From positions 62,246 to 126,245 of the forward strand of contig SDOX01000110.1 in NCBI GenBank assembly GCA_004565275.1: a stretch of DNA of 64,000 nucleotides, in the 5' to 3' direction. The notes under the pieces were generated by a model. That model did no database searches. It was not told where the DNA came from and saw only the letters and a program-made list of their open reading frames with translations. Source of the DNA: Nannochloropsis salina CCMP1776 (Eukaryota; Sar; Eustigmatophyceae; Eustigmatales; Monodopsidaceae). A program made the translations under genes and the position numbers. This document shows, piece after piece, positions 1 through 64,000 of the stretch. Every line of letters starts with the position of its first letter. The first letter of the stretch is position 1.

Positions 1-1255
1 CCTCTTTCTACTCCTCCTTCCCCATTGCCTGCCTCCCATCGCGACCTCCGTCCTTCCTGGCCTTCATTCCCTTCCCGCACACCCTCCCACCTTCCCTGTC
101 CCTGGCGTGCCCCCTGCTCTCGTTCCAATTGCCGCCGCGTGGGGGGAGAATGAGGTCGGCCGGACCGTTCATACCCTCTCCGAGGACTGCGACTCCTGCT
201 ACGCCTTCCCCGTGCCTCCCTCCTCCCCTCTCTTCCCCTCTCCTCGCTCTCACTCCTCCTTCTCCCCCCCCTCCAACCTCCACCTCGCCCCTCGCTCTCG
301 CTCCTCCTCCTTCCCTCCCGCCTTCGATCCCCTCGCCCTCTTTCCCCCCGCCCAAACTCGTCTTCCTCTTCCTCACGTCGGTTATTGTCATCCTCGTTTC
401 TACCATTTTCCCCGCGCCGCTGCCATCCATTCCGGCCCCTTTCGTCCCGTTCTTCACTTTTCCTTTTTTTGTGGTGTCCGTGGTGTGTCTTCTGGATTCG
501 TGCGGCTCCACTTCCTCCTCTTTCCGAGGACAATGATACGCTCCTTTCCTTGCGTTTCCCACGCGCCCCCGGCGAAGGAGGCGGAGACATGCCGAGAAAG
601 TGACCGCCGCTGTGGTTCTACCTGTCCCGGGATGTCATACATCGTGAAATAGGGAGTATAGTTGAAGATTCGTGGACATGGTGCCGTTTGTCCCGCAGGG
701 AATACAGCGGGGTCGGTCTTGCCTTCTCTATCGGCAAGAGCAGAGGGTCCTGCCTCCCCGACACACCAACTCTCTCGTTCAGGCACAATGTACGGGACGC
801 CACAGTCAAACAGGGACACCCCCTCCGGTGGCGACGGGTATGTTTGTGACAAGGATGAAGGAGGAGGAGGATGGAAGGGAACGGCTTTGCATACCACAAA
901 CACGTCTCGAGCCTCCCACCTCACGGCGGCAAGCAAGCCTTCGCATTGAAGCTCGGGGAATTCTAACCCTCAGCGCCTTTGTCAATGGCCATGAACAGAA
1001 ATCTAGGGGCTTTCCTTATAAGACACATGTGGATTTCACCACTCTCGGACTTTCCGAGGATAGTGTCGTTTTCTTCCGCTTACTTGAAGAGGTCTTGCCA
1101 ATTTATTCCACAGGGGGAGAGACGCGTTCGTCAGCTTCAGCAGGAAATCCGGGTAATTCACAGGGGGCATTACTCTACGATCTATGCCTCCCTTCTACCA
1201 CGAATAATCATACCAGACACAAAAACCAATTTATTTTGCCCGTATAACGTCGATC
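1..1255. other. No recognisable gene upstream of MOCS3
   Basis: Pyrimidine-rich on the + strand for the first 600 bases, then mixed sequence. Several frames stay open on both strands, but their translations are low-complexity (Pro/Ser or Gly/Arg/Glu rich) and show no domain. The last few hundred bases probably hold the promoter and 5' leader of the MOCS3 gene. I see no TATA box that I would defend. Confidence 0.5.
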
Positions 1256-4117
1256 ATGTCGGCAATGACGGATGAGTCCACCATGGAGGACGAAGCGGCA
1301 GATGTCTTGGGGTGTGAGGTACGATTTCAGTGCCCCTGAAACTATTGGTGCACGCACCCGCCGTTTTCACGTCGTGAGGCCAACACATTTGAGCACGCCT
1401 GACAACTCCACTCAACAATTTCTTCTTTGCCGGAGCCTTCCTTTCCATTCTCTTCCCATTCCGGATGCTTTGCCTCTTTAACCTTTAACCTGCATCTTCC
1501 CCCCTATTCCAGGCCATGGGGCAACCTTCGTCCTACGAAACCCTAGTAGAAGAGAACAGACGGCTCAAAGCCCTGCTTCACCGCCAGGAGTCACAGTTGC
1601 GATTGCTCGAGCAGGAGCGACTCAAGCAGGGGCGACATGTCCCTCCTCCATCGGCCCATTTTCCTCCTTGCGCCTCCACTGCCTCCCCTCCCGTCCCCTC
1701 CCCCTCGGCTTCCTCCTCCTCCTCCTCCCCTTCCACCCCTCTTCCTCTTCCTCCCGTACACTCTCTGTCCTCGTCGGAGATCTCTAGATATTCACGCCAG
1801 CTGCTTGTCTCCCGCTTTGGGGTCACGGGTCAGAGGAACCTGCTCTCGTCCTCCGTCCTGGTCGTAGGGGCCGGTACGCTCGACCTCCCTCCCTCCCTCC
1901 CTCCCTCCCTCCCTCCCTCCCCCCCGCTCTCTCCCCGCCCCTTCCTCCTTCCCGTTGTGTTCCCCCGCCCTCCTTCCCTCCCTCCTTCCCTTCCTCCTCC
2001 CCTCCCTCCCTTCCTCCCTTCCTCAGCACGTCATTTCCCTCGCATCTTCCCTCCATCCCTCCACCCGACTGGTCACTTGCGACTAACCCCTCTATTCCTT
2101 CTCCTCCTCCTCCCTCCCTCCCTCCCTCCCTCCCTCCCTCCAGGCGGTCTCGGCTCCGCCGTCCTCCTCTACTTGGCCGGGGCGGGGGTGGGGCGTCTGG
2201 GTATCGTGGACGGCGACCGTGTGGAGGCCTCGAACTTGCACCGGCAGGTGATTCATGGAGACAGCCAGGTGGGGACGAACAAGGCGGTCTCCGCCTCGAG
2301 TCGAGTCCGAGACTTGAATGGTGGCCTGCGGGTGAGCGTGCTGGAGGAGGACGTGGGCTACGGGAACGTGGCGTCGGTGCTTGCCGGGTGGGACCTGGTG
2401 GTGGACGCGAGCGATAACCCTTTGACCCGTTACGTACTGAACGACGCCTGTTGGTTGGCCGGGGAGGGCGGGGGGGAGGGCGGGGGGGAGGGTGGGGGGC
2501 AGGGCGGGGGAAGACGGAGGAGGAGGCAGCCGACTGCCCTGGTCTCGGCGGCGGCGTTGGGGTTGGAGGGGCAAGTGACTGTCTTTGACTACGAACCCCT
2601 GGGAGCCAGCGGAGGAGGGGGGAAGGGAGGGAGGGAGGGAGGGGGGAAGGCCCAGAGGGGACCGTGCTACCGGTGTCTTTACCCCAAGCCTTTGGCAGGT
2701 ACGACAAACATCACTGCTTCCCGACTCCCATCCCCTGCCTCGTCTTGTTGACGAAGGGGAAGGAGGGCTTATGTGCATGTTATCCTGGGATTCGCATGGC
2801 TCGCTCTCCTCTCTCACAGACCCCCCCCCCTTCCCTCTATCCCTCCCTCGCTTTCCTCCCAGCGGCCTCCCAGAGCTGCAACGAAAGCGGCGTCTTGGGT
2901 CCTGTCCCTGGCATCATTGGATGTGTACAGGTACGTTTCCCCCTCCTCCCTCCCTTCCTCCCTCTCTCCCTCCCTCCCTCCCTCCCTGCCTGTTTTTAGC
3001 CTTCACGTTGAAGAAAACTTTCCTTCCCGCCCTCCTTCCCTCTCTCCCGCCCTCCCTCCCTCCCTCCCTCCCTCCCTCCCTCCCTCCTTCCCAGGCCATG
3101 GAAGTTCTCAAGCTCCTGGCCGACAGCCCTGCCCTTCCTCCCCTCTCCTCCCGCCTCCTCCTCTACGACGGCACCTCCTCCACCTCCCCCTTCCTCTCCC
3201 TCGCCCTCCCCCCCTCCTCCCTCCCTGCCTGCCCCCTATGCTCCGGCCAACTCACCACCCTGGCGGAGTGTGCCTCGTGGGCAGCGGAACGAAATCTTCG
3301 AGGTCCGCGCCTGACCTGCCCGTCCTCCCTCCCTCCTTCCCTCCCTCCCTCCCTGCTTCCACCGGAACATGACATCACTTGCCAGGTGGGACCTCGCCTT
3401 GGGAAGAGGAAGGGAGGGAGAGAGGACGGGAAGGCACCACCCTCCTGCCCCGACATTTGAGCGGGATTGGAGATGTCACCAGTGTTTTCATCCCCCCCTC
3501 TCGCTCTCCTTTCCCCCCTCCCTCCTTCCCTCCTTTCTTCCGTCCCTCCTGCCCTCTTTTCCTTCCTTCCTGACTAGCACATTCTCTTCGAGTGCATATT
3601 ATGGTCTTTCTCTCATGACCTGTGATTCCGTGAGTCCAACTGCCCTCCCTCCCTCCCTCCCTCCCTCCCTCCCTCCCTCCCTCCCTCCCTTCCTTCCTTC
3701 CTTCGTCTTTCCCGACAGGCCTATGCTTCCCTCCTTCACGCGCAGACGCCTCACTATCTCATCGACGTCCGGGACCCCACCCAATTTGCCATCTGCTCCT
3801 TACCGAATGCCATCAATATCCCCCTGGCCTCCCTCGCGTCCTCCCTCCCTCCCTCCCTCCCTCCCTCCCTCCCTCCTCCCTCATCGCCCTCTCCTGAAGG
3901 CGGGAAGGAGGATGGGGCTACCACTACCTCCCCATTTCCCTCGCTTCCTTCACTCCCCCCCCGCGATGCCCCTATCTACGTGATCTGTCGCCGCGGTGTC
4001 ATGTCTCAAAAAGCGACCCGGATGTTGCTGGAGGGAGGGTGGCAGCGGGTGTGGAACGTCAGGGGGGGACTGGTGCAGTGGAGGGAGGAGGTCGACGGGC
4101 AGTTCCCCATGTACTGA
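1256..4117 (+). CDS. MOCS3: MOCS3/UBA4: adenylyltransferase and sulfurtransferase, E1-like plus rhodanese
   Basis: Activates the C-terminal glycine of MOCS2A/URM1-type sulfur carriers by adenylation and then thiolates it, for molybdenum cofactor synthesis and tRNA thiolation in the cytosol. Likely exons: 1256-1318, 1513-1873, 2144-2698, 2863-2930, 3095-3385, 3719-4117. All phases agree and give about 578 residues (human protein 460). Visible parts: N-terminal coiled coil (ETLVEENRRLKALL), nucleotide loop VVGAGGLGSA across intron 2, RQVIHGDSQVGTNKA, the E1 cysteine in SQSCNESGVLG, zinc pairs CYRC and CPLC, then the rhodanese domain (LIDVRDPTQF) with persulfide loop CRRGVMSQKA. The 63-base first exon adds 21 residues and joins in phase just before the ATG at 1516. 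If it is not used, translation starts at 1516. The large extra size comes from Pro/Ser and Gly/Glu insertions. Converges with the septin gene, 485 bases apart. The identification is secure; the first exon is less so. Confidence 0.93.
1885..2143 (+). repeat. (CCCT)n intronic tract abutting a 3' splice site
   Basis: Most of MOCS3 intron 2 is CCCT/CCTC repeat. Its last block runs straight into the acceptor CAG at 2141-2143, so the repeat doubles as the polypyrimidine tract. The same arrangement recurs before 3095 (MOCS3), 6676 and 6323 (septin, on the other strand). Confidence 0.85.
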
Positions 4118-4602
4118 GGTACGTAGAGCGGGCAGGCGAGAAGAGAAAGGTACAATTCAGGAACGGAGGGGATCTGTAAGAGCAGAGGGAGACGACAGAA
4201 GGAGACAATGTCGGACGCTCTCGGACCGGCGGGAAGGGAGACAGGGTCTCGCTCCCAGATTTCCTGTCCTTCCTTGGGGTAATTAATAATAGAGCAGTGG
4301 GATTGCTTGCATGGAAGCGAAGAAAAAGCGGGGGTTCAGGCTCGAAGAGTCTCGTCGTCTTCGCCTTGTTCAGGAAAAGCGAGGGCGGGAAGTCAATCCA
4401 AATAAGACTTTCTTTCACCCCGAACGGGCGGGTGCGCCGCGCTTTGCCAGCAGGTGCCCTAAGAGGAAATTCCTTCGCTTTACTTCATTCCTCCCCAGCC
4501 TGCCTCTACCTTACATCGACCTGTGTCCCTTCACCCATATCCCTCCTTCCTTCCCTCCCTCCCTTCCCTCCCTCCCTCCCTCCCTCCCTTCCTCCTTCGG
4601 GG

Positions 4603-7600
4603 TCACAACAGCCAACGCTCCAAGCGATCCCACCCTTCACTCCACCTGTCTGCTTGCTTCTGCCCCATCCATTCCATCCATCGCCCCAGGCACCCCTTCC
4701 TCCCTCCCTCCTTCCCTCCCTTCTTCCCTCCCTCCTTCCCTCCCTTCCTACTCCGTGCATGGCATTGGCGCGGAGCCTCCTCTTCGTCCCCCCGTGCCCG
4801 CCCGCCCCCCTTCCCTCCCTCGGCCTTTCTGGATGAACCAGAAGGGGACAAGCCACCAAGACCTAAGGCTTCCATCATGTCTTTGACCTCACTCAAGCTC
4901 TTGGCGCTGATTTCCTCCACAAAGGAGGAGGGAGGGAGGGAGGGCGGGAGGGAAGACACAGCCCGGTGGGCGAGAAGGCGGGCGGTGGTCTCCTCCAATT
5001 CCTGGACAGATTTTAGCAGCGTCGCGATCTTCTCTTCGGCCGCGGTGAGGGACAGCTCCTTTTCCTCGAGCCGAAGGGAAAGGGTGTGGGGCTGCGAGAG
5101 GGAAAGAGGGAGGGAGGGAGGGAGGGAGAGAGGGAGGGAGGGAGGGAGGAGAGAAAGGAGGGCCTTAAGTTGTTCGACAGGTGATAGGGGATGGGGAAAA
5201 GAAGGAGGGAAGGATAAAGTCCTGTTCCCAGAAGACACTCACGTCGTTAATGTCCTCCCAAAGCGAATGCAGCCCCCTTCCTCTACCCCCCCTTCCGTCG
5301 CTTCCTCCTCCTGCCCCGGTCCAATTGAAGGCGAATCCCGCCCGTCCTCCATCCCGCACTCCCTCCCGCTCTCTCAGACGCGCGAAAACCGCGTGGGCCG
5401 CCCCCATAAGTAGGAGCACCGCCACGAGGAGCCAACCGAATTGGCGCTGTTTTTCGGCCTTGGCACGGCTGGCTCGTGCTTCCTCCTCTTTTCCCTGGTA
5501 GTACGAGCACCGATAAGCCATGTACCGCTCTTCAGTTGCCTGGCGCAAGTCGTGGAAACCCTCCTAAAGGAGAAAGGGAGGAAGGGGAGGAGGGAGAAAG
5601 GGAGGGAGAGGGGGTCACGGCGTGTCAAGTTCTCCCAGGACGCATCTCCGCAAAGAAAGGAGCGAGGACTGAGAGGAATGGTGTTTTGCACTAGGCTTGA
5701 GGCCAAGCAGGAGGGGGGTGGGGTGGAAGGAGGGACAAGACGCTCTTGGATACCTCCAGCAGAAGCTTCTTAAGGTAAGTGCAGTCGGAATGTTCCGTGG
5801 AGAAAGCTTCGCAGGTGCCCCAATGGTAGTCGCGGACAGGCCAGAAGGAGCCGCTTCCCTTGACCTGAGGGAGGGAGGAAGGGAGAGAGGGAGGGAGGGA
5901 GGGAGGGAAGAGGGAGGGAGGGAGGGAGGGAGGGAGGGAGGGAGGGAGGGAGGGAAGACATGTTAAATCGAGGATAAGAGTGTTCAAGAGCTAGGAAATC
6001 CGGACTGGGGCAAGCGCGGCAGGAAGGAACAACCAGATGAGGGCAAAAGGGAGGGAGCAGGAGGAACCGAGGGAGGAGTGGGAAGGAGGGAAGAAAGTAG
6101 ACACCTCGTCAAATTGGTTGGAGGCAACGACCGCGAAGGGCGGGGCCACCAAATCGGTGGGAATCCCCACACGTCGCTTTGCCTCAGACCCGAAGTCGAA
6201 GAGACGGATGGCATGATGTTGGCAGGCCTCAAAAACAAAGGATCGGAACGCCAAGGTCTCTTCGGCCGTCATACTGTCCGCCTTGGCGAGGAGGGGGATG
6301 AGGGCGATCTTGGCGGAGATCGCCTGTGGGTGGGAGGGAGGGAGGGAGAAGGGGGGGAGAGGAGGGAGGGGAGCGGATAGGGGGAAAGGGAAAACCACTT
6401 TTACACGAGACAGGAGGAAAGAAAGAGAGCGGAGAAAGTGTAGACAAGGCAGGAGGTGATGTGATGTTCCAAAAAGAGGAGGCCCCACCAAAATTTGACT
6501 CTCGCTTACCTCCCTCCCTGCCCTCCCTCCCTCCCTACCTGCATGAACTTGATGTCGATCCACTTAAGTCGATGCGCAGCCAGGAAATAGAGGCATACGT
6601 CCACCCGCGCGTCTCCTCCGGTCATTTTCCCGAGGGGGCAGGTGCGGTTGGGGTCCTCCTCGGCCGCTAGGTAGCGCTGGAGGGAGGGAGGGAGGGAGGG
6701 AAAGAGGGAGTGGAAGGGATTGGGTAACAAGGAGAGGGAGGTCAGAGCAAAGGAAAAGGCAAACGAAAATGATCGCTAAGAAAACATCGTGAAAAGCAAT
6801 AACCCAAGCACGCTTGGACACCGAGGTAGAGGGAGGGAGGGAGGGAGGGAGGGAGGGAGAGTGGGAGGGAGGGAAAGGAAGGACGAGCACCTGATTGCAT
6901 CCATCGATGTACTTGATAATAAGCTCAATCGATCGGGCTATATCCGTGTCGTCGCCGAAGCCGGGCGTGTCCTGGATGGTGTAATGCACGCGCTCCATGG
7001 CCGCCTCGTTCGTGATGGTGAAGCAGGTGCAGAGGGAGGCTGGGTCGGCAAGGAAGTCCTCAGTCTTGGTCCGGCTACCGTCGTGGGGAGGGGGCGGGTC
7101 CTTCACGTCCCGCCCTTGGGTGTAGGACAGGAAGATGTTGTTGATGAACCTGGGTGGATTGGGAGAGAGGGAGGGAGGGAGGGAGGGAGGGAGGGAGGGC
7201 GGGGGAATACTTAAATCGGCGACGGAAACTAGAGGGTCCGGTCTGCACTCCTATCCAACCCGGAGATAGGAGACAATTCATTCGATCTGTGGAGCAGGAC
7301 TAGGAGGAAGAGCGTCAGCACGCTGTTGCGTGCTACACTTGGTCTCAGCCCGGTCCGGCTTCCCTCCTTCCCTCCCTCCCTCCCTCCCTCCCTTCCTCCC
7401 TTCCTCCCTCACGCACGTGGTCTTCCCATGTCCCGCCTCGCCAGCCACCATCACCTTCAAGTGATAGTCAGTGTAAATCCGTCGCATGCGGGGAAAACTC
7501 CTGCGGGCATGCTCCTTGGAGGTGACAAGCGCCTGATACCGCCTCTCCCTTTGCGCCTTCTGGGCGGCCATCCGCTTGTATTCCTCGCCCATGCTCTCTG

Positions 7601-8072
7601 CTGGCGGCACGATGCCCACGGCCTCGGTCTGCATAGACTCCATGGCTGTAGCACTTACGTCGTTGGATGAAAGGTGCCCGTGTGGCGCCCGGCCGGGGCC
7701 GCTTTCACCCTGGAGGGAGGAGTCCTGGCCTTGGAAGGGAGCCAGCGCGGAGGAGGAGGGCGAAGGGAGGGACAAGGAGGTGAGGGAGAAGGCGGAAAGC
7801 TTGCTCTCGTCCTCGAATCCGTGCCCTTTATTGTGATAAAGGACGGAGTGAGAGGGAGGAAAGGGCCTGGACGTGCTAGCCTTAGTCCTTTTCAACCTAC
7901 CTCCTGCATCCCCTGCCACCCTCTCCTCGTCCATCGGCCCTCCTTGAGAATGAAATGACATCACACCCATATAGGATGCATCGTTCAGGTCTTCCTCCCT
8001 CGTTTCCTCCTTCGACCATTCACGGGACAGCTCTGGCTGCGTCCCGTCCTCCTCCCTTGACAAAGTCGCCAT
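4603..8072 (-). CDS. Septin GTPase with C-terminal transmembrane anchor and coiled coil
   Basis: Filament-forming GTPase of the cortex or division site. Exons (complement): 8072-7417, 7149-6891, 6676-6539, 6323-6105, 5864-5754, 5563-5243, 5091-4603. Phases agree throughout, giving about 730 residues. The first ~205 residues are a disordered leader. Then come the P-loop GEAGHGKTT (split by intron 1), G3 DTPGFGD (about residue 272), the septin-specific VCLYFLAAHRLKWIDIKFM, G4 AKAD (about 367) and the septin-typical end TEHSDCTYLKKLLLE. After a charged helix (GKEEEARASRAKAEKQ) a hydrophobic stretch, WLLVAVLLLMGAAHAVFA (about 504-525), predicts a membrane segment. It is followed by a second coiled coil (LRLEEKELSLTAAEEKIATL) in the last exon. 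Fungal and animal septins lack this anchor, while some algal septins are reported to carry one. The start at 8072 is the first ATG of an open exon and could be preceded by another exon. The final Lys/Gly-rich tail may include unspliced intron. Confidence 0.9.
5868..5954 (-). repeat. (GGGA)n tract in septin intron 4
   Basis: Almost pure GGGA/GGAG repeat on the + strand, which is CCCT on the coding strand of the septin gene. It lies just upstream of the acceptor at 5865-5866. Similar tracts sit at 6826-6860 and 7165-7200 in other septin introns. Confidence 0.85.
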
Positions 8073-9551
8073 GCCCAGTGCACCACACGATTTGTTCTGA
8101 TGGTCCTGTCCGCAATGTAAGATGAAAAAGGGTTAATGTAAATCCAGATGACCTGAAAGTCTGCATTCCAACGCATCGAATCAAGAAGCACGTCACAGTA
8201 AAGGGACGCCACTCCTTTCCACGCGGGGCTTTCGACTCGAGAAGTTGAAGAAGACTCTCCGACCTGACGAGAACATGGTATCGTTCGCTGTCGTGATTCT
8301 TGGGAGAAAAAGAAACGCCCTTCACCGACACAACGTGACAATTTCGTTAATAAACCTTGCAAAATATCTGTCATGAAATGTACCAGCAAAAAAAACTGTG
8401 ACAGAATAATTGGTGCTGTGGTGGGTACGCGAAAATAGGACCAGGTATTGCTTGAAGGCGCTTCTAGCAGCAGCTCAGGGATGCCTATGCCTCCTGCCGC
8501 CAGCATTTTATTCGCCTTAGCACATCCCTGCTTACAATACATTGTTTTCCATACAAAAAATAATATCAATCTATCTTATTTAATCATAGAACAAAATGTC
8601 TTGTTGCCGCGATGTAGGTTTAAGGACGAATAATTTGCGCCAAGATCTGCTCCTGGCCCATTTGTTGTCCCTACTTGAACCTTTCATCTCAATCTCCCCC
8701 TTTTAATTACGAAACTTCTTCAAAACACTCTAGGATGAACTGATTTATGGGGTTGAATTCAGTGCGCGCAGCAGATGGACCAAATTTCTTCGCAAATTTG
8801 TGAGCATTCATGCTGGTTTCAGAGGGAGCCAAATCAGCGGCTGACAAAATCGACGCCAGGAGCCCTGATTGTGAATCTTGTAAAAACTCAATGCGCTCAG
8901 GTGCTAATGGAGGGAGAAAATACCCAGCATTCATCTAAGCCTGGATTCTGTGCACGATGTTGAATGAAATCTTGGGCCAGTCTTCTGCTGTATCAGCTCC
9001 TCGCGGAAGTCGGAATGCTCGTAAAACAGGAGCCTCTGAGCTCCTGTGATAGATTTAAATATCGTCCTTTGTGCATAAAGGCGCTCCGTACAAGAAAATG
9101 GAATTGATTATTTGTGGAAAACCAGAGACAATTGAACAGAATGCTCAAAGTGAAGTTGGCAAAGAAAGTGGAGAGGGCCGATGCAGACTTGGCATGTAGT
9201 CGCACGCGTGATGAAGCGGGCGTAGGGTAATTCGCCATCAAACGGGCGAGGCTATTTAGCAAGGCATGCAACAGAACTTTGTACAGAGCCAGAAAATACT
9301 TTCGATCAACCGAAGCTGGAAATCGCCCGCTTGCAGGGACAGTTGCGGAAAGCGGGATCGAAGCTCATATGCGCCCGTCTTCTGAAGCACAGAAGCTATA
9401 TGATTGTTCCTACCGTCTGAGATGTTATCTAAATTAGAAGTATGTGCAGAAAAGAGCGCCTGTACAGGAGCTTTTCCCTTTCTAATCGGACTTTCACCTT
9501 GAATATCACCTTGAACTAATATAATCATTCTTATATCATTGACCTTTTTTA
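8073..9551. other. Intergenic; unassigned minus-strand frames
   Basis: The base composition falls from GC-rich to AT-richer here. Open frames on the minus strand at 8707-8934, 8993-9271 and 9256-9528 are protein-like in composition (for example LLFYEHSDFREEL in another frame near 9010-9050). I could not join them into one frame with credible splice sites, and I recognise no domain. They may be a decayed gene. The 8073-8570 part is probably the 5' leader and promoter of the septin gene. Confidence 0.4.
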
Positions 9552-9835
9552 GGTCAATGTACCTGGAGGCTTTCGCTCTAACATCTTAATCTTCGTCCTC
9601 AGCAAATCTCAATGGGGTGCTGAAGCCTGCTTTGCCCTTGATTGCCCATGGTGAACACATACGACGATCTCACGGGAGAAACCCCACTTGCAAGTAGCGA
9701 TCGAGGGAAAGATTCTCCTTCCTCGCTGAGAGAGGAGATGAAAGCGAGGGAGAAAGCACAAGAGAATGAGCCATCAGGAAAATGACGAAAGAGAAAAAAC
9801 GCGTCTCAAAAGCAAATTATTATTATTTTTTTAAC
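9552..9835 (+). pseudogene. Broken copy of the 3' end of the glycosyltransferase-like gene at 13.1-14.3 kb
   Basis: This segment matches the reverse complement of roughly 13080-13370. It starts with VNVPGGFRSN (the intact gene has INVPEGFRSN) and keeps the region of GKTHLQVAIKGK. About 43 consecutive bases around 9728-9770 are identical to the intact gene. Similarity continues past the stop codon into the 3' flank. Relative to the intact gene there are small insertions and deletions and early stops, so it cannot encode the same protein. The first base follows TTTTTTAG, which resembles an acceptor. Only the last fifth or so of the coding region is represented. The copy is inverted relative to its source, and the FkbM-like gene lies between the two. 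Confidence 0.85.
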
Positions 9836-10198
9836 CCGTATGCAATTTTGTAGATGCTCACTATGCCAGTACACCATGCAAAGCTTTCCAAGATGTCTAT
9901 GAGTTCCCTTCCGTCATGTGGAAGATGTCTCACCAATTCCTTCGTTATCCCCCAAAGCTTATCCAGTTGAAAATATTTGGTACACTATTATCGGTTCTCC
10001 AGGACGTTCCTTTTTTGTCTCGCCGTTGTAGCAAAAGTGAAGCAATACTAAGAGTTGTATACGTCATACTCCCTAGTGTAGTGCCCCTGCATACTGCTCT
10101 CGGTGCACACAGCAGTTAAGCTCAATAGTATAGGGTGGTGCCGAGTAATTCTATGTCGTTGCTTAAAAGGACGATCGGTGAACGCAGATGTCTTTTCT

Positions 10199-11420
10199 TC
10201 AGGGCCAAGGGTGGATGAACATGCCTACGTCCCTGGCTTTCGTGAAGAGTGCTTGCGCGTCGTTTCGTGATTTATGAAACGTTTGCCAACCAAACTTGTC
10301 CATCTCTGGATGTTTGTAATGGATTTCGACAAACATCTGCACGAGATTGGATGGAAAGAGAATCCATGAGACAAGTCCGTGCAACCTGTAGCATCTTCAC
10401 ATTGCCCGCAAATCTTTCTTACCTCGTCAATCAGCTTATAGGTGCCATCAGCAATAATCTTGTCCAAAAGCACGTACTCCATCTCTTCCACGTCCATCTT
10501 TACCACCACATAGTCATCCTTCTCGATATTTAAGTCCTTCATGACCTGACTCAGACCACGCGTCGGTGGTTGCGTTGCTGGATTCTCGTCGGTACCAATG
10601 TAGTTATAATAGATGTGAAGTATATCCTTGACACCTTCGGGTGTGTAGCCTTGTTTTAAATCAGCCGCCGTTCCACGGACACACGCGTCAATTTGACCGC
10701 TGAGGGCTGCTATATCGCTGAGATCACTCGCGCACTCAAAGCCATGTATGGCGTCAAACTTCACCGGATAATTCTGCATAATCCAGCACAAACTGCTGTT
10801 GAAATCTTTGATCCCCAAGTCAATGTATATTTTACGCTTGTACACGGCCGGGTCAGAGGCATTGACGAAGTTTGCAAGGAAAAACGGAGTCACCTAGGAA
10901 CAAGAAGAAAGACGTACAAGGTGAATCATTTAGTCAGAGGGAAGCAGTTACGGGATCGTTCCGCATTGAAAGACGCGTACACACCCCATTAAACAGAGTT
11001 ACGCCCAAAGTCAGCTTCCTTACTTGGTCTTTGTCTTCGACATCATCGGTCTTGCCGAGATAGTACTTTCCTCGGTATTGCCAAATAGGCTCGAGCGGCT
11101 CCTGCCAGAACCTAAAAGATCGATATAAAGTCCTAGATTGGCATTCATGGTGTAACGTGATAGCGTTTTCATCGGTTTTACGCACTAGCTCACCTTTTCT
11201 GGAGAACTTTCATGTTCTCCTCCACTGCTTCCATTCGCTCGTACAGGCTTTGCGAGCTACTGACAGGAGATGTATCTACGTCACCAAAACGCTCGACATG
11301 GGGAAGATCCATGAAGTTTTTGCCCAAAAAAATTATAAAGATAAGAATCCCAACATTCAGGAATGTGCTTGAACGCGCCCACGATGCGGGACCTGTGCAG
11401 GCTCTGAGAGAGACCTTCAT
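10199..11420 (-). CDS. FkbM-type SAM-dependent methyltransferase, type II membrane protein
   Basis: Probably O-methylates a sugar or glycan in the secretory pathway. Exons (complement): 11420-11194, 11111-10985, 10893-10423, 10336-10199. Phases agree, giving 320 residues. The start is the ATG at 11420, which places a single membrane span (LNVGILIFIIFLGKNF) about 20 residues in, followed by a short coiled stem (SLYERMEAVEENMKVLQK). The SAM-binding motif I region is KIYIDLGIKDFNSSL and HGFEC follows. The FkbM hallmark VVVKMDVEEMEYVLLDKI is followed by LIDE, joined by splicing to MFVEIHYKHPEM, the usual final strand of this family. It ends IHPWP. The substrate is unknown. It lies between the inverted repeats formed by the neighbouring glycosyltransferase-like gene and its broken copy. 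Confidence 0.82.
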
Positions 11421-13081
11421 GCTTAGGAAGAGCTCCTGAAGGTTTCCTTTTGCAAGCAGGAAGTGGTGTGGTGTATGTTAATGTACAGAACGTATATCTG
11501 TAACGCAATATGTATGCGATCGCTCGAAGTTTGCAAACATGTATAATAAAAATAGGTCAACAAGATTATCGAAGATCAACCGAAAGGAAATGCCAGTGAA
11601 ACGGCTATTGCCCACGAAAGATTTCTCATCCCTACTCGAAAGAACCGTGCCGACGTGAAAGCTCAAGAAAGTCATCTTCATCCGGATTCTCAAGCTCGAG
11701 GAGGACTTGAGCAATTTCTTGATGTATTTGACGATTGGCGTGGTAAACAGGAAAGGACATGCTATACTGCGCATATAGTGACCTTCAGGCGGAGACTAAC
11801 GGTCGGCGAGCCCCCGAACAGCAAGTTAGCAGCGAGCTCTCTTAGGGTGAGGGAAAACAATCCATGGGAAAGCGGTATGATGTTTCCGGGCGAGCTCGAA
11901 TTTTGAGTACAGAGACAATAAACTAAGAACTGGTCATATGTCCCTCGCGCGATTGGTCCTTCCTCATAGCGCGCGTGCACAGCAACCACGCCATACAGAC
12001 CTATTGGCAGGAGTCCCAGGCTCTCATGCCACCCGTGCAATAGCTATAAGTAAAAGAATGTATAGGCTGACGGTACCCAAAGGGAGCAAAAAGTTACAGA
12101 AAAATACCGACATAAATTAAACTATAGTGATGCCTTCTATCCCCCGGGAAAAAGTTTACATTTTCATTGGTTGTAGCCGGCTTTGCTCGGCCTGGCACAC
12201 ATATCCATGAAGAAAAGCGTTTTCAGCCAGAGAAAAGAACTGAAATATCAGTTTCACGAAAATTTACCCTTCTTCGCGAAGAAAGTCATGTCCGAAGTAG
12301 ACGAATATTGTTTCTTTTTTAAGAAAAAAAAGATGTACGTTCCTACCCAAGAAAAGTCCCCTTCCTCCAGAAAAAGATATCCTCTTCTTAAAGAATTTTT
12401 TTTTTTCATTGCCAGCCACCGAAGAAAACGTTTTTGGTAAAAAATATTTTCCTGGTAAGAAAAGAAATTACTTTCCTTCAGAAAAGATATTATTTTCTTT
12501 CCTAGAAAAAATATTTTCCTGGTAAGAAAAGAAATTACTTTCCTTCAGAAAAGATATTATTTTCTTTCCTAGGAAAGAAAGTTATTCATCTCAAGAAAAC
12601 AAATGTTTCTCTGCAAGAGAAGGAAACATTCGTTTTGGCCAGAAAATGAATCAATCTTTCTATCAACATTACAAACAAAGGATTTGTTGTAAAAAAAGAA
12701 CTGGTGTACCAGGACGGCCTTTTCTCCTCCGCATCCGTCGCTTACCCCCCGCATGGTATCAAAAGTAGCATTCAGAGCCACTAGGGAGAGCGTGGCCAAT
12801 ACAACTCTGTGTTACGCGTATTCTTCGCCACAGTGGCAAGAGTGCCAAAAAACAAATGTTGTGAAAATCTGATAAAAAGGACCTGGAAAAAATCTACTGC
12901 ATTAGAAGCGGGGTACCCTGATGGACTTAACGAGACACTCAGGGACAGAAGGTAAACCATAGACATGTTGGTTAGTGTTGGCGTCGTAGGCTCGCATAGT
13001 GAGCATCTTCTGAACCACGTTACGAATATTCTTAAATGACTCCTTCGATTTCTTCTACAAGGAATTATTTTCGAAACGCGT
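11421..13081. other. AT-rich intergenic block with short repeats
   Basis: No gene is recognised. From about 12180 to 12620 the sequence is a run of purine/pyrimidine mini-palindromes built from GAAAA and TTTTC or TTTCTT cores, and it includes a 67-base tandem pair. Short open frames on both strands (for example 11478-11774 and 11762-12040, minus) show no domain. Confidence 0.5.
12439..12572. repeat. Tandem duplication, 67-base unit, two near-identical copies
   Basis: Copy 1 is 12439-12505 and copy 2 is 12506-12572. Each begins AAAAAATATTTTCCTGG and ends TTTCTTTCCTAG. The surrounding 400 bases hold more degenerate relatives of the same cores, suggesting an old minisatellite with one recent duplication. 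Confidence 0.9.
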
Positions 13082-14290
13082 TTATTCAACCCTTTTTCGT
13101 CTTTTTCCTAATGACTCATTCTCTTGTGCTTTCTCCCTCGCTTTCATCTCCTCTCTCTCGCGAGGAAGAAGGATCTTTCCCTTGATCGCTACTTGCAAGT
13201 GGGTTTTCCCTAGTGGGGTCGTAGTATCCGGGGAGTATCCGTTTCGCATGTGTTCAACACGGGCAACCAGAGGTAAAATGGGCTTCAGAACCCCATCATA
13301 TTGGTCGCTGAGGACAAAGGGCACCATACAGTTAGAGCGAAAGCCTTCAGGCACGTTGATCAGCAAGTTCATAACCGTACTGCGCTCTGGGTACCCCATG
13401 ATCATGTCAGCGGCTAAAGTGGCATTTAATGCCATTTGCTTAATCCAGAAAGAATGTGCCATAAAGTGCGCAAGCTGGGCGCGTGTGGCCATCCACATAC
13501 CTTGGTAGGGCTCTGTTGGTGAGACGAACCGATCGTGGACACCGCAAGTCCATTGTGTCTTGTCGCGATGCCTCCCACAACGGAGAGCGGGTTGCTCTTT
13601 CAGCCGTTCCTGTATGCGAAAGAAATCGGCATTTCGAGTCGCATCCAGCACATTTTTTCTGGTGATGCATAATGGAGTATTGGTATAATCCATCATGTTG
13701 AAGTCCCCCGTCTTTACATCCACCTCTGTTCGATAGATACAGCGCGTAAAGTTCAGCGGTTCAAGAATTTCTGTATCCAATGCCCAAGATACTACAGTCG
13801 GCCAGGTCAAGTGCGTGTCGTCTTCCATGTAGAATATCGATGTGTAACCGGGATGCCTTTCAACAGCATCTTCAATCGCCTGTCTGTGGGCCCAAAGTAA
13901 TGAATATTTATGCTTATCGTCGGTGGTGGGAGCTTGCCATAGTTGGAGCGTGGGATTGCTGTTTCCCATGTATCCCCATGCGGCTAATATTTTGTGCAGA
14001 GCCTCGTCGTTGTCTGTAACGATCAAGACGTCTACTCGAGTCTCGTAGGTCTGAATGAGGTCAAGCACGGCGGTGAGATACACAAGTTTCCCAACATTCC
14101 AGTGATATGATATGACTACAAGAATATCCTCAAGTAATGATGAGGCAAGACTCGGTTTTGCTGCAAGCTGCACATGCTGTCTCGTTTTGCTCCAATGAGA
14201 AATAGACATGTTAAGGAGAAAGACATGTATGCAGAACAGCACCGAGAAAGCGAAAGCGGCGGCCTGCAATGTTTTCATCCTTATCCGCAT
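13082..14290 (-). CDS. Putative type II membrane glycosyltransferase-like protein
   Basis: Single exon, 402 residues. The N-terminus has a short basic tail and one membrane span (LQAAAFAFSVLFCIHVFLLN), typical of Golgi enzymes. The lumenal part opens with ILVVISYHWNVGKLVYLTAVL and VDVLIVTDNDEAL, like the nucleotide-sugar-binding half of a GT-A fold. FYMEDDTHLTW then carries an acidic cluster at the place of a DXD metal motif. Later conserved-looking patches are YRTEVDVKTGDFNMMDYTN and YQGMWMATRAQLAHFM. The tail is Lys/Arg/Glu rich. The glycosyltransferase role is inferred from layout and motif; I do not recognise a named family. A broken inverted copy of its 3' end lies at 9552-9835. Unlike the GC-rich neighbours it has no introns. 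Confidence 0.7.
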   Translation of the reverse strand: MRIRMKTLQAAAFAFSVLFCIHVFLLNMSISHWSKTRQHVQLAAKPSLASSLLEDILVVISYHWNVGKLVYLTAVLDLIQTYETRVDVLIVTDNDEALHKILAAWGYMGNSNPTLQLWQAPTTDDKHKYSLLWAHRQAIEDAVERHPGYTSIFYMEDDTHLTWPTVVSWALDTEILEPLNFTRCIYRTEVDVKTGDFNMMDYTNTPLCITRKNVLDATRNADFFRIQERLKEQPALRCGRHRDKTQWTCGVHDRFVSPTEPYQGMWMATRAQLAHFMAHSFWIKQMALNATLAADMIMGYPERSTVMNLLINVPEGFRSNCMVPFVLSDQYDGVLKPILPLVARVEHMRNGYSPDTTTPLGKTHLQVAIKGKILLPREREEMKAREKAQENESLGKRRKRVE

Positions 14291-16755
14291 AACAACTCTC
14301 CCTAGTACCTATTCTTCCCCTAAATTGATAGAAATAGATCGCATGAATTCTCATTCGGCATAGCTGGAGCAATCAGGCAGGACGATGTGGAAAAATAGGC
14401 TGCTCCATCCCCGGGTAGAGCGTACTAGCTGAATAAGTCGAAGCAAGCGCACTTCACCTTTGAGCTCCTTTGTTGGTTGTCAGGCCACTGTTAATTATTT
14501 AATATAATTTCATGAACAATACCAGGATTTGAGTCATAGTGTGATGTGGAATGGCTGCGTGGGTGGAGGACGGCACATAGTATGGGCCTGCCTTGTCGAT
14601 GACGGGAACGTGTCGTCACTTTCGCGGGGGTACGTATGAAGTTGGGCCCATATCGCCGATTTTTTCAGGGCAGGACACGGCCTTCCAATGTTCATGACGG
14701 GCCCCAAAAATCAGCATGAGCCTACTTTCCCGTAGAGCTTTACAAAGTAAATCTCAAAATGTGAAATATTTAACCCGCGCCGGTTGTGATAGACTCTCAA
14801 GAGGTACAGGCACGAACTTACGACGTACGCTACTGTACTCGAATTATGCATGATATTCATCGCGTCTCTCATGTATTGTGATACAGATTTTAATGATTTA
14901 AGACTTTGAATGAGGAGAGAAATGGCCATTGCTTGATTGATAATAGCGATTTCTTGAATAAGTTATTCATTACATGGTCAGAAACACGTGTGCGTTCAGA
15001 TAACTTTGTGTTTTCCCTTTGATTAAATGTACGCCTCAGTATTTTGTGACACCTCTGACTTTTTTTAGTGGTATGCGGGGGGTGTTTTACATTATTGTCT
15101 TCTTTTCGTAAGGGAACGAGGGTTCGCGCTTACGGGTTTCAATGACAGGACCTTGCTAGTAAACAATTTGACCTTTAAGTGTAAAACTTGCTTAAAAGCG
15201 CAACGCAATTAATGATGGCAACGAAGGGCACCGTCCAAGAATAATTTCTGCGGTCTATTACTTAAAATATATGTGAACGAAGTAAGTTTAAAAAACACTA
15301 AGGCTTGGATGAGCTTTCATGAGATCTCATTAATTTTTCCTTCCAAGAAATGTACCATGAAATGAAGCAGGCGATAAAAAGAATAATTGGGCTTATTGTT
15401 TCGACTCGATTTCACGCTTTGGCTTGGTATGATGACAGCAGAGAGGAAGCCCATTAGTCGTTGCTTGCTGGTCGCTGGCCTGCATGACCTCGTCACATTT
15501 ACACAATATTGCTGGATAGGTGTAGATTAGAAGTTATGTAAAAGCAGCAAAACGAGCATGCATGCGATTATAGTAAAACTCTTCATGACGAAAGCTATTC
15601 ACACACGTTGGCAAGAGACGTGATAGATCGGAACCCAAGCTTGCGTTCGTGTGGTACCAGTTTTTCCCATTCCCCACGATGGTCTCTTCTTGAGTTCTTT
15701 CATGTATTGCGTAATTTCTATAATCACACGTTTCTCATGAAGTGTTTGCTAGTGCGCAATTGGTCTTTTCTGGGTTCTTCTCACTTTTTGGCCCATCCGA
15801 AATATGCGCCTCGAGACGCTGCCCCGTTGCTGGACCGTTGGACTGGTTTGCTCTCTTGGTTTGGTGGCCAACACTACAGTCCTTGACAGGTTATTTCCGG
15901 CACATTTCGCATTCATGCATGTAAGAAATGTAGCAAAAAAGATGTGGGGATAAGGCCAACACGCTGGAACGTGTAAGATGGCCATTCCCCCCACCCACCA
16001 AAATAAACGCATGATTCCCTTGCAAGAGGCTACTTTCCAAACCTTATATTCCCCTGTCCAATACCAGAATGGTAGTCATGTGTCTCAATACCGCATTTTA
16101 CGCACCATAAATACGAGGCAATGATACTGTCCCCTCTTGTGGCCTATTCCTCGTCACCAATCTTGCCTCTTGTAGAGCTAAATTTCACAGCGCGAAAACT
16201 AGCCATCTTATCCTCGATACCCTGTGCTTGTCCACCGCTCATTTCCAGACACAGCATTGTCATCCGAATCGGAGCCCACGACATCACATCCCAAGGCCAC
16301 CTCCTCCTCTTCCCTTTCTTACGCCCCTCGTGAGGCCTCAGAGGGCTTGGCAGAGGGACTGGAATTCATTGCCCTCGGAATAACAGTGATGCACTCAGAG
16401 CAGTCTGGGCATTCACCACAGTCCAATGCATCGACCGGGAATTGTTCAAGTAACAGAGAAGGAGACGGCAGTTATGTCGCCAGCCTTACCTATCAGCCAA
16501 ATCCCGGACAGGCAAGTAGACTTGCGGGCGCATGAGGAGACTTTTGCGACTTTCAACTCAACTTCCATCCCATCCTGTCACACATTGACAGGCGCCGCTT
16601 GAAGCGCGACACAACCACGTGGTTTTCAATGCAGTGAAAGGGGAAAAATACCAAAATATGAAGCGGCTTTTCCGTCGCTTACGGAGAACCGGCCTGAAAG
16701 TCACCATGTGAGATGTTGGAGGGTGGAAAAAAAGTAAAATTGTGCTGAGGTCACC
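14291..16755. other. AT-richer intergenic region, no gene recognised
   Basis: Multiple stops occur in all frames, and the only open stretches are short ones such as 15608-15886 (+) and 15749-16012 (-), without recognisable domains. GC content and pyrimidine runs rise again from about 16120, where the region leading into IFT52 begins. A non-coding first exon or promoter of IFT52 could lie in 16120-16755. Confidence 0.5.
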
Positions 16756-19700
16756 TTGGCTTGGAAAATCAACGATATGTGTACGCCAGTCGCAAATTAC
16801 TTGTATGGAATTCTCAAGCTCGCTTTCTCATTGTGCGCGTTGTACCAAGGGCAGCGTTTCGAAGCGGAGGAATGCACTCGTCATCTTCATACCACAATCT
16901 TATTCCACAGCAACAAGCACTCAGACCTCCCATCCGTTCTCGTCCGGGAAGGGCAGCATGTCGGGATACGACCAGACGCCTCGCACGGGGCTCCAGCACT
17001 GTCACTGCCCTCCTTGGCCGTCTTTGTGTGTCCTCAATCGGCTTTCACCACTCACGAGGTAGCTGGGGGGGGACGCCGTAGCCATTTCCCTCGGACTGCA
17101 TTAAGTCACGGCGTGGGGGCAGGGCTATGTGGCCGCCATGCTGTGGGTCGCGCCACCTTTCAGCTGTCCTTCCAGCGGGCAGTAACTTCTACCCCCCCCC
17201 TTCCCCTTGTGCCTTCCTAACCCCCTCCCTGCAGGAACAAGCCCTCTCTCGCTTCCTGCTCGTGGAGGGGCAAAGCGTCCTCCTTCTCCTCTCAGAAGGG
17301 ATGGGGAGCCATCAATACGGGAGCGAGGAGGGCCCCAGTTCTCTTCTTAACCGCTGGCTCCAGCCCTGGGGCATGCACGCGCACCACGACGCTGTTCTCA
17401 GGCGGCGGAGACACCCTCGCTTTCCCCACCCCAAGGAGGTCTTCCTCTCCCTGTCCTCTTTGCCTGAGACGGAAGAAGACCAGGCGGGGAAGGACAAAAG
17501 GCAGGAAGAGGAGGGAGACCCGGGCTTCTCCTTCGTCTATCCCTACGGTTGCTCCCTGTCCGTCGCGCCCCCTGCGAAGGTAGGGTCTGCACGCCGGGAA
17601 GGCTCCAAGAGGGAGGCATTCCGATGGCGGCCTGTGCTCGATATCGCGCTAGCCCGTGCTTAGATATCGCTCAAGTCCATGGTTTACCTCTACGAGCGTG
17701 CCTGAGAGGGGGGTGGGAGGCCTGAGAGGGGGATGGGAGGGAGGGATTACAGGGAAAGGGAGCGGGGATGGGGCGGTGAGCTTTCCTACCGTGAGGAGTG
17801 CTTCGGGTCAGGGTGGGGCTTAGGAGTGACGGGCCGGATGCCTGAGAGCACACCTTTCCAAAACCAATCCTATATGCATATGCTTGCCTCCGTTCGATTG
17901 AGATTTTCCGTCCCCCTCTCTCCTCCGATTGCCCCCCAGGTCCTGCTCTCCTCAGGCCCCTATTCTTATCCCGCCCACCGCCCAGTGCTGGCCGCCTGGG
18001 AGGGTCGTGCGGAGGGAGAGGACGGAAGGGAGGGGAAGGGTGCGGGAAGGCGGGGGGAGGCGGGGAAGGAAGAAGAGGAGAGGTTGAACGGAGGGGAAAG
18101 GGGCGAAGCGGGGAAGGAAGAAGAGGAGAGGTTGAACGGAGGGGAAAGGGGCGAAGGCCATGGAGGGGGAGGTGCAGGTGGAGGAGGAGGGAGGAGAGGA
18201 GGGCGGCTAGTTGTCCTAGGCGCGGCGGACATGTGGACCGACGCGTGGCTCGACCAAGAGGACAACGGCTGCCTCGCGGATGTGATCTTCCAGGTAGGGG
18301 CAAGAAAGGCGCCGGAGGGGGAGGGGGAGGGGAAGGAAAGGGGGGGGGGAGGCTGCCACCACTCACGTCCTCTTGTCCTCCCTCGTTCCCAGTGGCTGCT
18401 CCATCGCGAGCCGGACGCGGAGTCCAGCGCCCCTCCCTCTAACCTGGGTCAAGCCAGTTTCAGTCATGACCGTTCCCCCTCCCGGCTTGCTCAGCTCCTC
18501 TTCTGTGGGGACGCGAGGCCAGAGCAGGAGCGGGCGCATGACCCCGTCCTCCCTCCCGCCCTCCCTCCCTCCCTACAACCACGCTTGTGCACCCCACGTG
18601 TCCGAGACCTCGCACAGCAGCTTCGACCGTGTCTTCAGGTGGGAGGAGGGAGGGGTGGAAAATAATCGGGGGAGAGGGACGCAGGAAGCGGCGAAGGGAG
18701 GGGGGAGACGGAGGTCGAGCGCAATGGGGAAGCTGGTCGCCTGATTGGTGCCTTACTTACCGCGTTGACAGGAAAAAATGTACTCTACGCCGCAAAGTCA
18801 CGTCGATCTCAACAACCTGCTCAACCTTCCCGATGGAGGAGGACGGGAAGGAGGGCGAGGGAGAGGGAAAGCAGGCGTTACCCCTGGAGAGGAACCGCCT
18901 TTGTACGCACTGCGACCAAACACGCTGCTCCCAGAAGTCCTCGCAACGCACCATGCCCTGGGTCTGGAACCAGAGCACCCGTTGAGGCCCGTGACGCCGG
19001 AGTTCGTCTGTCCTCAGCCCCCCTTGCGGTGAGAAACTGAGGGTTGATCTGGGCGGGGAAGGGTGGCCTTAGACGTGTCCTTCTCCGTATACCTCGTCCC
19101 CCTGACCCTGAACGATCGAGAGGAAGGAATGGATTTCATTTAGGTCGCCGACACGTGTACTGACGAGTTGTACACCAGAGAGCGATAGCTTAGCTTGTCC
19201 TCATTCCTCCCCCTGGCTTTCTCTCTCTCTTGCTACTGCTTCACGCACAGCCTGGCCGTCTTCCCTCCCTCGTTCGCGCCTCCTCCCCCTCCCACCCTCG
19301 AGCAATTCGACCTAGACCAGGTGTTTGCGTCGCCACGGACCCAATTGGCGCGTCTCTTCCACAAATGTGTCTCGAGCAGGTTGGAAGGGGGAAAAGAAGG
19401 ATCCAGGGAGGATTTGAGCTATTTTGTGCGAGAGGCTGCTGAGGTAAGGGGAGGTGACAAGGAGAGGAACTGGAGAAAGAGCTGATTGTAGAAGGTGATG
19501 AGACCTGAGTGTCCTGTGAGCGCTTGACTAGGCCGCGAGGCGATGGGCGCGAGGCGTCGGCGTGCTATGCATCCACCCCTGGAGATGGTGATGGCTGCGT
19601 TCAAATATCTTATGTTGTGAAAGCGGGATGTTGACGAGAATGAGATTGAGCCTTACCCTCCTTTCTTCTCTTCCCCTTCTTCATGAGATCGTTGGCCTGC

Positions 19701-19840
19701 ACGATTTATCCTCCTCCGAGTCCGCCTCCGGTGGGAAGGAGCTCGAGGCGGGAAAAGAGGAGGGGGACGCAGCCAAGAAGACGCTGGCCGTGCTTGTGGA
19801 GCAGCTCGCCCGTTGGAAAGGAAGAGGGGGGTCGGGGTAA
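16756..19840 (+). CDS. IFT52: Intraflagellar transport protein 52 (IFT-B core)
   Basis: Core scaffold of the IFT-B train (OSM-6/BLD1), needed to build cilia. Exons: 16756-17058, 17235-17579, 17940-18293, 18393-18638, 18772-19028, 19251-19443, 19688-19840. Phases agree, giving about 616 residues (human 437). Family landmarks in order: TTILFHSNKHSD, LAVFVCPQSAFTTHE, VEGQSVLLLLSEG, HHDAVLRRR...PHPKEVF, FSFVYPYGCSLSV, RLVVLGAADMWTDAWLDQED, VIFQWL, LAQQLRPCLQ, LYALRPNTLLPEVLATHHAL, PQPPLRLAVFPPSFAPP and EQFDLDQVFASPRTQLARL, then SYFVREAAE. The extra length is Glu/Gly-rich insertions in exons 3-5. The start is weak: the ATG at 16756 precedes the conserved part by about 45 unsupported residues, and CAG at 16852-16854 could be an acceptor from an upstream exon. 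It converges on the phosphatase gene. Presence implies the organism makes flagella at some stage. Confidence 0.9.
18061..18156 (+). repeat. In-frame 48-base tandem duplication in IFT52 exon 3
   Basis: Copies 18061-18108 and 18109-18156 appear identical. Each adds 16 residues containing GKEEEERLNGGER. The duplication keeps frame and lies in a low-complexity insertion just before the conserved strand RLVVLGAAD. Confidence 0.9.
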
Positions 19841-20324
19841 AGCGAGGAGTCGGGGGGCAGAGTGCGGTGGGATCAGCAGGGGGGGGGGTTCAAGCAGGGG
19901 GGGATAGTGGAATGGAAGCGAAGGGAAGCCACTGGGGGGCTGGCCAAGGCTTTACCGAGGGATTCAGGGCGGGTAGAGGGGAGTGGGAACAGTGCCGCCT
20001 TTGTTACTAGATGGCGTGCATAAAGAGGTGTAGATCTCGATAAAATGTAAAGGAACCAAATTACAGGACAAGAAAGAATAAAGTCTCGAATGGAAGCCCT
20101 TCTTGGATATCATTCAGTTCAATTCTTAAATTACGAAGGTGTTGAGTTGGTGCCTCCACGCTTGAGCCAGCCCTTGCTTTCGTCCCTTCTGCTAATTTTA
20201 AAAATAACGAATCCTCTTCTTTCATTTCATGGCTCCTTTTCGTATCATTTCATCTGTACTCAGTCGGACATCCCGGAGGCAGTAGCACTGGGACTGACAG
20301 TTTGAAAATTTAAGATATGATGTC
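19841..20324. other. Convergent 3' region between IFT52 and the 5-phosphatase
   Basis: 485 bases with no open frame of note. Both flanking genes end here, so it should hold the two 3' ends. AATAAA occurs at about 20076-20081 on the + strand in a sensible place for IFT52. Confidence 0.5.
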
Positions 20325-23300
20325 TCAGGTGTGGACCGATCCCACGTTCTCCGCGGTCAGACGAGTCGCCCCAGTGCTGGCGCTCGTCTGGAGCTCGCGT
20401 TCCGAGCTTCCATTGCCTGCTCCTGATTTCTGGCCGCTGAGAACAGCGCTACCGGAGGCAGTCATCTTCGACTTCTTCATGCCTGCAGCGAGGCCTAATG
20501 CCCCCTGTTTCTGCTGCGGAAGGAGCGCTTGCACCGTCACACTCAGGTCCAATGTCAACATACCCCTGTGCAGGATTGACAAGTTGGGATAAGGAGGGAA
20601 AGGGGTATGCCGAAAAATGGCCTGGTGAGATAATACCACGGGGCAAGAGAGGCAGCCAACTCCAATTTCATCGCTTTAGGGGGAGGGGGTCCATGTCATT
20701 CCGGGCATGGGAAGAAACGACCTTTGTACATGCTGCATGAGTTTTCACAATCACACGAACTCATGAAAGGGTACGGGGAAGCGGGCAGCCACTCACTTGA
20801 ATACACCTCCGGAGGACAATGCCACGCGCACACGCTCTTTCATAACCGGGAAGGGAGGGATGATGGAGGAGGCTGCGAATTCCTTGGCGCCTGCGAGTGC
20901 GAGTAAGGGCACAGCGGGAATGAGAGAAATTGTGACCGGGCGCTGGATCCGGTGACGGATCATTGCCGATAGCCCCCTGTCTGCGTGCCACACGATCCCC
21001 GCGATCCTCCCAGGCATCGATCAGTCCCTGACGCTTACCTGGAGAGAAACCGAGGGCGATAGGAATGACGGCCTGTCCCAAGTCTTGAAGCCGACTGTCT
21101 AGAATCTGTGGGGAGGGTGGGGTCGACGGTTCGATCCCGAGAAAGGCAACAGGGGAACGAGCGGGCTTACATCGCACGCAGCGACGGACCGCCTCTATCC
21201 TTACTAACAGGCACACAGACCCTCTCTTTAACCCCCATCGCACGCACTCACCTTGACCAGGACGTGCTCGGAGAAGCGCCTGGACGCAACCACATGCATG
21301 ATTTGCGGGAATGATTCCCAGGGCACATGCTTCACTTCCCCCATGGGCACCTCCTCTCCACCTTTTCCTCCCTGGTGCGACAAACTCCCCTCTATAGGCG
21401 ACTGCGATTTCCCTCCTGAGTGTAAGGGGGCGCCGCTCGAGCTGCGGCTACAGGTGCCTTGTTGAGAAAGTCCGGTGCGAGAATTCTGAAGGTCAGCGGT
21501 GTTGCCCTGAGACCCCCGTGAGGAGCCCCCAAAGGCGGGTATGGCCTGCGAGAAGGAAAAAAAGAGGCATGGGATGAGGTGGGAAAGTGACGATCGGAGA
21601 GAAGAAACGGAGGAACGGAATGTAAACACCTAAAGGAGGGGAGACAGAGGGTGAGAGAGAGGCCGTGGCGAGGCGGTAAGGATATCAGGGAGGCTAAAAG
21701 GGAGACAGGGGTGTGGAAGCGTGTGGGCGCCTGGGCAGCTTTCTCGACACGGTATGAGCGAGTTGCGGAATTCACAGACCACACTCTACGCTGCGGTTCC
21801 CCTACACATCCGCGTGGTCCTTCCCATGCAGTTCCCGCTCAAGGGAAAGTGCATGGGAAGGATACGACTCAAGGCTTAGTCCCGTGCCCACTCCCCCCTC
21901 CCAGGCAACGCAACACGAGTCTGACCTCGCCCAGGCTGCAGAGCTGCCGCTGCTCGACCAGTGGGTCTTCCGAGACCAGGGGGAAGAGGACCGTGACCTC
22001 GTAGGGCCCTCCTGCCCACTTCAACGTGGAGGACGAGCCTCCTGGGAAGCGCGACTTGTTCTTTGACGTTTTGTTGCCTTCCCCTGCCGACGCTGGGTCG
22101 CGTGATACCCCCAGAGCTGGCAAAAGGCTGCTGGCGAGTCGGCCTGGGGGGGGGGGAAGAGGACCGAAGCAGGAGACGGCGAAAGGTCGTCAGCGCCGGG
22201 AGAGGCCCGTTTTCCTTCCCTTCCAGCCCCCCTCTCGCCGATCCTTCCTCGCCCTCTTCACCCACCTTCCAGCCGTGGGCGGCCCAGGTAGATGTGAAAG
22301 AGGACCAGGTCATCGGCCAGGGAGCTCTTGTCGGTCTCTCGGGATCCGTAGGACGGCAAGGAGAGCGGTAGGGAGGGGGGCGGGGCGACGACATGGAAGC
22401 CTCGCACGCGTCGATCTACGGTCAGGTCGAGGGCCGCGCAGACAGGACGGTGGTCCTGAGAACACGGACAAGTGCGACATGGTGGGAGGAGGGAGGGATG
22501 AAAAGGGGTGAGGGGAATCAAAACCAATTGAGAAGAAAGAGGAGGGAGGGAGTGACTGGAATGAGCCTAGACAGCGGGGGAATGAGTAGTTACTGCTCGT
22601 TAGTTTTCACGATGTACGATAAAATTGAAAATCACGAGTAGATGCTGTGCTTCCCCGTTCCCTCCCTCCCTCCCCCCCGCACGCACGCTCAGTGCCACGT
22701 TATCCGCCATGTCGTAATGCCGCCACCGAAGGTAATGGCTTTTGCCTGCAAAAAGACGCGAAGAGGTATGAGAAAGGACCAGGCACCCGCGAGAGGAGAG
22801 AACAAAGTGGGATGAAGGAGGGAACGGAGAAAATTTGGAGCGTCGACTGCCCCTCGCTCCCTCTCTCTTTCTTTCTCTTTTCTTAGATCTCTCTCTCTCT
22901 CTCTCACCTGGCAGCGAGTGTGTGAGGACCCGATCCGTGTACGACGGCGTGCGAAGGGAGGACCGCTTCACAGGGCCAGAGAGGGTCGTGTCCTGACCGC
23001 CTGCGGACGAGCCTAGGGAGGGAGAAGCGAGGCGAGAGAAGCAGGGGGGGAGGAAGATATGAGGACGACGGGGGCGAGACCGTACATGAAAAGCCGCCAA
23101 GCCCTCTCAGTGCCAATGCGCTTGGTTGCAAAAGGGAGAGCCTAGTCTGAAGAGGCTTCGGCGGCTTGGAAGAAGAGAGGAAGGGGCAGAGGGGGCGACG
23201 GAGGCGCACGTACCTGCGCCTTTGGACAGCATCTTGAAAAGGGAGGGGCGGGCTTTCTTCTTCTTCTGCACGGAGGTGGTGTAGGACGAGCTGAAGGGGG

Positions 23301-26300
23301 GGAGAGGGAATCGAAAGGGGATCAGCAGGACAGCCGTCGTGAGGGGGCAGGGAAGGACCGCAAGTTCCCCCGCAGGAGGCGGACGAAGCACAGGCTCAAA
23401 CACATCTCCTTCCCCTCCCTCCTCTTCCTCTTCTGCGCGCTCCCTCTTGCATTGACCCTCCCCCCTGGCACTCACGACAAGCGCCCCATGTCCGTGAAGT
23501 CCCCGGCGAGCAAGTCACTCGCTCCTCCTCCCTCCCCTCCTCCGTCCCCCTCTGCCCCTTCCTGCCCCAGCACCTCCCCCTCGCTCTCCACCGGCCTCTT
23601 CCTCCCTTCCTCCTTCCCTCCCGTCCTTCCCTCCCTCCCTTCCAAGCTCTTTCTCGCGCAATCTGAGGCTCGGGATCCCACTTCTTGTTCCACGTCTAAG
23701 GTGCCTTCCGCCGAAGATCGCCTGGGCCGGTGGGAGGAAGTGCGGGAGGGAGGGAAGGAGGGAGGGAGTGGGGGAGGCGCCACCTTGCGCCATCTGTACG
23801 AGGGGGGAAAGGCGATCCCGCCTTCCTTGAAGTGCCAAAAGACAAGCCGGTCCTTCATCGAGCTGAGGAGGGAGAAGGAGAGGGAGAATGAGAGGAACGT
23901 AGGTGCCGGCGGCAGAATTTCAGGATTTGATCGCCCAGCCTTCATTTTTCCTCCCTCCCTCCTTCCCTCCTTTCCTCCTTCCCTCCATCCAATCATTTCC
24001 CCTCCCTCCCTCCCTCCTCCCCTCCCTTTCTCCCTCCCTGCACTGCCCCCTTCCCGCTTCACGCACCGAATCAGCTCGTCCAGTCGAGGCACCCACTCCC
24101 ACGCCTGCTGCAGCTGCTTTAGCACTGAGGGAGGGAGGAGAAGAGGGCGAGGGAGGGAGCGAGCGTGAGATCACAAGCAACCTTCCTTTCAAGGGTCAGC
24201 TGCCAAAGCTTAATATTCACCGGATAACTAAGATTGCTTCAAGGAAGTAGGATACGCCCAGCCCCATCGAGTCCTTGGGGCAGGGCTCGCCCTGCATCCC
24301 TTCACTCCCACCTTGTCTCCTATCAGAGAAGGAAACCCCCCCACTCTTCACCTACCCTCCGCGTCCTCCTGCGCGGGCGCAGGCACTCCATTCTCCCATT
24401 TGCCTTCCTCGTCCTTCTGCAACGGCGTCAACAACTGTTCGGAATGAGCCCAGAGCGGGAATGAGGCATCAGGCCCCACGTCCTTCACCTCCCTCCCTCT
24501 CTCCCTTCTTCGCCCCCCCACCTTCAGCTCGACGATTTGCCGCCCCTCTTCCGCCCGATTCCGGACGTTGCCCAGCGAGCGGCTGGGACGTAAAGAGGCG
24601 GGGACGGTCCTGGTCTGGGAATCATTCACAGGCGAGGCACAAACACCTCCCTGCTGGGCCCCACGTCCCTCCTTTTCTCCTCCACCCTCTTCCTCTTCCT
24701 CCTCCTCCTCCGCCTCCTCCTCCTCCGCCTCCTCCTCCTCCTCTTCCTCCTCGTCGTCTCCCAACTTCGGGGGCGCCGACGCCATGTGCGCCAGACGGAG
24801 CTTCCGCGACAACCCCTCCCCTCCCTCTTCCCCGCCGTCGCTCCCCACCACCTCGCTTTCCTCCCCAGGTCGGCCCAACATCCTCGCCCCCTCTCTCTCC
24901 TCTGCCCCGTGCCGAGAGATGCTCGAGACGGACGAAGCAAAAGAAATGGTAGAAACCGCCTGGTACCCGCCTTGTCCCTCTGTCGCCCTCTCTTCCCCTT
25001 CTCCTCCTTCGTGCACCTCCCCTTCCCTGACTGTTCCCAACTGCGAGGAGCTACGGGCGTAGGAGAAAGCTGGAAGACTTCCCTGCTTTCCCCCTTCCTT
25101 CCCCCCTACACTTTCTTCCCCTTCCCCAGCCGTCTTCTCGCCGTTGCGAGGTGGAGAGGCGAGGGAGGGAGGGGGAAAGGCAGGGGTCCCGACGGTGGAA
25201 GAGCCCTCGCGTTCCCTCAGTCGCTGGCGAATCCGGTCGAGCATGCTGTGGTTCTGCGCGTTCGACGGCCCGGAAGCGGCGGAGGAGAGGGAGGAGGAGG
25301 AGGAGAGGGAGGAAGAGGAGGAGGAGGAGGAGGAGGAGGAGGTGGAGGTGGTAGAGGTGGGGCGGGATTTTGTGGAGGAGAAGGGAAGGTAGAGGCGAGC
25401 AAACGAGGTTTCGCGCCAATTTCGGAAAGCGGAATGAACGAGTGCCTGCGAAGGATTCAAGGACAAGGGAGCGGCTGCGATTGAGGTGTCCAGCTTCGCG
25501 CATCTTCGCTTTCGGCCGCCCGGCCGCCCTCCCTTCCGCCACTTTTCTCCCTGATCACTCGTATCTTTCTTCCCCCCAACCCAACCTTCCCCCATCCTGT
25601 GCCTAAGCTGAGCAATCATATGTTTTTCTCCCAACCTCCCTCCCTCTTTTCTTACTTTGGACTGACGAGCAGATTTGCTGATGAGCGAAAGCACCTCAGA
25701 GGGCGAGGCAGAGACGCGATAGTTCATGTCACCCAGCAGGATGGCTGGCAGGGGAGGAGAGAGAGGGAAAGGAGGCCAGGAGGAGGGAGGGAGGGAGGGG
25801 TACGAGTAGGGAGATGGTGAGAATGGAGGTTTGCGGCCCGCGGGGGGAATGAGAGGGTGTCTGGCCCGATGGAAAAGAGGCAGGGGAGAAGGCGGGAAAG
25901 CCAGATGGTGAGAATGGAGGTTTGCGGCCCGTGGGGGGAATGAGAGGGTGTCTGGCCCGATGGAAGATGGAGAAGACAGGGGAGAAGGATGGAAGATGGA
26001 GAAGAGGCAGGGGAAAAGGCGGGAAAGCCACGGGACCGACCGTGCGTGTGCTGGTGATGGACGTCGAACTCTTCCGAGTCGTACGTGAGGCTGAGCTCTC
26101 TTAAGGTGGTGCAGGCATCCTGTGGGAAGAAAGGCGGAAGGAGAGGGGGGGCATTCGGGGAGGGGCAAACGCCCGAGGAAGAGAGAGGGGGAAGCAGCGA
26201 GGTAGATGGTAAGGGCGGCGATGTAGGAGGAGAGAGAAAGCTTTCGGGAGCGGAGACCGAGGGTGACACATGGCGATACGGCAGGGGAGAAGAGGGGAGG

Positions 26301-28582
26301 GATGGTGCCGTACGGGAATCCAGTCCCTCCGTGTCTCCCCTTCCCTCTTGCCTCCCTGTTCTCAGAGTTCTCGTCCTCCCTCCCTTGTCTCTTTCACCTG
26401 TTTCAACCCCTCTTCTTTCTCCCTCCTTCCCTCCCTCCCTCCCTCCATCCCTTCCTTGAGACCTCGCGTGCGTGTTGCACCTATTGACCCCACGCCACTT
26501 CCCTCCCTTTCCCCCGCCCATCTTATCCATCTACCCCCTACAAACCCCACGACGCTTCAGCTTTGAAGCCGGGGTCCGTCTCAATATCGCGCACTCCCTT
26601 TCTCCCTTCCTCCCTCCCTCCCTCGCCCTCTCCCTACCTTATTCCTCTTGGTCACTCGATTCCTCCCTTTCGAATCCGAGGCAAAGTGGGCCGTGATGAC
26701 AGCCAAAGAGGTGTCGAAATACCGGAGCGAGAGCCCCACCATGCCTGTGCAGGATAAGGAAAGGAGGAAGGAAGCGAGGGAGGGACGGAAGGAGGGGATA
26801 GGGAAAGAAGTGCAGGAGAAGGATTTGAGGAAGGGAGGAAGGGAGGGATGGAGTAGAGGCTCAGAGGAACGAAGGGCGCGTACGGAAAATTTTGGCAGTA
26901 GCTCTCCCCGCCCTCCCTTTCGCCCTCCTCCCTCACCTTTGTTGGCGGCTCGGCCCATGGGTCCGAGGCTGACTCCCGTCGCGACTCGATTGACGGCCCC
27001 CTTTTGGACCTGACAAGAGGGAAGGAGGGGGGGAAGGAGGGAGGGAAGGAGGGAAGGGAGAGGGGGATAAGAAGGCGTGGATAAACGAGAGGAAGTAACG
27101 CATAAGGAGACATGTTAGAAAACTTCAACATTTGATTCACGTGACGATCATCAATTGCACTTGACAGGACGAACGAGCGGACAAAAGGACAGTGAATGGG
27201 GGAGGGAGGGAAGGAGGAAGGGCCGCGGGACAAGGCACCTGGAAAGCCCCCTCGAGCACGTCCTTGCTTCGGACGAAGATGGTGATAGCGATGAGGCCAT
27301 GCAGCACGCGAGCGTCCCCTATTTCGGCGCCAAACTGAGAGTAACTATCTGGGCCTATGGGGTGGAGGAAAGAGGGAAGGCGCGAAGCAGGGCCGGAGGA
27401 AATGAAGAGCGTGGTTTACTTTGCGTGCCCGCACTGTCTTTGCCTTGGGACGTCGAGTGGGACAGGGATAGAGCAGAAAAAGCGAGGGTATCCAGGAAGA
27501 CGACAAGAAACAGAAAAGAATGCTCACAAAGATGAGGGCGTCTACATCCCTGAACGTCGGCACCAAGCCCTCTGCCCCTTCCTCCCCCCCTTCCTCCCCC
27601 CCTTCCTCTCCCCCCTTCCTCCCCCCCTTCCTCCTCCCCTTCCTACCCAGGTACTCCCGTAAGGCCTTCCGGAGCTCCCTCAGACAAGCGCATTCCTGCA
27701 CTCCCACCACCTACAGGCACGTCGGGAAGGAGGGGTTCGAAAGAAAGGGGGGAGAGGAAGCGGGGAGAGGGCCACACGAATGTCGCGTGATCAGCTCGCA
27801 CGTTTTACCGAAGCGGTCATCGCCCCCTGTACTTCCTCCCTCCCTCCTTCCTTCGTTCCCTCCCTTCCTCCCGGTCCACATACGTATAGGTCATAGCCCA
27901 AAGGAATCCACTTCGCGAGCAGCCGTGGGACCTCCCGCCCGCCCTCCCTCCCTTCCCCTCCCCCCGCCTCCATCTCGCCCTCCTCTGTGCTTGGCAGCGT
28001 GACTGTTCGGAACGAAGCCGGGTGAGACGAGACGTTTTCATTTCCACGGTACATCAGAATGCTTCTTTGTTCTCCCCCCTTTTCCCTCTTCTGCCTACCT
28101 GTCCGCTGCAGGGCGCATTCCAATTCCTTCTCTGCCCAGCCCCCGCCCATGTTCCATGTCGAGGCGAATACTCGGACTTTATTCGGGCTTTTATTCGCGG
28201 GGTGTCCCATTTGCGAGGATGAAGGGAGGGATGGATGGGGGGGGAGAGGGAGCTTGGGTTCCGGGGGGAGGGAGGCGTCCGAGGTGGCTGTCAGCGACTG
28301 CGGGAGGAGGATGAGGGGGAAGGAGGGGGAAGAAGGCGGGAAAGTGGAGAGCGGATGGAAGGATAGAGAAGGAATCTGAGCCAAGCGATCCCATTGCTCA
28401 AGGTATTCCTATCAAAGGACTTTTGCCTTCCTCCGTTCCCTCCCTCCCTTTCTCCCCCCCTCCCTACCTTGGCGAGGCGCTTCCGAATACGACGAACCCG
28501 CTTTTCCAGCTGCTTGGCCTCCTGTTCTGGACTCAGGGAAGATCGGGCAGATCCTACCCGGAAGCTCTTCCCGATCGACGAC
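20325..28582 (-). CDS. Inositol polyphosphate 5-phosphatase with long insertion and C-terminal beta-rich domain
   Basis: Removes the 5-phosphate from phosphoinositides or inositol phosphates. Exons (complement): 28582-28468, 28408-28099, 28002-27884, 27710-27647, 27571-27528, 27334-27239, 27009-26937, 26744-26638, 26119-26041, 25744-25656, 25445-24356, 24124-24067, 23862-23476, 23290-23214, 23012-22908, 22745-22687, 22455-22266, 22083-21926, 21545-21252, 21105-21039, 20980-20797, 20565-20325. Phases agree, giving about 1335 residues. Catalytic-domain landmarks: FASTWNMGG, YDLYVVGVQEC, GLIAITIFVR, AANKGMVGLSLRYF, TAHFASDSK, DVHHQHTHAILLGDMNYRV, FKEGGIAFPPSYRW, PSYTDRVL, DHRPVCAALDL. A Ser/Glu-rich insertion (exon 25445-24356) splits the domain. 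PSYTDRVL replaces the usual PSWCDRVL. After the catalytic domain, SLADDLVLFHIYLGRP, GGPYEVTVLFPLVSEDP and DLGQAVIPIALGF suggest a C2- or ASH-like sandwich, unproven. The first exon here opens in phase 2, so the true N-terminus is upstream and unresolved. It may be joined to the receptor gene. Confidence 0.88.
24684..24764 (-). repeat. Poly-Glu coding low-complexity tract in the 5-phosphatase
   Basis: CCT/TCC repeats on the + strand read as a Glu/Ala run on the coding strand. A GGA-type run at about 25280-25365 (+) reads as poly-Ser near the other end of the same large exon. Both lie in the insertion between GDMNYR and the FPPSYRW segment. Confidence 0.8.
25812..25990. repeat. Intronic tandem duplication, about 91-base unit
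   Basis: AGATGGTGAGAATGG starts at 25812 and again at 25903, followed by near-identical sequence. The copies differ by point changes and a small length change. They lie wholly inside the 5-phosphatase intron between exons 26119-26041 and 25744-25656. Confidence 0.85.
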
Positions 28583-28640
28583 TAAGGTAGGGAGGGAAGG
28601 AAAAGGGGGGAAAGGAGGGAGGAAGGGCCCAGGCGGCCGA

Positions 28641-28740
28641 CAAGTGAGGGTGAAAGAGAAAGAAAAGGTTCCGAGAAAAGACCGGGAGCCAAGTGAGGGT
28701 GAAAGAGAAAGGTTAGGTTCCGAGAAAAAAGACCGGGAGC
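28641..28740. repeat. Tandem duplication, about 49-base unit, between receptor and phosphatase exons
   Basis: CAAGTGAGGGTGAAAGAGAA starts at 28641 and at 28690, each running to GACCGGGAGC. It lies just upstream (in gene direction) of the first secure phosphatase exon, in the stretch where the join to the receptor is unclear. Confidence 0.85.
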
Positions 28741-28873
28741 CCGCCGTCCGCAAACCCATTGATTAACGGACACGGGGGCTGGTTCACATCCACGCACACA
28801 CCTCCCCTCCTTCCGTTCCCCCCCTCCCTCCCCTTCCCCCGGGCCCCGCTCTGTCCCTTCCTCCCCCGCTCAC

Positions 28874-31800
28874 CCGGAAGGCAGCCAGGCTGGTCATCCT
28901 CCCCTCCTTTTCCCTGCCCGGCTTGGCCCCTCCGGCTCGCTTTCCTTGTGCACCGTTCCGGACCAGGGTCGCAGAGACCTCCCTCCCAAGGGCACCCACA
29001 GCTGTGTTGGCGGGTGATAAAATGCTTCTCAAAAGGTAGCTCCTCGAACCCTTTATTCCTCCTGCCGTCCTACGGTATCCTCCATATTTCGCTTCCACCA
29101 TCATCCACCACGTGACAAATTGTGCCCAGGGGGAGCGCCTCCCTCCCTCCTTCCTTGCCTTCCTTCCAGGCCACGCACCTGCTCCCTCCCCTCCCCGTGC
29201 CTCCTCTTGAAGGGGCTTGCGAGGCCCCATCCGACAAGACAGGCACACGTTGCCTTGGCGTAGCGAAGCCCACAGGCGGCCGAAATAGCCCTGCAGACAA
29301 GGAGAGCGAGGGGAGGAGGGAGACGTGGAACAGGAAGAAGAGTGAGGAGAGACTCCGTGAAGAATCAACGGAGATCTCTCTGAGGGATGCCGACGCGAGC
29401 AGGGAGGAAGGAGGGAGGGATATAGGGAGGGAGGGATACAGGGAGGAAGGTACCTGGAACAGATTCCCAAGAATGATCGCGTCCATCAGTCCGATGCTCC
29501 TGGGTGGGGATGGAGACCAACAGGGAAAGAGAGGGGGTTTGACGAGGAAGATGGACTCAGCCGGGACCTTATGTGGGCCAAGGCAAGAGGGAGAGAGGAG
29601 GAAAGGAAGCGGGAAACGGGAGAGGGCGGGACAGAGGGAGGGAAGGAGGAGGCGGTACCGAAGGCAGATGATGCGAATGGTGGAAAGCCAGACGGGGGGC
29701 AGCTGTCCGGTGAAGAAAAGAGTCCAGGTGACGATATCTAAACCCAGCGCCAAGCCCCACGTGAAGGAGACAATGAAACAGATCCGCATGAGGCGTTCGA
29801 CCACGAGCTGGGAGGGAGGGAGGGAGGGAGGGAGGGAAAGAGGGGAAGCGAGGCGTAAATTGGAGGATGGGAAAGCGTGTGCCACTCGGAACTTCCCTGC
29901 TCCCTCCCGTCCTCGTTTCCTCCCTCCCCACCTTGAAACGCCCCGTCTCCACTCCGGGAGGCAAAGCGGCTGGGGGAGCCCTGGTGCTGGTGCTCCTGAG
30001 AAGAAGAGGGAGGCACGGGGGCAGGGAGGAGGGGGGAGGACGAGGAGACAGAGGGTTGTGAGTCGCAGCTAGGAGTGTGGTCTCCGCTGCTGAGATTGCC
30101 TTTTCATATCTCGCTCCCTTCCTGTCGTCCCTCCAATCACTCCAGCTGTGGTTAAGTTTGATCACACCCCATCCCGAGTCGGTTTCTGGCCCTCCCCACC
30201 CTTTCCTCTCCCTTACTCGGGCTTGGCAAAAGCGCGGTAGAGGGAGGCGCGAATGAACGAGGAGACTTGGGTTGCGGGGAGGCGGGGAAGACCGCTGGGC
30301 ATGCTGGAGGATGAGAGGGGAAAGAGAGGAGGCAGGGTAAGAGGGATGGGGCGAGGAAGGGAACGAGGAGATGAAGGCGGGGGGACCAAGGAGGAATGGG
30401 GAGGCCCGAGAGAAAGGGAGCCAGGAAGGGAGGGGCACAGGGGGTCAGGGGGAGGCAGAGGGAGCGTGTGTGGATACGGGCCAAGGAATGGAAAAGAGCG
30501 AGGGTCGGATAGAAGGGTACCGTCCGGGCGAGCTTGCCGCTCTAGGAAGGCTCGTTAAGGGAGTGGGGGAGGCGCGGGATGCAGCGGGAAAAGGACGCTC
30601 CCCGGCACCGTCCTTCTCGGAGTTAAGGTGGCGAGGGGGCGAGGTCGCGTCGGCCCTCGTCGTGACGACCACCATCTCGCGTCCCCCCTCCTGGCTCTCC
30701 TCCAGGCAGTGCCCGACGTCCTCCTCCTGACTGCTGTGCATGGGCCGACTCTCTGACCTGTGGTGCCGACAGAGAGGTTTGAGACACCCCAGAGCTCCTC
30801 CATCTCCTCTCTCTCGCACCCTGGGTTGAACTGCTGGTATCACCGTGCTGGCCTCCCTCCTCCCTCCCTCTTCTCCTCCTTCCCACCCTCCCTCCCTCAC
30901 CCGACTTCACTGCTGCTCGCCCCTGCGCGCGTGGAAGGATAATCCGTGGCATTGCCTAGACCGGCTTGGGAGATTGAAAGAGGAGGGGAGGGAGGAAAGG
31001 AGGAAGGGAGGGAGGGAAGGAGGGGATGGAAACGTGAAGAAAGGCTTCAGGGTGGTCCTCCCGCCGCCTTCTTCTTCTTCTCCCGTATGCTCTCCTCCCT
31101 TTCCACTACGCCATTCCCCTTCCCCATTCCCCTTCCCCATCCTCATGCGCTGCTATACCCAGTGCGGCCCTCAAGCCCTCCCTCCCCCCCTTCCTCTCGC
31201 CCTCTATCCTTTCCTCACCATGAAGAGCGCGGCCGGTCAACCAGTACCACCGCAACATGGCAATCAAGGTCACCGGGACTAAGTGAAGAGGGGGAGGGGT
31301 GGGTGAATGTGTACGAGGGGTGGGAGAAGGAGGGGGAAGAGAGAGAAGGAGAAAAATAGCGCGATCAGGATGACGGGCACGAAGGAAGAGGGGCGGACCA
31401 ATGGGCAAGGAGAGGGGGCAAGGAGGGAAGGGAGGTACCGATGCCAACGTCGTAGGACATGATGGAGACGATGAGGGCGTATTTCGAGCGGCTCCGAAGG
31501 ATGAGGTAGCGTAGCAGGGTGATGAGCATGGAGGATATGACCTGAGTAGGCGGGCGAGGGAAAGTCGGAGGAAAAGGGCCGGTGAGCAGGAAAGGGAGGA
31601 GTGGAGGGGAGGGGAGGAGGGAGGGGAGGAGGGAGGGGAGGAGAGCAAAGGAGGAGGGGAAAAGGGAGAGAGGGAATGAGGGAGATGCAAGGGCTCTCGA
31701 CCTGATCGGGGACTCGACGACGACGGAGGCGTGACGCAGAGAGCTTGAGGACAATCCAGCAATACATACAGTAGGCGATCGTCGCGTGCCAAAAAATGAT

Positions 31801-33303
31801 GAGGGTGCCGAGCGTCTAATAGGGCAGAAAGGGGTAATCAATACATAAGTTTATATGTATCTGATGGCGAGTAAGTATATATCCGTATTGTTTGCACCAA
31901 TGCACCTGCCTAGAGCACGTCCCTTAAACCCTTTCCCTCCTTCCTCTTCCTTCTCTCTCCTTCCCTTCCACCCCCCCTCTCTCCCCTCCTGTTCACCTCT
32001 CGAAAAAGCCGGTAGTAGATGATGGGCGCCAGATCGTTAATGTGAAATGCCTCCTTCGAGTGCATTACGTTGTGGAGCTTGAAGGACAGCGGCGCTCCCT
32101 AGGATAGAAAAAAATGAAAGCGCAGTTGGGCAGGAGAGGAGGAACGAATGAGCTCCTTTGGGGGGGCTTCGATCACTCTCTCTATATACATGCTCGCAAT
32201 ATACACCTCCCCTGCATCTCCCCCCTCCAATCAGCTTGTCCGCGTATCCGATGATCCCTCATCCTTCCTCATCGCCATCCCCTCACCGTGCCGTCCAGGG
32301 CCAAGACCACATCCGGAATGTGATAGAGGAGGTCGAATACAAAGAGGACCATCACCTGCAGGCAGGCGTCCAGGAAAATGGAGGGGAGGACGCGTGGGCA
32401 ACAAGGCCAGGGGGCGAATCACTCCGCCTCCCTCCCTCCCTCCCTCCCTCCCTCCCTCCCGCCCTACCAAATACTTGACGAGGCGGCCGATAGCCGTGTC
32501 GGTGGATTGCTTCTTACGGAGCACCTTGGCGAGCATGCGGACGAGGCACACGGTCACCGCCGTGATAGATAGCACCGAGACCAGGAACATGGTCAGATTC
32601 TGCGAGCACCACTCGCCTGGGTGGGGGGAAGGAGGGAGGGAGGGAGGCCTTGTGAAGAAGGGAGGGAGGGAGACGCTGAAGGGATGGGTCGCCCGGCATT
32701 TTCACGCCGCCCTCGTCCCCCTGGCCCTTCCATCTTCTGTCATCCTCTTCCCTTCCTCCCTGGCACAGCAAGCCTGCAGTCCTTTCTCTTCCCAAGGGAC
32801 GGCTCACGTACGGGGGGAGCACAGGTTTTCGATGCGAAAGCGGGCGAAGGCAAGTCGAGGTTCCGTTTCCCCCTAGCAGCGACAAGGAGGGAGGGGACAT
32901 AGAGAGAGGGAAGGAAGGAAGGAGGAGAGCAGAATGATGAAAAAGAGTGCGAGTAGACTAGTCCGTGACACAGCCTCACAGCAATGACCTATGGTGTCAG
33001 GCGTCGGTGGGCCAAATAAGGGAAGCCGGAAAGAGACTTCCAAGGGAAAGAGGGTAATCGTGTCAATGCAATCCTGCCTACCTCCCTTCTCACGTGTGCA
33101 TGTGTGGGCGACAAAATTTGCCGCCAGTCCCTTTGATCTCCTCCACCGCGCAAAAACCGCATCTTTACGTCATTCTCCGATGGAATGGCATGCGAAATGC
33201 CCCGAGTACCCCGCAATTGCGAGAGGGGTACAGGGGGGGTGGAGATTGGGAGCGAAGAATTGGTCGACGGGGGAAACCCAGGGTCCGCTGCACGGGAATG
33301 CAT
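28874..33303 (-). CDS. Seven-transmembrane GPCR-like receptor, possible N-terminal part of a receptor-phosphatase fusion
   Basis: Exons with agreeing phases (complement): 33303-33094, 32872-32812, 32616-32468, 32355-32287, 32098-31997, 31815-31702, 31541-31439, 31278-31219, 30955-30901. A Ser-rich loop of uncertain splicing (about 30840-29900) follows, then an exon starting at 29807, SIGLMDAIILGNLFQ (about 29500-29460) and a tail starting at 29290. Membrane segments: NLTMFLVSVLSITAVTVCLV, VMVLFVFDLLYHIPDVVLAL, TLGTLIIFWHATIAYCMYCW, KYALIVSIMSYDVGIVPVTL, then after the loop MRICFIVSFTWGLALGLDIV and VWLSTIRIICLRSIGLMDAI. GLMDAIILGNLFQGYFGRLW resembles GPCR helix 7 plus helix 8, and RLRRRRVPDQ resembles a cytoplasmic loop. 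The C-tail stays open past LLRSILSPANTAVGALG to a candidate donor at 28873-28872. The fit to a named GPCR class is not established. The lower boundary given is that candidate donor; the unspliced frame closes at 28784. The start could also be an internal ATG about 45 residues further on. Confidence 0.62.
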
Positions 33304-35008
33304 CCTCTACCACCAATGTTGGCACGAAAATTATGCTGCAGAGCACGTTGGAGCCGTGAAGAGTGCCTGCAGCCCGTGAATCTTCCCCAACTGACTTCGA
33401 CTGTGTCGTCGGCGCCTTTGGCCGCCTATTGAGAAATCAGCGCCGACAATGGACGGAATGTGGTATATTCCGCCTACGTTTTTCTGTGCAGGCTGTGTTG
33501 GGGTGGGAGGGGGACGGCATTGCATGAAGCGTTTTTAGGGGCGTGGCCCACGATGGAAGAGGTCATATGCTGGCTGCTTGCGAAGAAGGGAGTCTTTAGT
33601 CCTCATCCTACTCCTACATACATCTATGAATTTTCCAAATGGTGTCCCAAAATGGGTTCTGGCACTAGATGCTTGCACAAAACGTCGTCGCTCTCGCTTT
33701 GCCTCGCTTCCCTCCTGACCTCCTCCTTGCCCAAGATCATGTGGGTGGGCACACTAGTCTACAGCCCAAAATTTATGAGGCTACGCTTCCTGTTACATTC
33801 AATTGAGCCCTCAAAGTAAAGATAGAGACGTCACTTCGAACCACGTTTCTTGGTTCAATCATCTCGCTCGCTCGTCTCATTTCACATTTTCATGGCCAAG
33901 ACAGTGCAAATCCATGTCCGAGCCTGGTAATGTATTAATTCAACCCATGCAAGTGGGCTTCAGCACTGAAAAAGTAGGCCCAAAAATTGAAGAAGGTATT
34001 ACACTGCGCTGAACAGAGTGCCTTTTAAGACATGGCGGTTCAATTTGACTAGATGCTTCATAGACATTTGACGAGATGCTTGCGCTTTCATAGCCCGGTC
34101 GAGAAACAACAGCTAGTACGCTCACGAGAAGGACATGTGAAACATAAAACCTTTTTTTCAAATACATAAGACAAGAAGTCTATGCCGCTTTCCTTTGTCC
34201 ATAACGGGGCGAGTGCGAGTCAGGGGCGAATCAGTGCCTACCTAGTTGCTTGTCGGGGGAATTCCGGCGACCTCGCTCCGGGTAGCCTTGTACGAGACTC
34301 GCTGTGGGAAGGGAGGGTGACACAACAGGGCTTGGCCTCCATTTACTAAGTGGTGGCTACAAACTGAAATTTTAATTAGCATTTATGAACTTAAATAGCT
34401 CGAACCTGTGTCGCGCCTCCATCATGATGACGAAGTGACATATGAATTTAGAACCACAACCCCCCGGCAATTTTTGTGACGGCGCGAGAATAAGCTTGTA
34501 TACCACGCATATTGATACCAAGTGAAGTTTGACCTTCTACAAATGATTCAATTGCAGTATGTATGTGTCTCCCGCTGCCTGAGGAACAATCGGGCACTGT
34601 AGAAACGTAAAGAAGGAGCCTTATGGGATTTTAAATGATTTTTATGAGCAAGATCAAGGTCTTGATACTACTTCTGCCGCGCACGATCTAATTGCCTCAC
34701 AGGGTATGTAACTATGGAGTACAGAGCAGAGAGCATCCTCATGGGAAAGTATTGCTGGGTCACCGCTTCTTTCTTTTGCTGGCGTTTGTATCACTTATAA
34801 AGATCTTTGCCTAACTTTCATTCCTGTCTCGATGAAAAGTTGCTTTTTCAAACCTCAACCGGATGTTATGATTTGTCAAGTTTGACATAGGTTCCTCAAA
34901 TTTCCAAACTTTCCTCCTGATTATCGTATTCCGCCATCTTGGGTCAAAGAAAAGGGGAATCTCCGTACACTCCTGGTCTGCCTCGTCACCTACCCTTCTT
35001 GTTCCTCC
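33304..35008. other. Intergenic; transition into an AT-richer block
   Basis: It begins GC-rich upstream of the receptor gene and becomes AT-richer from about 33800. No domain is recognised in short frames such as 33460-33819 (+) or 33331-33525 (-). The 34200-35000 part has stops in every frame. Confidence 0.5.
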
Positions 35009-36175
35009 TTACGTGAATTTCGTTTGCTCGTACCGCCAGTATTGTATATCGACGTCTTTCGTCTTCTTCCAATATGCTGCAGTCTCATCAATGACGTTGA
35101 TTTCGGGGTTTATGTTGTGCACACGGAAAAAATCCTCGCAGGCTGTCTTGGCTGGAAAGCCAAACCAGTCATCAATAATGACATAGCCCCCCACACCGAG
35201 CTTGTCATACAAATGATAGAGCACGTCCACGGTAGACTCGTACATATCCCCATCCAGGCGCATGACTGCAAGCCTCTTGATTCGAGAGGCCAAGGGAGGC
35301 ATCGTCTCATTGAAGAAGCCCTTGGCAAAAACTACGTTCGAGTCCAGCACCCCGGATTCTCGAAAGTTCTTGGCAACCTCTTCGGCGCTCTCCTCAAGGT
35401 AGGGAAATAGATTCCATCCGCGATCGCGGGGATGCAATTTTTTGTCTCCAGGTGGCAGGCCCTTAAAGGAATCGCAGACATATGACATTCGACCACCCTC
35501 ATTGAGGCTCCGCAACACAGCACGCGCAAATATGGATGATCCTCCCCGCCACACCCCGGTCTCTATATAGTCCCCTGGGATATTTCTATACACTACATCC
35601 TCCAGCAAGAGCCTGACATTGTCAAGGCGGGCTCCGCCGGTCATGGTCATGCCAAGGTAAGCCCAGTCCAGGCCCTTTGCCCTCTTATCAGGCTGAAAGG
35701 GACCGACTCTTACGTTACCTGTCACACTCATCTCTTCAGCTCCGTACGCCAGTCCTGACACGTACAGCTTCATAAGCTCAAGATAAGCGGCCCTGGCACG
35801 AGTTGATACAGACCGGTCAGTGTTTGCGGCCACCTTCGAGTCCAAATAGTTGAGCCTGAGGGTCAACTGCTCAACCCAAGACTCTGGTGGCGCCAAAAGC
35901 TGAGGTGCCTGATGCACGCCTGCCCGCATATCATACCAAGGACGAAGGAGCTCGAATTTATCACCATAAGCTCGGGTGAAGGGCATCTCGTCAAAGGAAA
36001 ATGTTTCGAGGTCCCCAAAAGTCTTACGATCTTGTAAAGGATTTGTCGCGAAATACCTCCCACAAAGCGAATAGAAAGCTAGGTACGTCAGACCAGCAGT
36101 AGCTGCCGCCTTCAGTCCAAAGCGCTGCCTGCTCGAATCGCAATGAGCCTTTTTCATGAAGGGTAGTCGCGACAC
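35009..36175 (-). CDS. TylF/MycF-type (macrocin) O-methyltransferase, type II membrane protein
   Basis: SAM-dependent sugar O-methyltransferase of the TylF family, single exon, 388 residues. An N-terminal hydrophobic stretch (AAATAGLTYLAFYSLCGRYF) looks like a signal anchor, so the catalytic part should face the Golgi lumen. Family landmarks: ARLDNVRLLLEDV, motif I GDYIETGVWRGGSSIFARAV, YVCDSFKGLPPG, the MRLDGDMYESTVDVLYHLYD block, and GGYVIIDDWFGF, whose Asp pair is the metal site in this family. It ends DVDIQYWRYEQTKFT. Intronless, in an AT-richer block like the glycosyltransferase-like gene, and unlike the intron-rich GC-rich neighbours. Substrate unknown. TylF-like proteins are common in bacteria, and an origin by transfer is possible but untested. 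Confidence 0.88.
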   Translation of the reverse strand: MSRLPFMKKAHCDSSRQRFGLKAAATAGLTYLAFYSLCGRYFATNPLQDRKTFGDLETFSFDEMPFTRAYGDKFELLRPWYDMRAGVHQAPQLLAPPESWVEQLTLRLNYLDSKVAANTDRSVSTRARAAYLELMKLYVSGLAYGAEEMSVTGNVRVGPFQPDKRAKGLDWAYLGMTMTGGARLDNVRLLLEDVVYRNIPGDYIETGVWRGGSSIFARAVLRSLNEGGRMSYVCDSFKGLPPGDKKLHPRDRGWNLFPYLEESAEEVAKNFRESGVLDSNVVFAKGFFNETMPPLASRIKRLAVMRLDGDMYESTVDVLYHLYDKLGVGGYVIIDDWFGFPAKTACEDFFRVHNINPEINVIDETAAYWKKTKDVDIQYWRYEQTKFT

Positions 36176-38578
36176 AAAGAGGAAGCTCCCTTTGTATGTT
36201 TATAAACCTTCTGTACATGGAAATATGCTTGATTAGACTGCTGCGTCGCTCACATGGGTTAATGAAGTGCATAAGACAGGCGCTTTTTCACTGACATGAA
36301 GCTACCCGTTTCGTGGTTGGGATATTTGGCTGTTGGCATGCCCTCCGAAAGCCCCAACAAATACGACCTCATACTATGTTGTTTGTTGGTCGAAATTCCA
36401 TGTGCCAATATTGCTAATTTCCTTCTTGGATAAATGCTATGGAACAGAAATATCGCATAAACAAGGCCTAGTAGGGTCGAGCATTGCGTAACGGCTGTGG
36501 GCATGGGATCGGGGTGACTACCAGACAGGTTGACTCATGCCCTGTGAATGCGTGCGCCTTTCGATCAATAGCGATATTCGGACTCACTCGTATGATTTTT
36601 CGATTTGTACCCTAATTACGTATACTGCATGTCATTGTGGTTCCTAGTTTCAAGAAATGTAACGGCTCTAAGCGAGCCTCTCATTGTAGGGTCTTACGTC
36701 ACGTGACATCATGATGGCATCGGGGTAAGTGCCAGTCTTGAGGTGATTTGGCCATTTTGATGGATAACGATAGAAGAAGGATTCAAGTCAGTCATGAGAA
36801 GCTTCGAGTTTAAGGAAAACTAGTGATATCGCATGTTATTGTGAGTGGTAGCTTAGCTAGTAATCATTCTGCATTGTGTATACGGTATATACGCACGAGA
36901 AGAAGTGAGGTAGCGCTACCCATTTGGATGGAGATAAATGCATGTCTTCTATTCATTTCGAGACTGGAATATAAAACATCCATATTCGAACCACATTTAG
37001 TGTGAAAATCAGGAATGCATCGAAGCGGTTTGACGTTTGAAAACATACCATATGGAAGACGTAGAAGAGAAAAGGATTTTACTTTTTTACATCAACTCCT
37101 GTCTCCCAGTCAAAAGGCTTGGACTTCTTGTTTAAGGACTTGGAGTCCATTTTTTATTGGCATGCATCACTTACAAAACATGACGAGATTGACGTAGGAG
37201 AAGGGCCACGCTAAAAGTGAAAGTGGGAAGCGAGTCGCTACCGATCTGTGCATGCAAAACTATTATCTAGTATATTGGATGACCATCGAGATGCCTGTGT
37301 CAGGACTGTGCCTCGGCTCTAGCACCTTAAAGAAAGTTTAGATTTCAACGAGGGACGCACGATTACACTCTGGTTGAAGCTTAATAACATGATCAAATGA
37401 ATGACAATTATAAATGCCATGAAGAAAAAAACATAACAAACAGGCCACACCAACCCATTGCGTACGGTAAATCTGCTTTCGTTTTTATTGAAATCTTTTT
37501 TGGGGGGACCAAGTACGCGTGTCATTCCATAACATAATAATCGAGTCTTATTTTGCAGAAGAAAGCTGAAGGAAAAAGTCCTAAGGAGCTCCTTCTCATT
37601 GTTTGACATTTTTTCCCTAATGTTTCAACATCTTGTAAATTGATCTCTGCACGACAGCACATAAAATATGTACCAACCTAAACTGACCCTACTCCTTAAT
37701 ATGCATTCTTCAAGTTGAATTGTCACTTTCCTCAATCTTCATGACGTCGCCCATACATTTCTGATGGCATTGTTGTAATAAGTATTTCTCCCTCTTGCAA
37801 GTACTAGGGGTCTGGGGAGGTGAGGTTATAGCTAGGAAACTGGACCTTGTCGAGCCCTGTATGACTTCATATCTGTCCAAGCACTTTGTGTCCTCGTCGT
37901 GGTCCTTTCTAATCTCGTCTATTGCGCCGCGATAAAAAGATTGTTTGGTTTCAAAGCCATGTAATTGTGAGCAATGGAAACGAGATCAAATGCTTTGCTA
38001 CTGGTAACGGACAGGAGGGAAGGAAATAGCGAGGTACCAAACACATGACGGCAAGGTCGACAAAAGATAAATCATTTCGGAAAATAGGAGCACATATCGC
38101 CATGAATTTGGCCAAAAACACTGCCTTCTGAAGCAGGTCATGGTGGAGCCTGCGCGGTGAGTCCTTGTGGCTTTTGAATCACGACATCGATGTGAAGCAG
38201 GATCCGCGCTCTTGAAGCGGGGCCGGGATCATCGCCGCGTGAAACATAGGTTTGGGCGGGCTGGAACGCCCTTTGTGCCCCTCTTTTCATAATAAATGCA
38301 TTTATAAGACTACGAGACTTTTATTGTCAGTCCTCACCCTCCTAGCACTCGGGGCTGCGGGAAGCCAAGAGTCAACCGTGTTTGAACAAAGAGAGCCTCC
38401 GGCGTCGCCGTCACAGAGTATCCCTCCTTATTTACGTCATTTTACTCCATGGTTTTCACAGGCAGACAGTGCCTGCCTCGAGCGTATGGCTTCATGTAAG
38501 GCACACAAGGAGTTTTATGCTGTCAGCGATTGATTAGCAGCCTTGTCGGTCTCGGCCCCATAGGCACATCAAAAGCGC
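36176..38578. other. Gene-poor AT-rich region with small open frames
   Basis: No gene recognised with confidence. An open frame at 37319-37609 (-, 96 residues) has one hydrophobic span (VCYVFFFMAFIIVIHLIMLL). One at 38252-38533 (+, 93 residues) has a signal-like stretch (LLLSVLTLLALGAAG). Neither matches a family I know, and either could be chance. Confidence 0.4.
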
Positions 38579-41500
38579 ATGCACTTGCTTCGAGACAAGC
38601 GGAGAGGGAGGTTTTCTCGAAGCGTCGTCTCTGAGAGACACACGGAGCGGGATAAGAAAGAGCCGTCCACAGCAATGCAAGGAAAGTCGTGGAAAGGATG
38701 TGCTGTTTCCAGTAAGAGTAAAAAAGGGTGTTTCTGTCCCTTGGCAAGCTCATCGAGCACTGCACAGGGCCCCCTATCCCGCCGAGTCCTTGTGCCCTCC
38801 CTGAGCACGGGCTACCTCATCACCTTACTTGCCGTCGATCTTCTCCTGAAAGGCAACTTACCTTGCGCCGACGCTTTTCTGCCCCGCGTCCACTCTCAAG
38901 CTCGTCTCTGGGCACAATGCACCCGCTCAGTTCCTTGCCTGACTCCGCTTCAGCCGCGGTTCCCGTCCTCCCCCGGGGCTCAGATTGCTCCCAGCACGGA
39001 CGGCATCGACCCCACATTTCCCGCTCCACCTCAAGCCTTATCCACTCCCGACGCATGCCTGTCGCCCTCCCCGGTCATCCCGGTCCGTCGCGCGCCTGTG
39101 AACCTGACCACACTCTGTGCACTCACCCTCGCCTTCCCTGATGTGGAGAGGAGGAGCACCAGAGAGGGGACTCCGGGCTACCCGGAGGCTTCCGAAAGAC
39201 ATCAAGTACTCCCGGCTCATATCTCGCAGGTGTGCTTAACGCCCTCCAGCTCTTGTTTCCTCTTCAGCATTGTGCATGCCCCTCCGCCCTCCCTCCCTTC
39301 CTCCCACCCTCCCTCCCCTTTCTCCTTCCCTCTTTCCGTCCAATTTCTCCCCGCTGCCTTCTGGAGCGCTCACAATCAACCTTGTCTCATAATCCGCTTC
39401 GATTTCTGTCCAGGCAAAGATTCTCTCGCGTTGCCTCCCCTCTACCCCTCCGCCCGCCCTCCCGCCCTCCTTCCCTCCCTCCCTCCCTCCCTCCTTCCCT
39501 CCCTCCTCCGACCTTCAACTTCTGCCCCCGCGGCACTTGGGATACGTACTCAAGGAGCTGAGCGCTCCGGGAAGAGGAAGGCGGGAAGGGGAGGGGGATG
39601 ACGGGAAGGAGGGAGTTCTGGAGGAAGTATGCGATGCAGTGGCGCAGAGCCTGGCCACCTATGCCTTTCCTCCTTCTTCCTCCTTTTCCTCCTCCTCCTC
39701 CTCCTCCCTTTCTACCTTCTCCCCGAGCGAAGAGGTCTGTCTCGTCGCTTCATTCCGACAGAGGGGTGTGCCTTCCCTCCTTCCCTCCCTCCGTCCCTTC
39801 CTCACTTTTCTCACCCCTCTCTGTGTCCTTCCATTTGCACTAGGACGTCGTTTTCCTGGCTGAAGGACTCGTGAGCTACCTAAAACGGCCTTTCCTTTCT
39901 CCCTCTTCCTCCTCCTCCTCCTCCTCCTCCTCCTCCTCCTCCTCCTCCTCCTCCTCCTCCTCCCCCTCTTCCTCCTCCTCTCCTCCCTCCTCCCTCGATT
40001 TCCCAGCTATTTCCCGCACTGCCTCCTCCCCTTCTCCCTCCATCCCCGCAGCCACCACGTCTCAAGGAAGGATTGCTACCTCCTCCCCTCTCCTCCTACC
40101 CCCCTCCCTCCTTCGCGCCCACGGAGTCTTCTCCTCCCTCCTTTCCTCCTCGCGTGCTTCGACCTGGCAACCTTCCCATCGCCGCCGCCTCCGTCGACTT
40201 CTCTCCCAAATCAGAAGAGCGGGAGGGAGGGAAGGAAGGAAGGAGAAGCCACTTCCGCGCTCTCCTACCCTGCATCACGCAGTGTTGCGAGCAGGCAGCG
40301 TCGGCGAAATTCGAAACGTGATGCAGACGCCTGAAGAGGCGATGGAGAGGGAAGGAAGGGAAGAGGGGGGGAGGGAAGGGGCAAGGGAGGAGGGGCAGGA
40401 GGAAGCAATAGACGCTTTGACCTTAGCAACGGCTGCTCAGAGGTACGTTAGGGGAAGGCTGTCGGCGGAGGGGGTGGCCTAGGAGCGCACTGTCCTCCCT
40501 CCCTCCCTCCCTTAGCACTCCCTGCTTCCGCCCGTCCCCTCTGTCTTCCCTACCTAGGCTGGGTCGTTTGTGCACGGGACGTTTTGGCGCCCAAGTTAAG
40601 GTGGCGACGTGGTTCTTCCCGATGGTGGAGAAGGCGCTAGCCGAGGAGGAGGAGGAGGAGGAGGAGGAGCAGCAGCAGCAGGAGCAGGAGGAGGAGAAAG
40701 GGGACAGAGGGAGGAGTAGAAGGAGGAAATTGTGCTTTGACGCACGAGCTTTTACGTCTCTGTGTGACGGGATCGCGATGCTAGGTGCTCCAGGTAGGAA
40801 GGGGGGGAGGGAGGGGGGAAGGGAGGGAGGGAGGAAGGGGGAAAGGAGAACGGGAGGGCTGATCGGAGGCAAGGTGGCAGCAACCGTTGACAAGGGGGCT
40901 CGCTAGGAAGGAAGGAAGGGAAGGAGGGCGGGGGCAAGCGGAGGGAGGACCATGGTGGAGGGAAAGGAAGGAGGGAGGGAAGGAGGAAAGGAGGAAGGGA
41001 GGGAGGGAAAGAAAGGGAGCGGGGGGAGGGAAGAAAGGACGGGGGGAGTGTGGTCATTGAAGGGGGCCTCCTCCTCCCTTTCCTCTTGATCAGTCCTCTG
41101 ACGTCATTCTTACCCTCCGTGACGTCATACTTACCCTCCGTCTCCTCCCTGTCCCCACACCCCAGACCTCCTTCCCTCCCTCTCGACCCCCCTGTGCGCC
41201 CACCTTAAGGCCGCGCTTCCCTCCCTCGGACCTTCCGAAGCCATCAGACTCTACCCGGCACTCGTCAAGATAGGCTATCGAGACACGTACGTATTTGCAA
41301 GAAGGGAATGAGGAGGGGGAGGAAGAAGGGCGAGGGGGTGTGGGAGGATTTTTCTAACGCCTCCGGGAGCGGGGGAAGGAGGGGCTGGCATGCACCTTCT
41401 CCCCAATATTGTTTGTAACCGCTGATTTAAAAATCCGTTACTCGTATCTCTTACAGCGAGGTTCTAAATTTCATCATCACGACCGCGGCCCTTTCTGCCC

Positions 41501-42543
41501 ACGCGCTTCCTCTCCCGCCCTTGGCGCGTCTTGTGCATGCCGTTGCCGCCTTGCCCTCCCTCCCTCCCTCCCTCCCTCCTCCCCTCCCTCCCTCTCTCCT
41601 TGCGCGGGCCCAAGAGCTGATGATGAGGGAGAAGAGGGAAGATTCGGTGGTGCCGAGCCATGTGCATGAGATGGCGAACCTGATATACGCCCTGGGGTTG
41701 CTTTTTAAGGGAGGAGGGTGGACAGAGGGGGGGAAGGGAGAAGGAGGAAGTCGGCTCCGGCAGAGGGAAATTATGTTGGAGGCAGTTTTGGCCTGGGAAA
41801 CGGAGATGTCACCCTTATGGGTGGCTTCTTCTCCTTCTCTCTCCTCTTCTCCACCCTCTTCTTCCTCCCCCTCCTCCTTTTCCTCCTCCTCCTTCTCCTC
41901 CTCCTCCACCTCCTTATCCTCTTCCTTCACCTCCTCCTCCCCACCCCCCGCTGCCCTTATCGATCCACTGTCTTGGGCAAAGATTCTTGGGGGCATCGCC
42001 ACGCTTTCCCTCCCTTCCTCCCTTCCGTCCTCCCTCCCTCCCTCCCTCCCTCCCTCGACTCGCACGCGTTGGGTCCACCTGACCACCTCCCTCCTCCCAG
42101 CCATGCACTTGTTCACCCTGTGGGCGGTCGTCGAAGCCAGCATCGCCCTGGACCTGTGGGACGGTAAAGAGGGGACGGAGGAAGGCACAGAGGAAGCTGC
42201 GCGAATCCTCGTGGAAAAGGCGCGAACCCTGCTGCCAAAACTGGTGAAGAAAGCTAAGGTGAGGGCCCGTGCGATGGGAGCATGGGGAGAAGGGGGGAGG
42301 AGAGTGGACGGGAAGGCGGGCTCGGTGAGGAAGGAGGTGGACGAGGGACTGAGACGCATAGAGGAGATGATGGCGCGCTGGCGGGCCCAGGAGGAAACTT
42401 TTAGGACGGGAGGACAGGAAGGGGGGGAGGGAGAGGTGGAGGACAAGGAGGAGGAGGCCTGGGAGGAGGAAAGGGAGGAGATTAAGAAGGCATGGACGAA
42501 GAAAATTGGCAATAGCACGACCAAGGGAAACGGAACGGGATAA
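38579..42543 (+). CDS. Helical-repeat protein of OPR/HPR (FAST-like) type, probably organellar RNA-binding
   Basis: Exons: 38579-39229, 39414-39734, 39844-40442, 40558-40793, 41166-41286, 41457-42543. Phases agree, giving about 1004 residues. Repeated helix pairs are visible: LLPPRHLGYVLKELSA, DVVFLAEGLVSYLKR, IDALTLATAAQRLGRL, AQVKVATWFFPMVEKAL, FTSLCDGIAMLGAP, SEAIRLYPALVKIGYRDTEV, LNFIITTAALSAHAL, HVHEMANLIYALGLLF, WAKILGGIATLSL, HLFTLWAVVEASIALDLW. These resemble octo- or heptatricopeptide repeats that bind organelle transcripts; no RAP domain is seen. CADAFLPRV (about residue 96-104) after a hydrophobic run resembles a heterokont plastid-targeting site, but it sits too far from the first ATG, so the real start may differ. 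Long poly-Ser (39907-39962, 41830-41940) and poly-Glu (40645-40700) runs separate the repeats. The donor at 39735 (GTCTGT) is atypical. Function is inferred from fold only. Confidence 0.65.
39907..39962 (+). repeat. (TCC)n microsatellite coding poly-Ser
   Basis: About 18 TCC triplets in a row in exon 3 of the helical-repeat gene. A less regular (TCC/TTC)n run occurs at 41826-41940 in the last exon. Triplet repeats sit in exons here, whereas tetranucleotide repeats are mostly intronic. Confidence 0.9.
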
Positions 42544-43217
42544 TGGGAGGAAGCAGGTCATGGAAGGGAACAAGTGAGGAGAAGGTTAGAAGACTGAGTG
42601 GAAGACTGGTGCGACGTTGATATGGGCCAAGAAGAGCTGGGTTGTGTCGAGGCATACTGTGACAGGCTGTACATAGGATCGAGCGCATGTGCAGGGAGGG
42701 TGGAGGAAGGTGCCATGAGTAGTGTTGTGTAGGTGCTTGGGGTAGCGAGTGGATGTAAATGGAGGGAAGGCGGTGATTTGCGAATTTGACAGGAGCTCGT
42801 GAGGAGGCCCGCGGGATGGGTGACATGGATGATTAGCTTGGAGTGATCACAGCTTGTTTTGGCGTTTCTATTCGACAAAGGTATTAATCAGACGCAAGAA
42901 AGCAATAACATGACGGCAATACATGTGAGAGATTCAACCGAGGGACATCACCGAACTGTCCGTGTCTCGCCCATGCCCTCCAGTCATGCAGACTTCGACT
43001 CGTACAATCATCGTCATCTTTTTCTTCTCGATACAACAAGCCTCATTCTTCCCCCCACTCCGTTCCCCCTCCGTGTGTCATTATCGATACAACAATGCAA
43101 ATGCCCTCCATCTTTCTTTCCCGCCTTTCAATTGCCCCAACATCTCTCGTCTCCTAGGCTAAAACAGGCATGCCATCGTCATTCTTCCAAACAAATTTGC
43201 TCCATTTTGGCTTTGAT

Positions 43218-45911
43218 TCACCGTCCTTCCTCATTGCGGTCCAAGGACGAGGAGGAAGAGACCGCGAAGGAGGAGGGAAAAGAAGGGGAGGAGGGGTGAA
43301 GAGGCGAGGAGGAAGCGGAGGAGGATCTGTACGTGCTTGCACTCCCTTCACTCCCTACCGTAGAGCACGCGCTTCTGCTTCTTAGTCTCCCTCCTTCGCT
43401 GCCTCCAGTCAATCCTCCATTTCCTTCCCTCTCGCTTTCCCTCTGACGTACATCCCAACCTCCTGACTCCACTTCCTCCCTCCGACGCTCCTCCCGCCCA
43501 CATTCCACACAAATCACCCACCACTCCCTGTCTCCTTTCCCTTCCCTCCCGCCACTCTCACGCCCTGATTGACAGGTGCAGTTTAGGTAGACGACGCGGG
43601 GGAAGAAAGTGTTTATCCAAATATGGCGCGAATGACGATTATCGAACATGGCGCGCTTCCCAAAGAGACTTGGGGCGGAGAGAAGCGCTGATGCCTGGAC
43701 ATAGGGGGGAAGGAGGGCGCGAAGGAGGATGAGGGATAGAGAGGGGAGGAGAGGAGATAGTTACTGAAATGAAGTGAACAGTTATAAAGCTCCGGCGTCG
43801 CGGTCCCTTCAATGTTGACAAGGCAGTGTCATCACCAGTACCTGTAGGAGAAGATAGACTCCATAGCCTATCGAAAGATGCCACAGGGCGTGTAAGCGCA
43901 GATACCTCAACCAGCCCCAGTGAGGCAGCGGACAGAGCTGTTCACTCGTCTCCCATATGGTGGCGGCGAACAAGACGAGGAGGAGGCCAAGGAGGATGAC
44001 GGAAAGAGCCTGGGATAGAGGGCGGGACGGAGAGAGTTAAGGTGATAAAGATTGAGCCCCGGTCCCAGGAGGGGGATGAAAAGGGTCTGGCAACGCGTGC
44101 AAGAGACGCCCTGACCATTGCAAGGATCTCTCTCCCTCCCTCGCCTTGAAAGGTCGCGGACTCCATGGGTAATCCCACATCCTGCCATCAACGACCACCC
44201 AGCACCACCTTGACAAAGAAACGGGCCGCACAGGTCCCTACCTGCGTCTCGCCCCCCAGGACGGGCATGTAATGCCGCTCCTTCACGCGCAAGGCTAGCA
44301 GCCATCCATGCATGGGCGGCGGGCGAGGACTAGGGGGAAGGGGGAGCAAGGCTTCTTCCAAGCATCTCGGGGGGCCGGTCTCCGAGCTCCTCCCTCTCCC
44401 CGACCTCTTTTTCCTCTCCCCTTCCTCCACCTCCCCCCCTTCCCCCCCCTCCTCCTTCACTGTCTCTGGCTCCTCTCTGTCCTCCGGACGATTGTCACCT
44501 GTCCAGCCCCGGCAAGGGGTAGCTAGGCCTACCCCTTTCTCCATCGCCCCCTCCTTCCCTTCCTCTCTCCCGTCCTTCTCCTCCTCCCTCGCACATGCCA
44601 CCACCATGGATACTTCCTCCCTCCCGCTCTCCTGTCTTTCCAGCCTCTGTCGCCTCCGGTGGAAGGCACGCAGGGTCAGGGCGGAGGCGAGGAGGAAGAG
44701 ACCGAGGACGGTAAACAGCGTGTCGTAGAAGACGTTGCCATAGACAGCGTTCAGAACCAGGCTCCAGATGAGCAGCCCGCTGGCGACGAGGGCGAGGACG
44801 CTCATGCATTGGGATTTTCTGGGAGGGAGGGAGGAAGGGAAGGGAGGGGGGGGAGAGAGGGAGGAGGGAGTGCGATGTGAAATGAGCAAAGGTGCTGTGA
44901 ATAATAGGCGCGATGACCTGTTGGGAGCTTGACCTAGGATGGCACCGAGGTGATTGAACACAAGACAGTGAGCAGAGGGATACTTATGCCTGTATACTGC
45001 GATTGGCGTCTGTGTGCGACCGAAAATACAAGCTTCCAGAGCACGCTTTAGGCTGGGAGAGGCCTCCCACTCTCATACGCAGGAACCTCCCTCCCCGAGC
45101 TCGCGCGCTACCAAGCGACACGACCACCCTTCCCTCGCACAGAGAAGCATCCACGCCCGCTATAAATTGTCCACCCAAACCAATGCGCAGTTCATGCCGC
45201 ACGTCAATCATGGCAGTTCCCACCTCCTGACCCGCGACACACTCACCGTTTAAAAAGCAGGGGGGGAGGCGGTGGCTTCCATCCCCAGCCTTGCGTCATG
45301 GGCGCCGGCTCCCCGTCCCTGGGGACCAAAGACAAAGGACGGTAGAGGAAGAAAAAGATCTCGTCGATGAGAACGGCCCAGCACAGGTACATGCCCAAGA
45401 CCGCTGCGATCGTCATGGGGAAGGTATCGAGGAAGGACCAAGCTTCCGACAACGTCCAATGGAAGCCAAACGAGCCGATGCCGCACCACGCAAGTACGGC
45501 TGCGCACATTTTGACAAGCACGTTGCTGTGTTGCCCGGTGAAGAGGCAGAGGCAGGCGAAAAAAGTAATACCCAAAGAGGAGAACGCGCTCCACATTTCT
45601 GGACCGGCATGATCATGGGCAGATTCACAAAAGTGCCGCACGGGCGTCTGACGACATCAGGCAAATATATGCAGAGAGTATGTGAAGGAGGTTGGAAAGC
45701 TTACTTGAGCATTTATCCATGTTATTTTGCCATGGACGTATCGTCCAAACGGAGTGGAGATGAGACGGCATGGTAATTCATCCTCCAGAACGAAAGAAAA
45801 GAAAAAAAGCAGAATGGGATCTACACGAACCTGCCATGCTTCCTTGGTATCCAGCATCCCCTCCCCCTGGCTGTTAAGACTTCCGTAGGCGTGGTATATT
45901 TGCTGGTTCAT
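43218..45911 (-). CDS. Alkaline-ceramidase family membrane hydrolase
   Basis: Multi-pass membrane amidase expected to cleave ceramide or phytoceramide in ER/Golgi. Exons (complement): 45911-45831, 45647-45247, 44818-44242, 44009-43842, and a possible last exon 43694-43218. Phases agree. Landmarks: an RHFCESAHDHAGPEMW entry block; the metal-site motif GIGSFGFHWTLSEAWSFLD, with the Ser-x3-His and Asp of ACER enzymes; membrane spans TIAAVLGMYLCWAVLIDEIF, VLALVASGLLIWSLVLNAVY and VILLGLLLVLFAATIW; and the final paired histidines in RLHALWHLSIGYG. A charged insertion of about 150 residues (44700-44290), rich in Glu and Arg, separates the membrane segments and is unusual for the family. If exon 4 is not spliced at 43841, the protein ends shortly after LLLQVLVMTL at about 43809. 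Otherwise a Ser-rich tail is added. The donor of exon 1 (GTTCGT) is weak. Confidence 0.85.
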
Positions 45912-48638
45912 AAAAAGAATGTCGAGGCGGCGGCATCAGGCAAAGGATCGAATGTTGGATCACCGAGTACTTCTAGTAGTACGTAACCAGAGAGGAGGGA
46001 AACAGTTGGACGCTAAGGCCATCCATCTCTCCACTCCACGCAAGCACGCCCACGTCCTGCCACACTAAGTGAATGTTTCAGAGACGCGGAGCCCACGAAA
46101 CGGCAGAAAAGCGGGGACAAAGCCATTGTTGCAGGTCTCGGCAGCATGCAACGCGCTCACCGATACGGCCCCGAGGCGCACCTGGATTGCCTTGGGCAGG
46201 GGGCTTGCGACGCTCGACCTTCGGCACCTTTCACACAAGTAGATCGACACTAAATGTCTTGGGGAAGCATATGAGCAGCGGGATGGAAATTGGTGGAGTG
46301 CGAGCTAACGCAATGCCATTTTAAGAGTGTACTCTTCCTGCACGCACTTCAGAAAGAGCAGGAAAGAGCACCGAAATAGACTTCACATTTTCTCCATGAT
46401 TATTATCCATGATAACGATCAATTTCTGTAAAATTTGCTTCCAAAGAATTTTACAACTAAACGCGTTGTAATTCTGGAGCCAAAGCAAATTATAGATCTT
46501 GGTGTTCGTGTAAAAAAGTATCATTCAAGACATCTCAAAACTTCGCATCCCAAAAGGTAATTTTATTGACAGTAAAATGTCTTTCTGTCCTCTTCCAATA
46601 CTTTTCAATCGATCTACATAAGTACTACGCTAAAAGTTTGAAGAAGGACTTGAATGTATTAAGATGCTTTCCGCACAGACGTTAAGTGGAGAAAGGATCA
46701 ACATTTCAGCAGTAGGTAAAGTCGTAGGTATTCCCCACTCCCTTTCAAACAGTAGTGGAACGCGTATTGAGACAAAAGCCATGCTGGGGATAGGAAATGA
46801 AAAGAGGGCCGCGAACGATGCGATAATTCTTAATGCGGTAACTTTGCCGCAGGCTCTGCAGCTTACGCACTGTGAGGACGGCACCGCTCCGATGAACCGA
46901 GTTTGGGCGCATCATGTTGTTTGGGCATCTGATGTCAACCATGTGGATGGTCGCACCTATGTTATGTACTTCTTTCTTAATTACCTTAAGTGTCAGACTT
47001 CTGGTTGGAAATTCTGATCTTAGAATCGTTATCTCCATCTTTCATTAAAACGGCACGAACAGTACAGCAGACGATTTGGAAATATCTGCACTCTTGTAGC
47101 TTATCAAGTGTATCATATGACACCTTGGGGTCATTTTCGTGGATTTAGAGGATATTTGTACGCTGCATAACCGACCCTGGGATCAACGATGCTACTTCTG
47201 AGTATCTCCTCATAGTAATCCGGAAACGGGGGTTTCTGAACTTGTGGATGTGAATGTCGATTCCTTATCCAGTAAAAGCGACAATAATGACATGGGGACC
47301 TTCAATTAGTTCTTTGTAAATTTATTTTTTTTCGTACGACAGCTACCTACATGTTGAAAACGTCAAGTATGGTCTCTATATATGGTGGAAGAATTATTTG
47401 TCATTGGACCGGGCGACTGAAGAGGGAAGAAATACACCTCTTCAGAAGAAAAAATGAAAAAATAGATGTGTAAGTCACATTGATTTTAATCAATATCCGT
47501 GGGGACAACAAAGCATTTACGGTCTGCTCGTGCAACACACGGAGATCTTCAAATCCAGATTACGAGCTCCAGAAATGTACTGGTGTCCATACCCGTACAC
47601 TTTGATAAGGAGTCTCACATCCACCATTCTTTCATCTCGTATTCGGTATAGATTTTTGTCGTCGCGGGTTTAACTCGCATGTCCTTGTTTTATGCGCACA
47701 CCTCAATTTTAGACATTTTTATGGCAAAAGCTGATATATCGGGGGAGGTTAAAAGGTTTTGTGTTAGCGATTAGGTTGCCCTTTCCCCAACTCTTTTCAC
47801 CGGTACACCACATTAAATTGGTCCCACAAGCCCAAAATTGCGTACGGGTGTTTTACGTAGTGGGGTTTGGCGTGACAATTTCACTTCCTGGGATCATATT
47901 GAGGCATAACGAAGCAATCAGAACTGATCGGAACGAGAAATCTCAAGACGGACTGATAATTGCCGCACACGATAATTTTCACTTCTTTATACGTTCTTGC
48001 AACCATTAAAGACATATAGGGCGTAGAGAAGAAAGAGACGCGCCTTTGCGGATGGCAACGTGTCGCTTGCTAGCTGGAGGCACTAGCAGAGGTGCTATTC
48101 TCAACGCCGGTACAGTGTTGAGAGTGCGGAGTACAAGAAGTCTTGCTTATGTCATCCAAATACAGCGCCACTCATCGATTGCACATAGTGCATGGTTATC
48201 AAGAAGGATGTCGAGCTCTCCAACCGTAAGAAATAATGCGTACGATAAAACGAAGGGGTTGTAGCTTGTAAATTTATCACGCCTCAACTGTCTCGAACTT
48301 TACAATCACATGCAGTGCGGACCAGTCGAAGGCAGTAAAAACGGACACTGGCAGGGAAGGAATAGAAATCATGCTTGGTGGCCCTCAAAACAAGGCTTGT
48401 GGGTGCTGGGCGCGTTAGCTATAGCAGGGCTTCACTTAGGGGCGAAGGGCACTACCAGAATGGACGAGGGGGACGAAAGGGAGGTGAGTTGCTTGGGACT
48501 GATCCCATCTGGAGTGCAATATGCTTGATGGGGACTATAGAACATCGCGGAAATTCTAAGGAGGCTTGAAGGTTTCCATATTCAACTTTAAGCTCCATGT
48601 ATATTAATTTGCCTTCTATAACCTTTTTGTTGGGTGTG
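45912..48638. other. AT-rich stretch without a recognised gene
   Basis: 2.7 kb upstream of the ceramidase and PRPP synthetase genes. Overlapping open frames at 46664-47017 (+) and 46745-47038 (-) are the longest, and I recognise neither. 47417-47445 contains an inverted repeat CTGAAGAG...CTCTTCAG. The segment 48040-48270 (+) also stays open for 70 codons without a domain. The sequence differs from the flanking gene islands and may include decayed mobile DNA, but I see no diagnostic motif. Confidence 0.4.
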
Positions 48639-51600
48639 ATGCAGGTGGAGGAAGGATGGTACGCAAGTGAGGTCGCTGAGCGCCTCGCTCGACGCACCAG
48701 CCGAACATTTGAAGAACTGAAGGCAAAGTGGCGATGGTCCGCAGGTAAAAGGAGGGATCCGAAGCGATACGAGGGAGATCTATACTATTTAGAGATATAT
48801 CCCCCGCTGGAAAGGCGTGTACGAGATCTTTCTTGCGATTTTGTCGATCCGAAGTCCTTTCGATTGTCTGCCAGTCACCGACCGATCTGAGGCGAGGTCC
48901 ACGGGCTCGTCAAATCCTTCTCGACAAAGACCGCGTCGAACCCTTCCCTCTCTTTACACTGAATATTATCCTTTTTTCTCGTCTTCCCTTCCTCTTCTTC
49001 TTCCGGCCTACTTTCCTGTCGTTTGCTCCCGTGTACTCGGCCGTGGCCGTTTTCGTTCCGCTCTCCGGACCTCCACCGCGTTCCATAACCTCCCTCCTCC
49101 GCCGTCCCCTCTACCCTCTCCCAGCGGAAGGCCCCCGCCAGGACCCAGCAACCATCTCAAACCTCGTCGTTTTCTCGGGCTCCTCTCACCCTCTACTTGC
49201 TGAGGAGATCTGCGACTACTTAAACATACCCGTTGGAAACAGCGTGGTGAAACGGTCCGTTATCTGGCTCTCTTTTTCCCTCCCTGCCCTGGGTTGTCTA
49301 CCGTCCTCGCCCACGCTTACTTCATCTCTTGCTTTTCTCTTCAGCGTTTCTTCTGTGTTTCTTCCCTGTTTTTCTTTTTTCCTTCCCCCTGCCTCGAAGC
49401 TAATGACGAGAAGCAATCCTGTCTCGTTACCAGACAGATGCCCTCCCTCCCAGGCATGTAAACACGGTGATCTTTCACTCCTCGCGCGTTATGTGGACGG
49501 TCTCTATCTTTCTCTCATACCCTCCCTCCTTCCGTCTTCGGGGGGTCCCTCAGACGCCATTCTCTCTTACCTTCTCTTTCCTCCCATTCCTCCTCCCTCT
49601 CTCCTCCCAGCTTCGCGGACGGTGAGGTCTTCATCCGCATCCTGCAAGAAATTCGAGGCCGCGACTGTTTCGTCATCATCCCTACCAACTCCAACGACAA
49701 GTCAGTCCTCGAGCCCTTCGTTTTCCCCTTTTTTCTCCTCTCTTCCTGCCTGGTTGTGAGATGCGACGGGCTCTCTTTCCGAATTTCTGCTTGCCGCTCT
49801 TTGCTTCCCCCTTTCGATTCCTTCTCCCTCACCCAACCTGTCTTTCCTTAACTCTCTTTCTTTCCCTCCCTAGTGTGATCGAACTCCTACTCTCCATCTC
49901 CACCATGCGGCGTGCCTCCGCTAAGCGCATCACGGCCGTCATTCCGTACTTTGGATACGCGAGACAGGTCGGACTTCTCAGTGCTTTTACTTGGCTGGCA
50001 TTTTTGATCTCCCATTAGCGCATGCTTTTTCCTGGATTTTTCCTTTACCGTCATCTTCACACTATTGGCACTGTCCTCTCCGCGGATTTCATCGTTTAAG
50101 TCTCCTCCCCCCGGCTCTTTATTAGCGTCCGCCACCCTATCCTTCTTCTGGCCTGCTTTTTCGTTGTCCAAAATTGCGATCGTGTCTCTGCTGCTCTTCC
50201 TCCCTACCAATCACGATAGATCGCGAAATAGATCCGGACCCTCCTCACACTTTCTGTCATTGTACCAAGGCTTCGTCCACGCCTCAGGCCCCTCCTTTTA
50301 AGCTTATGTTTCTCATTCTTTCTTTTCCTTAGGACCAACGCACCCCTTTTCGCCGCGAACCGATCGCAGCAGCCGATATCGCTCGCATGCTGGAAGTACG
50401 TTGTTCCCACCCTCCTTTTTCCAGCCTCCCCCTCTTTGCCTCCCTGATCCCTGTCTGTGTTTGCTCGCTGTTTGCTTCCCGTCGTCCACCTTTCTTTGCG
50501 GCCAGGCCTACCTGATTCGCAAATGATTTATCTAGGGTGTTCTGCCTTGTCCTCAGCCTTTCGGAAGGATCACCCTCAGGCGTGTGTCTGGGACACGGAG
50601 GATCGCATGCTCGATTGCAATCTTCTCGCGACCCTCGGTCATCTATGACCGCATTGTGTTCCCTCTCTGTTATCCCGCCTTCCCGCCTCTTTCTTCCCTC
50701 TCTTCCCATTGTAGGAGGTGGGCGTGGACCGCGTCGTCTCTGTTGACCTCCACTCCGGTCAGATCCAGGTGCGTCAGGGGGCGGAGAGAGGGAGGGGAGG
50801 GACACTTATTAGGCAGACACGAACTGGAACTGAACGGATGAGTATTTTCGTGTACTTTCTAGAAGGCTGTCTTATCGGACAATCTCTTTGGCCTGGTCTA
50901 CCCTCCCTCATTCTCCCTTCCCTGCACACCGCCTCCAGGGGTTCTTCTCCCCCCGCGTCCCCGTCGATCACCTTACCCCCGCCGCCGCCGCCGCCGCCTA
51001 CTTCGTCGAGAACGTGCCTGACTTCAAGCGGCACGCCTTGCACGTGCGTGCCAGCGTTTTCTTGCTTTCTTTTCCCTTGTCCCCCTCCACGCCTTGTGCT
51101 CGCTCCCAGCATTCCATAGTGCTTCGCCTGCCGATGTTTCTTATTCGTCATTTCTCTGGCCTTCCCAAATTTTCCTTTTCCCCAGCCCGCGGGGGTCTCC
51201 TCCTCCTCCCGCTACACTGTCCTCAACCGTGCCACCAGCCTAGGTAAGATTTTCTCACGCCCAGAGATCGGAAGGAGTAAATTGGACCAAGCGACTCCCA
51301 CGTCACGGCCCATCAAGATGACGCGTGTCGCTCAATTTGATCGCACACCCTTGCATTCCCTCTTGTGTTCCATCGAACCCCCCTCGCCAGGCCCGTGTCC
51401 CATGGTCACCGTCGTCGCCCCCCACGAAGGACAAGTTCGCCGCGCTCGCATTTTCCGCGAACGACTTTCGAAGCTCCTAGGGCCCCAGGTCTCCGTCGAC
51501 ATGGTGAGACGAGGGGATATCGCGATATGATCCAAACGACAACACTAGCCCTTTCTTTTCCCCGCGGTCTGCTTCCACCTGTACCTACGTACTCTTTTCC

Positions 51601-52968
51601 CTCCCCTGTTTCCAAACTTTTTCACATCTTGTCCCTCGCTTGCTCTCATCATTTTTTTCTTTTCTGTTCCTTCAGGGATTTCGCTGGAGTCCACGTACTT
51701 CTACTTCCCCTTCTCTTTTCTCTTTGCCTGTCGCTGCTGTCCATCTTTTACCGCTCACTTTCTCACCTCATCCTTCCCTCCTTCCTCTCAGGCCATGGTC
51801 TCCAAATTTCGGGATGCGGATGGCCGCATTTTCCGACAGCTGATCGGTGATGTTACGGGGTGCGTAAGCTCTCTCTTCTTCCTTCCTATGGACGTCGTTT
51901 TCCCGTCCTTGGAACGGTGGATGAGGGACAGATGCAAACAAACCAGAGTTGATTCTGATCTTGACGCCTATAACCCACTCTCCCTGTTTTGAATCCAGGC
52001 GGACGTGCATAATCGTCGACGACCTCCTAGACACGGGGAAGACCTTGGCCACCACGGTGGATTTGCTCAAGGGGGAGGGCGCCGATAGGGTCTATGGCTT
52101 TGCGACGCATGCGCGGTACAGCCATTATCTTTTCTCCCTTTCTCCCTCCACCCTCTTATTTATTCCGCAGCATGTTTCTCTTTCTTGCTCTCGAAACACC
52201 ACGCCTTCTTCTCTTTTCTTACCTGTCCTTCCTCCGTACTTCCTCTCTGTATTCAAGTTTCTCGAGAGACGGACAGAAACGAGTCCAAGAATGTGAGAAT
52301 CTTCAGTTCGTGGTGGTCACCAATACCATGCCCCTAGAGGGAGGAAAGAGCAGGTAGAAGAGGGCAGAGGGAGAGAAAGAGGAGGGCGAGACAGGGAATG
52401 GAGAAGGCAGGGAAAGTTGAAGCGAGGGAGGGAGAGAGGGAGGGAGTAAAAGAGGGAGGGACAGAAGGAGGGAGTAGGGGAGGAAGGAAGACTCGTACCT
52501 CAGGTATGACTTTGCCCACTCGTATACTGCCCCGGCCCTAGACCACTTGGCTTTTCCCTCAGATCGGAGCTTGATTCGGCGTTGACTATCCTTAAGTCAA
52601 GATCCTTTATCCTCTCGCCGAATGCTCCATTCCCCGATGCTCAGTGCCCTCCTGAGACAAGTCCTTAATCACCAACACAACTCTCTCTATCTGGAATTTC
52701 CCCCAGGGCCATCGAGATTCATCCCCTTCACGACAAGATTCATCAACTGTCGGTAGCGCCCCTCATTGCCGAGGCCATCCTCAATATTCACGACTGCGGC
52801 AGTGTCTCGAGTGTTGTGGCAGGTGAGGGAGGGTTGGTAGGCGGGAAAAACGAAGAGGGTTATGCTGAAGGAGGCTCTCATGCATTTGACAGGGGACCAG
52901 GAGATGCAAAGCGTGCTGGAAAAGTCAGCCTCGAACAGGGAGCCTTGAGGAAAAGTGCGGGAAGATAG
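48639..52968 (+). CDS. PRPS: Ribose-phosphate pyrophosphokinase (PRPP synthetase)
   Basis: Makes PRPP from ribose 5-phosphate and ATP for purine, pyrimidine, His and Trp synthesis. Exons: (48639-48744, tentative), 49122-49254, 49611-49700, 49874-49967, 50333-50395, 50715-50768, 50939-51043, 51186-51243, 51391-51503, 51792-51859, 51999-52115, 52267-52353, 52707-52968. All phases agree. Landmarks: [60 protein letters not shown], the cation-binding [31 protein letters not shown], the PRPP loop [52 protein letters not shown] and PYFGYARQ are class I-like. The first exon is tentative: its phase fits, but [21 protein letters not shown] is not a known PRPS N-terminus. The tail reads open for about 50 codons past SVSSVVAG to a TAG at 52966; family members usually end near there, so a further intron is possible. 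Confidence 0.9.
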
Positions 52969-53799
52969 GCCCTTGTCCCGCACGGATGTTTCAAGGGAGT
53001 GTCAGGGGGCGACGGGCGGGAAGGGGAGGGGATCGCCATGGAAGGGTGTGTGCAGAGCTTGACGGTTTGCCTGGTGGCAAAGGCTGGCTCTCCACCATGG
53101 GATAAGCGAAGTAGCGAGCTCTTCCAGTACAAGTCGTATTTAGATTTATTGTGAGGGAGTACTCGAGGAACTTGCTCTAAGCCCTCCTTTGGCCCCCATT
53201 TATTCAGAGTAACAATGCATTGAAATCAAAAGCTACCTTTCTCTCAGTCCGTGACTGTCCAGGGAGCGTTTTCTGCATACCCTGGGGTGGATCATATATC
53301 TTTGTCAAAAGTGCTTTTCGTCTACGGTCAATACCTCCAATCCGTACGTCTCCCGCCTTCAGAGATGTAGCTTGTGAAAGAAGTTACAGGACCATCCAGT
53401 AGTGGCCTGGAGAATGCTCGTAAGTTAGATCGTCATCATTCCCAGATTATTTTACTCAAGCATCCCTCGCGGTTGGTAACCGCCATTCCCAGATGTCCGT
53501 TCAACACGATTCTCAGACTTTTCCTGTTCTACCTTGCTTGTTGTCTTTGGGGTGCAGATGTCGTTACCTCAGACTCACGACCATCGATCATTTGCAGCAC
53601 TCGTAGCCTTCTTCGTACTGCTTCCCGTCTCCTATTTGCAAAGCCGGTTTACTTTTTCAACTGCATCGCTCCCTCATGTTTAGACGTTTTCACGGGCACC
53701 GGCCTCTCTTCACTTTCCTCTCCAGCTCTCCACATATACGGAATCAGCTACTGCTACAAGCACGCAAATTGAAGCTGCTCGACAGGATCCTTTGCTTTC
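52969..53799. other. Convergent region between PRPP synthetase and MYB genes
   Basis: No open frame with recognisable content. 53374-53772 (+) is open, but its translation is unremarkable and it overlaps what should be 3' sequence of the two flanking genes. Confidence 0.45.
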
Positions 53800-54680
53800 T
53801 TACTGGGGATAGGGAGTACCTTCTCCGTCAGTCGTTGGGTTGGCAATGAAGTTTTCCTGATTGAGATATGTGTTTTCTGCTGTATTCTCACCATTGACAG
53901 TCTTCTTTCCATCATTCAAGGCCCCGATCCCGCTCTCAGCACATATTTTGACCAAATTTATATATTGCTGAGCTCCCTGCACTTCCTGTTGCCTTTTCGC
54001 ATCCTCATTGCCCTGGGTCCCCTCGTGTTCACATTCCTTCTGCTCTCCTTGCCTCAGCATAAGCTCGTGAGACTCCTCCCCTTGAGGCTCATTCTGGCTT
54101 TCCAGGGGCAAAATAGCTTCTTGGTCTCTTTTTTCACTGTTCCCTTCCCTCACTTTCGCTTTGTCTACCTCTTCTAAGCTCTCGTGATGGTTTATATGCC
54201 CCCCGGCTACGACTGTCTCTGCCTCAGTCGGAGGGAGGAGCACGGGCGGGTCGCTGCCGAGGGAGGCATGCAGCTTTAGGAAGTACTGATGTGCATGCAA
54301 TTTGATCTGGCGGAGGTAAAGGGGTGGACAGTGGCAAGATAACACTTGAGAATGGCAAGGTTGCAACCTCGGTACTTTGCTTTTCTCGCTGGCCCTTCCC
54401 AGAAACATGCTTCCCCGCTCACCTCCATGACACTTCGCTCCTTTCCCACACTCGCCGCCAGTATCGCCCATTCCCTCCCCGTCCACGCATGTTTTGATTG
54501 ATGACTGCTGTGACTACCTGGATTCAAGGCCCCCTTCTGGGATACCGACTTGGCATCGCCTTCCTCGACTGGTGGTGCGGACAATTCGAAAGAGACTGAC
54601 GAAGGAGGCTGTGGAACAGCGGCAGGTGCCAGCCTTTCCAACGCAGCCAGAAGACGACAATGCTCTTCCATGGAGAAGGG
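53800..54680 (-). CDS. MYB-related transcription factor of SHAQKYF type (5' end not found)
   Basis: DNA-binding regulator with a single MYB repeat. Exons (complement): 54680-54423 and 54306-53800, joined in phase. The repeat opens PFSMEEHCRLLAALERLAP. A 45-residue insertion follows, then WTGREWAILAASVGKERSVM and, across the splice, EIKLHAHQYFLKLHASLG. The last element matches the (S)HAQ(K)YF recognition helix, with LHAHQYF in place of SHAQKYF. The first conserved Trp of the repeat must lie in an upstream exon, because the visible exon starts right after an acceptor (TATATAG at about 54681-54687). The C-terminal 130 residues are Glu/Gln/Asn rich and look disordered. It is divergent from the cyclohydrolase-like gene, about 1 kb apart, so the two may share regulatory sequence. 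Confidence 0.75.
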
Positions 54681-55705
54681 CTATATAAATTATGTTCATT
54701 CGTGTACGACGGAGAACTGAATAATATACTCCCAAAACCTAAACCGGCTTCATTCATTTTCAAGATCATGTATCCCGAGCCGTCTTAGATCATACACTCT
54801 GAGCCGTGTCGAATGTTATACTCCGACTCGTCTTCCTTCTACGTCCGCACAGACTGTACCTTGTAGGGCAACTGATATTGATTTGTCATTGTGATTTGAT
54901 ATGAAGTCAAGAAAGGGGACGAAGTTGGGAAGTGACGACGGTGACGCTACGTATGAAAGGAAAATACCTGCATTGAAAAATAGTAAAATGCTCAAATGAA
55001 GAATGCGCATTGGTCGGTGAATGAGTACCTTTTGATGGTAAAGTGCTTGAAAGCTTCGCTTAAGGTTCCCTGCCTCGTGAGGAGGAGGGAAGAAAGACGT
55101 AACGCTGAAGAAGAGTCAAGACCTCCGTGATAGGGTGCACACAAAAGGCTGCCTTCAGTATGATCTCAACGAAAAATTGAGCAATAATCACATCCAATTT
55201 GTCTACGTGATTGTGCAGCAGTTGAGTGGCATAGAAGAAAAGTGTGCAGCTGGTATTAGGAGGAGGTTGGCTACTCATATACTCATATTATTCACGAATG
55301 ATAAGGAGGGAAAGATCAGGCATTTCGCTCATAGGTGCATCCTTAGGCGAGGAAGTATTCAGTCCAATAGAACATAAAAAGACAGCGAGGACGGAAGGGA
55401 AGACTAGTAATCCTTGCCAAAGTGGCCCATTGTGCATGCGGTGCAGGGGCTCAAACCATCGCGGGATCGATTTGAGCGAACGAGGCGAGGGATTGAAGAG
55501 GCCAGCAAAAAAGACTGCTCATCCATTATTTCAAAGGAAGCCATTTCTCTTACAAGGCCCGGATACTCAATAAATGTATTCTCATATATCTATATTGGAC
55601 AAATATGTAGTTTCAGAACCTTTACGCGTGGAAATTAAAAGGCCGTGGATACACCTTTGCGAGGAGGGACCGATATACATTCATCACTTCTCTTCAACTG
55701 ACACC
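54681..55705. other. Divergent intergenic region between MYB and the cyclohydrolase-like gene
   Basis: About 1 kb. It should hold the missing first exon(s) of the MYB gene and the promoters of both genes. AT-rich around 54690-54720 and 55560-55600. I could not identify the MYB first exon. Confidence 0.45.
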
Positions 55706-58700
55706 ATGCATGGCATTTCGACCCTGGGCAAGCGTCGGAGCTCTATTGATGGTACGCGATATTTCTTTTCTTTTGAGGCTGGGCTGGAGCAGCGTGATGA
55801 GACCTGCCACCATCCGCCTGGCGTCATTGCCACGAGAAGTCAGTCTCAGACTGCCTCACCATCTCATCTCATGTCCTGAAGCGACTACCCTTAGCAAGCA
55901 CGCCATTCCATCTAATCTCCTCACATACATCCTATTGTCACAGAATCGACCATCCCTGAGCCTGATCTGGCCAAGCCAGAGTGCTACACTCTCACCACTC
56001 ACGATCAACAGTTTGGCTCTGACCCTATCCCCATGAAGGTAAGAGACAATAAGTCCAGGAACGAGTAGGCAACCTCGAAGCGAGCCCAGTCGTGTTCTTG
56101 AGGACACTCACCATTCTCACCCACCTCATGCAACGCGACAGTGGGGCGAGGAGGACCCCGAGGTCCGCGGGCCCATCGTTGCCACCACGCGGCACCAGAG
56201 CCAGGTAGGAGAGGAGGAGGAAGGAGGAGGGAATACAAATGGAATGGGACGCATCAAGTGTAGTCAGTACCATAAAAGAAGAGCCAACTTGGAAACTGAA
56301 TCTTCGGTTTTCGTCTCCCCACCCGACAGAGGAACGCCATCGGAGCCCACTCAGGCTCCTATTGCATTTACAAGGTGCGAATGGACTGGCCAGCGCCTTC
56401 CTCTTCCCACTCGCTCACGCACCCCCCTATATATTCCCTCTTTCAGGCCCTAGCAGTCGCAGCCGGGGTGCTGGACCCCTACTACAAGCCTAGGTTCGAG
56501 AACACGACGCCCGTGGCCAAGATCGGGCCCTTTCCCCAGTGGTGGGTGGAGGGGGAGGGCGGGTTGGGATGAGGCCGGGCGGATACAGGGGAGGCATAAA
56601 GTGCGGCATATAGGGTGCTAGTTGAGGAGGCATCGGGAGTCTTATCTCGGCTGGCCGACGCTTTCCCGACAGTCAGCCCGAGCTCATCTCACTTTCTTAT
56701 CCAATCCTCTTCGATACCTCCCTCTTCCCTTTCCTTGACGCCCGCTTGGCCTTAGGTGGGCACACCACAAGATCGTCGCCATGGATCCTTTCGGTCACGT
56801 CACTCAGGTTGGCGTTCAGCCCTCATTCTTACCCTCCTCCTGTCCCTTCGCCGGCCCGTATCCTTTTCCCCTCCAAGGTGATCCGCCCTCTTCCCCGCTC
56901 AATGCGACCGTCCTCCCCTTCGATAATTACAGGAGGCTTTCTCCGCGTACCTCCGGAAGGGCTTCGACATACGTCCTACCATCGCCGTGACCAAGGTGAG
57001 GAAGACACTTGTCAGGAGAAGGGGGGGGGAGGGAGGAAGGAAAGCTTCCTCTCTCAGTCAAGACCTACGCGGGGCTTGACCCGGTCCTTGTCCTCATCTC
57101 CTCGTTCTCGTCTCACACCCCCCTTATCTCAGGCACACATCGAGCTCTCCGAGATTAGCCAGGTAATCCCCTAGCCTCCTCACGGCTTTACAGGGGCTGG
57201 CCTCCTCACGGCTTGACCTTTGTCCTCTCCTGCCGCCCGCTTAGGTCCTGCTATCGTTTCCATTCCCCCACCGAACTCCTACCTTCCCCTCTCTACCCTC
57301 CCAGGCGATGAAGTTGGGCCGCTTGCACGCGGATGGAAATGTGCTGACCAAAGACGGGCAAGTGAATGTGACCAAGGTAAGGGGCGGGAGGGGGAAAGGG
57401 GGGAATCTGGGGAGGGATGAGGCGAGCTACGACGGCTCGTAGAGAGGTCTGTGAGCGCGATCCTTTCCCGCACATGCCATTCCTGAGCCTGGAGGATACC
57501 CCAAAACCCCAAAACTCCATGCCCGCTATCCCCTCGTCTCCATGCGCGCCTTCTTGACGCTCCTTCCCCCTAGGCTGCCATTGAGCCGGTCTGGTACCTG
57601 CCTGCGGTGGCGGAGCGCTTCTCTGTCTCGGAGGCCAAGCTCCGCGAGACCCTCTTCGTGGAGACCAACATGATGTACCCCGAGCTCATCACCCGCCCCG
57701 ACATCAAGGTAACCCGGCTTACGATTTGCTCGAGATGTTGTGGCATCTGTCTCCTACCGCTCTGTCAACCCTTTGCCCCCTTCTCTGTCGCTCCTACCCT
57801 TTCTTTTCCCCCAGTCATCGCATTTTCGCCTCAGTTCGCCTGCATTCTCTCCGTTACTCCTCTACTCTTCCCTCTCTCACGCTGCCCCCTCCACCAGGTT
57901 TTCCTTCCCCCCATCGGCGGCAGCACTGTCTACATTTTCGGCGACCCCGAGAAAATTCCTGACGAGAGCGTGCCTCTCACGGCCCGGGTCCACGACGAGT
58001 GCAACGGTGAATCTTTGTGTGACAGGTTTTCAAAACACCCGCTGAATGATCAACCAAAACCGTGCCATACTCAGACTCACACATACCTTCGCCCCTCCGC
58101 CCCGCCCTCTCTCCCTCTCTGCCGTTGTTTCCCCCAGGATCCGATGTGTTTGGGTCCGACATTTGCACTTGCCGGCCGTACTTGATCCACGCGATCGAGG
58201 AGTGTGTGAGAACGGCGGTTGAGGGCGGGACCGGTGAGCAAGGAGGGGGATGGGAAGGGGAAGGAGTGAAGGGGATGGTCGCTGCCTTCGGCATTTTTCC
58301 AAGATGGGTTTAGCTCTAGAACAACTCGTCACAACGTTTGATGGACGAATATTGCACACTCCTGACGCTTGCCCTCCCTTCCGTCCTCCCAGGCATCATC
58401 GTGTATTACCGGAAGGAGGGGAGGGCGCTGGGCGAGGTGACCAAGTACCTCGTCTACAACATGCGCAAGCGCCAGGAAGGTGAGAGCCCTCGCCCCGACG
58501 GGCCACTCCTGCCACCGCTTCTCACCTACCTCGTGTCAGTCCTATGCCCCAGGGACAGCGGGTCCCCCGTCTTTTTTTTCCTCTCTGTAGCAGCAGCACG
58601 CCTCCTCCCACACTCCCTCGGCCCCTTCCTAATCCCTATCCCTCCTCAAACCTTCTCAACGTTGTGTCTGGTATTCCTTCGATATGTTTTTAATTGCTTG

Positions 58701-59690
58701 GGATTTGCCTTCTCATTATGTCGCCTGTATATGGAGTTTAGGTGGAGACAGGGCCGACGAATACTTCAACTGCACGCAGCATGTGGCAGGCATCACCGAC
58801 ACGCGCTTTCAGGTAAGACACGCACGAAATACAGGCCTTGCACGTTGGAGCAATCGATCTTGTATGCATGCAAAAGTCCTTGAAATATACATCAGAGGGG
58901 GCTATTTTTCCACCTCTAGGGCAATGCGCGTGAGGGAGGACGGGGGCGCCCAACAAGTCAAAGTGTGGAATCGAGAGACTTTAGGTTTTCTGGGTGAGTA
59001 GGTAGAATTACTCATCTCCCTTCATCGTTCCCTTTCATCCTGATTTTGCGTACCTGTAGGCGCTAATGCCCGACCCTTTGCATTGGCTGGGCGTGACCAG
59101 AATCCATAGGTTCATCTCCATGTCAGATATGAAGGTCAGCCACCGGGGGGTGGGGGCGAAATTGTGATGATGTTTCAATTGGGCGAAAGCAAGGATGTTA
59201 CGAGGACGCCCATGGCTCAAGGGGAAGTACGCCGCATTCCCGAGCATGCGTTGCTTACGGCGCGCATGTACCATCCTCTCGCCCCCTTCCTCTGCGTTCT
59301 CGCTCACGGATGACCGTCGGACAAGCAGTCCTCAGTATTGAGCGCGTCGTGTTCCTGACCTCTTCCCCCCTTCCCACAGTATGAGGCTATCACCAAGAGC
59401 GGGATCAGCATCGATGAGCGCGTCCCCATCCCTCCAGGGCTCGTGCCGAAGGATGCTGGCGTGGAGATCGCCGCCAAGGTAAAGAGCAGCAAAATGAAGC
59501 CTCCTTTTAACCTTACGTACAACCTTCTTGGACCAAACGCCTCGCCGGCAATAGCTTGAAAGTTTACCTCGTGTGCCCTTTTTGTCTATGTAAAATTTAG
59601 GTGTTTGCAGGCTACGATGGCGGAAGCGCCTACACGGTGCCCACTAAGGAAGACCTTTCGAAAGTCAAGGGCAGGGCCTTCATCTCTTAG
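55706..59690 (+). CDS. GTP_CH_N plus GTP cyclohydrolase II protein (Urc1-like)
   Basis: Family links GTP cyclohydrolase II chemistry to uracil catabolism (Urc1 in yeasts). Seventeen exons: 55706-55751, 55944-56038, 56142-56204, 56330-56374, 56447-56541, 56756-56807, 56933-56995, 57133-57162, 57305-57376, 57574-57708, 57898-58006, 58138-58233, 58393-58479, 58742-58812, 59059-59133, 59380-59478, 59601-59690. Phases agree, giving 440 residues. N-terminal domain: YTLTTHDQQFGSDPIPMKWG, RGPIVATTRHQSQRNAIGAH, HHKIVAMDPFGHV, GFDIRPTIAVTKAHIEL, AAIEPVWYLPAVAERF. Cyclohydrolase part: VFLPPIGGSTVYIFGD, then VHDECNGSDVFGSDICTCRP with the three zinc cysteines of the RibA family in place, IVYYRKEGRALGEVTKYLVY, DPLHWLGVTRIHRFISMSDM. 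The C-terminus is complete (KVKGRAFIS). The start is the ATG that yields the correct phase into exon 2. The model looks intact. Whether it feeds riboflavin or pyrimidine breakdown cannot be told from sequence. Confidence 0.93.
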
Positions 59691-60632
59691 CTGGCGCACT
59701 CATTTCAATCTAGGCATGGGCGCATGCACCTTCCCCGAGACGGGGCTTGACGCGTCGGAGCTGCATATATTTAGAAAGCCATTCATCGCACGATGTTGTT
59801 CGTGCACTGCTCGTAGTGAAGGGCTGGTGGAGTTGGAAGCAGCACTAAAAAGGCACGATTTGGGTACAAGGCTGTATATCTTGAAACGATCTTCCGAGTG
59901 CGATATTTCGTAGGACCTTATGTGTTCGATAGTCATGGAAAAAAGAATTTGAAAGTTTTTCTTCGTTCGAATGACTGCTTAGCCAACACGTTTGTGCAAT
60001 GCGGGAGATAATACAAAGCAGCTATGATGCAGTTGGTGAAAGCACACAAAAGGATAGTTTGAAGGAAAGAGAACAGTACCGAACATGAGCTCTGATTGTT
60101 CGATGTAATGTAATCATCGCGATACCTATGGCAACATGAGGGGAAACTTAGTCTGCTAAGCTGAAGAGGCAGCGGCGTATAATTTCACGTTATCTTTCTT
60201 TTTTCCCTGCTTCGTTCGAAGAAAAACTTTTTCAAAACATCTAGGACTGCTTGTAAAGCTTTCAAAGCTCTCAAGTGGTGTACATAACGAGGTACAGGGT
60301 TTTCAGAGCCACATTCCTCGTAGATCTCTAACCTCCCCACTTCTCAGGCTGGAGTGAGCGAGCATAGAGCCCGCCCCTGGTTTATACAAATTCGCCTTTG
60401 AGCACTAGTACACCGCGTTTATATACGCTGGCATGTATGTACGACAGTTATGCGTAGGAGGCAAGCCTTGAAGTGCAAGTCTAAAAAGCCTTCCTCCGCC
60501 TAGCCCCCTGCATCGAATACTGCACAAAGCGCCATCATTTCCTTCACACCGCAAGCACAGTCCTGTGTCAGGTAACTCAGATTACAATATGCACCTAACC
60601 ACAGGGCCTGATCGTGCTACAGTATCCCAGAA
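59691..60632. other. Intergenic, no gene recognised
   Basis: Stops in all frames. It carries the 3' end of the cyclohydrolase-like gene and the promoter of the ankyrin gene. Confidence 0.5.
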
Positions 60633-62203
60633 ATGAGCGTGGAGGAGATATTTCAGCTAATTCAGTGCCGCGGAAGCGTCACTCAGGAAAAAAAAGAGGT
60701 GGACTTGGGGCGCTTGCGTGTGCTTCTGAGTCAAAACAAGGTGAGCAGCAAGCTGAAACAGAAAAATGGACTGGAGGCCTGTGTATGGTACAAGGGTTTG
60801 CTCAACAGGGACTCGTAGAGCGATTTTGAGGCGCATTTGCTGGAGTTCATTGTTTTTTAAGCACCAACACTGCGTCACGGCACGGAGTACTCGACCCTCT
60901 TTCTCCTTTGGTTTCTGGTACCTACCAGGCTCTCGTTCAGGCAAAAGGGAGAATGGATGAGGAGACACCTTTGCACGTAGCAGCTGCAGAGGTAAGGACT
61001 CGTCTTATGGTACATCGGGATAGATTGGTCAGGTGGGCACCAAAAAGAATGCCCTACGCGGTGATGAAGAGGACGAGGAGACGCTAAGGATGGACGCCCT
61101 GTCCCCCGTGTCCCGGCCTGAATACGCCTTCAGAGTTTAGGAAAGATTGGTTTTGATCTGCTCTCTCCCCTGCCATCCAGGGGGTCTTGGAGGCCGTCCG
61201 CTTGCTCCTGCAAGCAGGGGCGTCGCCCGCGGCTGTCGACAAGGCGGGCTACACGCCCTTGCACTGGGCCGCGGGGAAAGGCCATGAGAAGGTGGTGGAG
61301 GTAAGGCGGTCGCAAACAGGGTCCATCTCGGTGCCTGTGTCTCGGATCTACCCGACTTACCCCAGCCCGAGCCCTGAATGTGCCTGAGCAAGAGGGCCTC
61401 TTCCGACATCCTTCAATCCAGTCCTCAGAGCCCCCTTTTCCCACCTTCATTTCCATTCCATGTTTCCTACTTGACGTCTTTCCACCAGGAGCTCTTGAAG
61501 CACAATGCCGACGCCAACGCCACGGACAAGAACGGACTCACACCTCTTCATCGGGCCGCCTACTGGTGAGGACTCAGGAAAGCGAACGCAGGTCATGCGA
61601 GCGGCCTTGCTCCTCTCGTGATCCTGAGAGGCCGTGAATTAAGCCGATTGGCGAGAAGCATCTACCGTTGAGACGCCAATCTGCCGTGGTGGTCCCATTT
61701 GTTGGGCTTCTTTCTGACAAATGAGGCCCCGAGAGAGGGGGCAAGCCGCGTTCTCATGACAAACTGCCTCCTCCTTGTCTCTCCACGCGCTCCCCCCACC
61801 CACCTTTCAGGGGTCAAACAGCGTGCATTAAGGAGCTGCTGTACAAGGGGGGGGCCGATGCCAATGTCCAGGACCACTTGCAGCACACGCCTTTCATGAT
61901 GGCGGCCTGGTTTGGAAAGATCGATAGCGCGCGCGAGATCTTCGAGAAGGTGGGAGCCTTTGCCGGGAGGGAGGAGACGCATCCGCTGGCCCGCGCTGTG
62001 GGCGATGCAGGGCCCATATTGGTGGCATTTCTTGTTTTGTTTACCTCCCTCTCACGATCCCACAGATGAAGTCGAATGACATTCAGCTTCCTAACGTATG
62101 GGGCCTCACTCCTTTGGAGTGGGCGAGGCAGAGTAATAGGTCTGAAGTGGCGGCTTTCATCGAACGCCGGTACAGAAAGCTAGGCCTGCCGATCGAGCGG
62201 TGA
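60633..62203 (+). CDS. Small ankyrin-repeat protein
   Basis: Protein-protein interaction module, 214 residues. Exons: 60633-60740, 60929-60991, 61181-61300, 61489-61565, 61811-61949, 62066-62203. Phases agree. Five ankyrin repeats: MDEETPLHVAAAEGVLEAVR, DKAGYTPLHWAAGKGHEKVV, DKNGLTPLHRAAYWGQTACI, DHLQHTPFMMAAWFGKIDSA, NVWGLTPLEWARQSNRSEVA. Introns fall once per repeat, so each repeat is close to one exon. The N-terminal 36 residues (SVEEIFQLIQCRG) are helical and precede the repeats. Length and organisation resemble gankyrin-like or generic ankyrin proteins, but no specific partner can be named. Confidence 0.9.
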
Positions 62204-62856
62204 GAAGAAAGGACAGGGGGCGCCTTGGTTCTCCCTTTCTCCTCTTCTACCTCTCCATTGGCATGGACCCGACATATCAAACTCTCGTGACGCGGAAGGG
62301 CTGACATCTTCGTCCGATTTCTGTCGTACATCTCCCCTCGTTCCGCATCTCGCGCTCGCCTCCCCTCTAGCCTTATGTAGATTGCATATTCCTCAGTCTC
62401 TCCCGCATTCCTCCCTGCCAAAAATCCAGAGTTCAACCTGGCTCAAGCAATCGATCCTCCGTCCCGCCCTCCCCATCTCCCTCGCATTCGGCGGCCATTT
62501 CTCCATTCGTTGGGTCCAGCACTCCAACAACAGCGACGCTCGGCGGTGCCTCCAGCCAAGGAGAAGGCGGGCGCGCGTCATCGCCGTCAGGACAGAGAGA
62601 CGGACGGGAGGAGAGGCCTGGTAGTCAGGTCTTGCGATGTTGATCACTTAACGCAAGTGCCGTGTTGGATACATATGTAGACATTAACTGAAGGCCAAGA
62701 AACGAACACAGGCTTTTCATTTGTCCGATGGAGAGATTGGTCGGTTTTCAATAGTGAGGTCGCCACCTATTACGCTCTTTTCTTTTTCATTCAAGGCTAT
62801 TTCGCCCTTAAATGATGCTATAAGGTAGCCATCTTCGCGCCCTCCATGGCCACTGA
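62204..62856. other. Intergenic between the ankyrin gene and the repeat array
   Basis: No gene seen. Base composition changes at about 62640, becoming AT-richer before the array begins. Confidence 0.5.
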
Positions 62857-62871
62857 CCCTAACCCTAACCC
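62857..62871. repeat. Interstitial telomere-like motif
   Basis: CCCTAACCCTAACCC, two and a half units of the TTAGGG-type telomere repeat. Homology to the other array units begins exactly at its last two bases. Confidence 0.7.
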
Positions 62872-64000
62872 ACGAAGCCCCTGTCCTCGATGGTGGTCCC
62901 ATCGTGTGTACATGTTTCGTCCAGGGTCGCCATGCGATGCTCCATCTGACGCATCCTGGCCGACTACCCATCCCATCATGCACAGAAGCTTGCCGCCGTG
63001 GTTGCGGGAGGCTCCATCTGGACATCGACCAACTCGGGCGTCAGCTGGATCGAGCGAACGGACGCTGGTTCCCGTCAGTGGCAGTCGATCGCGTCCTCGT
63101 CGAATGGCACGGTACGTGTTTGGATGCAGGCCATGACACAAGGTCCACGAAGCCCCTGTCCTCGATGGTGGTCCCATCGTGTGTACATGTTTCGTCCAGG
63201 GTCGCCATGCGATGCTCGATCTGACGCATCCTGGTCGACTACCCATCCCATCATGCACAGAAGCTTGCCGCCGTGGTCATTCCGGGCTACATCTATACCT
63301 CCACCGACGCGGGCGTCTCCTGGACGGAGCGATTAGACGATGACTCACGCGTCTGGCGATCGATCGCGTCCTCGTCGGATGGCACGGTACGTGTTTGGAT
63401 GCAGGCCATTTCGCAAGGTGCACGATGCCCGTGTTCTCGATGGTGGTCCCATCGTTTGTGCATGTCTCGTCCAGGGTCCGCATGCGATGCTCGATCTGAC
63501 GCATCCTGTTCGACATCATATCCCATCATGCACAGAAACTTGCCGCTGTGGAGACTACTACTCAATCTGGCACGCGAGGCTCCATCTGGACATCGACCAA
63601 CTCAGGCGTCAGCTGGATGGAGCAAACCGACGCTGGCCAAAGTTATTGGGCGTCGATCGCGTCCTCGTCGGATGGCACGGTACGTGGTTGGATGCAGGCC
63701 ATTACACAAGGTGCACCATGCCCCTTTCCTCGAAGGTCCCATCGTGTGGGCATGTGTTGTCCACGATCGCCATGCGATGCTCGATCTGACACATCCTGGT
63801 CGACTACCCATTCCCATCATGCACAGAAGCTTGCCGCCGTGGTGTTTGGAGGCGATATCTTCGCGTCGACGGACTCGGGCTCCAGCTGGACGGACTATTC
63901 CGCCTTTGGTGACCGTAGCTGGGTCGATTGCGTCCTCGTCGGATGGCATGGTACGTGTTTGGATGCTTTCCATTTCACAATGTGCACGATGCCACTGTCC
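62870..64000 (+). repeat. Tandem array of exon-plus-intron units (about 275-290 bases each)
   Basis: Four units are visible, the first lacking the 5' part of its intron. Introns: 62870-62985 (partial), 63112-63260, 63387-63535, 63680-63826. Exons: 62986-63111, 63261-63386, 63536-63679, 63827-63950. Introns are about as similar between units as exons, so whole units were duplicated recently or are kept alike by gene conversion. The array runs off the window end, where a fifth intron begins at 63951. Confidence 0.9.
62986..64000 (+). CDS. BNR/Asp-box-like repeat protein, partial, one repeat per exon
   Basis: Each exon starts KLAAV, contains a core such as IWTSTNSGVSW or IYTSTDAGVSW, and ends SIASSSNGT or SIASSSDGT. 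The S-T-(D/N)-x-G-x-x-W core is the Asp-box of BNR beta-propellers. Exon lengths are 126, 126, 144 and 124 bases. The first three are multiples of three with phase-0 introns on both sides, so units can be gained or lost without breaking frame. The fourth (63827-63950) has a net loss of two bases after its Asp-box and leaves the frame, so either a different splice is used or this copy is decaying. No start codon or signal peptide is visible: the 5' side is cut inside an intron-like sequence at 62870. It may therefore be a 5'-truncated gene copy. The 3' part lies outside the window. Confidence 0.7.

Follow-up and report, generated by a model that had tools for sequence, protein, structure and literature searches.

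GPCR-INPP is the class of GPCR-bigram in which an N-terminal seven-transmembrane (7TM) part is joined to a C-terminal inositol polyphosphate phosphatase (PMC5784254, PMC6033456). By 2018 such receptor-enzyme fusions had been described from water moulds and Nannochloropsis; PMC5784254 reports GPCR-INPPs from oomycetes and names Nannochloropsis gaditana, with seven genes, as the sole other organism that has them. The GPCR-PIPKs (RpkA and the oomycete GK proteins) are likewise 7TM receptors fused to a phosphoinositide enzyme, in their case a kinase, and the GPCR-bigram experiments covered by PMC6033456 are essentially limited to them. A search for 7TM-phosphatase fusions under other wording found no further literature.

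Here we describe a gene from Nannochloropsis salina CCMP1776, located in a window of 64,000 nucleotides (the whole stretch of DNA analysed; contig SDOX01000110.1). Chloroplast PsaB of the same assembly differs at 4 of 736 aligned positions from 8zo9_b, and the structure 8zo9 contains VCPI chains, a mark of eustigmatophytes; this suggests a eustigmatophyte close to Nannochloropsis. The light-harvesting proteins were less informative on this point. Its order of parts and its one-polypeptide architecture are the same as those of the GPCR-INPPs, a kind of fusion that is already published, including in Nannochloropsis; at the DNA level, an N-terminal 7TM part and a C-terminal 5-phosphatase were both found in one polypeptide. 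It differs from the GPCR-PIPKs in its predicted activity, which is the opposite one, that of a phosphatase, and the PIP5K domain (PF01504) was not found by Pfam in the scanned pieces of the gene.

Results

Gene model and order of parts

The gene lies on the minus strand, as do all the exons given below. The model, which starts at helix 1 (32614) and ends with the stop codon (20325), comprises 34 exons joined by 33 GT-AG introns and encodes 1829 residues in a stop-free frame. Seven hydrophobic helices (32614-29454) are followed by helix 8 and a tail (to 28874) and, directly downstream, by the 5-phosphatase side (28581-20325); in the encoded protein the seven helices, whose third inner loop is long, lead through a linker into the 5-phosphatase, its motifs intact, and a conserved C-terminal region comes last. 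The earlier note had read the same 7TM-then-phosphatase order on this strand, and helix 7/8 was found as quoted there. Codon scoring covered the 24 exons from T9 to P22 (T1 to T8c were left out), and in all 24 the model's frame scored best of the three compared, the other frames being penalised for stops. Judging from the DNA, the locus is very probably one gene encoding one protein of GPCR-INPP architecture: N-terminal seven-helix part, tail and linker, 5-phosphatase and conserved C-terminal region. The fusion that had been suspected earlier is supported, at the DNA level, by the single frame through GT-AG introns and by the single-frame paralogues described below.

Helix 1 and inner loop 1 are encoded by exon T1 (32468-32614; acceptor AG 32618-32617, donor gtaggg), whose bases 32616-32615 finish a codon begun in an upstream exon. 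For that first exon, a strict donor filter gave no candidate upstream of T1, and a looser search gave several weak ones. Among these is ATG 33303 with donor 33147, the start proposed earlier. Exons T2 (helix 2, 32287-32355) and T3 (outer loop 1 to the start of helix 3, 31997-32098) are in-frame GT-AG models, T4 (helix 3 and the basic inner loop 2, 31702-31815) aligns to the paralogous loci C14 and C57, and T5 (helix 4 and the start of helix 5, 31439-31541) and T6 (helix 5, 31219-31278) are also in-frame models and are backed by paralogue alignment. Four in-frame exons between helices 5 and 6, missed in the earlier reading, encode inner loop 3: T7 (30901-30955), T8 (30521-30757), T8b (30217-30303) and T8c (29932-29995), all placed by in-frame GT-AG sites only, T7 without homology support. 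Helix 6 and the start of helix 7 follow in T9 (29659-29807; C14 homology), helix 7 (GLMDAIILGNLFQ) in T10 (29454-29499), with a similar motif in C14, C57, C36 and C55b, and helix 8 with the linker in T11 (28874-29290). The codon score of T11 is weak near 29230-29100, where a further intron might be hidden. An intron from the GTGCGT donor near 29178 was tried with one acceptor, chosen by eye, and gave a stop; T11 was kept whole and is uncertain.

The phosphatase side opens with P1 (28468-28581; linker, phase 0), an in-frame splice model, and with P2 (28099-28297), which contains the end of the linker and the start of the 5-phosphatase (FASTWNMGG). The domain continues through P3 (27884-28002; in-frame splice model and Pfam), P4 (27647-27710; VVGVQE motif), P5 (27239-27354), P6 (26937-27009, as far as NKG), P7 (26638-26744, MVGLSLRYFD), P8 (26041-26119) and P9 (25656-25744; LGDMNYR motif), P5 to P8 being in-frame splice models. 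A long low-complexity insert within the domain is encoded by P10 (24356-25445; open frame), and a second one, together with FPPSYRW, by P12 (23476-23862), with P11 (24067-24124) between them. A separate intron within P12 was rejected: the joined frame meets a stop with it and stays open without it; P13 was merged into P12 and the number P14 was kept for the next exon (23214-23290). P15 (22908-23012) and P17 (22266-22455) contain the TPSYTDR and (S)DHRPV motifs, respectively, with P16 (22687-22745) between them; P11, P12, P14 and P16 are in-frame splice models. The C-terminal region is encoded by P18 (21926-22143, VLFPLVSEDP), P19 (21252-21545, VVASRRFSEH) and P20 (21039-21105), where conservation adds to the in-frame splice model, and by P21 (20797-20890) and P22 (20325-20565; C terminus and stop codon, 20327-20325), both in-frame splice models.

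The phosphatase matched PF22669 in the Pfam search (E=1.3e-29), and the closest solved structures in the PDB search were SHIP1, the 72 kDa 5-phosphatase and SHIP2. All the motifs sought were found (TWNMGG, VGVQE, NKG, LGDMNYR, PSYTDR, SDHRPV); by its sequence, the enzyme belongs with the SHIP/INPP5-type 5-phosphatases and is expected to be cytosolic, its motifs being intact. SHIP1, SHIP2 and the 72 kDa inositol polyphosphate 5-phosphatase have the catalytic domain and its motifs in common with the window gene and differ from it in that its domain is broken by the two long low-complexity inserts; to our knowledge, none of the three has a 7TM part. The C-terminal region after the phosphatase gave no Pfam match and no significant PDB match.

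Paralogues in the same genome

A 5-phosphatase search of the same genome gave 20 matches at 12 or more loci; the window gene was missed because it is split by introns, and with it the genome holds at least 13 5-phosphatase loci. At ten of the 13 the phosphatase appears to follow membrane helices (the window gene, C14, C57, C1, C36, C55:1133k, C47, C72, C99 and C13), four of them (C47, C72, C99, C13) on weak evidence, and C11 was assigned to neither class. At C14 (1554 aa) and C1 (1223 aa) a single unbroken open frame covers the helices and the phosphatase, and at C57 (1241 aa) such a frame runs from helix 3 through the phosphatase; these three loci show the fusion with no need to assume splicing. 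At C36 and C55:1133k one frame covers the helices and the N-terminal portion of the phosphatase; the C36 phosphatase was not found by Pfam at E≤0.01 and was matched by a paralogue-built profile (7.7e-9).

The window receptor matched C14 (E 1.8e-16) and C57 (E 2.6e-16), and its phosphatase matched the same loci (2e-69 and 2e-73), these E-values applying to a set of five sequences. The receptor alignment with the window gene includes C14 and, for helices 3-7, C57; the receptors of C1, C36 and C55:1133k gave no match to the receptor profiles better than i-E 0.095. The receptor-profile matches of C47, C72, C99 and C13 are weak (i-E 6.1e-4, 6.1e-5, 0.018 and 0.028, respectively), and all four have hydrophobic segments on the same strand; part of the C47 receptor frame had no Pfam match at E≤0.01. 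C52 and C55:610k had no receptor match in the receptor profiles and the open-frame listing. Compared with the seven published GPCR-INPP genes of N. gaditana, there are ten such loci here, counting the four weakly supported ones and leaving C11 unassigned. Of the pattern matches to receptor relatives in viral_contigs (39) and genome_contigs (14), none was upheld by tblastn.

Nature of the seven-helix part

The earlier note had called the receptor GPCR-like. A domain search for a GPCR family did not bear this out: the two window receptor pieces matched none of the 7TM Pfam families at E≤10, and the PDB search with the window receptor gave no significant match, its alignment of helices 6-7 to the 5-HT6 receptor being weak and below significance (E=0.084). 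The best matches among the paralogues both fell below threshold: 7tm_1 for C55:1133k (E=0.029; 14.3 bits, where the cut-off is 30.5) and Rnf-Nqr, a non-GPCR family, for C14 (E=0.12); in addition, the selection of GPCRs, as PMC5784254 describes it, rested mainly on helix number. These results speak for a reading in which the fusion is real and the seven helices are not those of a GPCR by descent, forming instead a lineage-specific domain that would mainly anchor the phosphatase to the membrane. Against it stand the seven helices themselves, the basic character of the first two inner loops and of the tail, the long third inner loop, the conserved helix-7 motif and, weakly, the 5-HT6 alignment. 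We consider this origin of the helices possible, though unlikely; it is compatible with the fused architecture.

Junction between the receptor tail and the phosphatase

The two sides are joined by an intron of 292 bases (28582-28873, GTGAGC...CTTAG, phase 0). In its purine start and pyrimidine end it is tied second among the 33 introns of the model, and its composition score was reached by none of 3331 GT-AG pairs in the flanking DNA. The first phosphatase exon, previously given as 28582-28468 in phase 2, is 28581-28468 in phase 0; since the donor at 28873 also ends in phase 0, the two exons join directly and in frame. The extra small exon between T11 and P1 that the earlier note had considered necessary was accordingly rejected, the phases already matching. 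From helix 7 to TWNMGG there are about 225 residues in the window gene, compared with about 100-110 in C14 and C57; this greater length speaks against the fused reading, as does the weak coding score within T11.

That note had also found no convincing start for the phosphatase. This holds for P1, which has no in-frame ATG, but not for P2, where an overlooked in-frame ATG (28210-28208, Met618) precedes TWNMGG by 17 residues and could be an alternative start. Its being in frame would allow two products side by side, the fusion protein and a phosphatase made on its own from the internal start, an outcome that we judge improbable. A split into two neighbouring genes, with the 7TM gene finishing after 28874 and the 5-phosphatase beginning independently at Met618, is very improbable: the ATG does sit just ahead of the catalytic domain and the receptor tail scores weakly as coding over some of its length, but paralogues encode receptor and phosphatase in one continuous frame, the intervening stretch is composed like an intron of this gene, and the receptor frame, if unspliced, would run into a low-scoring tail ending at 28784.

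Discussion

For the fused receptor-phosphatase, we infer with moderate confidence that the cue received by the helices controls the tethered enzyme. On sensing a ligand or membrane cue, the helices would alter the activity or the placement of the phosphatase, which would then remove the 5-phosphate, at the receptor, from PI(4,5)P2 or lipids related to it. The receptor might act with or without a G protein: the genome search for G-alpha gave seven matches at E≤1, one of them above the Pfam cut-off, and with this single clear gene G-protein coupling is possible. PIP kinases gave eight matches at six loci and appear as stand-alone genes, on inspection of about 1.5 kb upstream at five of the six. 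PI-PLC-X gave no match in the genome search, a result that does not imply its absence.

It is a speculative and rather unlikely proposal that the roughly ten receptor-phosphatases are the main route from external cues to phosphoinositides in this alga, each receptor using its own 5-phosphatase to lower PI(4,5)P2 directly. In this scheme they would work next to a single clear G-alpha gene and PIP kinases that stand alone, no PI-PLC having been recognised by the search. The corrected gene model makes the gene testable by RT-PCR over one intron. With its several receptor-phosphatases, its stand-alone PIP kinases and a single clear G-alpha gene, this small photosynthetic alga would be a simple system in which to ask whether a tethered phosphoinositide enzyme may be driven by a GPCR-like receptor without a G protein.

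Receptor and phosphatase in paralogous loci

The receptor part of the window gene, used to search the 26.5 Mb assembly (103 contigs; the window lies on contig C7), recovered two further loci, C14 (E 3.5e-21) and C57 (E 6.6e-18), and at both of them the receptor match shares an open frame with an independently found 5-phosphatase match. A 1554-codon frame spans helices 1-7 and the phosphatase in C14; in C57, a 1241-codon frame covers helices 3-7 and the phosphatase, and helices 1-2 are matched in a separate upstream frame. In C1, whose receptor is divergent, a 1223-codon frame combines the phosphatase with at least five hydrophobic helices; C36 and C55:1133k each have a single frame that contains helices together with the phosphatase N part. 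None of the receptors of C1, C36 and C55:1133k was matched convincingly by the window receptor profile; consequently, kinship of these loci rests on the phosphatase and on the order of parts. Fusion is best supported by the single-frame paralogues, since they require no splicing assumption. Evidence is weaker for C47, C72, C99 and C13 (helix segments 5' of the phosphatase), and C52 and C55:610k gave no receptor match. Overall, the two parts appear to be fused in 10 of at least 13 phosphatase loci, C11 not being among the ten. An open frame of 2055 codons with a 5-phosphatase C part (PSYTDR, SDHRPV) lies in C11 (L027, C11:209500-218500).

Gene model and receptor-phosphatase join

The window gene was rebuilt exon by exon on the minus strand from the raw sequence (receptor-side exons T, phosphatase-side exons P). 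Helices 1-5 are encoded by exons T1-T6 (32614-31219), helix 6 by T9 and helix 7 by T9-T11, all AG/GT-bounded and sharing a single frame. The 24 exons from T9 onwards, up to the stop codon at 20325, are separated by GT-AG introns and encode 1483 residues, stop-free. Four extra exons between helices 5 and 6 (30955-29932, minus strand) are in frame and lack homology support; with them, the continuous model comprises 34 exons, 33 introns (96-518 bases, each starting with GT and ending with AG) and 1829 residues. A first exon with a start codon was searched for and not found. The codon score of the model frame exceeded that of both other frames in all 24 exons from T9 to P22; scores were near or slightly below zero in P10, P12, P14 and P21, and negative in T11 around 29230-29100.

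The earlier note, which left the join open, placed the start of P1 at 28582, in phase 2. In fact, 28583-28582 is the acceptor AG, and the exon starts at 28581 in phase 0; the T11 donor at 28873 was read in phase 0, as before. Since donor and P1 are both in phase 0, T11 is predicted to join P1 directly, through an intron of 292 bases. This intron scores 1.85 for a purine-rich start and pyrimidine-rich end (tied second of 33), a value attained by none of 3331 GT-AG pairs from flanking DNA, a rough control whose base composition differs. Nine model introns score only 0.85-1.12, so the score is no general intron test. Within 20325-32616, 24 of the 33 introns have at least 60% purine in the 40 bases right after the donor, and intron ends are pyrimidine-rich; given these compositions, the start and end of an intron could base-pair in the RNA.

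Receptor part

With helix boundaries set by hand, a basic character is seen in the tail and in the first two inner loops. The third inner loop, with 19 basic and 17 acidic residues, comes close to charge balance; the first outer loop has as many basic as acidic residues (4 each), and the short second one carries two basic residues. On the whole this pattern fits an inside C terminus, which would make the phosphatase cytosolic. Motifs invariant in the window, C14 and C57 (helices 3-7 only in the latter) include WHA..AY..Y.WIV in helix 3 and DA.I...LF at the end of helix 7. The domain search for a GPCR family proposed earlier gave no Pfam match for the receptor at E<=10; the best PDB match, an alignment of helices 6-7 with the 5-HT6 receptor, was not significant (E=0.084), and a three-sequence receptor profile found nothing at E<=10. 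The receptor call thus relies on helix number and arrangement, by which, according to PMC5784254, the published class was likewise first selected.

Phosphatase part and neighbouring genes

The phosphatase part matches PF22669 (1.3e-29), and its best solved relatives, searched with inserts removed, are SHIP1, the 72 kDa inositol polyphosphate 5-phosphatase and SHIP2. It contains TWNMGG, VGVQE, NKG, LGDMNYR, PSYTDR and SDHRPV, which we take to be the catalytic motifs of the 5-phosphatase family. Two long low-complexity coding inserts interrupt the domain, at 25445-24356 (serine-rich, acidic) and 23862-23476 (charged); in the alignment, paralogue lengths also vary there. The region C-terminal to the phosphatase is conserved: five paralogues share 23-39% identity with the window copy. 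It gave no Pfam match and no significant PDB match.

The minus strand also carries, upstream of the receptor gene, a single open frame (35012-36199) that matches TylF macrocin O-methyltransferase (PF05711, E 3.6e-69). On the plus strand, 17238-17579 (E 9.3e-9) and 18195-18293 (E 5.7e-4) match the GIFT domain of IFT52, an intraflagellar transport protein; Nannochloropsis-like algae are coccoid and not known to bear flagella.

Relation to the published class and signalling

The window gene belongs to a known kind, the GPCR-INPPs (7TM plus inositol polyphosphate phosphatase), one class of GPCR-bigram. PMC5784254 counts seven in Phytophthora infestans and one to nine in further oomycetes; the only non-oomycete from which it reports them is Nannochloropsis gaditana (seven genes, no GPCR-PIPK, i.e. 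7TM plus PIP kinase). PMC6033456 lists the class again and offers activation modes as speculation. The chloroplast contig of the assembly studied here encodes a PsaB that, counted along the alignment, departs from chain b of PDB entry 8zo9 at 4 of 736 positions; this entry scores 1712 bits and the runner-up 1489. Entry 8zo9 also contains VCPI antenna chains, and VCP antennae are a mark of eustigmatophytes, Nannochloropsis among them, so that the source is probably of this genus. The ten loci found here, against seven published for N. gaditana, may reflect a different species, another assembly, or stricter published criteria or looser ones here.

PIP kinases occur at six loci in the genome; in the five inspected, about 1.5 kb upstream held at most one hydrophobic segment and no cluster, which agrees with the reported lack of GPCR-PIPKs. 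G-protein coupling is possible, because one G-alpha match (E 1.1e-113, among seven at E<=1) exceeds the Pfam cut-off; its stretch has one internal TGA when read without introns. The genome search gave no PI-PLC-X match, which does not imply absence of the gene. Gene structure at the DNA level, motifs and the repeated co-occurrence of receptor and phosphatase are shown by the analysis; in the proposed mechanism, the receptor part would sit in the membrane, its helices would sense a cue and the tethered phosphatase would be under their control.
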